Assembly (NCBI GenBank): GCA_027064125.1
Contig: JAMOQF010000173.1
Span: 1-33,707 of the forward strand
Source: Acidobacteriota bacterium
Lineage (GTDB): Bacteria > Acidobacteriota > JAAYUB01 > JAMOQF01
DNA length: 33,707 nucleotides
Direction: 5' to 3'
In this document: positions 1-33,707 of the stretch, one piece after another
How the letters are laid out: every line of letters starts with the position of its first letter
Position numbering within the stretch: position 1 is the stretch's first letter
The notes under the pieces: model-generated
Databases searched by the model: none
What the model saw: only the letters and a program-made list of their open reading frames with translations
Told to the model about the DNA's origin: nothing
Position numbers and translations under genes: made by a program

Positions 1-846
1 TTTGGTATATTTTTTGATAAAATCCCTCTAAATGCAGCGGTATTTCCCCAATATCAAAGGATGGCACTTACTACATTTGACAGAAATGGAAATATTTTAA
101 ATGGTCCCATTGAATACCAGAATGTCCTGGCAGACATTGAAAACCCATATTCATACACCTGGAATGTGCAATTTGACAGACAACTTACAAAAAATTTGCT
201 CTTCAGAATTGGATATCTTCAGAGGAATCAAAAGGATGACCTCATACTAAATATGGTAAATTTAGATAACAAACCTACACTTTTACTCAGCAACAACGGA
301 AGTTCATATTACAAAGAACTCCTTTTAATGTTAAAATTGACCTTTAGTAATGATAGTAACCTGGTATTTAGTTATACAAGATCTGAAGCATGGGGAAATT
401 TGAATCAATATGAATACTATCTCGGGAATTATCATAACCCAATTTTTAGACCGGATGAATTTGGACCTCAAAGTTTTGATGTTCCCCATAGATTCCTGAT
501 TACCGGAACAATAAATTTGCCATTCAAATTTATCCTTTCCCCGGTTGCTGAAATCAGAAATGGTTTCCCATATTCCATCATTAATGAGGAACAAAATTTT
601 GTAAGTAAAAGAAATAGGGGGGGAAGATTTCCAAGATTTTTCTCACTTGATTTACAGATCATGAGAAAAGTCCCCATAAAATTTTTTGGAAAAGTCTACC
701 ACACAAGAATTGGAATAAAGATGTTTAACATAACACATCATTTTAATCCAAGGGATGTGCAAAACAATATAGACAGTCCTTTCTTTGGAAATTTTTACAA
801 CAGCATCGGAAGAATTTTCAGGGGAAAATTTGAAATTGATTTTTAA
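1..846 (+). CDS. TonB-dependent outer-membrane receptor, C-terminal part (5' end outside window)
   Basis: The reading frame is open from the first base and ends at TAA. What is visible is about 281 residues of the C-terminal end of a large outer-membrane beta-barrel. It shows alternating aromatic/polar strands, 'YTWNVQFDRQL' and 'RIGYLQRNQKDDL' barrel strands, a 'FDVPHRFLITGTINLPF' strand typical of the last quarter of the barrel, and a C-terminal strand ending in aromatic-X-aromatic ('FEIDF'), the usual BamA recognition signal. This is the pattern of large carboxypeptidase-regulatory-domain TonB-dependent receptors with unknown substrate. An internal ATG at position 61 is not the true start, because coding continues upstream of it. 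Family assignment is from pattern only, since the plug domain and TonB box are outside the window. A TonB-like protein is encoded about 5 kb downstream on the other strand. Confidence 0.7.
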   Translation, partial: FGIFFDKIPLNAAVFPQYQRMALTTFDRNGNILNGPIEYQNVLADIENPYSYTWNVQFDRQLTKNLLFRIGYLQRNQKDDLILNMVNLDNKPTLLLSNNGSSYYKELLLMLKLTFSNDSNLVFSYTRSEAWGNLNQYEYYLGNYHNPIFRPDEFGPQSFDVPHRFLITGTINLPFKFILSPVAEIRNGFPYSIINEEQNFVSKRNRGGRFPRFFSLDLQIMRKVPIKFFGKVYHTRIGIKMFNITHHFNPRDVQNNIDSPFFGNFYNSIGRIFRGKFEIDF

Positions 847-851
847 ATATA

Positions 852-879
852 TTGAAAAAAAAAATTTTTAATATATAAT
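852..879 (+). promoter_or_regulatory. Probable housekeeping promoter for the radical SAM operon
   Basis: TTGAAA (852-857) and TATAAT (874-879) are separated by 16 bases in the gap after the receptor stop codon. The -10 is a perfect consensus and lies about 33 bases before the ATG. The region is very AT-rich, so chance matches are possible. Confidence 0.5.
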
Positions 880-911
880 TTATCGTAAATTACATATTGC
901 GAGGTGATCAA

Positions 912-2387
912 ATGAAGACAAATGGTTTCTCAGATAACAATTTGTTAAAAACCAAAGAACATCCTTTTGAGAAATGGCTCTCTGATCCCAGAACCATATC
1001 AGCCATAAGATTTCTAACAAAGAAAAAAATTGGTAAAGAAACACTATTTGAAAAAATCATGTATTCATATGAAAACCCCAATGCCAATATCGGAGATAGA
1101 ATAAAATTTAAATTAATTCACGACATATTTGATTACTTTATAGAAAAAAAAGACATAAATAAGGAATTTATTAAATTTAAGTTATTCCACCACAAGCCCA
1201 CTTTAAGGGCATTAGTTAACGCGGCATTAAGTGTAGAAAAATATGGTCTACTTACTCCCCAGAAATTTGTAATGCCGCTTATGGTGGTCTGGAATTTTAC
1301 CCAGGCCTGCAATCTAAAATGCAAGCACTGCTACCAGAATGCCACCCCAAAACCTTTACCAGATGAAATGACCCTGGAACAAAAATTAAGGGTGATAGAT
1401 GAAATGGGAGACGAATATGTACCATTTGTTGCCTTTGCTGGCGGTGAACCCCTCATGGGAAGGAATTTTTGGGAAGTCTTAAAAAGATGTAAGGAAAGGG
1501 GAATACACACAACTGTTGCCTCAAATGGTACAATCATCACAAAGGAAACAGCCGCAAAACTTGTGGAATATGGTGTAAAATACCTTGAAATTAGTATAGA
1601 TTCATCAATACCAGAGAAACACGATGAATTTAGAGGTATCAAAGGTGCATGGAAAAGGGCGATGGAAGGGATAAAAAATGCCGCAGATACTCCAGGGCTT
1701 AGAGTTGGAATGGCAACATGTATTTCAAGACTAAATTATGATGAGGTGGAAGATATCATAAAACTCGCCATTGATTCTGGTTGTTCAACATTTGTACACT
1801 TCAACTATATTCCAGTGGGCAGAGGTGTGGAAAGCAAAATAACTGATATTGGGCCAGAAGAAAGGGAAGAACTCTTAAAACTTTTAAATAAATATCTCCA
1901 AAGCGGGAAAATAAGTATAATGAGCACCGCGCCACAACTTGCAAGGGCATGTTATATGTATTCAGAAGTAGAGGGTATGATGGCTGTTGGGCACGCTGGA
2001 TCTGCTTCTGGGAAAAAGACGAGAATCCTCGCGAAATATATTGGAGGATGTGGAGCCGCAAGGTGTTATTGTGCAATTGAACCAAATGGAGACGTAACTC
2101 CATGTGTATATATCCCCCACAGAAAACTTGGAAACCTTAAAGAAAAAACTCTAAAAGAAATCTGGCAAAACAACATCTATTTCGATATACTTTCCAACAG
2201 GGAAAATTACGAAGACAATTGTAAAGTTTGTGATTATAGATCCATTTGTGGAGGGTGTAGGGCAAGAGCAGATGCATACACGGGAAACATAAAGGCAGGA
2301 GATCCAGGCTGCATCTACAACAAAAAACTGTGGGAAAGAGTAAGATATAAAGCAGAAGAAAAAGAGGAAAAGGTAAAAATTTCCTAA
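912..2387 (+). CDS. Radical SAM/SPASM-domain protein
   Basis: A 491-residue radical SAM enzyme. The SAM-binding 4Fe-4S motif CxxxCxxC is at C133, C137 and C140 ('CNLKCKHC'), and GGEP follows at 177-180. The C-terminal SPASM region has clustered cysteines ('CGAARCYC', 'PNGDVTPC', 'CKVCDYRSICGGC') for auxiliary clusters. This layout is shared by AhbD/NirJ haem-synthesis enzymes, PqqE and peptide-modifying maturases. No haem-pathway or precursor-peptide gene is adjacent, so the substrate is unknown. The first ~120 residues are an extra N-terminal region I do not recognise. The ATG at 912 is chosen over the TTG at 897 because GAGGTG at 901-906 is a good ribosome site for it. The next gene, 14 bases on, encodes a PduS/RnfC-like electron carrier that could supply reducing electrons (inference). 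Confidence 0.85.
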   Translation: MKTNGFSDNNLLKTKEHPFEKWLSDPRTISAIRFLTKKKIGKETLFEKIMYSYENPNANIGDRIKFKLIHDIFDYFIEKKDINKEFIKFKLFHHKPTLRALVNAALSVEKYGLLTPQKFVMPLMVVWNFTQACNLKCKHCYQNATPKPLPDEMTLEQKLRVIDEMGDEYVPFVAFAGGEPLMGRNFWEVLKRCKERGIHTTVASNGTIITKETAAKLVEYGVKYLEISIDSSIPEKHDEFRGIKGAWKRAMEGIKNAADTPGLRVGMATCISRLNYDEVEDIIKLAIDSGCSTFVHFNYIPVGRGVESKITDIGPEEREELLKLLNKYLQSGKISIMSTAPQLARACYMYSEVEGMMAVGHAGSASGKKTRILAKYIGGCGAARCYCAIEPNGDVTPCVYIPHRKLGNLKEKTLKEIWQNNIYFDILSNRENYEDNCKVCDYRSICGGCRARADAYTGNIKAGDPGCIYNKKLWERVRYKAEEKEEKVKIS

Positions 2388-2401
2388 GGTTTTTATACCA
2401 C

Positions 2402-3727
2402 TTGTACAAAGAAAAATTTATCAGGTTGATAAAAGATAAGGGCGTAGTAGGTGGAGGAGGTGGAGGTTTCCCCACTTACGCCAAGTTTTCCTTTGATAAT
2501 CTCACAACTTTAATAATAAATGGTGCAGAATGTGAGCCCCTTTTATATTCAGATTACTTTCTCTTTTCAAAAAGAAATGAGGAAATTGTTGTTGTCTTAG
2601 ACAAAATTCAAGAAATATTTAACTTTGAAGAGATATACATAGTTTTAAAAGAAAAGAGAAGGGATCTCATACAATATCTCCAAAAAGCCGGAATCAAAGG
2701 AATAAAAAATCTTCACTTTTACCTCATGAGGGATGTCTATCCTGCAGGAGATGAACAGATAATAATAAAATCCATAAAAGGCCTTACCCTTCCCCCATTT
2801 ACACCACCTGGGGAAAAGGGGTTTGTGGTGATTAACACACAGACTTTGTTATACATATACGAAGCAATAATTAAAAACCAACCCACCATGAGAAGGTTCA
2901 TAACAGTCTCAGGATATGTAAAAACACCCCTGGTAGTTGATGTACCAATAGGCACAAAAGTTAAAGATTTAATACAACTAACCGGAGGATACACAACAAA
3001 AAAACCTGTAATTTTTGCAGGTGGGCTTTTAATGGGAAATTTAGTGGGTGAATCCTACTCCATAAAAAAGACAACTACTGGAATTGTTGTTATTCCAGAA
3101 AATTCAAAGGTACTTTTTGAGAAAAAACATACTGCAGATTTTTTCTCAAAACTTTCAAAAAGCGTTTGCGATCAGTGTATGGAATGCACCTTTTTCTGTA
3201 GCAGAAATATAATAGGAAAGAAACTATCTCCCCACCTCATAATGCGTAATAGTTCTAAACTTCTTTCAGGCAAACTTGAAATTCCAACGGAAATTCTAAA
3301 TTGCAGTGAGTGTGGTCTTTGCTATGTATATAGTTGTCCACTGGGACTATCTCCCAGAAAGGTTATAAGAAGTTTAAAGAAGAAAGTGAAAAGGAGAAAT
3401 TTAAAAAATTGTGAAACTCAAATCTCTGAACCCCTAATCTACCTACCCACATCTGAAAAAATAAAAAAGAGATTAGAAATCGATTTAATAGACAGAATCC
3501 CTGAATTTTATGGAGTTTACACACCCCAAAGGGTGTCAATGGATTTAAATCAAGGAAAGGGTAAATCCCCAAAAATCTTTATAAAAGAAGGTGACTTTGT
3601 ATTTGAAGGGGAAAAAATTGGAGAAGTTTCAGAAGAAGATCTTGGTACACCTATTCACTCACCCATCAATGGCATGGTCTTTTCCATTAGTGAAAACAAA
3701 ATCCACATAGAAAGGGATACATTTTGA
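2402..3727 (+). CDS. PduS/RnfC-like SLBB and 4Fe-4S electron-transfer protein
   Basis: A 441-residue protein with the PduS/RnfC layout. The N-terminus has the glycine-rich flavin/NADH-type loop ('VVGGGGGGFPTYAK') and 'INGAECEPLLYSD'. An SLBB-like segment follows at ~195-230. Two 4Fe-4S motifs come next, CxxCxxCxxxC ('CDQCMECTFFC') and CxxCxxCxxxxCP ('CSECGLCYVYSCP', then 'LGLSPR' as in PduS). The C-terminus is a barrel-sandwich domain with 'GTPIHSPINGMV'. Known relatives pass electrons from NADH to flavin or corrinoid acceptors: PduS reduces cobalamin, RnfC is in the Rnf complex, and PrdC serves proline reductase. No pdu, rnf or prd genes are nearby. TTG is the likely start, because the residues before the glycine loop are conserved in the family and no ATG is available. 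It overlaps nfo by four bases. Confidence 0.75.
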   Translation: MYKEKFIRLIKDKGVVGGGGGGFPTYAKFSFDNLTTLIINGAECEPLLYSDYFLFSKRNEEIVVVLDKIQEIFNFEEIYIVLKEKRRDLIQYLQKAGIKGIKNLHFYLMRDVYPAGDEQIIIKSIKGLTLPPFTPPGEKGFVVINTQTLLYIYEAIIKNQPTMRRFITVSGYVKTPLVVDVPIGTKVKDLIQLTGGYTTKKPVIFAGGLLMGNLVGESYSIKKTTTGIVVIPENSKVLFEKKHTADFFSKLSKSVCDQCMECTFFCSRNIIGKKLSPHLIMRNSSKLLSGKLEIPTEILNCSECGLCYVYSCPLGLSPRKVIRSLKKKVKRRNLKNCETQISEPLIYLPTSEKIKKRLEIDLIDRIPEFYGVYTPQRVSMDLNQGKGKSPKIFIKEGDFVFEGEKIGEVSEEDLGTPIHSPINGMVFSISENKIHIERDTF

Positions 3728-4581
3728 TACTTGGATCACATTTAAGTACCTCTGGTGGTGTTAAAAATTCAATTCTAATTGCTCAAAAAATAGGGTGTAA
3801 AGCCATACAGATTTTTACAAAAAATCAAAGAAGATGGGAATCACCACCACTTAAAAGTGACGATATAAAAGAATTTTTAAAATTGAAGGATAAATATGAA
3901 ATTAAAATTGTATTCTCCCATGCTTCCTATTTAATAAACCTTGCAACAGATGATGAGAATCTAAGAAAAAAATCTATAGAGTCTTTAATAGATGAAATCA
4001 ATAGGGCAGATCAACTAAAACTCCCCTTTGTGGTAATACATATTGGTTCCCACAAAGGAATAGGAGAAAAAAGGGGAATAAAAAATGTGGTTCTTTCATT
4101 GAATGAAGTGGTAAAAATTAGAAAAAAATCAAAGGTAAAAATTCTCCTGGAAACAACAGCCGGACAGGGAACAAATTTAGGATACAAATTTGAACACATA
4201 GGAGATATTCTAAAAGAAGTTGAAATAAAAGAGAGATTTGGTTGTTGCCTTGACACCTGCCACATTTTTGCCGCAGGCTATGATTTTTCCACCAGGAATA
4301 AATATGAAAAAGTTATGGAGGAATTTGATAAAAAAATAGGAATAAAAAATTTATTTGCTATTCACTTAAACGATTCTTTAAAGGAACTTGGAAGTAGAAA
4401 AGACAGGCACGCCCATATTGGAAAGGGTTTTATTGGACTTAAACCTTTTTCATTTTTTTTAAATGATATTAGACTAAAAGACATACCCGGAATACTTGAA
4501 ACACCAAAAGACAAAGATTACTTACTTGATGTGGAAAATTTAAAGATACTAAAATCACTAATTAAAATTAATCCTTCTTAA
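3724..4581 (+). CDS. nfo: Endonuclease IV (AP endonuclease)
   Basis: A 285-residue Nfo-family enzyme of normal length that cuts the backbone 5' of abasic sites in base-excision repair, using a zinc cluster in a TIM barrel. Family signatures are in order: 'LGSHLSTSGG' at the start, 'QIFTKNQRRW', 'FSHASYLINLA', 'VIHIGSHKG', 'LLETTAGQG', 'CLDTCHIFAAGYD', 'AIHLNDS' with 'KDRHAHIGKGFIG', and 'ILETPKD'. These carry the expected His/Glu/Asp zinc ligands. The start is TTG, nested in the upstream stop codon (TTGA), so translation is probably coupled to the PduS-like gene. The 3' end overlaps convergent rsmD by 14 bases. Confidence 0.95.
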   Translation: MILGSHLSTSGGVKNSILIAQKIGCKAIQIFTKNQRRWESPPLKSDDIKEFLKLKDKYEIKIVFSHASYLINLATDDENLRKKSIESLIDEINRADQLKLPFVVIHIGSHKGIGEKRGIKNVVLSLNEVVKIRKKSKVKILLETTAGQGTNLGYKFEHIGDILKEVEIKERFGCCLDTCHIFAAGYDFSTRNKYEKVMEEFDKKIGIKNLFAIHLNDSLKELGSRKDRHAHIGKGFIGLKPFSFFLNDIRLKDIPGILETPKDKDYLLDVENLKILKSLIKINPS

Positions 4582-5125
4582 TTCTATAAAAACTTATGAT
4601 GCTATCCCCCTGTCTCCTTTTCTTAAATCTAATAAATGAGTGTATCTTATCAGGAAGTTCTATTTTTTTAAAATGGTTGGTGGCAATAATAATATCTCCA
4701 CTTAAAAATTTCGCATCCCTAATTAAATCAAAAAAATCCCTATAGAGATTTTTAAAATATGGGGGATCAAAATAGATAAGATCAAATTTAATCCCCATAT
4801 TTTCCACATTCTTCATCTTTTTTCTAAAATCCCCCTGCAATATTTTATATCCATATAAGATATCACATCTCTTTAAATTTAACTTGATTAGTTCGATAAC
4901 TTCCTTTTCCTTTTCCATGAAGAGGACAAATCTTGCACCTCTACTTAAAGCCTCTATCCCCATGGAACCAGTCCCCGAACAAATATCAAGAAAATTTGCC
5001 CCCTCTATATAATCCCTTACTACATTAAAGTACATTTCTCTTACCCGCGCAAGGGTAGGCCTAATTAAATTACCCTTAAGGCATTTTATTTCCTTTCCCT
5101 TATACTTTCCGGCAATTATCTTCAA
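4568..5125 (-). CDS. rsmD: 16S rRNA (guanine966-N2)-methyltransferase
   Basis: A 185-residue RsmD-family methyltransferase that methylates G966 of 16S rRNA during 30S assembly. It has the N-terminal 'IIAGKYKGK' and 'RPTLARVREMYFN' (usually RPTxxRVREalFN), the SAM-binding loop 'LDICSGTGSMGIEALSRGA', and the catalytic 'FDPPY' motif typical of N6/N2 amino-methyltransferases. The start is TTG at 5125, supported by GGAGG about eight bases upstream on the minus strand and by the family N-terminus beginning at once (MKIIAG). It is the last gene of the operon that starts with the TonB-like protein, with one base between the upstream stop and this start. Confidence 0.93.
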   Translation of the reverse strand: MKIIAGKYKGKEIKCLKGNLIRPTLARVREMYFNVVRDYIEGANFLDICSGTGSMGIEALSRGARFVLFMEKEKEVIELIKLNLKRCDILYGYKILQGDFRKKMKNVENMGIKFDLIYFDPPYFKNLYRDFFDLIRDAKFLSGDIIIATNHFKKIELPDKIHSFIRFKKRRQGDSIISFYRIKKD

Positions 5126-5126
5126 A

Positions 5127-5939
5127 CTATTTTTCCTCCACCTTTTGAAAATATTTTTTTACCTCAGGATAAAGTGGAGAAGGTTTATATCCCCACTCTT
5201 CAAAAGAGAACTCAAAATACCCTTTATATCTTATAATTCTTGAATTCCCCTTTCCTTTAGCCCTATAAGGAAGGGAAAATTTAGAAAAATACCTTTTATA
5301 AAAAATATCAGATGTAAAATCATATAGTTTCTTCAATTTTTTATCAAGGGTATGCAGGAAATACAACCTATCAATATTCAATCTTATGGGATAGCCTTTA
5401 TCTGGATCGAGATAAAATATTCCCTCAACAAGTGGTATGGGAGCCTTTTTAACTCCTGGTACAATCTTTATGGCCCTTACTTCCATTTTTTTGCCATTAA
5501 AATCCTCAACAAACACATTTCCAAGATCTACAACATCATAATATTTCACATTTTCAGGATAAAAAGGAAAAAAGATTCTTTCGAGAAAGGCAGGGGCCCC
5601 AAAAATAAGTTTTCTTTTCCCTTTGACTTTCTTAGGTTTCATATGATTATCGGTGTCAGAAATTAACCGGGCAACCACCTCGCCTGATTCGAGGGGATAT
5701 ACCTCCGCAACCGATTCCTTTTCTGCAAACAATCCAAAAAAACCATTATTCAAAGACTTTTTATACCTTTTAACATGAATCTTTTGATAGTATACACATC
5801 TATCCCTGAACCAGCTGGATCTATCCTGACTAACCGCCAGTCTATCAACTATATCCCCAAGTGAAAGGGACACAGAGAATGAAAAAAAGGAAGACATAAC
5901 AAGAAACAACACAATTGTAAAAAATCTTCTGTGAAACAT
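5127..5939 (-). CDS. Exported protein of unknown function
   Basis: A 270-residue protein beginning with a signal peptide (basic MFHRR, then a hydrophobic run to about residue 24, small residues near SFS-VS). No lipobox cysteine is visible. The rest is rich in beta-type alternation and lysine. Segments such as 'VEGIFYLDPDKGYPIRLNIDRL' and 'GYFEFSFEEWGY' recall LolA/LppX-like periplasmic beta-sheet proteins, but I cannot assign it to a family. GAGGT precedes the ATG. It sits between a TonB-like gene (11 bases upstream) and rsmD, so it is probably cotranscribed with both. A periplasmic or outer-membrane job linked to the TonB-like protein is possible. Confidence 0.6.
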   Translation of the reverse strand: MFHRRFFTIVLFLVMSSFFSFSVSLSLGDIVDRLAVSQDRSSWFRDRCVYYQKIHVKRYKKSLNNGFFGLFAEKESVAEVYPLESGEVVARLISDTDNHMKPKKVKGKRKLIFGAPAFLERIFFPFYPENVKYYDVVDLGNVFVEDFNGKKMEVRAIKIVPGVKKAPIPLVEGIFYLDPDKGYPIRLNIDRLYFLHTLDKKLKKLYDFTSDIFYKRYFSKFSLPYRAKGKGNSRIIRYKGYFEFSFEEWGYKPSPLYPEVKKYFQKVEEK

Positions 5940-5950
5940 AGTAATTACCT

Positions 5951-6703
5951 CTACTTGATATTGATATGAATTTCCCCAAAAACTTTGGTGGTTTTCCCCT
6001 TGTATAAAAATGGTTCAAAGCGCCATTTTCTCACGGCTGCTACTATATATGGCATAATGGCACTTGGTCCCTCAATTACTTCTATTTCTTCCACTTTTCC
6101 AATTTTATTTATGACAACAAAAATGGATACCACCCCTTTTGGCACCCTTTTCAAAATTGATTTATTTGGAAACTTTGGCATTTCATACTTTTTTAAATGA
6201 GACATTATAACACTTCTATCCACATATCTACCCGCACTCATGGCCTTCAAAAAACCAAAAACTATCAGAAATAGGGATAATACCATTCCACCAAGACCTA
6301 TAATTGTAAAAGTAAAAAGAGGTGAAGACAAATCGTGAGAATAATACACAATTCTTGCTGGTACCAGAAAGAAAACTAAATTTTTCCCCTTTGATTCCTC
6401 ACTTCTTTCTATAGCATCACATAAAGGCAAAATTTTTTCATAATTTCCTGCTTCTATTGCCATTTTCAAATTGGACAATAACTTTTTATATTTGAAACTC
6501 ATCTTAGGATATTTCCTTATTATGAGTTCATAACCATCGATGGCCTTTTTCTTCCTGATTTCTATGTTTCTCTTGCTGGTTCTAAAATCCATAAAAAAAT
6601 AGAGGAAGACACTCAGGGAAATGATAAAAACCACAATACCCACAGGCATTAAATACCCCTTCCTTATTACAAAGAGATATCTTTTAATATCGGCCTTTTT
6701 CAT
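5951..6703 (-). CDS. TonB-family protein with two membrane segments
   Basis: A 250-residue protein. The C-terminal ~80 residues form a TonB-type domain: 'VPKGVVSIFVVINKIGKVEEIEVIEG' followed by 'AAVRKWRFEPFLYKGK' matches the usual 'G.V.v...vd..G.v..v.vl.s.....a..A...W.f.Pa...G'. Classical TonB has one N-terminal anchor and a proline-rich spacer. This protein instead has two hydrophobic segments (~17-36 and ~130-152) around a basic, helical middle and no proline-rich linker. It may energise the outer-membrane receptor or be a structural relative. AAAGGG lies upstream of its ATG. It is first in the operon with the exported protein and rsmD, divergent from the histidine kinase at 6793. No exbB/exbD is in the window. 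Confidence 0.7.
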   Translation of the reverse strand: MKKADIKRYLFVIRKGYLMPVGIVVFIISLSVFLYFFMDFRTSKRNIEIRKKKAIDGYELIIRKYPKMSFKYKKLLSNLKMAIEAGNYEKILPLCDAIERSEESKGKNLVFFLVPARIVYYSHDLSSPLFTFTIIGLGGMVLSLFLIVFGFLKAMSAGRYVDRSVIMSHLKKYEMPKFPNKSILKRVPKGVVSIFVVINKIGKVEEIEVIEGPSAIMPYIVAAVRKWRFEPFLYKGKTTKVFGEIHINIK

Positions 6704-6792
6704 ACAACTTTACCCTTTTAGATTAATAATTATATCATAACTTATCAAACTTTCTTTTTTAAATTTTATTCATTTAGAGGTAAAATTTCCAT

Positions 6793-8304
6793 ATGCTAAA
6801 AAATAGAATTTTTCTGGTAAGTACTCTTATGATTATTTTTTCAACCATAAGCATTGGAATTCTTTCTTTTAAGGTATTTCCAACTGGAAAAAATTTTTTG
6901 GCAACGACCATGCTACAATCAAACTATAAACTTCTGGAAGAGGTCCTCAACTCCATTGAAGAAAAAATTGTAAAAAATGATGAAATACTTTACAAACTTA
7001 CGAAGGTAAAAAATTTAAGTGAACTATACAAACTAATTAGAGACATTAAGCCCCTGAAACTGAAAGGGATTTTCATATTAAATAGTAATGGTGATATTCT
7101 TTTTGAGAAAAAAAATTCTGACGATATTTTTATAACACATGAAATAAAGGAAAAATTACTCAGGAAAAAGATACCATTAAATACAATTTTTCACCTCCAT
7201 ATCAACGATAAAAATACTTACAGATTCTTTTCTGCGATAAAATTTAGAATGAAAAAAAAGGTTTTGTTAATTGCATTTGAATATGACATAAAAGAATACA
7301 TTAAGTTCTTGAAGAAATTTTTTAAGAAGTTTGATCAAAACTACTATATCTGTATAAGGGATTATGAAAACAACATTATTCTGGGAAATCCATTTAACAT
7401 ATCAAAAAAATATTTTGTGGAAAGAAGGTTTCCAAACACCTTTTATAAATGGCTAATTCAAATGGCACCCAAAAATTATAGAGAACTGGAAAAGGAAGAA
7501 AAAAACAAGAAACTTTTTACCTTTTTTTCAATTTCCATGAATTTAACCCTCATTCTACTCGGCTGGGCACTTATCTTTTACAACAGAAAAGAAGAACAAA
7601 AACTTGCAAAGGAACAGGAGCAATTCTTCTGGAACATATCCCACGAACTTAAAACTCCCATATCTCTTATAAAAATGTATAGTGAAATGCTTGAAATAAA
7701 TGTGGCCCAGAATCCAGAAAAAATCAGAGATTATTTAAAAATAATCAGAAATGAGGCAGAAAAAACCGCGTTACTGGTTAACAATATCCTTGACATATCA
7801 AATATAAAAAAGAAAATAGGGGAACTCTATTTTGAAGAAGTAAATCCATGTGAGTTTCTCAGAGAAATAGGAAACAACTACAAATTCAGATTTGAAAAGG
7901 AAGGGGTAAAATTTTCAATTGAAGAAATGGGAAATGCCAAAAACATATTTATAGATAAAAACACCTTTTCTTTAGTCATAATGAATTTACTGGATAACAG
8001 TATAAAATATAACGATAAGAAAGAAAAAGAAATATCAATAAGATGTGGACAAAAGGGAGAATATATTTTCATAGAAATAGAAGACAATGGAATAGGAATT
8101 GATAGAAAAGATATTAAGAAAATCTTTGAAAAATTTCAAAGGGGTTCAAACATGTTTGTAAAAAAAATAAGGGGAAGTGGAATTGGTTTAAGTCTTGTGA
8201 AAAACATTGTTGAGGCCCACAGAGGAAAAATCGAAGTGGAATCAATACCCAATGAAGGCACAATTTTCAGAATATTACTCCCATTAAATTTCTTTGAGGT
8301 GTAA
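6793..8304 (+). CDS. Membrane-bound sensor histidine kinase
   Basis: A 503-residue kinase with an N-terminal membrane segment (~7-27), an extracytoplasmic sensor of ~215 residues without a recognisable domain, a second membrane segment (~243-264), and a short linker without a clear HAMP. A HisKA dimerisation domain follows with phospho-acceptor H284 in 'NISHELKTPISL'. The HATPase_c domain has the N box ('NLLDNSIKYND'), G1 box ('DNGIGID'), F box ('IFEKFQRG') and G2 box ('GSGIGLSLVK'). All catalytic motifs are intact, so it should be active. No response regulator is adjacent, so it is an orphan kinase in this window. AGAGGT precedes the ATG. Its stop falls two bases before the mutL ATG. Confidence 0.9.
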   Translation: MLKNRIFLVSTLMIIFSTISIGILSFKVFPTGKNFLATTMLQSNYKLLEEVLNSIEEKIVKNDEILYKLTKVKNLSELYKLIRDIKPLKLKGIFILNSNGDILFEKKNSDDIFITHEIKEKLLRKKIPLNTIFHLHINDKNTYRFFSAIKFRMKKKVLLIAFEYDIKEYIKFLKKFFKKFDQNYYICIRDYENNIILGNPFNISKKYFVERRFPNTFYKWLIQMAPKNYRELEKEEKNKKLFTFFSISMNLTLILLGWALIFYNRKEEQKLAKEQEQFFWNISHELKTPISLIKMYSEMLEINVAQNPEKIRDYLKIIRNEAEKTALLVNNILDISNIKKKIGELYFEEVNPCEFLREIGNNYKFRFEKEGVKFSIEEMGNAKNIFIDKNTFSLVIMNLLDNSIKYNDKKEKEISIRCGQKGEYIFIEIEDNGIGIDRKDIKKIFEKFQRGSNMFVKKIRGSGIGLSLVKNIVEAHRGKIEVESIPNEGTIFRILLPLNFFEV

Positions 8305-8305
8305 T

Positions 8306-10066
8306 ATGGGAAAGATAAAAATTCTTCCAAATGAAGTAATTAATAAAATAGCTGCGGGAGAAATTGTGGAAAGGCCATCTTCAATTGTCAAAGAACTTGT
8401 TGAGAATTCGATAGATGCAAAAAGTTCCCTTATTTCAATCTACTTTGAAAAAGGTGGAAAGAAAAAAATTCTCGTTAAAGACAATGGAATTGGAATGGAA
8501 AAAAATGATGCCATAATGGCCTTTGAACACCATGCCACAAGTAAAATTGAAAAAATTGAGGATATAGAAAAAATTTCAACCCTTGGATTCAGGGGAGAAG
8601 CACTTCCATCCATTGCTTCCGTATCAAAAATAATTCTTAAAACCATATCAAAAGATGAGAAAGAAAAGGGAAACTTTTCCGGGACTGAAATTAAAATTAA
8701 TGGGGGAAAGATATTTGATATAAATGAAATTTCATGGGCTGAAGGAACTGAAATAGAAGTGTCAGACCTTTTTTTCAACCTTCCCGTAAGAAAAAAATTT
8801 CTAAAATCAGATTCCGTTGAATCTTCCCATATAATAAGGGTGGTAAATCACATGGCTCTCTCCCATCCAGAAATAGGCTTTAAATTAAAAAGTGGTTCAA
8901 GGACAATCTTAGACATCCCAAAAGTAAAAAATTTAAATCAGAGGATATCTCAGATTTTTAAAGAAGAAGATATAAAAAATTCGAAGGAAATAAGTTTCAA
9001 GAATGAAAGAATAGAAATTCATGGAAGGGTTTCTCTACCTCATTACTACAAATATAATTCCTCCTTTCAGTATTTTTTCATAAATGGCAGAATGGTGAGG
9101 GATAGGACCATTTCATCAACACTCTTTAAAATTTATAAAAACTTTTTACCTTCTGGCACTTATCCATTTGCGGTAATTTTTATAAAAATTCCTGAGGAAG
9201 AAATAGATATCAATGTTCACCCGGCAAAACTTGAGGTGAGGTTTAAAAATGGTCCATGGTTTTCGAAAATTTTGAGAGAAACAATAGAAAAGGCACTGGA
9301 AACAAATAAAGAAAGAAACTTTTTTTCTATCCCCGATGAAAATTACTTCTTGAGAGAGGGAGAGCCATCCTCAAATAGAGGAGAAAATTTTTTTGAAAAT
9401 AAATTCAATTTTAAAACTACTCTGAAAGATGTAAAAAAAGATGAGATCTCCAATATAAAGGTTGAAAGATCCTTTAAAATAGAGGAAGAAAATGAGGAAT
9501 GGATTATTTTAGGACAATTTAAAGATACCTTCATCATAGCAACCTCTCAAGAGGAAATAATAATTGTTGACCAGCATGTGGCCCATGAAAAAATACTTTA
9601 TGAAAAGTTTTTAAAGGAAATGAGAGAAAAAAATATAAAGAGAAAAAAAGTTCTAATCCCTATAACTTTAAAAATATCGGAAAAAGAAGAAAATATTTTG
9701 AAAAACGCATCAAATATTCTCAATCAATGTGGTTTTTTAACCCACATATTTGGAAAGGATGAAATCATCTTAAGAGAAATTCCATATATGGCATCTCCCG
9801 AAGTTGCAGAAGAAGTGGCAAAGGAAATTATTTCGAATTATATTGAAGAAGGAGAAGTTTATATGGAAAATTTTGAGAAAAAAATTGCTGCAACACTTGC
9901 CTGCAAATCGGCCATTAAGGCAAATGAAAAGTTGACTTTTGAAAAAATGAAATATATCATTAACGCTCTCTTTGAACTGGACAACCCCACACACTGTCCA
10001 CACGGGAGACCAATAATCTTAACTATCAAGGAAAAGGATATTTTAAAATTCTTTCACAGAATTTAA
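8306..10066 (+). CDS. mutL: DNA mismatch repair protein MutL (endonuclease type)
   Basis: A 586-residue MutL of normal length. The N-terminal GHKL ATPase has 'LVENSIDA', 'DNGIGM', 'HHATSKI' and 'GFRGEAL'. The 'INVHPAKLEVRF' segment ends the transducer domain. The C-terminal domain has the nicking endonuclease motif DQHx(2)E-type at 422-433 ('DQHVAHEKILYE'; Val replaces the usual Ala), 'LACKSAIKAN' and 'CPHGRP' (564-569), which together form the metal site. It therefore belongs to the MutL class that nicks DNA itself, as in bacteria without MutH. The start at ATG 8306 is preferred over an in-frame TTG at 8294 because GAGGTG at 8296-8301 serves it. mutS is not in the window. Confidence 0.96.
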   Translation: MGKIKILPNEVINKIAAGEIVERPSSIVKELVENSIDAKSSLISIYFEKGGKKKILVKDNGIGMEKNDAIMAFEHHATSKIEKIEDIEKISTLGFRGEALPSIASVSKIILKTISKDEKEKGNFSGTEIKINGGKIFDINEISWAEGTEIEVSDLFFNLPVRKKFLKSDSVESSHIIRVVNHMALSHPEIGFKLKSGSRTILDIPKVKNLNQRISQIFKEEDIKNSKEISFKNERIEIHGRVSLPHYYKYNSSFQYFFINGRMVRDRTISSTLFKIYKNFLPSGTYPFAVIFIKIPEEEIDINVHPAKLEVRFKNGPWFSKILRETIEKALETNKERNFFSIPDENYFLREGEPSSNRGENFFENKFNFKTTLKDVKKDEISNIKVERSFKIEEENEEWIILGQFKDTFIIATSQEEIIIVDQHVAHEKILYEKFLKEMREKNIKRKKVLIPITLKISEKEENILKNASNILNQCGFLTHIFGKDEIILREIPYMASPEVAEEVAKEIISNYIEEGEVYMENFEKKIAATLACKSAIKANEKLTFEKMKYIINALFELDNPTHCPHGRPIILTIKEKDILKFFHRI

Positions 10067-10079
10067 AAGGGAGGAAAAA

Positions 10080-11279
10080 ATGAAAGGTTTTAAAGGTGGG
10101 AAAAAAATAGGAATTTTATTTTCAGGAGGACCTGCACCCGCTGCAGATGCAGTTATATCTTCGGCAGTGCTATCTTTTTTAAATAAAGGTATTCAGGTTA
10201 TAGGTTTCTACAAGGGATTTGAATATCTGGAAGAATTTGAAAAATACAACCCATATTCTCTTGTGGAAAATGTACACTATGTGAAATTAGATGGAACAAT
10301 GACAAAGATAAGAAATAGAAGGGGTGTCTTTCTAAAAACTTCAAGAGCAAATCCTGGAAAAGGAATTGTATCCCGTAAATGTCTGAATGACCCCAAAAAA
10401 AATAAAAAATTAAAAAATATTTTAGACGCCTTTGAACATCTTGGAATTGGATGGCTTGTTACAATTGGCGGGGATGATACGTTAAAAGTAGCCAATTATC
10501 TCAATCTTATGGGAATGCCAGTTTTACATATACCAAAGACGATAGATAATGATTACTTTGGTATACCATGGACCTTTGGATATTGGACAGCAGTTGAAAC
10601 CACAAAAAGTGCCATCTTAAATTTGAGAGCAGATGCTGAATCCACTGATGCATACTTTATTGTTGAAATAATGGGAAGAAAATCTGGTTGGCTAACATAC
10701 GCTTCTGGAATTGCAGGAGAAGCGGTAAAAATGGTAGCAAGTGAAGATATAGAAGAAGATGTATTGGACATAGAAAAACTTTGCAATGAATTCGTGGATC
10801 TAATTGTAATGAGGGAAAGGGAAAATAAGGGGTATGGTGTAATCTGTGTTGCAGAAGGTCTTGTTGATAAACTACCTGACAAATATAAACCAAAAGAAAT
10901 GGACAAACATGGAAATATAATATATGGAAAAGCAGAAATAGCAAAAGTTCTGGCAGATGAAACCAAAAAAATATACAAACACAAAACGGGAAAAAACAAA
11001 AAAATAGTTGGGAAACAAATAGGATATGAGACAAGATCCGCTCCCCCCATAAGTTTCGATGTGGTAATGGGTAGCATGCTGGGGTATGGTGCCTCAATAC
11101 TATTTGATAGAAAAAAATTTGGCCATATGGTAAGCGTAACTGACAACTTTGATATAAAGGCAATCTCTTTTAGTGAATTAATAGACCCAGAAACCCTAAA
11201 GACAAAAGTAAGAAACGTTCCCAAGGGAAGTGATTTTTACAATTTAAAGGAAGCACTTTCCTATAAGCCATCAATTTAA
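10080..11279 (+). CDS. 6-phosphofructokinase, probably pyrophosphate-dependent
   Basis: A 399-residue group of the PFK superfamily that phosphorylates fructose-6-phosphate in glycolysis. It has 'GILFSGGPAP' at the N-terminus, 'TIGGDDTLKVA' (130-134 GGDDT), 'PKTIDNDY' (152-158), 'MGRKSGWLTY' and a C-terminal 'GYETRSAPPISFD'. In ATP-PFKs the phosphoryl-donor site usually has GGDGS and PGTIDND. Asp in the first motif and Lys in the second are the residues associated with PPi-dependent enzymes, so PPi is the likelier donor (inference from family rules). The N-terminal 'PAPAADAVI' departs from the common 'PAPGxNxvI'. The start ATG has a strong GGGAGG site. It is last in the transcript and ends at a strong hairpin. 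Confidence 0.9.
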   Translation: MKGFKGGKKIGILFSGGPAPAADAVISSAVLSFLNKGIQVIGFYKGFEYLEEFEKYNPYSLVENVHYVKLDGTMTKIRNRRGVFLKTSRANPGKGIVSRKCLNDPKKNKKLKNILDAFEHLGIGWLVTIGGDDTLKVANYLNLMGMPVLHIPKTIDNDYFGIPWTFGYWTAVETTKSAILNLRADAESTDAYFIVEIMGRKSGWLTYASGIAGEAVKMVASEDIEEDVLDIEKLCNEFVDLIVMRERENKGYGVICVAEGLVDKLPDKYKPKEMDKHGNIIYGKAEIAKVLADETKKIYKHKTGKNKKIVGKQIGYETRSAPPISFDVVMGSMLGYGASILFDRKKFGHMVSVTDNFDIKAISFSELIDPETLKTKVRNVPKGSDFYNLKEALSYKPSI

Positions 11280-11280
11280 A

Positions 11281-11310
11281 TAGGAAAGAGGGGAGAACCC
11301 CTTTTTCCTA
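11281..11310. terminator. Bidirectional intrinsic terminator
   Basis: Arms at 11281-11293 and 11298-11310 form a 13-bp stem with one G-T pair and an AGAA loop. On the + strand the 3' arm holds CCCC followed by TTTTT, serving the phosphofructokinase transcript. Read on the minus strand it presents GGGG after an A/T-containing arm. The TAG stop of the antiporter (11308-11310) is inside the stem, so one hairpin separates two convergent genes. Confidence 0.7.
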
Positions 11311-12711
11311 CCCAGCCATGAAAAAGATATAATCAACTACGAAAAAGAGGGGTATCAAAATCACAATTGACCAGAACATATAGCCAAAAAAACTTGGCAT
11401 CTTAATACTTTCCTGTTCAGAAATGGACTTTACCATAAAATTTGGACCATTTCCTATGTAGGTATTTGCCCCCATAAAAACTGCACCTACAGAAATTGCT
11501 TCAATTATTTTAACTCCAAGATTATGCGCCAACAATTGATCCACTGAGAGATGTAATAGTCCCTTTGCAGTTTCCAGAAATGTCATATAAGTTGGGGTAT
11601 TGTCCAGGAAACTTGACAAAATTCCAGTTGCCCAAAAAAACTTGGAAGGTGTGTTTACTCCAAGTTCTGCTCCCCTTTCATTTAAAAGCATGAGTGCCGG
11701 AATCATGGCGGAAAAAATACCTATAAATAGATAGGCAACCTCTTTTATGGGTTCATAGTTGAAATTATTGGCATTGTGAATTTCATCCCTTGTGAGTTTC
11801 ACAGACAATATTGCAAGTACAACCATTGTTATATCTCTTACAATATTTGAAATCTGAAGGCTACCATAAGAGGTTCTTATATCCCCTAAATCCACCACCC
11901 CACTAAATATCACCGATCCAAGTATCCCCAATAAAAAGAGGATATTAAACCAACCCTCAACTTTAATATACTTTTCCCCACTTTTCGCAGGTACCTCTTT
12001 TTCACTTTTATACATGATAAAGTCCAGAATAAAAAATAGTAGTAAAAGAAATAAAACAGCAAATATCCACATGGGAAACAACCTGAATGTCCATTCAAAG
12101 GGAATTCCATTTAAAAATCCTATGAAAAGCGGTGGATCACCTATTGGGGTTAAAACTCCCCCTATATTGCATACTAAAAAAATAAAAAATATTATTACAT
12201 GTTTCTTTTTCTTACGCCACTTAATGGATCTGATCAAAGGCCTTATCAAAACCATGGCAGCCCCAGTGGTGCCAATGAAACTTGCAAGAACAGAACCTAT
12301 TCCCAAAATAACCACATTTGAAATGGGTTTTCCACTTATTGAACCTTTAATATATATACCACCTGAAATAACAAAAAGGGATCCGAGAAGTATAATAAAG
12401 GAAATATACTCTTCATAAGTGTGAAACATCTCATGTCCAAAAACTTCCATAAAAGAGAATTCACTTTTCCATATGGAAAAAAACATGGTGATAAAAGCGA
12501 TAACTATCCAAAAAAAACTGACCTTTGGATAATTTTTTTCCCACCAGTGACTATTTATTAATGGGAAAACAGCAATGGATAGCAAAATCCCCACAAATGG
12601 TATGACTGTCCACACAGGTAAAATAAAAGTTTCGACACTTACGCCCCTCTCACCTGCAAATATGGAAGATGTAAAGAGAATAAAGTAGAAAAATAATATT
12701 TTACTTTTCAT
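11308..12711 (-). CDS. NhaD-like sodium:proton antiporter / ion transporter superfamily protein
   Basis: A 467-residue polytopic membrane protein with about 11-13 hydrophobic segments. Motifs 'SFIGTTGAAMVLIRPLIR' and 'CNIGGVLTPIGDPPLFIGFL' are characteristic of NhaD-type Na+/H+ antiporters in the ion-transporter superfamily (the CitMHS-like branch). Near the C-terminus 'SSFLDNTPTYMTFLE' and 'GANTYIGNGPNFMVK' mirror the first repeat, as expected for the inverted-repeat fold. The first ~18 residues look like a cleavable signal sequence (ending SSIFA-GE). Expected role: sodium export and pH homeostasis at the inner membrane; citrate or another anion as substrate cannot be excluded. It is divergent from the symporter gene at 12766, with 54 bases between them. 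Confidence 0.85.
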   Translation of the reverse strand: MKSKILFFYFILFTSSIFAGERGVSVETFILPVWTVIPFVGILLSIAVFPLINSHWWEKNYPKVSFFWIVIAFITMFFSIWKSEFSFMEVFGHEMFHTYEEYISFIILLGSLFVISGGIYIKGSISGKPISNVVILGIGSVLASFIGTTGAAMVLIRPLIRSIKWRKKKKHVIIFFIFLVCNIGGVLTPIGDPPLFIGFLNGIPFEWTFRLFPMWIFAVLFLLLLFFILDFIMYKSEKEVPAKSGEKYIKVEGWFNILFLLGILGSVIFSGVVDLGDIRTSYGSLQISNIVRDITMVVLAILSVKLTRDEIHNANNFNYEPIKEVAYLFIGIFSAMIPALMLLNERGAELGVNTPSKFFWATGILSSFLDNTPTYMTFLETAKGLLHLSVDQLLAHNLGVKIIEAISVGAVFMGANTYIGNGPNFMVKSISEQESIKMPSFFGYMFWSIVILIPLFFVVDYIFFMAG

Positions 12712-12765
12712 GCTAATACCATAACATTATAATTTAATTTAAAACTATAAAAGTATATCTTAAAT

Positions 12766-13977
12766 ATGTCAACTTCTAAAAAAATTCCCATTTACATCCA
12801 GATAATTATTGCCGTTATTTTAGGTATTCTGTCTGGAATCTTATTTCCTTCCCACTCATCCATAGGAAATTTCCTTGGAAATATCTTTTTAAAATTACTG
12901 AAAATGCTAATAGCGCCCCTTATTTTTTCTTCAATAGTTGTGGGAGTACTTTCAGCATCAAAAAGTGGAAATTTTTCAAAACTTGGAGTGAGAACACTCA
13001 TATACTATGTATCTACCAGTATGCTGGCAATTTTAACAGGTCAAATACTTGTAAACATAATAAAACCTGGATGCATCCACGCCTCCATTTTACACATGGA
13101 AAAAGTATCAAACTTTTCCACATCAATAGAGATAAGATTCACAGATACAATTCTAAAGATGATTCCAGAAAACATTTTTAGATCCTTTACAAAGGGGGAT
13201 GTTTTACCCATTATATTTTTCTCAATACTGGTGGGATTTTTCATAGGAAAACTAAAGGAAAGGGATGTGAAATTTCTATCTTCAATGTTTGAGGGGCTCT
13301 ACAACCTCATGATGAAAATAACTGAATTTGTGATAAAGTTAGCCCCTTATGGAATTTTCGGCCTCATATATGCAATTGTTGCAAAAAGTGGTATAAAAAT
13401 TTTTAAAAATCTTTTCTACTATTTTCTGACCGTATTCTCAGGGATTTTTGTCCATTTTTTTATAACGCTACCCCTAATCTTTTTTATATTTACAAGAAAA
13501 AACCCATACAAATTCATTAAAAATATGCTTTCTCCACTTTTAACAGCCTTTTCCACAAGTTCCTCCTCAGCGACACTTCCCCTTACCATAAAAACAATGG
13601 TTGAAGAAATAGGGGTATCAAAAGAAGTGGCAAGTTTCGTATTGCCATTGGGTTCAACCATCAACATGGATGGTACTGCCTTATATGAGTGTGTGGCAGT
13701 AATATTCATAGCCCAGGTATATGGGATCCACTTATCCTTTTCCCAACAGGTTATAATAGCTCTTACGTCACTTTTGGTATCAATAGGAGCGGCTGGAATT
13801 CCAATGGCAGGTCTTGTAATGATGACAATAATCTTAAAGGCAGTGGATTTGCCCCTACAGGGGATTGGTTTAATTATTGCAGTTGACAGGTTTCTGGATA
13901 TGTTCAGGACAGCAACCAATGTATTCAGCGATTCGGTGGGAACCTTTGTAATAGACTTCCTGGGCAAAAAAAATTAA
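12766..13977 (+). CDS. Dicarboxylate/glutamate:cation symporter (DAACS family)
   Basis: A 403-residue protein of the GltP/DctA family, normal length. It has ~8 transmembrane helices and the family's substrate-binding elements: the serine-rich hairpin 'AFSTSSSSATLPLTI' (HP1), 'LPLGSTINMDGTALYE' (TM7, with NMDG sodium-site residues), 'GAAGIPMAGLVMM' (HP2) and 'VDRFLDMFRTATNVFSD' (TM8). It should import aspartate, glutamate or C4-dicarboxylates with Na+ or H+; the TM8 residues alone do not settle the substrate. The start ATG has no clear ribosome site. It sits back to back with the NhaD-like antiporter, and a sodium-coupled pair would make sense (inference). Its stop overlaps the convergent archaemetzincin gene by four bases. 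Confidence 0.92.
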   Translation: MSTSKKIPIYIQIIIAVILGILSGILFPSHSSIGNFLGNIFLKLLKMLIAPLIFSSIVVGVLSASKSGNFSKLGVRTLIYYVSTSMLAILTGQILVNIIKPGCIHASILHMEKVSNFSTSIEIRFTDTILKMIPENIFRSFTKGDVLPIIFFSILVGFFIGKLKERDVKFLSSMFEGLYNLMMKITEFVIKLAPYGIFGLIYAIVAKSGIKIFKNLFYYFLTVFSGIFVHFFITLPLIFFIFTRKNPYKFIKNMLSPLLTAFSTSSSSATLPLTIKTMVEEIGVSKEVASFVLPLGSTINMDGTALYECVAVIFIAQVYGIHLSFSQQVIIALTSLLVSIGAAGIPMAGLVMMTIILKAVDLPLQGIGLIIAVDRFLDMFRTATNVFSDSVGTFVIDFLGKKN

Positions 13978-14525
13978 AGCACTTCATCTAATTTTTCAAA
14001 ACAACTCTCACAGGGATAAATGGATTTCCTATCTGTATCTTCAATTGTAAAGGAGTTGTGCATAACACATAGATCATTCAAACAGTGAGTGAGTCCAAAG
14101 GTATGGCCAAGTTCATGAACTATTTCCTTCAAAAGCCTTTCTTTAAATATTTCCACATTGGGAGTCCTATCATAAAATCTCTCACACAATCTGTTAGTGG
14201 AAACAATACAGTAATTTCCATTTAAATGTGCCTCTCCAAATACAAATGTTAAAATGGGGATAAATAGATCCTTTCTCACTATAATACATTTCTTATCTCC
14301 ATCGCTAATGGAATGATTAAAAATAAAGTATCTTAAAATCTCAGTGGAATGATATTGATCTCTAATGGGATCAAAAAATTTATCAAGGGAAAGAGACTCA
14401 AATTGTATAATAATTCTCCTCCTGAATATGTTTGACAACTTTTCAATCATATCACTGTCAATATAAGACTTTGGAACATCCACAAGGGAAATAAATATCT
14501 TTTTCTCACTTCTTTGAAATACCAT
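13974..14525 (-). CDS. amzA: Archaemetzincin zinc metalloprotease
   Basis: A 183-residue archaemetzincin. The extended zinc motif HExxHxxGxxH is present as 'HELGHTFGLTH', followed by the family's second zinc site: cysteines in 'HCLNDLCVMHN' (with the metzincin Met) and 'CESC' near the C-terminus. N-terminal segments 'FGEAHLNGNYCIVS' and 'RLLKEIVHELGH' also match. It is a soluble cytoplasmic protein with no signal peptide. The natural substrate of prokaryotic members is unknown. It is the last gene of the haem-kinase/sigma-54 regulator operon. Its ATG lies inside the 3' end of the regulator (20-base overlap) without a clear ribosome site, implying coupled translation. Confidence 0.92.
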   Translation of the reverse strand: MVFQRSEKKIFISLVDVPKSYIDSDMIEKLSNIFRRRIIIQFESLSLDKFFDPIRDQYHSTEILRYFIFNHSISDGDKKCIIVRKDLFIPILTFVFGEAHLNGNYCIVSTNRLCERFYDRTPNVEIFKERLLKEIVHELGHTFGLTHCLNDLCVMHNSFTIEDTDRKSIYPCESCFEKLDEVL

Positions 14526-15858
14526 ATTTTTTCATTTTATTGTAAAGAGTAGTTCTATCAATATCAAGCACTTTAGCGGCCTGAGAAACGTTATAATCAC
14601 ATTCTTCAAGAACTTTTTTTATGTGGATCTTTTCAAGTTCTGAAAGAGAAAGCCCAGAAGGAATATCAAATTTATCATCTTCATTTCCCATAAATGAAAA
14701 ATCCTCAGTGGTGATTAACTTTCCTCTGGCAACCACAAAGGCTCTCTCGACCGCATTCTCAAGTTCCCTTACATTCCCTGGCCAGGAATAGTGCATCAAT
14801 TTTTTTAACGCTTGAGGTGTGACACCTTCTATATCTTTTCCCATTCTCCTTCTAAGTTGTTTCACGAAATGCTCCACAAGAAGAGGTATATCCTCCTTCC
14901 TTTCTCTGAGCGGTGGGATATGAATATTATAGACATTTAACCTATAAAAAAGATCTTCCCTGAACTTCTTTTCTTCCACCATCTTTCTCAAATCTCTATT
15001 TGTGGCAGAAATAACCCTAAAATCAACTTTTATGGTTTTATTGGAACCAATCCTAGAAATTTCCTTTTCCTGTAATACCCTCAAAAGATCAACCTGCATC
15101 TTAGGAGTCAATTCACCTATTTCATCCAGAAAAAGTGTACCCCCATTTGCAGATTCAAATTTTCCCTTCTTTTTATACAGAGCCCCGGTAAAGGCCCCCC
15201 TTTCATATCCAAAAAGTTCACTTTCTATCAGTCCCTCAGGCAGTGCCCCACAACTTACCACCACCAGGGGTTCAAACCTTCTCATGCTGGCATAGTGAAT
15301 AGCCCTTGCAACCATCTCTTTACCTGTTCCACTTTCTCCAGTTATCAACACTGAAACATCTGTTGGTGCAACCTCTTCAATTGATTTTAAGACCTTTTTA
15401 ATTCCTTTACTCTCACCAACTATGTGTACCTGTTTTAGGGCAGATTCAAGTCTTTCCTTTAATTTTACATTCTCCCTCTCAAGATCTCTGTGGGATACAA
15501 TCTTTTTTACAAGCATTGACACATACTCAGGATCAAAGGGCTTTGTAAGATAATCATAAGCCCCCAATTTCATGGCCTCAACCGCTGTGTTTATGGAAGC
15601 ATATGCGGTCATCATTATCACATCAATAAAAGGATACGTGGATTTTATCTTCTTCAAAACTTCAATTCCATCTATACCTGGCATCTTAATATCCAGAAAA
15701 ACAATATCCACCTCTCTCCTTCCCAAAAAGTTAAAAGCATCATCTGCATTTTCTGCAGTAAACACCACATATCCATCTTCCTCCAACCAATTTTTCATGG
15801 ATTCCCTAACAATTAATTCGTCATCCACAATTAATATGGTTATTTTTTTTCCTTCCAT
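14506..15858 (-). CDS. Sigma-54-dependent (NtrC-class) response regulator
   Basis: A 450-residue regulator with three domains. Receiver (1-~120): acidic pocket D12-D13, phospho-acceptor D56 in 'VFLDIKMPG', and K106. AAA+ domain (~146-375): Walker A 'GESGTGKE' at 174-181, the sigma-54 contact loop 'GAFTGA' at 221-226, Walker B 'GGTLFLDEIGE', and arginine-finger region 'FREDLFYRLN'. Fis-type helix-turn-helix at the end ('NVSQAAKVLDIDRTTLYNKMKK'). All signature residues are intact. Ten bases separate it from the upstream haem-motif kinase, its likely partner. It probably activates its own operon, because a consensus sigma-54 promoter and inverted repeats lie ahead of the first gene, about 5 kb upstream. 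Confidence 0.96.
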   Translation of the reverse strand: MEGKKITILIVDDELIVRESMKNWLEEDGYVVFTAENADDAFNFLGRREVDIVFLDIKMPGIDGIEVLKKIKSTYPFIDVIMMTAYASINTAVEAMKLGAYDYLTKPFDPEYVSMLVKKIVSHRDLERENVKLKERLESALKQVHIVGESKGIKKVLKSIEEVAPTDVSVLITGESGTGKEMVARAIHYASMRRFEPLVVVSCGALPEGLIESELFGYERGAFTGALYKKKGKFESANGGTLFLDEIGELTPKMQVDLLRVLQEKEISRIGSNKTIKVDFRVISATNRDLRKMVEEKKFREDLFYRLNVYNIHIPPLRERKEDIPLLVEHFVKQLRRRMGKDIEGVTPQALKKLMHYSWPGNVRELENAVERAFVVARGKLITTEDFSFMGNEDDKFDIPSGLSLSELEKIHIKKVLEECDYNVSQAAKVLDIDRTTLYNKMKKYGISKK

Positions 15859-15867
15859 TTTAACCCC

Positions 15868-17430
15868 TCAATTTACAGGTAATTTTATTGTAAAGGTTGT
15901 ACCTTTATTCACAGTACTTTCAGCACTTATTGTGCCACCAAATTGCTGGATAATTCCATACACAACGAAAAGTCCTATACCAACACTTTTCCCATCATCC
16001 TTAGAAGAATAAAAGGGCTCAAAAATATGCTTTAGATGTTCTTTTGGGATTCCCACCCCTTCATCAGACACTTCTATTTCAATTACCCTATCAATTTCAT
16101 TGTATTTAGCAGTAATCCTGATTTCCCCTCCCATGGGCATGGCATCTATTGAATTTTGAATTAAATTCATAAATACCTGTTGAAGTTTATTGGGATCTCC
16201 CTTTATAGGTGGCAGGTTTTCTTCTATTTCAAGACTAATGACCACATTTAAGTCCTTTATTTTTAAATCCATCATTCTTTTTGCCTTCTCTATCACATTA
16301 CCGACATGGATTGTAAGCATGGGAGCACCAGATTCATTCCGGGAAAAGGCAAGTAATTCCTTTACCATGTTTCCACATCTTTTTGCTTCATTTTCCATTA
16401 ACTTTAACTGTTCCTCTATTTTTTCAACGTCCTTTTCTGTAAAATTTTTTTTCTTCAGTTGTTTCCTTATAAGATTTATAAATATCACAAGTCCAGAAAT
16501 TGGATTATTTATTTCATGTGCTATCACGGCTGCAAGCCGCCCAAGGGAAGACATTTTCTCTGCCTCAAGTATTCTCTTTTGAGCCATCCTCAACTTTTCA
16601 GTCTTTATTTCAACTTTCTTCTCAAGATTTCTCGTAAGATCATCTACTTTAAGGACCATTGTGTTAAAAGCCCTTGCAAGTTCACCTATTTCATCTCTAT
16701 TCTGAACAGGAAGTTGAACATTAAAATCCCCATCAGCGACCCTTTTTGTACCATTGACAAAATCCCTTAAGGGATGGGTTATAAATTTTTTAATCATAAG
16801 AATTATGACAAAGGAAAAGAAAAATATAAAAAATATAGAAACAAACAATATAGCCTTTTCACTCTGTCTCCGGGTTTGGTACAGTTTTTCAGTACACACG
16901 GAAATGTCTAAAAAACCCAATATTTTTTCCCTGTTGCTATGGGCATGGCATGAAGCATTATAACACTTTGGCTTATTGTAAATGGGAGTTATCCCCTTTA
17001 ACTTACAGGAGGTTTCATTACCCCTTTCATAAAAAACAAGGGACTTATTTTTTTTCAGGTTTTCCCTACTATGACATACAAGGCACTTTTTACTCTTATT
17101 TTTTAAGAAAACCTTTCCAAGTTCCCCTTTATCTTTTGAAGCACATACCTTTCCAGAGTGATCTATTATCCGCAAATCCTTTATCAATTTCTGTTTTCCA
17201 ATCAATCTAATGGTTTTATTAATTGCATCAGTATTATTTGACATCATGTCAAATTCAAGAGAATTTAGAATCGTTTCTGAAATGGAATTCATATCCAAGA
17301 ATAGATACTCCATATAAATTTTTCTCTGATATTTTAAAAGTAAAAATGTAAAAAAGAAAAAGGCCACCAGAAGGGCGGTGGCCACAATTAAACCAATCTT
17401 AAAGGTTATTGAGTTAAATCCCTTTCCCAT
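15868..17430 (-). CDS. Sensor histidine kinase with two c-type haem motifs, HAMP domain
   Basis: A 520-residue kinase. Membrane segment 1 is ~10-33, a periplasmic sensor is ~34-194, membrane segment 2 is ~195-217, and a HAMP domain is at ~214-268 ('DGDFNVQLPVQNRDEIGELARAFN'). HisKA has H305 ('HEINNPISG', NtrB-like). HATPase_c has 'NLIQNSIDAM', 'DEGVGIP' and 'GIGLFVVYGI'. The sensor carries CxxCH at 116-120 ('CLVCH') and Cx4CH at 156-162 ('CYNASCH'), so it may bind two covalent haems and sense redox, oxygen or NO (inference). I start it at the ATG at 17430, with TAGGA ahead, rather than an upstream codon that would overlap the hybB-like stop. Gene order pairs it with the sigma-54 regulator. 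Confidence 0.92.
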   Translation of the reverse strand: MGKGFNSITFKIGLIVATALLVAFFFFTFLLLKYQRKIYMEYLFLDMNSISETILNSLEFDMMSNNTDAINKTIRLIGKQKLIKDLRIIDHSGKVCASKDKGELGKVFLKNKSKKCLVCHSRENLKKNKSLVFYERGNETSCKLKGITPIYNKPKCYNASCHAHSNREKILGFLDISVCTEKLYQTRRQSEKAILFVSIFFIFFFSFVIILMIKKFITHPLRDFVNGTKRVADGDFNVQLPVQNRDEIGELARAFNTMVLKVDDLTRNLEKKVEIKTEKLRMAQKRILEAEKMSSLGRLAAVIAHEINNPISGLVIFINLIRKQLKKKNFTEKDVEKIEEQLKLMENEAKRCGNMVKELLAFSRNESGAPMLTIHVGNVIEKAKRMMDLKIKDLNVVISLEIEENLPPIKGDPNKLQQVFMNLIQNSIDAMPMGGEIRITAKYNEIDRVIEIEVSDEGVGIPKEHLKHIFEPFYSSKDDGKSVGIGLFVVYGIIQQFGGTISAESTVNKGTTFTIKLPVN

Positions 17431-17437
17431 TTTATTC

Positions 17438-18565
17438 CTAATTTGTGGAATGTTCCTCTTCAAAAATATCAAAATGTTTTACTGCAAAGCCAAAAATCAT
17501 AAAGCATATCACCACAAAGGAAGCGGATACGGCTATTTCCTGCCACGATGGAAAATAATGGGCCTTTGCGGAATACTCCATCGCCGTTGTGGAAACATTC
17601 AATCTATTTAATAAAAATCCAAGCACATAGGAAAATCCCGCAACAAATACGCCTGCTCTTTTGGAGATCCACTTTCTATTAAACACAACAATTGTTGGGA
17701 TAAGTGTCCACATTATAAATTCAAGCCACCACATAAAGGAATAAAAAGTTCCATCAAATAGATAGTGCAACTTATTGTGAACCAATAGATCTTCAAAATA
17801 TGCCACGAAAAAGGTTAACTGGATAACAACCATTCCCCTTGCAAGGTTGGCAAGAATCTCTGTGGGAACCTCATGCTTTAAAGCCCTCCAACTGAGATAG
17901 GATTCCACTATTGTCATCCCAAGACCAGCACCAATTGAAGTAATAAAAAAGTATACTGGAAGCAATTTCGAATACCAGAGAGGATATAATTTCTCAGGTA
18001 CAATTACATAGAGTGTCCCAAGAGAAGACTGGTGTAATGTGGAAATCAACACCCCTAAAATCACAAGTAAGATATATATACCCTTCAAAAAGTTGACAGG
18101 TTTCCTAAACCACTTAAATTTATCAAGGGTGAAGGAGGAAAATTCGAGAAAAAGTACAAAGGTATATGTCGCCACACAAAGCGCCAGTTCAAACATGGGA
18201 GAATGGTGATTCCAATATACAAGGGGATGCCAGATGTCAAAATATTTACCCAAATCCCATAAAAGTGCAATCCCTACAAACACATATCCCATAAATGCAG
18301 TTAAAACTGTTGGTTTTACAATGCAGTGATACTTTTTCAAATTAAAGATATATACAATGGCCGTAATTGTAAAGCCACCCGCAGCAAGTCCAACACCAGA
18401 AATTACATCAAAGCCAATCCACAATCCCCATGGAAATTTATCTGAAAGATGGGTAGCATAACCAAGCCCATAAAAAAATCTTTGAAATGTGGCAATTATG
18501 CCAAAAAGCAGGATTATAGCTGCAACAACTCTCCAGAAGGTTATCTTTATATTTTTAATATTCAT
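17438..18565 (-). CDS. hybB: HybB/NrfD-family integral membrane quinone-interacting subunit
   Basis: A 375-residue polytopic membrane protein of the HybB branch of the NrfD/PsrC superfamily. It has about ten hydrophobic helices. HybB-type signatures are 'FPWGLWIGFDVISGVGLAAGGF', 'SPMFELALCVATYTFVLFLEF', 'STLHQSSLGTLYVIVPEKLYPLW' and 'SIGAGLGMTIVES'. Family members anchor an iron-sulfur subunit and exchange electrons with menaquinone or ubiquinone across the inner membrane. In E. coli, HybB serves hydrogenase 2. No hydrogenase large or small subunit is encoded here, so the partner enzyme must be elsewhere or different. GGGAGGT precedes the ATG. It sits 12 bases after the HybA-like gene and 7 bases before the kinase. 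Confidence 0.9.
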   Translation of the reverse strand: MNIKNIKITFWRVVAAIILLFGIIATFQRFFYGLGYATHLSDKFPWGLWIGFDVISGVGLAAGGFTITAIVYIFNLKKYHCIVKPTVLTAFMGYVFVGIALLWDLGKYFDIWHPLVYWNHHSPMFELALCVATYTFVLFLEFSSFTLDKFKWFRKPVNFLKGIYILLVILGVLISTLHQSSLGTLYVIVPEKLYPLWYSKLLPVYFFITSIGAGLGMTIVESYLSWRALKHEVPTEILANLARGMVVIQLTFFVAYFEDLLVHNKLHYLFDGTFYSFMWWLEFIMWTLIPTIVVFNRKWISKRAGVFVAGFSYVLGFLLNRLNVSTTAMEYSAKAHYFPSWQEIAVSASFVVICFMIFGFAVKHFDIFEEEHSTN

Positions 18566-18577
18566 ATTTACCTCCCA

Positions 18578-19363
18578 TTAATCACTTTCACTCTTTTTTT
18601 CAGGTTTTACCCCATCATTTTCAGTAACCTCTATCTTTCTATTGTTCAGCCACCACATTCCCGTTAAAAATGTCGCCCATACAGGGACAATAACAGGTAT
18701 TTTATTTAAAACATTCCAGGTGAGTTCAGGTAGAGGTTTATTGGGTAAATCCATTCTCAATCCCATTTGAGCCACCTTTTTAAGGGGAACATCCTTAGGT
18801 ATAAGAAACATTACGCCTGTTCCACCAACTTCCTTTTCACCATAGACAAATGGATGGTACTTATCGGGATTCTCCTTTATCCTCTTATGTGCCATTTTTA
18901 AAAGTTCATCTCTTTCCCCAAAATATGTTGCACCACCACCTTCGTTTTGACATGCTTCCGCACATGCTGTGGGCAATCCCTTTTTAACCCTTGTGTCATA
19001 GCACATTATACATTTTCTAACCCTGGGTATGGGTTTATGCCACTCATATTTGGGGATACCAAAGGGGCAGGCAATCATACAATATCTACAACCTATACAG
19101 AGATCAAAATCATAAACAACAGGACCTTCCGGTGTTTTATGAAGTGCTGAAACTGGACAAACCGATGCACAGGTGGGATCCACACAATGTCTACATAAAT
19201 TTCTGAAATAGACATCATCTTCAATCTCTTCAAGGATGGTATAATTTGCGTAATTCAATTCCTTTCCAACTTCTCCCGGCAGGTGATTTTCTTTCTTGCA
19301 GGCTTCTGCACATACACCACAACCCAGACATTCAGTTATGTCTATAAGCATAGCCTTACTCAT
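18578..19363 (-). CDS. hybA: HybA-like ferredoxin subunit with four 4Fe-4S motifs and C-terminal anchor
   Basis: A 261-residue electron-transfer subunit. Four cysteine groups are in the HybA/DmsB/NrfC order: C12-C15-C18-C22; 'CRHCVDPTCASVCP'; 'CIGCRYCMIACP'; and 'CIMC' with a later 'CAEAC'. A hydrophobic segment near ~228-247 ('PVIVPVWATFLTGMWWL') matches the C-terminal anchor of HybA. Unlike E. coli HybA there is no N-terminal twin-arginine signal, as the protein opens straight into the first cluster ('MLIDITECLGCGVC'). It may therefore stay on the cytoplasmic side, or be exported by another route. A strong GGAGGG site precedes the ATG. A stable hairpin separates it from the small membrane-protein genes upstream. 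Confidence 0.9.
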   Translation of the reverse strand: MSKAMLIDITECLGCGVCAEACKKENHLPGEVGKELNYANYTILEEIEDDVYFRNLCRHCVDPTCASVCPVSALHKTPEGPVVYDFDLCIGCRYCMIACPFGIPKYEWHKPIPRVRKCIMCYDTRVKKGLPTACAEACQNEGGGATYFGERDELLKMAHKRIKENPDKYHPFVYGEKEVGGTGVMFLIPKDVPLKKVAQMGLRMDLPNKPLPELTWNVLNKIPVIVPVWATFLTGMWWLNNRKIEVTENDGVKPEKKSESD

Positions 19364-19453
19364 TTTTTCCCTCCATAATTTATTATAAATAAAATTATAA
19401 AATATCTTTAAAAAATAGTAAAAATATTTTTAAAAATATTTAAAAATATTTAA

Positions 19454-19481
19454 GAGCCATTCCCTCAAAAGGGAATGGCTC
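19454..19481 (-). terminator. Strong mid-operon hairpin (attenuator, terminator or processing site)
   Basis: Perfect 12-bp arms (GAGCCATTCCCT and its complement) are separated by a four-base loop. On the minus strand the stem is followed by TTAAATATTTTTAAA, a broken T-rich stretch. It lies between the second small membrane protein and the hybA-like gene, inside what otherwise looks like one operon. It could reduce transcription of the redox and regulatory genes relative to the first three, or protect the 3' end of a processed mRNA. The ~90 bases between the hairpin and hybA are almost pure A/T. Confidence 0.65.
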
Positions 19482-19509
19482 CACACTTTAAAAAGTTAAA
19501 CCCATGAAC

Positions 19510-19701
19510 TTACTTTTCTTCGTCAGAATCTAAAGATTCCTTTTTTTCATCCTCTACAGGTTTTCCACCATCCTGAGCAAATACTAAATTGGAAGAAGGG
19601 GAATATTCACCCACACCTTCTCTTCTCCTTCTCAAGGAAAGCACTATTCCATCCACCACTAAAAAAGCCAATATGGTAAATATTACAAGTAATGCAACCA
19701 T
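19510..19701 (-). CDS. Tiny membrane protein with FAQDGGKP motif (copy 2)
   Basis: A 63-residue protein. One N-terminal membrane helix (~2-22, MVALLVIFTILAFLVV...) is followed by an arginine cluster (RRRR near 24-28), placing the tail on the cytoplasmic side by the positive-inside rule. The tail has 'VFAQDGGKPVED' and then an acidic, lysine-rich end. It is clearly related to the neighbouring 64-residue protein: same length, same helix-basic-motif-acidic plan, eight identical residues in FAQDGGKP. GGAGGT lies ahead of the ATG, formed by the last codons of the upstream gene, so translation is coupled. I know no named family for it. Confidence 0.8.
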   Translation of the reverse strand: MVALLVIFTILAFLVVDGIVLSLRRRREGVGEYSPSSNLVFAQDGGKPVEDEKKESLDSDEEK

Positions 19702-19704
19702 TTT

Positions 19705-19899
19705 TTACCTCCTTTCTTCATTTTTATTTTCTTCATTACTATCATCTTCTATGGGCTTACCACCATCCTGAGCAAAAACAGGTGTCCCTATAATATTTTC
19801 TGAGGCCACCTTCTTACGGGCACTTCTCCTTTTATATTCAAGGAAAGAGCCCACAGCACACATTGCAAAAAAAGTTAAAATTACTAATAATACAGTCAT
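19705..19899 (-). CDS. Tiny membrane protein with FAQDGGKP motif (copy 1)
   Basis: A 64-residue paralogue of the next gene. It has an N-terminal membrane helix ('MTVLLVILTFFAMCAVGS'), a basic stretch (KRRSARKK), then 'PVFAQDGGKPIEDD' and a charged tail. Its ATG overlaps the stop of the GcvH-like gene (ATGA), with GGAGG just upstream. Its final AGG AGG codons supply the ribosome site of copy 2. The start resembles that of the GcvH-like protein (MTPLLVILSMV), and that protein also carries an FAADGG motif, so all three probably share a membrane location or partner. Function unknown. Confidence 0.82.
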   Translation of the reverse strand: MTVLLVILTFFAMCAVGSFLEYKRRSARKKVASENIIGTPVFAQDGGKPIEDDSNEENKNEERR

Positions 19900-20723
19900 G
19901 ATATACCTCCATTATTTGTTTTTAGCGAAAATAAAAAATTTTCCACAAACTTATCATAGTTAACCTCCAGATCTTTAAAACTAATCACTCCACCATCTGC
20001 AGCAAATAAATCATTTCCGGTCATCTCTTTTACAAACTCCTCAATCTCATATCTGAACCAATTAATTGCTTCCTTCCCATAGAATAACTTCTGGAGGTCA
20101 ACCAAAAGGTGAAAGGGCTTTACAACATAAACCCAGGGGAATTTACTTACTTTTCCATTTAACTCTGTGAGAATATTTTCATTTATCCTCACGATTTCAC
20201 CAGAAATTGGAGAGAGAATTGGAAAAACTTTCCCATTTTTTACAATCCCAAAGGAAATGTCATCCATGTCCACAAACTCTCCCTCTTCAAATAACATAAT
20301 CTTTTGTGCATCTCTAAAAACACTTCTCAATAAGGGATCAACACCTACCCTCACATATCCATTTCTTTCAATATTTATGAATGTATGACCTCTGTGGTAA
20401 AAATAACAGGTATTAAAATCAAAACCTGAAACCTTTTCAACTCCACCTCTACATGTGGGACAAAAATTAACTTTTCCAAACCTTTGATGTATGTGACAAT
20501 CCATACATTCAAATTCATTTTCACAGATAACTTTATCCTTTAAAGCCCCTGAAAAAAAGTATCTACACACCTTTCTATTATCCCCCAATGAGAAAAACAA
20601 CTCTTTTAACCCCGTCAGCCTGTCAAAGGGGACCACCTCAGAATCCCTTTTTATTTTTTTCTTCCCCTCTTTACTTAAGAGGATCTCAAAAACCATACTC
20701 AATATAACAAGTAGTGGTGTCAT
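19896..20723 (-). CDS. GcvH-like (lipoyl-fold) domain protein with cysteine-rich N-terminal region
   Basis: A 275-residue protein. An N-terminal hydrophobic segment covers ~1-16. A cysteine-rich part has C53, C67, C73, C76, then C88 and C91 ('CPTC'), probably metal-binding. A domain at ~110-205 resembles glycine-cleavage H protein ('GHTFINIERNGYVRVGVDPLL', 'SPISGEIVRINENIL'). The lysine that would carry lipoate is shifted: K165 is seven residues before the SPxSG proline, where H proteins have it eight before, so lipoylation is doubtful. The C-terminal part has 'LFAADGG' (239-245), shared with the two small downstream proteins. No gcvT/gcvP is nearby, so a role in glycine cleavage is unlikely. 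First gene of the sigma-54 operon, with GGGAGGTG ahead of its ATG. Confidence 0.75.
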   Translation of the reverse strand: MTPLLVILSMVFEILLSKEGKKKIKRDSEVVPFDRLTGLKELFFSLGDNRKVCRYFFSGALKDKVICENEFECMDCHIHQRFGKVNFCPTCRGGVEKVSGFDFNTCYFYHRGHTFINIERNGYVRVGVDPLLRSVFRDAQKIMLFEEGEFVDMDDISFGIVKNGKVFPILSPISGEIVRINENILTELNGKVSKFPWVYVVKPFHLLVDLQKLFYGKEAINWFRYEIEEFVKEMTGNDLFAADGGVISFKDLEVNYDKFVENFLFSLKTNNGGIS

Positions 20724-20750
20724 TTCCTTTCACCTCCCAAACAACTATAA

Positions 20751-20766
20751 AGCAATAAATGTGCCA
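20751..20766 (-). promoter_or_regulatory. Sigma-54 promoter (-24/-12) for the GcvH-like/HybAB/kinase operon
   Basis: Read on the minus strand: TGGCAC (20766-20761), five bases, TTGCT (20755-20751), a full match to TGGCAC-N5-TTGCW. Transcription should begin near 20740, leaving a leader of about 17 bases that contains the GGGAGGTG ribosome site of the first gene. The operon itself encodes an NtrC-class activator, which such promoters require. Confidence 0.9.
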
Positions 20767-20830
20767 ATTCAAAAATTATTGAATATCAACAGAAAATGGC
20801 AGATTACCCATTTTTGCAGTGGACGTTTAT

Positions 20831-20910
20831 GTTGGATTTTCCAACGAAATTCTAAAAAGCATTGATTTTCAGCGATAAAATCAGTGTTGATTTATTCTAC
20901 ATATGTAGAA
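20831..20910. promoter_or_regulatory. Three inverted repeats, candidate activator-binding sites
   Basis: GTTGGA-TTT-TCCAAC (20831-20845), TGATTTT-N7-AAAATCA (20863-20883) and the 16-base palindrome TTCTACATATGTAGAA (20895-20910) lie about 65-145 bases upstream of the -24 element. This is the usual zone for NtrC-class enhancer sites. They differ in sequence, so not all need bind the same protein. The last two could also form weak RNA hairpins after tatC, since no other tatC terminator is visible. Confidence 0.5.
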
Positions 20911-20915
20911 AAATC

Positions 20916-21644
20916 TTACAGTCTCTTTTTTACAAAGTAGGAAACGACTATCCCTATCAGATATAAAATAACCATGGGAAGTGCAAAAACGGTCTGTGTT
21001 ACGGGATCTCCTGAAGGAGTTATTATGGCAGCAATTAGAAAAATTATAAAAATAGCCCATTTCAACTTAGAGAGTAAAAACTTGTAATCAATTATTCTAA
21101 AGAGGGTTAAAAATAAAATTAAAATTGGTAGTTCAAAAACAATCCCCATACCCAAAATAACGGTAATTGCAAGGGAAAAATACCCCTTCATAGTAATCAC
21201 AGGGATAAGGCCTTCTGCTTCCTGCATAAAAAAAGAGATCATATACTTTAACCCCACGAAATACCCAAAAAGCCCCCCCAACAAGAAAAGTGTTGTTGAA
21301 AAGAATATAAATGGAATTACAAACCTCTTCTCACTCTTATATAGAGCGGGAGAAATAAAAAGCCATATTTGATGTAAGATAAAAGGAGATGCAATAAAAA
21401 TACCGCTATAAAAGGAAATCTTTAAATAGGTAAAAAATGGCTCACTCAATTCATGAAAGGCAAAAACATTTTTATACTGCCTGGGCGCACATTTAAGCAG
21501 AGGAAGTGCAAGAAGTTGAAAAATTTCTTTATGAAAAAAATATGCAACAATAAACCCAAGTACCAGGTAAAAGAGTATCCACAAAACTCTATTTCTAAAC
21601 TCTTGAAGATGTTCCCAATAACTCTGTCTCTTATTTTTTTCCAT
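20916..21644 (-). CDS. tatC: Sec-independent (Tat) protein translocase TatC
   Basis: A 242-residue six-helix membrane protein that recognises twin-arginine signal peptides. Family features: 'YWEHLQEFRNRVLW' (family HLxELRxRL), 'FHELSEPFFTYLKISFYSGIFIASPFILHQIWLFISPALY' helix-loop region (usually 'P.E.F...K.s......P....Q.W.F..PgLy..E') with the important Glu retained, 'EKRF', 'FELPILILFLTLF', and 'AAIITPSGDPVTQTVFALPMVILY'. I start at the ATG at 21644 (MEKNKRQSYWEHL), with AAGGA upstream. An in-frame longer version would run far into the upstream Tat gene. It overlaps that gene by 14 bases. Confidence 0.95.
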   Translation of the reverse strand: MEKNKRQSYWEHLQEFRNRVLWILFYLVLGFIVAYFFHKEIFQLLALPLLKCAPRQYKNVFAFHELSEPFFTYLKISFYSGIFIASPFILHQIWLFISPALYKSEKRFVIPFIFFSTTLFLLGGLFGYFVGLKYMISFFMQEAEGLIPVITMKGYFSLAITVILGMGIVFELPILILFLTLFRIIDYKFLLSKLKWAIFIIFLIAAIITPSGDPVTQTVFALPMVILYLIGIVVSYFVKKRL

Positions 21645-21924
21645 CCAAATTTTTCCTTTTTTCAAGCACAATTTTCCTTCTTCTTTCAACTTCATCGGGG
21701 GGAAGAATAAGGTTCTCCACTTTCCCATCAATTTTGTTTATTTTCTTAAATTCCTCAAGTTTTATCTCCTTTTCCACACCATCTTTTAGATCTTCAAAAT
21801 AATTCTTTATTTCAGAATAAAATTTTCCAACTCCACGGGCAACTTCTGGCAATTTTTCAGGACCAAACAATACAAAAAAAAGAACAAAAAGTAGCAAAAG
21901 TTCTCCAAATCCTATGTCAAACAT
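21631..21924 (-). CDS. tatB: Twin-arginine translocase TatA/TatB-type subunit
   Basis: A 97-residue protein with the TatA/B plan: a short N-terminal membrane helix ('MFDIGFGELLLLFVLFFVLF'), the FGPEKLPE hinge, then an amphipathic helix ('VARGVGKFYSEIKNYFEDL') and a charged tail. The Glu at position 8 within the helix and the Pro after FG (FGPEKLPE) favour TatB over TatA. Its tail is longer than that of the neighbouring TatA. It lies between tatA and tatC, the common tatABC order. The TatA/TatB distinction is by position and motif only. Confidence 0.88.
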   Translation of the reverse strand: MFDIGFGELLLLFVLFFVLFGPEKLPEVARGVGKFYSEIKNYFEDLKDGVEKEIKLEEFKKINKIDGKVENLILPPDEVERRRKIVLEKRKNLDGKK

Positions 21925-21927
21925 ATT

Positions 21928-22092
21928 CTATTTTTTCCCTCCATTGCCCTTCTCATCTTCATCATTTATGGCACTTTTAAAATTCTTCAACGCCTCTCCA
22001 ATTCCTTTTGCAAGTTCCGGTAATTTTCTTCCTCCAAAAAGAAGAAGAAAAAGAATCAAAAGTAAAATTGCTTCACCAACACCTAATCTCAT
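21928..22092 (-). CDS. tatA: Twin-arginine translocase subunit TatA (54 residues)
   Basis: A short gene easily missed because of its length. Translation from the ATG at 22092 gives MRLGVGEAILLLILFLLLFG, then GRKLPELAKGIGEALKNFK and an acidic/glycine tail to TAG. This is the TatA layout: membrane helix, FG hinge, amphipathic helix with 'KLPELAKGIGEAL'. TatA oligomers form the Tat pore. Three bases separate its stop from the TatB-type start, and GGAGGG in its last codons serves that start. It is the first gene of tatABC. The 136 bases upstream, shared with the divergent thiamine-binding gene, are mostly A/T runs with no promoter I can call with confidence. Confidence 0.93.
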   Translation of the reverse strand: MRLGVGEAILLLILFLLLFGGRKLPELAKGIGEALKNFKSAINDEDEKGNGGKK

Positions 22093-22228
22093 TTTAAAAC
22101 CTCAATTTAAAATAACAATATATCTTATAACCTTGTGAAAAAATTTCAATTTTTTTTATTATTTTTTTAAAATTTTTTAAAAATATTTTAAAATTATATT
22201 TAAACCCCATGAAAAAGGGAGAAAAAAT

Positions 22229-22522
22229 ATGGCTATTATGGAAATAACAATCATACCGGTAACGGGCAGCCCAAGTGTAAGTAAATATGTTGCAGAAGCA
22301 ATTAAATTAATAAGAGAGAGTGGACTAAAATTTGAACTAACTCCAACTTCTACAGTAATAGAAGGAAATATCGATGAATTATTTCATCTGGCAAAGAAAA
22401 TACATCTATTACCTCTTGAAAAGGGCGCCCCAAGAAATTTAACCCTCATAAAAATCGATGATAGGAGAGATAAAAACATCACCATGGAATATAAAAAAAA
22501 ATCTGTAATTGAAAAGATTTAG
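22229..22522 (+). CDS. MTH1187/YkoF-type thiamine-binding protein
   Basis: A 97-residue protein of the MTH1187 family (thiamine_BP), a small cytoplasmic ferredoxin-like fold. It shows 'ITIIPVTGSPSVSKYVAEAIKLIRESGLKFELTPTSTVIEG' and 'AKKIHLLPLEKGAPRNLTLIKIDDRRD', which match the family well (the usual 'Y.l.pm.T.vEG....v' and 'g..R...ikiddR.D'). Some members bind thiamine; the cellular role is unclear. GGGAGA precedes the ATG. A second in-frame ATG three codons later cannot be excluded as the start. It converges on acpS, with a four-base overlap. Confidence 0.88.
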   Translation: MAIMEITIIPVTGSPSVSKYVAEAIKLIRESGLKFELTPTSTVIEGNIDELFHLAKKIHLLPLEKGAPRNLTLIKIDDRRDKNITMEYKKKSVIEKI

Positions 22523-22905
22523 TTTTTTTCAAGTATAACTATTGCAGTGGCATATTCATCAATATGGGAAATTGAGATGTGTATTTTTATATCTTTTCCA
22601 AATTTATTTTTTAGAAAGACCTTGGTCTCTCCATGTAAATTTATTTGAGGTTCCCCCATTTTTCCAATAACAATCTCTACATCAACCCATTTAAAAGGTG
22701 CTATTTTCCCCGTCCCCATGGCTTTAAAAAGGGCCTCCTTTGCCGCAAATCTTGCTGCAAAATGTTGGGGAGAGTTTCTCTTTTCTCTGGAATATTCCAT
22801 TTCATCTTCAGTGAAAATTTCCCTAAAAAATCTTTCACTTTTACTTTCCCATTTTACTTTAAACCTTTTTACATCTATAATGTCTATTCCAACTCCAACT
22901 ATCAC
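22519..22905 (-). CDS. acpS: Holo-[acyl-carrier-protein] synthase
   Basis: A 128-residue AcpS of usual length that transfers 4'-phosphopantetheine from CoA to acyl carrier protein. It has the N-terminal 'VGVGIDIIDVKRF' with the metal-binding Asp, 'FTEDEMEYS', and the P-pant transferase signature 'FAARFAAKEALFKAMGTG', ending with 'ISISHIDEYATAIVILE'. The start codon is GTG, fixed by the conserved MIVGVGID opening. Its 5' end is eight bases from divergent pgeF, so the two must share a very compact control region. Confidence 0.95.
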   Translation of the reverse strand: MIVGVGIDIIDVKRFKVKWESKSERFFREIFTEDEMEYSREKRNSPQHFAARFAAKEALFKAMGTGKIAPFKWVDVEIVIGKMGEPQINLHGETKVFLKNKFGKDIKIHISISHIDEYATAIVILEKN

Positions 22906-22913
22906 GAGGTAAA

Positions 22914-23624
22914 ATGTTCCTTTCTAAAAAAGTAGCCAACGAAAAAATTATATTTCAATTAGATTATCTTTTACAGAAAAAAATTTTCAACGCAATTATT
23001 CTACCATCTTCCACCAGAGATATAGAAAATGATCTGAAAAAATTGATTTCCCACAATAACTTCAAAATACTTTTTTTAAAACAAGTACACTCAGATAAAA
23101 TCATAATCCCTGAAAAAAAAATGGAAGAGGTGGGAGATGGAATAATTACATCCAAAGTAAACTTACTGATAGGAGTAAAAGGTGCCGATTGTTATCCTTT
23201 GCTTCTTGTGGATGTAAAAAGAGATATTTTTGGAGCCATCCACTGTGGATGGAGAGGAGTGGCATCTGGAATTGTGGAAAAGGCTATTGAAATAATGGTG
23301 GGAGAATTTAAATCCATTCCTCAAAATATATATGCCATGGTAGGAATTGGGATATGTGAAGCCTGTTATGAAGTGGGTGACGAACTTCTCGAGATTTTTG
23401 GTAAAAAATTTGTATTGAAAGAAATCTTTACGGAGGTTGAAAATAAATACCACCTTAACCTCAGAAAAGCCATAAATATCAAATTGAAGGAAATGAAGAT
23501 CCCTGAAAAAAATATTCAAAATTTACCTCTGTGCACAAAATGTAGTTACAGATTCCTTCCATCCCATAGAAGAAATAAAACAAATAAAAGAATTTTTTCC
23601 TTTATTGGAAAATTAAATAAATAG
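22914..23624 (+). CDS. pgeF: Laccase-domain protein YfiH/PgeF (peptidoglycan editing or purine nucleoside phosphorylase)
   Basis: A 236-residue protein of the YfiH/DUF152 family. Metal-binding and family motifs are 'FLKQVHSDKI', 'GDGIITSKVNLLIGVKGADCYPLLLVD', 'GAIHCGWRGVASGIVEKAI', 'GIGICEACYEVGDEL' and 'LPLCTKCSYRFLPSHRR'. The His/Cys zinc ligands (HSD, ADC, HCGWRG) are all retained. Members act on purine nucleosides, and E. coli PgeF also prevents mis-incorporation in peptidoglycan precursors. GAGGT precedes the ATG, overlapping the promoter-side bases of acpS. The next gene is 42 bases downstream. Confidence 0.9.
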   Translation: MFLSKKVANEKIIFQLDYLLQKKIFNAIILPSSTRDIENDLKKLISHNNFKILFLKQVHSDKIIIPEKKMEEVGDGIITSKVNLLIGVKGADCYPLLLVDVKRDIFGAIHCGWRGVASGIVEKAIEIMVGEFKSIPQNIYAMVGIGICEACYEVGDELLEIFGKKFVLKEIFTEVENKYHLNLRKAINIKLKEMKIPEKNIQNLPLCTKCSYRFLPSHRRNKTNKRIFSFIGKLNK

Positions 23625-23630
23625 TATAAT
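23602..23630 (+). promoter_or_regulatory. Possible promoter for the SerA-like gene
   Basis: TTATTG (23602-23607), 17 bases, and a perfect TATAAT (23625-23630), just after the pgeF stop. The -35 match is partial and the region is AT-rich, so this is tentative. Confidence 0.35.
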
Positions 23631-23666
23631 TCTTATTACAAATTTTATTTAGGAGGAATCTAAAAA

Positions 23667-24572
23667 ATGGTAAAAGTTTTGGTTTCTGATCCCATATCAG
23701 AAAGGGCAATAGAAGGTTTAAAAAACCTGGGCTGTGAGGTTTATATAAAAACTGGTATGGATAAGGAAGAACTCATGAACACAATCGGGGAATATGAAGT
23801 AATAATAGTAAGATCAGCCACAAAACTGAGGGAAGATATCCTTTCAAAGGCCAAAAATTTGAAATTAATAATAAGAGGCGGCGTTGGACTTGACAATATA
23901 GACTTAGAAGCAGCAAAAAAACTGGGAATCACAGTGAAAAACACCCCTTCGGCAAGTGCAATATCCGTTGCTGAACTTGCCATAGGAATGATGTTTGCAC
24001 TGTCAAGGAGATTAAGTGAAGCAGATAGAAGCATGAAAGATGGAAAATGGGAAAAGAAAAAGTTTAAGGGGACTGAACTCTACGGAAAAACCCTCGGTGT
24101 TATAGGTCTTGGCAACATAGGAATAGAAGTATGCAAAAGGGCAACATGCCTTGGAATGAAGGTTCTGGGGTATGATGTTGTTAAAAAGGAAAATCTTCCT
24201 GAAGGGGTTACCCAGGTAAATATGGATGAACTTTTATCAAATTCTCACATAATTACTTTACATGTGCCATTTATTAAAGAAGTTGGGGCAGTGATTGGAG
24301 AAAAAGAATTTGAAAAAATGAAAGATGGAATTATCTTAATAAACTGCGCAAGGGGAGGAGTGGTAGATGAAAAGGCACTACTTAAATATTTGAAAAATGG
24401 AAAAATTAAGGCAGCTGGTATTGATGTATATGAAACAGAGCCTCCAACATTTAGAGAATTTATAGAAATGGATAATTGTCTTTGCACACCGCATATTGGG
24501 GCTTCCACCAAAGAGGGACAGGACAGAGTTGGAGATGAAATAGTAAAAATAGTTGAGGAATATATTTCTTAG
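23667..24572 (+). CDS. D-2-hydroxyacid dehydrogenase, short phosphoglycerate dehydrogenase type (SerA-like)
   Basis: A 301-residue NAD-dependent dehydrogenase. It has substrate-side 'IVRSATKLREDIL' and 'RGGVGLDNID', Rossmann motif 'GKTLGVIGLGNIGIEVCKRA', the catalytic Arg in 'NCARGGVVDEKAL', Glu in 'GIDVYETEPP', and His in 'TPHIGASTKEGQ'. These match 3-phosphoglycerate dehydrogenase more closely than generic lactate-type enzymes. It lacks the C-terminal ACT regulatory domain of long SerA, so feedback control by serine is unlikely at this protein. No serB/serC is nearby. The ribosome site AGGAGG is strong. A terminator hairpin starts immediately after the stop. Confidence 0.88.
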   Translation: MVKVLVSDPISERAIEGLKNLGCEVYIKTGMDKEELMNTIGEYEVIIVRSATKLREDILSKAKNLKLIIRGGVGLDNIDLEAAKKLGITVKNTPSASAISVAELAIGMMFALSRRLSEADRSMKDGKWEKKKFKGTELYGKTLGVIGLGNIGIEVCKRATCLGMKVLGYDVVKKENLPEGVTQVNMDELLSNSHIITLHVPFIKEVGAVIGEKEFEKMKDGIILINCARGGVVDEKALLKYLKNGKIKAAGIDVYETEPPTFREFIEMDNCLCTPHIGASTKEGQDRVGDEIVKIVEEYIS

Positions 24573-25147
24573 GAGAGGGGGTATTTCCCCTCTTTTTTTA
24601 GGTAATCACACAACAAATTAACACCCTTTAAAATATCTTTTACAACAAACATCTTCCCACTATTTACTATTTCAAAAAATTCATCCCTTTCACGGGGTAA
24701 ATCAAAAAAAATCTCCTTTTTGTGTTCAATGGATTTAACAACATCTCTCCAGAAATGATGCACAATGATTATCTTATCAGATACCCCCTTATTGTAGTAC
24801 TCCCATACAAGGGAAAGTTCCACAAGTGTACCGGTATTCCCTGGAAGAACCACATATGCATCTCCTTTTTCCAACAATATCTTCAGCCTTTCAAATAGAT
24901 TTTCCGCAATAATGTTCTCCTTTATAAAAGAATTAGGAGTAGTAGAACCAAACTCTTTAACTGTTACTCCAATGGTTTTCCCTCCCATTTCAACACATCC
25001 CCTTGCTGTCGCCTCCATGGTGCCAAAATACCCCCCATTACACAGGGAAAGTCCCTTTAAACCTATTTTCTCTCCCACTTTATAAGCAATTTTATATTCT
25101 TCCTCTGTGGGAAAAGCACTTCCAAAAACTGTTATAACCTTATCCAT
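24569..25147 (-). CDS. LOG-family (lysine-decarboxylase-like) Rossmann protein
   Basis: A 192-residue protein of the LOG/TIGR00725-TIGR00730 superfamily. It opens with 'KVITVFGSAFPTEEEYKIAYKVGEKIG', then 'LCNGGYFGTMEATARGCVEMGGKTIGVTV' and 'DAYVVLPGNTGTLVELSLVWEY'. LOG enzymes hydrolyse cytokinin-type or other nucleoside 5'-monophosphates, with a PGGxGTxxE motif. Here the second Gly is Asn (PGNTGTLVE), so activity is uncertain. I start at ATG 25147, with GGGAG just upstream, rather than an in-frame TTG four codons earlier. It overlaps the SerA-like stop at its 3' end. Confidence 0.82.
   Translation of the reverse strand: MDKVITVFGSAFPTEEEYKIAYKVGEKIGLKGLSLCNGGYFGTMEATARGCVEMGGKTIGVTVKEFGSTTPNSFIKENIIAENLFERLKILLEKGDAYVVLPGNTGTLVELSLVWEYYNKGVSDKIIIVHHFWRDVVKSIEHKKEIFFDLPRERDEFFEIVNSGKMFVVKDILKGVNLLCDYLKKEGKYPLS
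24574..24600 (+). terminator. Intrinsic terminator after the SerA-like gene
   Basis: AGAGGGG, a six-base loop (GTATTT) and CCCCTCT form a 7-bp G/C-rich stem, followed by TTTTTT. It overlaps the 3' coding end of the convergent LOG-family gene. Confidence 0.85.
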
Positions 25148-25169
25148 AGTCACTCCCAATAGATTTTTC

Positions 25170-25197
25170 TTGACAAAAAAAAATAAAAAAATAAACT
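25170..25197 (+). promoter_or_regulatory. Promoter of the tRNA-Ala gene
   Basis: Perfect -35 TTGACA (25170-25175), a 16-base A-rich spacer, and -10-like TAAACT (25192-25197). This places the transcription start about five bases before the tRNA. The A-rich spacer may add an UP-element-like or bending effect. Confidence 0.65.
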
Positions 25198-25208
25198 ATT
25201 TTTTCAGT

Positions 25209-25284
25209 GGGGCTATAGCTCAGTTGGAAGAGCACGTGACTGGCAGTCACGGGGTCAGGGGTTCAAATCCCCTTAGCTCCACCA
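25209..25284 (+). tRNA. tRNA-Ala (anticodon GGC)
   Basis: A 76-base cloverleaf. Acceptor stem GGGGCTA pairs with TAGCTCC, including the G3-U70 wobble that identifies tRNA-Ala. The D arm is GCTC/GAGC. The anticodon stem is CGTGA/TCACG with loop CTGGCAG, giving anticodon GGC for the GCC codon. The T arm is AGGGG-TTCAAAT-CCCCT. The 3' CCA is encoded. A T-rich run follows and may end transcription. Its 3' end abuts the stop codon of the next gene on the opposite strand. Confidence 0.97.
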
Positions 25285-25704
25285 TTATTTTTTCACATTG
25301 AAAATCAGTTTTCTCTCACCATCTTTAAAGACAACAATCATCTTATTTCCCATAATCTCAAGAACATATCCTTTACCAAACTTAAAATGTTCAATTAAAT
25401 CACCTTCCTCATAAACACCTGAAATATCGTATTGTTTTAAACTCTCTCCATCCTTCTCCAGGACAAACTCCTTCCAGCGAGTCTCATTTTCTTCCATTTT
25501 TTTCGCCATCCTTTTCTCCGCTTTCTTTTTATCTTTACTGCGCTTAGGTGGTCTATATTTATGTCTGGCTCCACAAACTTTACATACAACCTTTAAAATC
25601 TCATCGCCATCCATTGATTCAATTGTATGAAAAGTTACTTTTTTACACTTACCACACTTTGCCTCTACTTCATCTCCTACTTTTACTTTTCTTTTTAAAA
25701 CCAT
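25285..25704 (-). CDS. Zinc-ribbon protein with C-terminal Tudor/DUF3553-like domain
   Basis: A 139-residue protein. The N-terminal zinc ribbon has CxxC pairs ('CGKC' and 'CKVC') about 20 residues apart. A basic, helical middle follows (KRSKDKKKAEKRMAKKMEEN). The C-terminal module 'YEEGDLIEHFKFGKGYVLEIMGNKMIVVFKDGERKLIF' resembles the Tudor-like RNA-polymerase-binding tail of UvrD/PcrA helicases (DUF3553). A nucleic-acid or RNA polymerase-associated role is plausible but not shown. TTAAGGAGT precedes its ATG. It is 25 bases downstream of mscS on the same strand, so the two are probably cotranscribed. Confidence 0.7.
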   Translation of the reverse strand: MVLKRKVKVGDEVEAKCGKCKKVTFHTIESMDGDEILKVVCKVCGARHKYRPPKRSKDKKKAEKRMAKKMEENETRWKEFVLEKDGESLKQYDISGVYEEGDLIEHFKFGKGYVLEIMGNKMIVVFKDGERKLIFNVKK

Positions 25705-25729
25705 ACAAAACTCCTTAAATAATTTTCAA

Positions 25730-26812
25730 CTATTCATTTTTAACATAAATTGTCTGAGTGGGAAATGGAATTTCAATTCCCTTTTCAGAAAGACCCTTAT
25801 AAACATTCTCAAGTAAATTACACTTAATGGAAAATTGATTGCGATAATCGTCTGTCCACGCTATTATGAGAAAATCAATGGAAAAATCCCCCATATTGGT
25901 GAAAAAAATTGCTGGTTCCGGATCCTCTACTATTCCATCAGTATTTTTAATTATCTCCATAAGTGTATCTCTAACCTTTTTCGGGTCAGATCCATATGAA
26001 ACACCTACAGTAATTTTTATCTTAATCCTCTCATCTGGATAACAATAATTAGTCAACTTACTCTTTGCCATAATTGAATTGGGTACAATCAATATGGTAT
26101 GATCAAATGTGGCTATTTTTGTGCTTCTTAGACCTATATCTACTACATCTCCCATCTCTCCAGTTTCAAGTTTAACCCTATCCCCAATCCTAAAGGGTCT
26201 ATCTATCATAATAAAAATTCCAGCAATCATATTGGCAAGTGTATCCTGAGCGGCAAGTCCAATGGCAAGAGAGCCAATACCCAAAGAAACCACTATTGAA
26301 GAGATATCCTTATGAAAATGTTGTAGTATAACAGCAACTGCAAGCAAATAGATAAAGACAGATACAACCTTATTTATTATAGGAACGAATTCCTTCTTAA
26401 CTATTTTATTTTCCCTTTCTTCTTCCCTCTCAAGCAGCCACTGTGTGAAAATTTTTGTAACCCTCAAAGAAAAGAAAACAACTATTAAAACCGTTATCAA
26501 AAATAATAGTGTATTTATATACTTTAAATAAGATACAACTCTCCCAAAAACTTTATGATACTTCTCAATATTTTTTATTCCAAAATAAACCCCCGCCACT
26601 AAAAAAATATTTCTAATTGGGGCACTGGAAACTTCAAGGAGTTTGTCATCAATTTCAGTTCTTGTCTTTTCAACTAATTTAGAAATATATCTATTTAGAA
26701 GAAATTTGACTATTTTTGAGAGTATATAAAAGGCTAAAACTATTAAAATAGAAATCAAAATCTCATATAATAAGAAATGTTCAACTCTTATGGTGTGCAA
26801 AAATTCCTTCAT
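25730..26812 (-). CDS. Small-conductance mechanosensitive channel, MscS family
   Basis: A 360-residue membrane protein. It has four or five hydrophobic segments, then the pore-lining TM3 region 'SLGIGSLAIGLAAQDTLANMIAGIFIMIDRPFRIGDRV', the beta domain ('GEMGDVVDIGLRSTKIATFDHTILIVPNSIM'), and the alpha/beta C-terminal domain ending 'GIEIPFPTQTIYVK'. It is longer than E. coli MscS because of extra N-terminal helices. It should release osmolytes on osmotic downshock at the inner membrane. AGAGGTG precedes the ATG. Divergent from rpsA; a pair of identical operator-like repeats lies between them. Confidence 0.92.
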   Translation of the reverse strand: MKEFLHTIRVEHFLLYEILISILIVLAFYILSKIVKFLLNRYISKLVEKTRTEIDDKLLEVSSAPIRNIFLVAGVYFGIKNIEKYHKVFGRVVSYLKYINTLLFLITVLIVVFFSLRVTKIFTQWLLEREEERENKIVKKEFVPIINKVVSVFIYLLAVAVILQHFHKDISSIVVSLGIGSLAIGLAAQDTLANMIAGIFIMIDRPFRIGDRVKLETGEMGDVVDIGLRSTKIATFDHTILIVPNSIMAKSKLTNYCYPDERIKIKITVGVSYGSDPKKVRDTLMEIIKNTDGIVEDPEPAIFFTNMGDFSIDFLIIAWTDDYRNQFSIKCNLLENVYKGLSEKGIEIPFPTQTIYVKNE

Positions 26813-26836
26813 ATCAACACCTCTTTAGACAGTTGA

Positions 26837-26900
26837 TTTTACAGTAAATACCTTTTTATTTTCAATAAAAAACTTGTAAATAACTTCCTTTTACTGTAAA
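26837..26900. promoter_or_regulatory. Pair of TTTTACWGTAAA inverted repeats between mscS and rpsA
   Basis: TTTTACAGTAAA (26837-26848) and TTTTACTGTAAA (26889-26900) are near-perfect palindromes (TTTAC-N-GTAAA) 52 bases apart, close to five helical turns. The second overlaps the putative rpsA -10 hexamer. This spacing and symmetry suit a dimeric regulator bound twice on one DNA face. The regulator is unknown. Confidence 0.5.
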
Positions 26901-26902
26901 GT
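26874..26902 (+). promoter_or_regulatory. Probable rpsA operon promoter
   Basis: TTGTAA (26874-26879), a 17-base spacer, and TAAAGT (26897-26902), about 35 bases before the rpsA ATG, with GAGGTGAGG as ribosome site. Hexamer matches are moderate. Confidence 0.45.
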
Positions 26903-26936
26903 ATTAGTTCAAATTTTTATTAATCAGAGGTGAGGA

Positions 26937-28415
26937 ATGAGCAATTTAAATCCCGAAAATGAATTTGAAAAAATGCTAAATGAATATAACAGAAAAATTG
27001 ATGGTCTGAACTCGGGAGAAATAGTGGAAGGGACAATCATAAAAATCAAAGAAGATCATCTTTTAGTAGATGTAGGAACAAGGTGTGAGGGAATAGTCCC
27101 CAAGGAAGAAGTGTTAGACAAAGAGGGAAATATTAAATTTAAAGAAGGAGACAAAATTTTAGTTGAAGTCATATCTTCAGGAAAAACAGACTTTTCCCCC
27201 AGGCTTTCACACAAAAATGCAATGCTAAAGGAAAGAATGAAAAAATTAAGGGAAAGTTTTAAAAAGAGGAAAAAAGTTAAAGGAAAAGTTAAGGAAGTTG
27301 TAAAAGGCGGATTAAAAATAGATATGGATGGCATTGAAGCATTTATGCCTGCATCTCAAGTGGACCTAAAATACACAGATTCCCTTGACAACTTTGTTGG
27401 AAAAGAACTTGAATTTAAAATTGAAAAATTCAATCCCAAAAACATAGTTGTTTCAAGAAGGGTAGTGCTTGAAGAAGAAAGAGAAAGAAAAGAAAAGGAA
27501 TTCTGGGAAAACCTAAATGTTGGAAACATAGTGGAAGGAAAAATCAAACAGATAACAAAGTTTGGCGTATTTGTGGATCTCGGCCTTCACGAAGGATTGG
27601 TCCACATTTCAAATATTTCCTGGGACATGGTGGAAGACATAAATTCTCTATTTAAAATTGGGGATGTCATCAGAGCAAAGGTCATTGACATAGACAGGAA
27701 AAACAAAAAGATAGGATTGAGTATAAAGGACCTAAAGGAAGATCCATGGAACAACGTTGAAGAAAAATACAAAGAAGGACAAATTGTCAAAGGAAAAGTC
27801 GTAAAACTTGAAAAATTCGGTGCCTTTATAAGTTTAGAAGAAGGAATAAGGGCGCTTGCCCCTATTTCAGAACTTTCCTGGAAAAAGATTAAGCACCCAA
27901 AAGAGGTAATAGATGTTAATGACATGGTGGAGGGAATGATTGTAAATGTTGATAAAGAGAATAAGAGAATCTCCATCAGTGTCAAAAAAATCACCCCTCA
28001 TCCCTTTGAAGAATTCCTTGAAAAATATAAAATTGGAGATATAATAGAAGGTGAAATAAAAACGATTATGCCCTATGGACTTTTTGTTAAGTTAGATGAA
28101 GGAGTGGAAGGTTTACTGCACATATCTGAACTACCATTTACAGGAGGAAAAAAATTAGAAGAACTATACAAAAAAGGAGAAAAGATAGAGGTTAAAATAA
28201 TAAAAGTAGATAAAGAAGGTAAAAAAATATCCCTTTCTTCCTTAAAAAAGGAGGAAGAAGAAAAGTTAATGAGGGATAAGAAAAAGAAAGAAGAAGCAGA
28301 AAAGGCAAAAGAATTGGAAGAGGAAAAAAAATATATTGCTTCCGGGAGTGAAAGTTTCAGAAGTTTAGGAGAAATAATTCCCAAGGATATTTTAGAAAAA
28401 TTTAACAAAAAATGA
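26937..28415 (+). CDS. rpsA: 30S ribosomal protein S1
   Basis: A 492-residue protein with five S1 OB-fold repeats, at about residues 27-92, 115-172, 197-265, 280-350 and 365-435. Repeats 3-5 carry the clear signature 'G.V..g.v..i..fGvFVdl..g..GLvHiSel', for example 'KFGVFVDLGLHEGLVHIS' and 'PYGLFVKLDEGVEGLLHIS'. Repeats 1 and 2 are more divergent, as usual for the ribosome-binding end. A lysine/glutamate-rich helix follows and the end 'SFRSLGEIIPKDI' is unassigned. S1 binds mRNA leaders on the small subunit; E. coli S1 has six repeats. It is first in a long operon, and its stop overlaps the PilZ gene ATG (ATGA). Confidence 0.93.
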   Translation: MSNLNPENEFEKMLNEYNRKIDGLNSGEIVEGTIIKIKEDHLLVDVGTRCEGIVPKEEVLDKEGNIKFKEGDKILVEVISSGKTDFSPRLSHKNAMLKERMKKLRESFKKRKKVKGKVKEVVKGGLKIDMDGIEAFMPASQVDLKYTDSLDNFVGKELEFKIEKFNPKNIVVSRRVVLEEERERKEKEFWENLNVGNIVEGKIKQITKFGVFVDLGLHEGLVHISNISWDMVEDINSLFKIGDVIRAKVIDIDRKNKKIGLSIKDLKEDPWNNVEEKYKEGQIVKGKVVKLEKFGAFISLEEGIRALAPISELSWKKIKHPKEVIDVNDMVEGMIVNVDKENKRISISVKKITPHPFEEFLEKYKIGDIIEGEIKTIMPYGLFVKLDEGVEGLLHISELPFTGGKKLEELYKKGEKIEVKIIKVDKEGKKISLSSLKKEEEEKLMRDKKKKEEAEKAKELEEEKKYIASGSESFRSLGEIIPKDILEKFNKK

Positions 28416-29167
28416 AGTCTAATAAAAAGAAAGGAAAAAAGAATAAAAAGATTAAAGTTGTTCCAGAGAAGAAAAGCTTAAAGGTCTTTTTCCTCAATTT
28501 AAGTGACAACGAATTTAAAATAGATAGAAGAGAATTAAATGTTACCGAAGTAGAAAGTTTTGAAGAATTAGAAGAAAAAATTAAAAATCAAAATGAAGAT
28601 AATTTTTGTGTAATACTTGGTATTTCTTCCAATTTAATGGTCAATTATGTTGTAATTTCAAGCATTCTTTACTCCAGTAACAGGGGATCAACATTTCCAA
28701 TAATTAACATCATTCATCCTTCAAGAGATTTTAAGGAATACAGAGCCTTTGTCTATGGTATAAAGCCCTACCCTGTGAAAATTTTAAATAAAGATACCTT
28801 AAATACACTTTTAAACATCAAAAATGTTAACATGAGAACATTTGACAGAATACCTGTGGAATTTATCGCATTTATCGAGGGAGAAAAAATAAAAAAGACT
28901 TTTCCCGTTGTTTGTAAAAATGTGAGCTGGTCTGGAGCCTATCTTGAAACAAAAATTAGGATAGATGCAGAAGAATTTGATCTCGTTTTAAAATCCAGAC
29001 TGCACAACATCCCGATTCCATCTCAAAAAATAAGAGAAATAGAAATTGAAGAACATCCCAAAAGATTTGGCTATGGAATAAAATTTAAGTTTCCTCTCCC
29101 CCTAACACTAATTCAGTATCTATACACAAAGTACCTTAGAGAAAAGGAAAACAAGGATGTCCAGTGA
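28412..29167 (+). CDS. PilZ-domain protein
   Basis: A 251-residue protein. A lysine-rich N-terminus (1-22) is followed by an alpha/beta half (~23-135) that looks like a degenerate receiver or similar fold; I do not recognise it firmly. The C-terminal ~110 residues carry a PilZ domain: RxxxR at 142-146 ('RTFDR') and N/DxSxxG at 170-175 ('NVSWSG'). These are the two motifs that bind c-di-GMP, so it should be a ligand-binding receptor. The start overlaps the rpsA stop. The next gene encodes an HD-GYP phosphodiesterase that would degrade the same ligand. Confidence 0.78.
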   Translation: MKSNKKKGKKNKKIKVVPEKKSLKVFFLNLSDNEFKIDRRELNVTEVESFEELEEKIKNQNEDNFCVILGISSNLMVNYVVISSILYSSNRGSTFPIINIIHPSRDFKEYRAFVYGIKPYPVKILNKDTLNTLLNIKNVNMRTFDRIPVEFIAFIEGEKIKKTFPVVCKNVSWSGAYLETKIRIDAEEFDLVLKSRLHNIPIPSQKIREIEIEEHPKRFGYGIKFKFPLPLTLIQYLYTKYLREKENKDVQ

Positions 29168-29186
29168 TATTTAGGAGCTTTCCTAT

Positions 29187-31016
29187 ATGAATATGGGAAA
29201 ATTTAGCAGTAAAAAAAGGATTTCCATTTTTTACTTTTTGCTTTTATTCATGATCTCCGTAAGTATTATACCTTTAACATTTAGTAGTTACGTACTAATT
29301 GATTATAATTCAAATATCCTAAAAAGGGATAGACAATTAATTCACTTACAACTCTGCAAATCCATGGCAAGTGAAATATCAACATACTTAAACTACTGTC
29401 TCGGTCTACTTACACCCATTGAAAAATCAATCCAATTAGGTGTCCTGAATGAAGAAAAAATAAAAACTCTATTAAAAAATGTATATAAAACTTTTCCCCA
29501 GAATATAAAATACATCGAAATAACAAATCCAGAAGGAATAAAAATTGAAGTGGGGAAAACAAATCTCGATAGAGAAACAATAAAGAAAATAGATGAATCC
29601 ATCTCAAAATGTTTAAAAAATAAAAATGACATATTTGTCTCAAAACCAATTTATAACCCTGATTTTCCCAATGGGGTTTTAATTGTGGGGAAGAGAATAA
29701 GAATAAAAGGGGAGAAGGAATCCTGCCTCGTCTCCCTACTTTCCATAAAAAAGATAGACTATTCCTTTAAAAGAGCATCTATCGCAGGAAATACTGTATA
29801 CCTTGTGGACATTCACACCGGGGATGTAATATGGCATCCTGATAAAGAAATTTTAATCAGCAAGGCAAATATTACAAACACACCAATATATGATGAAATG
29901 TTAAGGCTTGATCCTTTTGTCATAAATACCTTTAGTGTAGCCCTTGAAAATAAGGAACATAAAAAAGAAAATAAACTCGTGTCCATTTATAAAATACCAG
30001 ATAAAAATGTAAACTGGGGAATAGTTGTAGAAACCCCCGTATCAATAGCAAATGCAGACATTGAAAGTATGAAGGCAAAGACCTTTTTATTTGCAATCAT
30101 ATCAATAATTTTTGCAATTATATTGAGTTTTGCCTTTTCAGCCATGCTCACTCATTCAATAAACAACCTAATTGTCTGGACAAATAGGTTGACAAAATAT
30201 CTACACAGACTTTCTTCCACCATAAATGAAAAGGAACTTCAGGAACATGAATCCAGATATCCAGCAAAAACAGAGGTAAAATTAATTCATGAACTTGGTA
30301 TTTTATCTGATAGATTTCAAAAACTTGCAGATACCTTAAAGGAAAAAATTGAACAATTGCATCAAGCCGCCCATGAGAATAGAGAACTATTTAAGGGATC
30401 CATTAAAACCTTAGCAGCAGCAATAGATGCCAAAGATCCATACACAAGGGGACATTCTGAAAGGGTTACTGAATACTCTCTAACCATTGCCAGAGAACTT
30501 GGATTATCTCAAGAGGAACTGGACAATCTTGAAAATGCTGCTTTGCTACATGATATTGGGAAAATTGGAATAAAGGATGAAATACTTCAAAAACCTGGAG
30601 AACTAACGGATAAGGAATTTGAAATAATGAAACTTCACCCTGAATTTGGTGCAAAGATCATCGAGCAGATACCAAAATTAAAGCCATCAATTGCAGGAGT
30701 AAGATATCACCACGAAAGGCTGGATGGAAGTGGCTATCCCATGGGGTTAAAGGGAAATGAAATTCCTCTCCAGGCAAGAATAATTGCAGTAGCAGATGCC
30801 TTTGACGCAATGACAACTGAAAGACCATATCAAAAACCCTTTACCCCAAAGGCCGCCATAGAAAGATTAAAATTTCTAACAAATGAGGGAAAATTTGACA
30901 AAAGGGTGGTAAATGCTTTGATAAAAGCCTATAATAAAAAACTCATTACCATTCCAGACCAAAATGAAATAAAGAAACCAAAATATATCAACTTCAATCA
31001 AAATGGGAATGTTTAA
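29187..31016 (+). CDS. Membrane HD-GYP cyclic-di-GMP phosphodiesterase with extracytoplasmic sensor
   Basis: A 609-residue protein. Membrane segment 1 is ~12-36. A periplasmic sensor of Cache type covers ~37-295, ending in 'VNWGIVVETP', a typical Cache strand. Membrane segment 2 is ~300-320, then a HAMP-like helical linker to ~395. The HD-GYP domain (~405-585) is complete: 'DPYTRGHSERV', 'HDIGKIGI' near 455, and 'HHERLDGSGYP' at 508-518. It should hydrolyse c-di-GMP in response to an external signal. GGAG sits upstream of the ATG. Its 3' end overlaps the Roadblock gene. Together with the PilZ gene it forms a signalling pair. Confidence 0.93.
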   Translation: MNMGKFSSKKRISIFYFLLLFMISVSIIPLTFSSYVLIDYNSNILKRDRQLIHLQLCKSMASEISTYLNYCLGLLTPIEKSIQLGVLNEEKIKTLLKNVYKTFPQNIKYIEITNPEGIKIEVGKTNLDRETIKKIDESISKCLKNKNDIFVSKPIYNPDFPNGVLIVGKRIRIKGEKESCLVSLLSIKKIDYSFKRASIAGNTVYLVDIHTGDVIWHPDKEILISKANITNTPIYDEMLRLDPFVINTFSVALENKEHKKENKLVSIYKIPDKNVNWGIVVETPVSIANADIESMKAKTFLFAIISIIFAIILSFAFSAMLTHSINNLIVWTNRLTKYLHRLSSTINEKELQEHESRYPAKTEVKLIHELGILSDRFQKLADTLKEKIEQLHQAAHENRELFKGSIKTLAAAIDAKDPYTRGHSERVTEYSLTIARELGLSQEELDNLENAALLHDIGKIGIKDEILQKPGELTDKEFEIMKLHPEFGAKIIEQIPKLKPSIAGVRYHHERLDGSGYPMGLKGNEIPLQARIIAVADAFDAMTTERPYQKPFTPKAAIERLKFLTNEGKFDKRVVNALIKAYNKKLITIPDQNEIKKPKYINFNQNGNV

Positions 31017-31365
31017 GAAAGAACTCAGGGATCTGGTAAAAAAAGTAGAGGGGGCTTATGGTGCCGTCTTTCTAGCAGAAGATGGTGAATATGTTCAACT
31101 CACAGGAAAACTTGACTCTCATAAAAATAATTTACTGGGGATTTACCAGGGAATACTGCTTCAACAACTAAGGGATTTTAGTAAAAATCTTTTAAAAGAT
31201 AATGTTGATTTCATAATCTCATATTATGAAAAGGCAATATTTATAACCAAAAACCTTAAGGAAAATTATTTTCTGGTTCTCATTCTCTCAAAGGAGGGAA
31301 ATGTGGGATCAGGGGTAGTGGCAATTAATCGCACTGCCACAATTTTAAATAAAGAAATCTTTTAA
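31003..31365 (+). CDS. Roadblock/LC7-domain protein
   Basis: A 120-residue protein with the Roadblock/LC7 fold pattern: N-terminal helix, 'AYGAVFLAEDGEYVQLTG' strand pair, a central helix ('LLGIYQGILLQQLRDFSKNLL'), and 'FIISYYEKAIFITKNLKENYFLVLILSKEGNVG'. Bacterial members include MglB, the GTPase-activating partner of MglA in cell polarity; no MglA is in this window. The ATG overlaps the HD-GYP gene by 14 bases (a second ATG two codons on gives eight). No separate ribosome site is seen, so translation is likely coupled. The context suggests polarity or motility linked to c-di-GMP (inference). Confidence 0.72.
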   Translation: MGMFKKELRDLVKKVEGAYGAVFLAEDGEYVQLTGKLDSHKNNLLGIYQGILLQQLRDFSKNLLKDNVDFIISYYEKAIFITKNLKENYFLVLILSKEGNVGSGVVAINRTATILNKEIF

Positions 31366-31366
31366 T

Positions 31367-32104
31367 ATGAATTTACTAATAGATATTGGAAATACAAACA
31401 TTACAGTTGCAACATTCGTTAATGGGGAATACTTACTGGAAAAACCACTAAAAACAAAGAATTTTAAGGGGAAAAAATTTCCCAGAAAACTTTTAAATTT
31501 AATCACCGATGCAAAATTTATAGGAGTTTCATCCGTTGTTCCCCGGATAAATGAGATGTTAAAAGATTTTCTTCCCCCTGAAAAAACATTTTACATAAAC
31601 CGCCTCAACTTTGAATCCCTGATTGACATAAATTATTGCACACCGAAAACCTTAGGGGCTGATAGAATTGTAAATTGCTTTGCTGCAAAAACATTATATG
31701 GTTTTCCATCAATAGTAGTAGACATTGGAAGTGCCATAACAATTGATTTAATAGATAAAAAGGGATCTTTTATAGGAGGAGCAATTTTTGCTGGTCCAAT
31801 CACAATATCCGAGGCACTTTCTTTGAAAGCAGAAAAATTATTTAAAGTTAATATTTCGGAAATCGCCAAATTTGACATAGGAAAATCCTCAGAAATGTGT
31901 TTAAAGATGGGAATATACTTTTCAACTTTATTTGCAATAAAAGGTTTTGTTGAAAATTACAGAAAAATTCTTGGCCAAAATAGTAAATTAATTCTCACCG
32001 GTGGAATAAGCCATCATTTTAAAGACCATCTCCCTGAATTCAAATATGAAAGATTACTTACTTTAAAGGGAATAAATTTAGCTATTGAAAAATGGGCAAA
32101 ATAA
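31367..32104 (+). CDS. coaX: Type III pantothenate kinase
   Basis: A 245-residue CoaX that makes 4'-phosphopantothenate, the first step of CoA synthesis. It is an ASKHA-fold kinase. Motifs: phosphate-binding 'LLIDIGNTNITVA', 'SVVPRINEML', 'TLGADRIVNCFAA' (family GxDR), and 'VVDIGSAITIDLID' (family DxGTAxT; here Ser for Thr). 'GGAIFAGP' deviates from the common 'GGxIxPG'. 'LILTGGIS' is near the end. One base separates it from the Roadblock stop. The changes in conserved positions are mild and I expect it to be active. acpS, which uses CoA, lies 9 kb away and is not linked by operon. Confidence 0.92.
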   Translation: MNLLIDIGNTNITVATFVNGEYLLEKPLKTKNFKGKKFPRKLLNLITDAKFIGVSSVVPRINEMLKDFLPPEKTFYINRLNFESLIDINYCTPKTLGADRIVNCFAAKTLYGFPSIVVDIGSAITIDLIDKKGSFIGGAIFAGPITISEALSLKAEKLFKVNISEIAKFDIGKSSEMCLKMGIYFSTLFAIKGFVENYRKILGQNSKLILTGGISHHFKDHLPEFKYERLLTLKGINLAIEKWAK

Positions 32105-32799
32105 ATTATTTCAACTACTTTACAGAGATAGAAAACTACTTTTTAAAGAAAAGGAAGAAGGGAACTATTATTTCGCCCCTTGATTGGGCTCTAATTGAAA
32201 CATGGAAGGAAATGAAAATTCCACTACATGTGGTCATAAGGGGTATAGAAAAGGCCTTTGAAAATTTTGAAAAAAAAGAAAAAAAATTTTCACGGATTAA
32301 CTCCCTATATTATTGCAATCAATCAGTCTTAGAAGAATTTGAAAAATATATATTGTCAACCCAAGATTCTCCTCAACAAAACGATCAGGTTCAAAATACA
32401 GAAATTACTGAAGAGATAAAAAAAGAAAAATTGACAAATTTCCTGAATGAATTAATTGATAAACTCAGTAAGACAAAAAATTCCCAGGAACTCTGCTTGA
32501 GGATAAGAAAGAGATTGGAAACCATATCAAAAGAGATGGAAACTCCGGACATTGAAATAATTGAAAGAATTGGAAGAAACTTAAAGGAAATAGATGATTT
32601 AGTTGTTGAACATTTGAAAAGACTCATATCTGAATCTGAAAATAGGGAGTTAAAAAAGGAAGTAAAAAAGGAACTTAGAAAATATAAGGGAGAAATACCA
32701 CAAAAAATGTATTCCAACCTTGTGGAAAAGGTGTTTAAAAGAAAACTCAAGGAAAAATTTGGAATAGGAGAACTATCAGTTCTGGATTTAATGCAATGA
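32092..32799 (+). CDS. Conserved-looking protein of unknown function
   Basis: A 235-residue soluble, charged protein with no signal peptide. The N-terminal ~95 residues form a distinct block: 'YFNYFTEIENYFLKKRKKGTIISPLDW' followed by 'IPLHVVIRGIEKAF' and 'RINSLYYCNQSVLEEF'. It resembles hypothetical proteins I associate with Acidobacteriota-type genomes, but no function is known to me. A glutamine/glutamate linker and a strongly helical C-terminal part (~100-235) follow, perhaps coiled coil. The start overlaps coaX by 13 bases and the stop overlaps the methyltransferase ATG (ATGA), so it is an integral member of the operon. Confidence 0.65.
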   Translation: MGKINYFNYFTEIENYFLKKRKKGTIISPLDWALIETWKEMKIPLHVVIRGIEKAFENFEKKEKKFSRINSLYYCNQSVLEEFEKYILSTQDSPQQNDQVQNTEITEEIKKEKLTNFLNELIDKLSKTKNSQELCLRIRKRLETISKEMETPDIEIIERIGRNLKEIDDLVVEHLKRLISESENRELKKEVKKELRKYKGEIPQKMYSNLVEKVFKRKLKEKFGIGELSVLDLMQ

Positions 32800-33707
32800 G
32801 AATCAGGGGAAAAGTTGAAAAAATAGTAAACAATGGTCTGGGACTAATTAGAAACAAGGACATGGGAGTAATCTTTATTCCACTCGCTTTAAAAGGTGAA
32901 CTGTTAGAGGTTGAATTGACAAAAAGAGGAAAATCCTTTTCATACGGAGAAATAAGGAAGATTTTAGAACCATCACCGGAAAGGATTGATCCGATTTGCC
33001 CACATTTTGGTGAATGTGGAGGATGCCATTTTCTAAATACCACCTACCAAAATGAGATAAACATAAAAAGAGAGATTTTAAAAGACCTCTGGAGAGGAAA
33101 CTTAAATGGAATAGAAGTCATTAAATCGCCAAAGGAACTAAACTACAGAATAAGAGCCAGATTTCACATTGAAAATGGTTTCGTGGGATTTTTTAAAAGA
33201 AAAACACATACCACCATCCCAATTCAAAATTGTCCCCTTCTGCACGAAAAAATTAATGATTTTCTTACAGACCTAAATAATTCGGTAAATTTACATAAAA
33301 TTAAAGAACTCACTGTAATTACAAATGGAAGCAAAATTCTTACAAACCCTCCACTTAAAGATACCTCAGGTGATTACCTCGAAATAGACCTGAAAAGATT
33401 CACAGCCATTATTTCTCCATACACCTTTTTTCAGGCAAATCCATACACAGTTAAATCCTTCCTTCCAAAATTAAAGAATCTTTTAGAAAAAGAGGACCGA
33501 ATTTTAGAATTTCACTCGGGAAATGGTCTGTTTTCTGCGGAATTGGCCAAAAATATCCAATATCTTACCTCCGTGGAACCAAATCCCATTTCAAAGGAAT
33601 TTTTCTTCTTAAATATGAAAAAAAATAAAATAGTTAACTTTAAATTTTACTCAGCCACAGATAAAAAATGGATAAAAGAACATTCAAAAAGAGAGATCTC
33701 CTTTAAT
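32796..33707 (+). CDS. 23S rRNA (uracil-5-)-methyltransferase, RlmD/TrmA family (3' end outside window)
   Basis: 304 residues are visible with no stop. The N-terminus is a short TRAM-like segment ('MRIRGKVEKIVNNGLGLIR', 'GELLEVELTKRGKSFSYGEI'). The iron-sulfur cysteines follow in 'CPHFGECGGC' with the fourth in 'IQNCPLL', as in RlmD/RlmC. 'YTFFQANPYTVKSFLPKL' (family sFFQvN) and 'RILEFHSGNGLFSAELA' (SAM loop) begin the catalytic domain. The catalytic Cys region is beyond the window. It should make m5U in 23S rRNA; RlmD, RlmC and TrmA cannot be separated here. The ATG overlaps the previous stop. Confidence 0.85.
   Translation, partial: MRIRGKVEKIVNNGLGLIRNKDMGVIFIPLALKGELLEVELTKRGKSFSYGEIRKILEPSPERIDPICPHFGECGGCHFLNTTYQNEINIKREILKDLWRGNLNGIEVIKSPKELNYRIRARFHIENGFVGFFKRKTHTTIPIQNCPLLHEKINDFLTDLNNSVNLHKIKELTVITNGSKILTNPPLKDTSGDYLEIDLKRFTAIISPYTFFQANPYTVKSFLPKLKNLLEKEDRILEFHSGNGLFSAELAKNIQYLTSVEPNPISKEFFFLNMKKNKIVNFKFYSATDKKWIKEHSKREISFN

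Follow-up and report, generated by a model that had tools for sequence, protein, structure and literature searches.

The window, a 33,707-nucleotide stretch of DNA from an Acidobacteriota bacterium, carries on its minus strand (20723-13974) an operon of eight consecutive ORFs that is widely shared and, as far as could be found, undescribed. In the reading that we favor, for which we judge the case evenly balanced, the operon encodes a sigma-54 two-component module that responds to redox state, and a dedicated archaemetzincin handles its DGG-tagged membrane proteins.

Operon layout and sigma-54 control

All eight ORFs were confirmed, running in one direction with overlaps or short gaps as described in an earlier note on this DNA, the exception being a 146-nt gap before the HybA-like gene. 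Domains were called with Pfam and NCBIfam profiles and their cut-offs, and the host genome is 2.58 Mb in size and 94% complete. The operon and its upstream elements comprise the following features:

20885..20901, minus strand: second, weaker candidate dyad TGTAGAATAAATCAACA, 135 nt upstream of the -24 start (coordinates calculated from the spacing)
20830..20846, minus strand: candidate activator-binding dyad CGTTGGAAAATCCAACA, 80 nt upstream of the -24 start, indicated by dyad enrichment
20751..20766, minus strand: sigma-54 (-24/-12) promoter TGGCACATTTATTGCT, exact match; each of the five nearest relatives has a site that aligns with it
19896..20723, minus strand: GcvH-like protein, 275 aa, with an N-terminal membrane helix, a GcvH fold without the lipoyl-lysine motif and a C-terminal FAADGG
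19705..19899, minus strand: sm1, 64 aa, single helix, end ..VFAQDGGKPIEDD.., no Pfam or NCBIfam match
19510..19701, minus strand: sm2, 63 aa, single helix, end ..VFAQDGGKPVEDE.., no Pfam or NCBIfam match
18578..19363, minus strand: HmcB/HybA-like 4Fe-4S dicluster protein with a C-terminal membrane helix and no Tat signal
17438..18565, minus strand: HmcC/HybB-like NrfD integral membrane protein (Pfam/NCBIfam), the sole NrfD protein detected in the host genome
15868..17472, minus strand: sensor histidine kinase (HAMP-HisKA-HATPase) with periplasmic CX2CH (C130) and CX4CH (C170) heme-like motifs
14506..15858, minus strand: NtrC-class response regulator (receiver-sigma54-HTH_8), GAFTGA intact
13974..14525, minus strand: archaemetzincin (peptidase M54), HEXXHXXGXXHC and Cys4 intact, its gene overlapping the regulator gene

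The promoter is one of six exact -24/-12 sites in the genome, with none found for the reversed-pattern control, which bears out the claim that a consensus sigma-54 promoter heads the operon. The host genome encodes rpoN, and no obvious further module gene lies near the remaining five exact sites. Matches of at least 9/10 to the -24/-12 pattern were found near 43 of 132 module gene runs, where about 3 are expected. A TGTTG-N7-CAACA dyad is positioned upstream of all 12 window-clade sigma-54 promoters (26 dyads found versus 0.29 expected), most of them about 85, 153 or 172 nt ahead of the -24 element. The dyad initially emerged from some of these window-clade promoters, and the loci outside the clade, which were not used for deriving it, serve as the test: 30 dyads were found versus 0.8 expected, spread over several phyla and nearly all preceding GcvH-like genes. 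Searched alone across the whole genome, the window dyad is not specific (21 matches at ≤3 mismatches versus 7 in the control); dyad and -24/-12 promoter together precede both the operon and the stand-alone copies of a small-protein gene.

The response regulator is an NtrC-class sigma-54 activator in which the receiver, the AAA+ domain with its GAFTGA motif and HTH_8 are all present. Because the dyad lies upstream of sigma-54 promoters and GAFTGA is intact, self-regulation of the operon through dyad, promoter and regulator is well supported by sequence, and the regulator is likely to be the activator that the operon was proposed to encode for itself. In the periplasmic part of the kinase, CX2CH and CX4CH are nearly invariant among 44 kinases, so that the heme motif described earlier is confirmed, though as one of two rather than as a single CxxCH. 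The sensor region has no Pfam sensor domain, and a Foldseek search with the whole kinase mostly retrieved kinase cores, which leaves the sensor domain unplaced. Heme binding and redox sensing by the kinase would follow from these motifs and their context.

The redox pair and the distribution of the module

The Fe-S and NrfD proteins had been described as an orphan HybAB module; they are closer to Hmc. The Fe-S protein scores 236 bits against HmcB versus 169 against HybA, and the NrfD protein 309 bits against HmcC versus 270 against HybB, with all equivalog cut-offs missed in both cases (420 for HmcB, 550 for HmcC). Scores against QrcC and QrcD are far below cut-off (63 bits with a cut-off of 400, and 101 bits with a cut-off of 570). 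The operon contains no HmcA multiheme cytochrome, and no match to the NiFe hydrogenase profile PF00374 exceeds the cut-off in the 94%-complete genome. The sub-cut-off HybA/HybB scores and the lack of an above-cut-off NiFe hydrogenase in the genome lead us to reject membership of the pair in a hydrogenase, in line with the original view that it does not belong to an ordinary one.

Same-phylum genomes and named genomes were searched, and gene maps were drawn for about 95 loci. The module consists of genes for the GcvH-like protein, the HmcB/HybA and HmcC/HybB proteins, the CxxCH kinase, the NtrC regulator and the archaemetzincin, in varying order. All six core genes occur together in 25 sampled loci, neither scattered nor constantly beside a hydrogenase or reductase, and several Solibacteraceae and Bryobacterales loci have the exact order GcvH-like, Fe-S, NrfD, kinase, regulator, archaemetzincin. 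The co-occurrence search suggested in the earlier note thus finds the module recurring, in the same or shuffled order, in several phyla. It is present in many families and in at least four phyla besides Acidobacteriota, and its named hosts belong to the Acidobacteriota, Thermodesulfobacteriota, Myxococcota (including Anaeromyxobacter terrae), Ignavibacteriota and Planctomycetota; on the tree, the same-phylum genomes group tightly with the named Acidobacteriota. We found no published description of this gene set in the open-access papers searched, and within that scope the statement that no described system has this content stands.

The redox pair is the variable part of the module. Relatives L040 and L202 add tetra- or pentaheme cytochromes, weakly HmcA-like, to the pair; L031 has a true Qrc complex in its place, with QrcA and QrcD above cut-off; and in L029, L030, L092 and L094 the pair is not nearby. 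The constant core therefore comprises the GcvH-like protein, the kinase, the regulator and the archaemetzincin. Of the membrane redox switch proposed earlier, the conserved sigma-54 operon, its likely own activator, the heme-motif kinase and the hydrogenase-free redox pair are retained, but the pair is Hmc-like, gives way to Qrc or gains cytochromes in relatives, and is absent from some loci. Four points treated below go beyond the earlier note: the DGG motif, the kinship of the tiny proteins with the GcvH-like protein, the lost lipoyl lysine and the connection with the protease.

The DGG motif and the archaemetzincin

The GcvH-like protein matches Pfam GCV_H (PF01597) at 31.6 bits (cut-off 22.2) and misses both the NCBIfam GcvH equivalog and subfamily cut-offs (28.1 bits, cut-off 117; 23.2 bits, cut-off 115.85). 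AlphaFold2 predicts an N-terminal helix followed by a confident GcvH fold, for which the top Foldseek matches are H-proteins (TM about 0.8), and places the DGG at 243-245 in the loop that separates two C-terminal helices. Across the GcvH-like family a shorter turn replaces the lipoyl-lysine motif E-S-x-K, which is kept by the canonical GcvH sequences (L043, L044, L208), and a PF01597 search of the whole genome matched only the GcvH-like gene, with no second GcvH or canonical gcvH. A role as lipoyl carrier in glycine cleavage is ruled out, because the lysine motif is lost and canonical gcvH was not found in the genome. In an alignment of 80 GcvH-like sequences, D243, G244 and G245 are among thirteen positions that are at least 90% conserved. 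The variants DAG (L081, L082), TGG (L089) and MGG/SGG (L134) occur in archaemetzincin-bearing genomes, and GcvH-like proteins fused to a receiver domain lack the DGG segment while keeping the terminal helix.

Both ends of the GcvH-like protein, the N-terminal helix signature and, as FAQDGG followed by a charged tail, the C-terminal motif, are shared by sm1 and sm2, which are without the GcvH domain; from these shared ends, sm1 and sm2 look like GcvH-like proteins from which that domain is missing. The helix signature was found in 31 of 10950 ORFs across the loci, all of them encoding GcvH-like, receiver-GcvH-like, sm1 or sm2 proteins. FA[AQ]DGG is encoded three times in the genome, by the three consecutive genes for the GcvH-like protein, sm1 and sm2. 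When 297 genomes of the phylum were scanned for DNA coding for VFAQDGG, matches came from the six genomes that make up the window clade and from three singletons unrelated to it. In three relatives a further sm2 gene stands alone at another site, in each case with a perfect sigma-54 promoter of its own; Rfam has no match for the two-hairpin leader of sm2 genes.

Archaemetzincins range from archaea to humans, and to our knowledge their in vivo targets are largely unknown. The protein in the window scores 155.3 bits against NCBIfam NF033823 (cut-off 145) and satisfies the consensus HEXXHXXGXXHCX4CXM...CXXC. Among the module archaemetzincins, the zinc ligands and active site and Cys4 are intact, with the consensus glycine substituted in some, the one exception being a mis-called frame (L156). 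The gene adjoins the regulator gene in 38 of 42 cases, overlapping it or lying within ≤20 nt in 34. Within the 297 genomes of the phylum, archaemetzincin is present in 46/46 with a DG[G/A]-bearing GcvH-like protein and in 0/31 with a motif-less one, counts that overstate independence because the tree holds only about two independent co-losses and the Fisher test applied to them ignores the relatedness of the genomes. The motif-less set is composed of L188 and L198, in which the protein is unfused, and of the receiver-fused clade of 29 genomes, where the G291 protein is a fragment at a contig end. The tree shows three losses of DGG, two of them accompanied by loss of archaemetzincin; in the third, L087, the protease is kept. 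All 24 named genomes have an archaemetzincin. It is also found in 29 of the 218 genomes without a GcvH-like protein, an occurrence that counts against a protease-DGG link.

The archaeal enzymes AfAmzA and MkAmzA are inactive on standard substrates (PMC3427221), and AMZ-tk cleaves casein (PMC4681839). No natural substrate has been identified for archaeal archaemetzincins, and oxidation of Cys4 has been proposed as a means of control (PMC3427221), which would fit well with a place in a redox operon.

The proposed mechanism begins with the kinase, which would sense, via its hemes, the redox state of a periplasmic cytochrome or of the quinone-linked HmcBC-like pair and phosphorylate the NtrC-class regulator, which in turn would bind TGTTG-N7-CAACA and switch the operon on. 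We infer that the GcvH-like protein, its lipoyl role gone, acts as a membrane-tethered adaptor from the redox complex to the cytoplasm. The archaemetzincin is predicted to recognize the exposed DGG segment, probably cutting at or near it, and proteolysis would set or reset the output of the module; sm1 and sm2 may be additional or competing targets. This protease-target step is the least certain of the scheme. In its full form, redox-controlled proteolysis in which the archaemetzincin acts specifically on the DGG of a non-lipoylated, membrane-anchored GcvH-like protein and of anchor-and-tag miniatures, within a sigma-54 circuit found in several phyla, the proposal is tentative and falls somewhat short of an even chance.

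The GcvH-like, sm1 and sm2 genes adjoin the Fe-S/NrfD pair, GcvH-like genes flank QrcA-D-like genes in L031 and L200, and respiratory complexes typically contain small single-helix proteins; Hmc itself has a small hydrophobic subunit, HmcD (PMC10924467). These points favor a structural role, in which the three proteins would serve the HmcBC-like complex as accessory or assembly subunits, the DGG would be a subunit contact and the archaemetzincin a maturation or quality-control protease without DGG specificity. We consider such a role unlikely, given that receiver-fused GcvH-like proteins lose the DGG while the pair is kept, which also disfavors any requirement of DGG for the redox pair, that L029, L092 and L094 have GcvH-like proteins with no such pair nearby, and that three genomes have stand-alone sm2 genes under their own sigma-54 promoters.

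The separate NtrC regulator is missing from the receiver-fused loci along with the DGG, and the motif could therefore serve the regulator instead, docking it as an anti- or co-activator so that the GcvH-like and small proteins provide membrane-sequestration feedback and the archaemetzincin acts elsewhere. Placement of the dyads mainly before GcvH-like genes, as for a feedback target, is consistent with docking; we nevertheless find it improbable, as it leaves unexplained both the archaemetzincin in every motif-bearing genome and the tight coupling of regulator and archaemetzincin genes. The few independent co-loss events would suit an ordinary gene association produced by neighborhood drift, with the DGG correlation due mainly to shared ancestry. 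This explanation is already disfavored and seems very improbable for a set that reappears, reshuffled, in several phyla with its dyad and promoter conserved, and with a DGG that is near-invariant across very divergent sequences.

For the favored reading, of DGG-tagged proteins handled by the archaemetzincin, the operon puts forward a specific candidate target, complete with a defined motif, genetic context and cis-regulatory signature, and the shared short tag suggests what a poorly understood protease may act on. It also shows a GcvH fold moved from one-carbon metabolism into what looks like membrane redox regulation, and, in bacteria that have received little study, a widespread module for the control of NrfD-type complexes.

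Comparison with known systems

In the papers searched, the nearest described systems are Hmc and the orphan ferredoxin-NrfD modules (PMC10924467). Like Desulfovibrio Hmc (hmcABCDEF, rrf1/rrf2), the window operon encodes a tail-anchored Fe-S protein with an NrfD/HybB-type subunit and no catalytic subunit, together with a small hydrophobic protein and linked regulators (PMC10924467). It differs from Hmc in being without the high-molecular-weight cytochrome, HmcE and HmcF and in missing the HmcB and HmcC cut-offs, and it adds the GcvH-like protein, heme-motif kinase, sigma-54 activator and archaemetzincin. The orphan modules of a tail-anchored ferredoxin and HybB/NrfD similarly represent a hydrogenase-free HybA-like and HybB/NrfD-like pair; they usually occur with c-type cytochromes, their ferredoxins are Tat-exported, unlike the Fe-S protein of the window, which has no Tat signal, and the passages that describe them mention neither GcvH nor archaemetzincin among their parts (PMC10924467).

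The NrfD-type membrane subunit is shared with Qrc menaquinone reductase, which in L031 is encoded with the same GcvH-like proteins, whereas the window operon is without QrcA and QrcB and its QrcC and QrcD scores are far below cut-off. Unlike the E. coli Hyb (hydrogenase-2) pair, the pair of the window is not linked to a NiFe hydrogenase, for which the host genome has no match above cut-off. With the glycine cleavage H-protein, the GcvH-like protein has in common the fold and the Pfam GCV_H match, and it is distinguished by its membrane anchor, the loss of the lipoyl-lysine motif and the C-terminal DGG extension. The archaemetzincin shares the active-site and Cys4 consensus with AfAmzA, MkAmzA and AMZ-tk and differs from them in its setting: it is encoded in a two-component operon under sigma-54, and a candidate target motif co-varies with it.

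GcvH-like domains in receiver fusions and Qrc-linked runs

Single proteins combining a membrane helix, a CheY receiver and a GcvH-like domain are encoded in compared loci from other genomes (L032, L033, L036, L165, L167, L178, L182, L183, L184, L189 and L202), and in these receiver fusions the GcvH-like domain would be a response-regulator output. Genes for NrfD and the haem-motif kinase adjoin the fusion genes in most of these loci, which are without archaemetzincin. GcvH-like genes form one gene run with genes resembling those of the menaquinone reductase complex (Qrc) in L031 (1729-8853), L200 and L203; these loci also encode a second, cysteine-rich GcvH-like protein with the motif F/R-M-A-D-G-G, and L031 additionally encodes a small helix-DGG protein.

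Cytochrome sequence is apparently joined to the NrfD subunit in one ORF in L189 (1069 aa, 14 CxxCH) and, with 3 CxxCH, in L193 and L197, fusions that could be ORF-calling or assembly effects.

Candidate regulatory sequences

Within the stretch read, the GcvH-like gene lies apart from other module genes in Terriglobia-type genomes (L075, L076, L079, L157, L160 and L161). Most retain sequences like the candidate activator dyad (TGTTG-N7-CAACA) and several a sigma-54 site; the regulon therefore seems to reach past the operon.

The 5' leader of sm2, a tiny single-helix protein gene, is conserved among the window's relatives; in it, two short hairpins bracket GGRTCATTGAAATA and a Shine-Dalgarno sequence:

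L246:4440-4525, sm2 leader
L244:2695-2780, sm2 leader
L245:3057-3145, sm2 leader
L190:13715-13801, sm2 leader
L027:10087-10172, sm2 leader

This two-hairpin leader, which had no match in Rfam, is possibly a riboswitch or translational control element.

Tat-like sequences beside the operon

Directly upstream of the operon, on the same strand, lie sequences resembling TatC and TatA:

20916-21924, minus strand, TatC- and TatA-like sequences

The genes tatAC are reported to adjoin another orphan tail-anchored Fe-S module (PMC10924467).

Follow-up and report, generated by a model that had tools for sequence, protein, structure and literature searches.

FAxDGG as a candidate docking motif of a GcvH-like protein and small membrane proteins in an apparently undescribed redox-signalling module of Acidobacteriota

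Three neighbouring proteins encoded in the window, the 33,707-nucleotide stretch of Acidobacteriota DNA analysed here, share an N-terminal start and an FAxDGG motif. From sequence comparison, we put at about an even chance the reading that FAxDGG is a short linear motif of a redox-sensing module, with putative docking to the arm of that module formed by a response regulator and an archaemetzincin (peptidase family M54), and that the two smallest carriers would serve as extra tags. The GcvH-like protein, HmcB, HmcC/NrfD, a diheme histidine kinase, a sigma-54 regulator and M54 apparently constitute a conserved and undescribed redox-signalling module, and a literature search found no description of this GcvH-like/HmcBC/kinase/regulator/M54 combination.

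Gene order and the three motif proteins

The minus strand carries, in order, two tatA-like genes, tatC, the GcvH-like gene, the genes for small motif proteins 1 and 2, an HmcB-like gene, an HmcC/NrfD-like gene, a histidine kinase gene, a sigma-54 response regulator gene and an archaemetzincin gene (Table 1). The stop codon of the GcvH-like gene overlaps the start codon of small protein 1 (ATGA), and small protein 2 follows after a gap of 3 nt. The first-pass annotation had reported three neighbouring proteins with an LLVI start and an FAxDGG motif, and they are present exactly as described: MTPLLVILSMV...LFAADGG in the GcvH-like protein, MTVLLVILT...VFAQDGGKP in small protein 1 and MVALLVIFT...VFAQDGGKP in small protein 2, with the start M-x-x-L-L-V-I common to all three. 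FAxDGG has three copies in the window, all within these genes, against 0.025 expected from composition in a six-frame translation. The two tatA-like genes and tatC lie directly upstream of the GcvH-like gene (20916-22092), and tat genes adjoin the GcvH-like locus in L047 and L135 too. Hairpins in the gap between small-protein and HmcB genes were also seen at the corresponding position of loci L025, L026, L045 and L046.

Table 1. Features of the minus-strand gene cluster, in window positions
Feature	Positions	Strand	Support or remarks
GcvH-like membrane protein, 275 aa	19896..20723	-	Pfam GCV_H E 1.8e-7; AlphaFold model with GcvH fold
Parts of the GcvH-like protein			Helix, residues 2-19; Cys-rich insert, residues ~53-100; GcvH domain without lipoyl lysine; C-terminal FAADGG, residues 240-245
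Motif FAADGG in the GcvH-like protein, loop between two C-terminal helices	19989..20006	-	AlphaFold; block pLDDT ~70
Small motif protein 1, 64 aa	19705..19899	-	One N-terminal membrane helix, charged linker, VFAQDGGKP, charged tail
Motif FAQDGG in small protein 1	19759..19776	-	
Small motif protein 2, 63 aa	19510..19701	-	Paralogue of small protein 1
Motif FAQDGG in small protein 2	19564..19581	-	
Perfect hairpin in the gap from small protein 2 to HmcB; a T-rich stretch follows it	19454..19481	-	Terminator-like or processing hairpin; dG ~ -24 kcal/mol
HmcB/HybA-like Fe-S subunit	18578..19363	-	No Tat signal peptide; NCBIfam HmcB 236 bits, cut-off 420
HmcC/HybB-like membrane subunit of the NrfD family	17438..18565	-	Pfam NrfD E 2.2e-16; NCBIfam HmcC 308.6 bits, cut-off 550
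Sensor histidine kinase	15868..17472	-	CxxCH and CxxxxCH c-type haem motifs
Sigma-54-type response regulator (receiver, AAA+, Fis-type helix-turn-helix)	14506..15858	-	Conserved family
Archaemetzincin (peptidase family M54)	13974..14525	-	Active-site signature intact; Pfam Peptidase_M54 E 4.6e-24

The GcvH-like protein scores 31.6 bits against Pfam GCV_H (cut-off 22.2) and 23 bits against NCBIfam gcvH (cut-off 115.85). Its central domain has the fold of the glycine cleavage H-protein (PF01597), with a TM-score of 0.79 on the target against E. coli H-protein 3ab9, but it differs from that family in its N-terminal anchor, Cys-rich insert and C-terminal DGG element, and its neighbours are redox and signalling genes with no glycine cleavage genes among them. 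Lipoylation was considered and rejected, because the position of the lipoyl lysine is not conserved (K in 1/94 homologues); the window protein has G at this position and K one residue later. A GcvH-like protein recruited into an energy-metabolism gene cluster is also seen in LbpA of Hdr-like sulfur oxidation (PMC6067878). LbpA, however, carries lipoate and works with Hdr-like genes (PMC6067878), whereas the GcvH-like protein described here lacks the lysine and is encoded next to HmcBC, kinase, regulator and M54. Anchoring is not universal: some ten of the motif-bearing GcvH-like proteins, second copies for the most part, have no detected membrane helix. For small proteins 1 and 2, no Pfam or NCBIfam model scored above its cut-off. 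In the AlphaFold model of small protein 2, residues 2-30 form a helix and those that follow have no secondary structure.

Conservation of the motif and descent of the small proteins

A lack of conservation in homologues would have spoken against the shared motif, and the opposite was found: D and G are invariant in an alignment of GcvH-like proteins (48/48) whose identity to the window protein is 18-58%, and in 88/88 motif-bearing ones. The consensus of the latter (n=88) is [AVLTF]-[LA]-[AQP]-D-G-[GA]-x-P-V, and it mostly lies 23-33 residues before the C-terminus. In the AlphaFold model, the final two helices are joined by an exposed, flexible loop that holds the motif and lies outside the GcvH core. 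Among 24 small proteins from the genome of the window and related Acidobacteriota genomes, M1, L4, L5, V6 and FAQDGG are invariant (24/24). In the motif of the small proteins, codon comparison found 0.405 synonymous differences per codon and no non-synonymous ones (0); in their linker, where the sequence is scrambled, there were 1.84 non-synonymous differences per codon. Judged by these alignments, the motif is under strong purifying selection. An HmcB tail was examined as a fourth carrier (ENDGVKPEKK in the window) and rejected, as HmcB tails have no conserved DGG.

In a census of 396 Acidobacteriota genomes, many of them incomplete metagenome assemblies and all with gene calls made in this analysis, a profile of the small proteins found 20 small proteins, spread over six genomes from two families; where named, these are Acidobacteriota metagenome-assembled genomes. 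Searches of plasmid and viral collections found no relatives. Orphan FAQDGG small proteins away from the module were seen at L049 (8001-8213), L050 (3416-3628), L051 (4526-4738) and L052 (5947-6159), and these have a conserved tail, EV-x-W-E-D-V-x-K-K.

The same profile links the small proteins to the large one. All of its matches other than small proteins (20/20) were N-termini of GcvH-like proteins that had been found independently, 15 plain and 5 with a fused receiver domain, and together with the invariant start and motif this places the likeness beyond chance. At the C-terminal end, LAADGGKPV (L034) and VAADGGEPV (L132) in GcvH-like proteins match FAQDGG[KE]PV in the small proteins. In the GcvH tree, the small proteins accompany one clade, whose GcvH-like proteins have the Cys-rich insert. 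With both ends shared and the core absent, the description of the small proteins as the large one without its cysteine and GcvH parts holds, and they can be regarded as stripped GcvH-like copies that kept anchor and tag and lost the core. They probably arose by core loss from a duplicated GcvH-like gene, although we infer the direction from sequence and the reverse is possible.

The persistence of the motif in proteins without a GcvH core argues for an intermolecular tag, and to this extent the earlier idea of a docking tag or modification site is supported, although the partner proposed for it, HybA/HybB, is not. The features of a short linear motif, namely a short invariant stretch in a disordered and variable context within otherwise differing proteins, are all present. 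They suggest that each small protein is a minimal, membrane-tethered carrier of such a motif, with a putative binding partner. The tail of the small proteins is predicted to be cytoplasmic by the positive-inside rule, from the positively charged residues that follow the helix. A signal peptidase site (V-F-A|Q) was rejected, because about 20 mostly charged residues separate it from the helix and because GcvH-like proteins do not conserve AxA.

A further small membrane family, whose N-terminal helix is unrelated and whose tail reads LG[LV]TMADGGEK, was found at three loci in three other genomes. Its members (L028 4005-4253, L185 2758-2973 and L186 2832-3044) lie in loci with NrfD-type genes, and multihaem cytochrome genes adjoin them in two of the three loci, a Qrc-like arrangement.

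Two explanations dispense with a tag. The motif might be a mere structural turn of the GcvH-like C-terminus, as its place between two C-terminal helices in the model would allow, and the small proteins might be decaying remnants. This we find very improbable indeed: the small proteins keep the motif without a GcvH domain and with no amino-acid change despite many synonymous ones, and they are maintained in tandem at 2-4 copies per operon in several genera. Small membrane subunits are common in respiratory complexes, and the small proteins could also be structural accessory subunits of the HmcBC-type complex, bound through the membrane helix like CydX or KdpF, with the motif secondary. M1, L4, L5 and V6 at the start of the helix are indeed as invariant as the motif, but the second small family combines an unrelated helix with the same motif, the orphan paralogues lie off the operon, and the strongest codon-level constraint falls on the motif, all of which makes an accessory subunit distinctly improbable.

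The partner of the motif

Of the 81 loci with a GcvH-like gene, 32 hold GcvH-like protein, HmcB, HmcC, kinase, regulator and M54 together, and the M54 gene directly adjoins the regulator gene in most complete loci. The window M54 protein (Pfam 85.9 bits, cut-off 24.4) has HExxHxxGxxHC and the downstream Cys, and the H/E/H/H and Cys residues are invariant in 18/18 homologues. The haem motifs of the window kinase are CLVCH and CYNASCH, and the pair CxxCH and CxxxxCH recurs in most homologues. About two thirds of the loci contain HmcB and HmcC. They resemble HmcB/HmcC of the Hmc complex and HybA/HybB in being Fe-S and NrfD-type subunits, but the window proteins score below the NCBIfam equivalog cut-offs, the window operon contains no hydrogenase or large haem subunit, and the window HmcB has no Tat signal. 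The Tat signal is likewise missing from the HmcB-like protein in about half the loci and present in others (L031, L033 and L145), so these subunits may not all lie on the same side of the membrane. In L136, L137, L147, L148 and L184, the HmcC/NrfD-like protein, or its open frame, has a C-terminal extension with haem-binding CxxCH motifs.

Among kinase-bearing loci, the motif occurs in 45/45 with a separate regulator and in 0/9 without one, and it is found in all 47 of the regulator-bearing loci (47/47). The nine motif-less kinase loci keep HmcB, HmcC and the kinase, but the separate regulator and M54 are gone, and a receiver domain is fused between the anchor and the GcvH domain. This fusion can serve as a 'Rosetta stone' for contact between the GcvH-like protein and the regulator. 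Chains combining anchor helix, receiver and GcvH-like domain were seen in L065, L066, L068, L036, L037 and L043 and further in L159, L161, L169, L170, L187 and L190. In those loci whose surroundings were retrieved, they adjoin genes for a haem kinase and HmcBC. In 23 motif loci, which are second copies or contig ends, neither kinase nor regulator lies within the fetched stretch.

The first-pass annotation had looked to HybA/HybB, here the HmcB/HmcC-like subunits, as the partner. It is conceivable that the DGG motif docks to HmcB/HmcC and recruits its carriers, large and small, to the electron-transfer complex, as the HmcB and HmcC genes come next downstream and occur in so many of the loci. 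However, HmcB and HmcC are kept in all nine motif-less kinase loci and therefore do not account for the motif, and two further genomes (G249 and G273) have non-fused motif-less GcvH-like proteins with HmcB/HmcC and no kinase, regulator or M54. Conversely, three loci (L038, L041 and L171) combine motif, kinase, regulator and M54 with HmcB/HmcC undetected. We consequently regard docking to HmcB/HmcC as improbable.

The motif tracks the regulator and M54, not HmcB/HmcC, which most likely places its putative partner in the regulator/M54 arm, though few independent losses (about 2-3) limit the certainty of this sequence-based assignment. On the gene tree there are about three changes of the motif, only 1 of them on strongly supported branches, so the locus counts do not represent independent events. 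Within this arm, motif and M54 can be compared genome-wide: 87 cases have both, 11 have neither, 1 has the motif only and 0 have M54 only. The exception, G334 (74% complete), has motif, kinase and regulator without M54, and no trace of M54 was found at the locus. Thus, M54 is not strictly required, and the case leans towards the regulator.

This agreement of motif and M54 in 98/99 cases also invites the explanation that the archaemetzincin of the module recognises DGG or cleaves there, and that clipping releases or inactivates the GcvH-like and small proteins according to redox state. The M54 gene adjoins that of the regulator, the active site is intact (18/18) and the motif loop is exposed and flexible. 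Archaeal archaemetzincins were inactive on many of the standard substrates tested (PMC3427221), which suggests a stringent specificity. Against it, G334 has the motif without M54, and M54 also stands alone in other genomes, where no DGG protein adjoined it at any of 20 loci. Moreover, the archaeal substrate groove has been interpreted as fitting basic, hydrophobic substrates, unlike the acidic DGG. A role for M54 need not be catalytic, since CarG of Myxococcus xanthus is an archaemetzincin homologue that acts in transcription regulation with its catalytic Glu lost. CarG parallels the present case as an M54 protein tied to a transcription regulator and differs in that the module M54 proteins keep the catalytic Glu (18/18). 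We consider a cleavage site unlikely on balance. Slightly less probable is the specific proposal that a bacterial archaemetzincin natively recognises or cleaves DGG within a redox-sensing two-component module, with the small proteins as membrane-bound decoy substrates. If archaemetzincin does recognise DGG, this would give the protease family a native substrate, where the literature found describes no natural targets.

Proposed role and significance

If FAxDGG is a docking motif for the regulator/M54 arm, HmcB/HmcC and the diheme kinase would report the quinone or periplasmic redox state, and the anchored GcvH-like protein may present a cytoplasmic DGG tag that holds, or is acted on by, the regulator or the neighbouring archaemetzincin. 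Direct fusion of a receiver to the GcvH-like protein would make the tag superfluous, and it would be lost along with the separate regulator and peptidase. The small proteins, at 2-4 per operon, would provide extra membrane-bound tags without a GcvH domain and would thereby buffer, compete for or cluster the partner. It is possible that the hairpin before HmcB gives more tag protein than downstream protein.

MicroProteins are small proteins consisting of one element of a larger multidomain relative. The small proteins described here are similar in that a small paralogue keeps only part of a multidomain protein, but what is kept is a membrane anchor and a short linear motif, and no dimerisation domain. 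We file them as putative small membrane regulators or scaffolds built from the pieces of a larger partner.

FAxDGG offers a concrete, testable tag with few candidate partners, in an apparently undescribed Acidobacteriota signalling module in which membrane subunits of the quinone type meet a diheme sensor kinase, a sigma-54 regulator and an archaemetzincin. The small proteins are an apparent case of bacterial small proteins derived from a larger partner by removal of its core, with anchor and tag kept, and the module may give a handle on the role of bacterial archaemetzincins.
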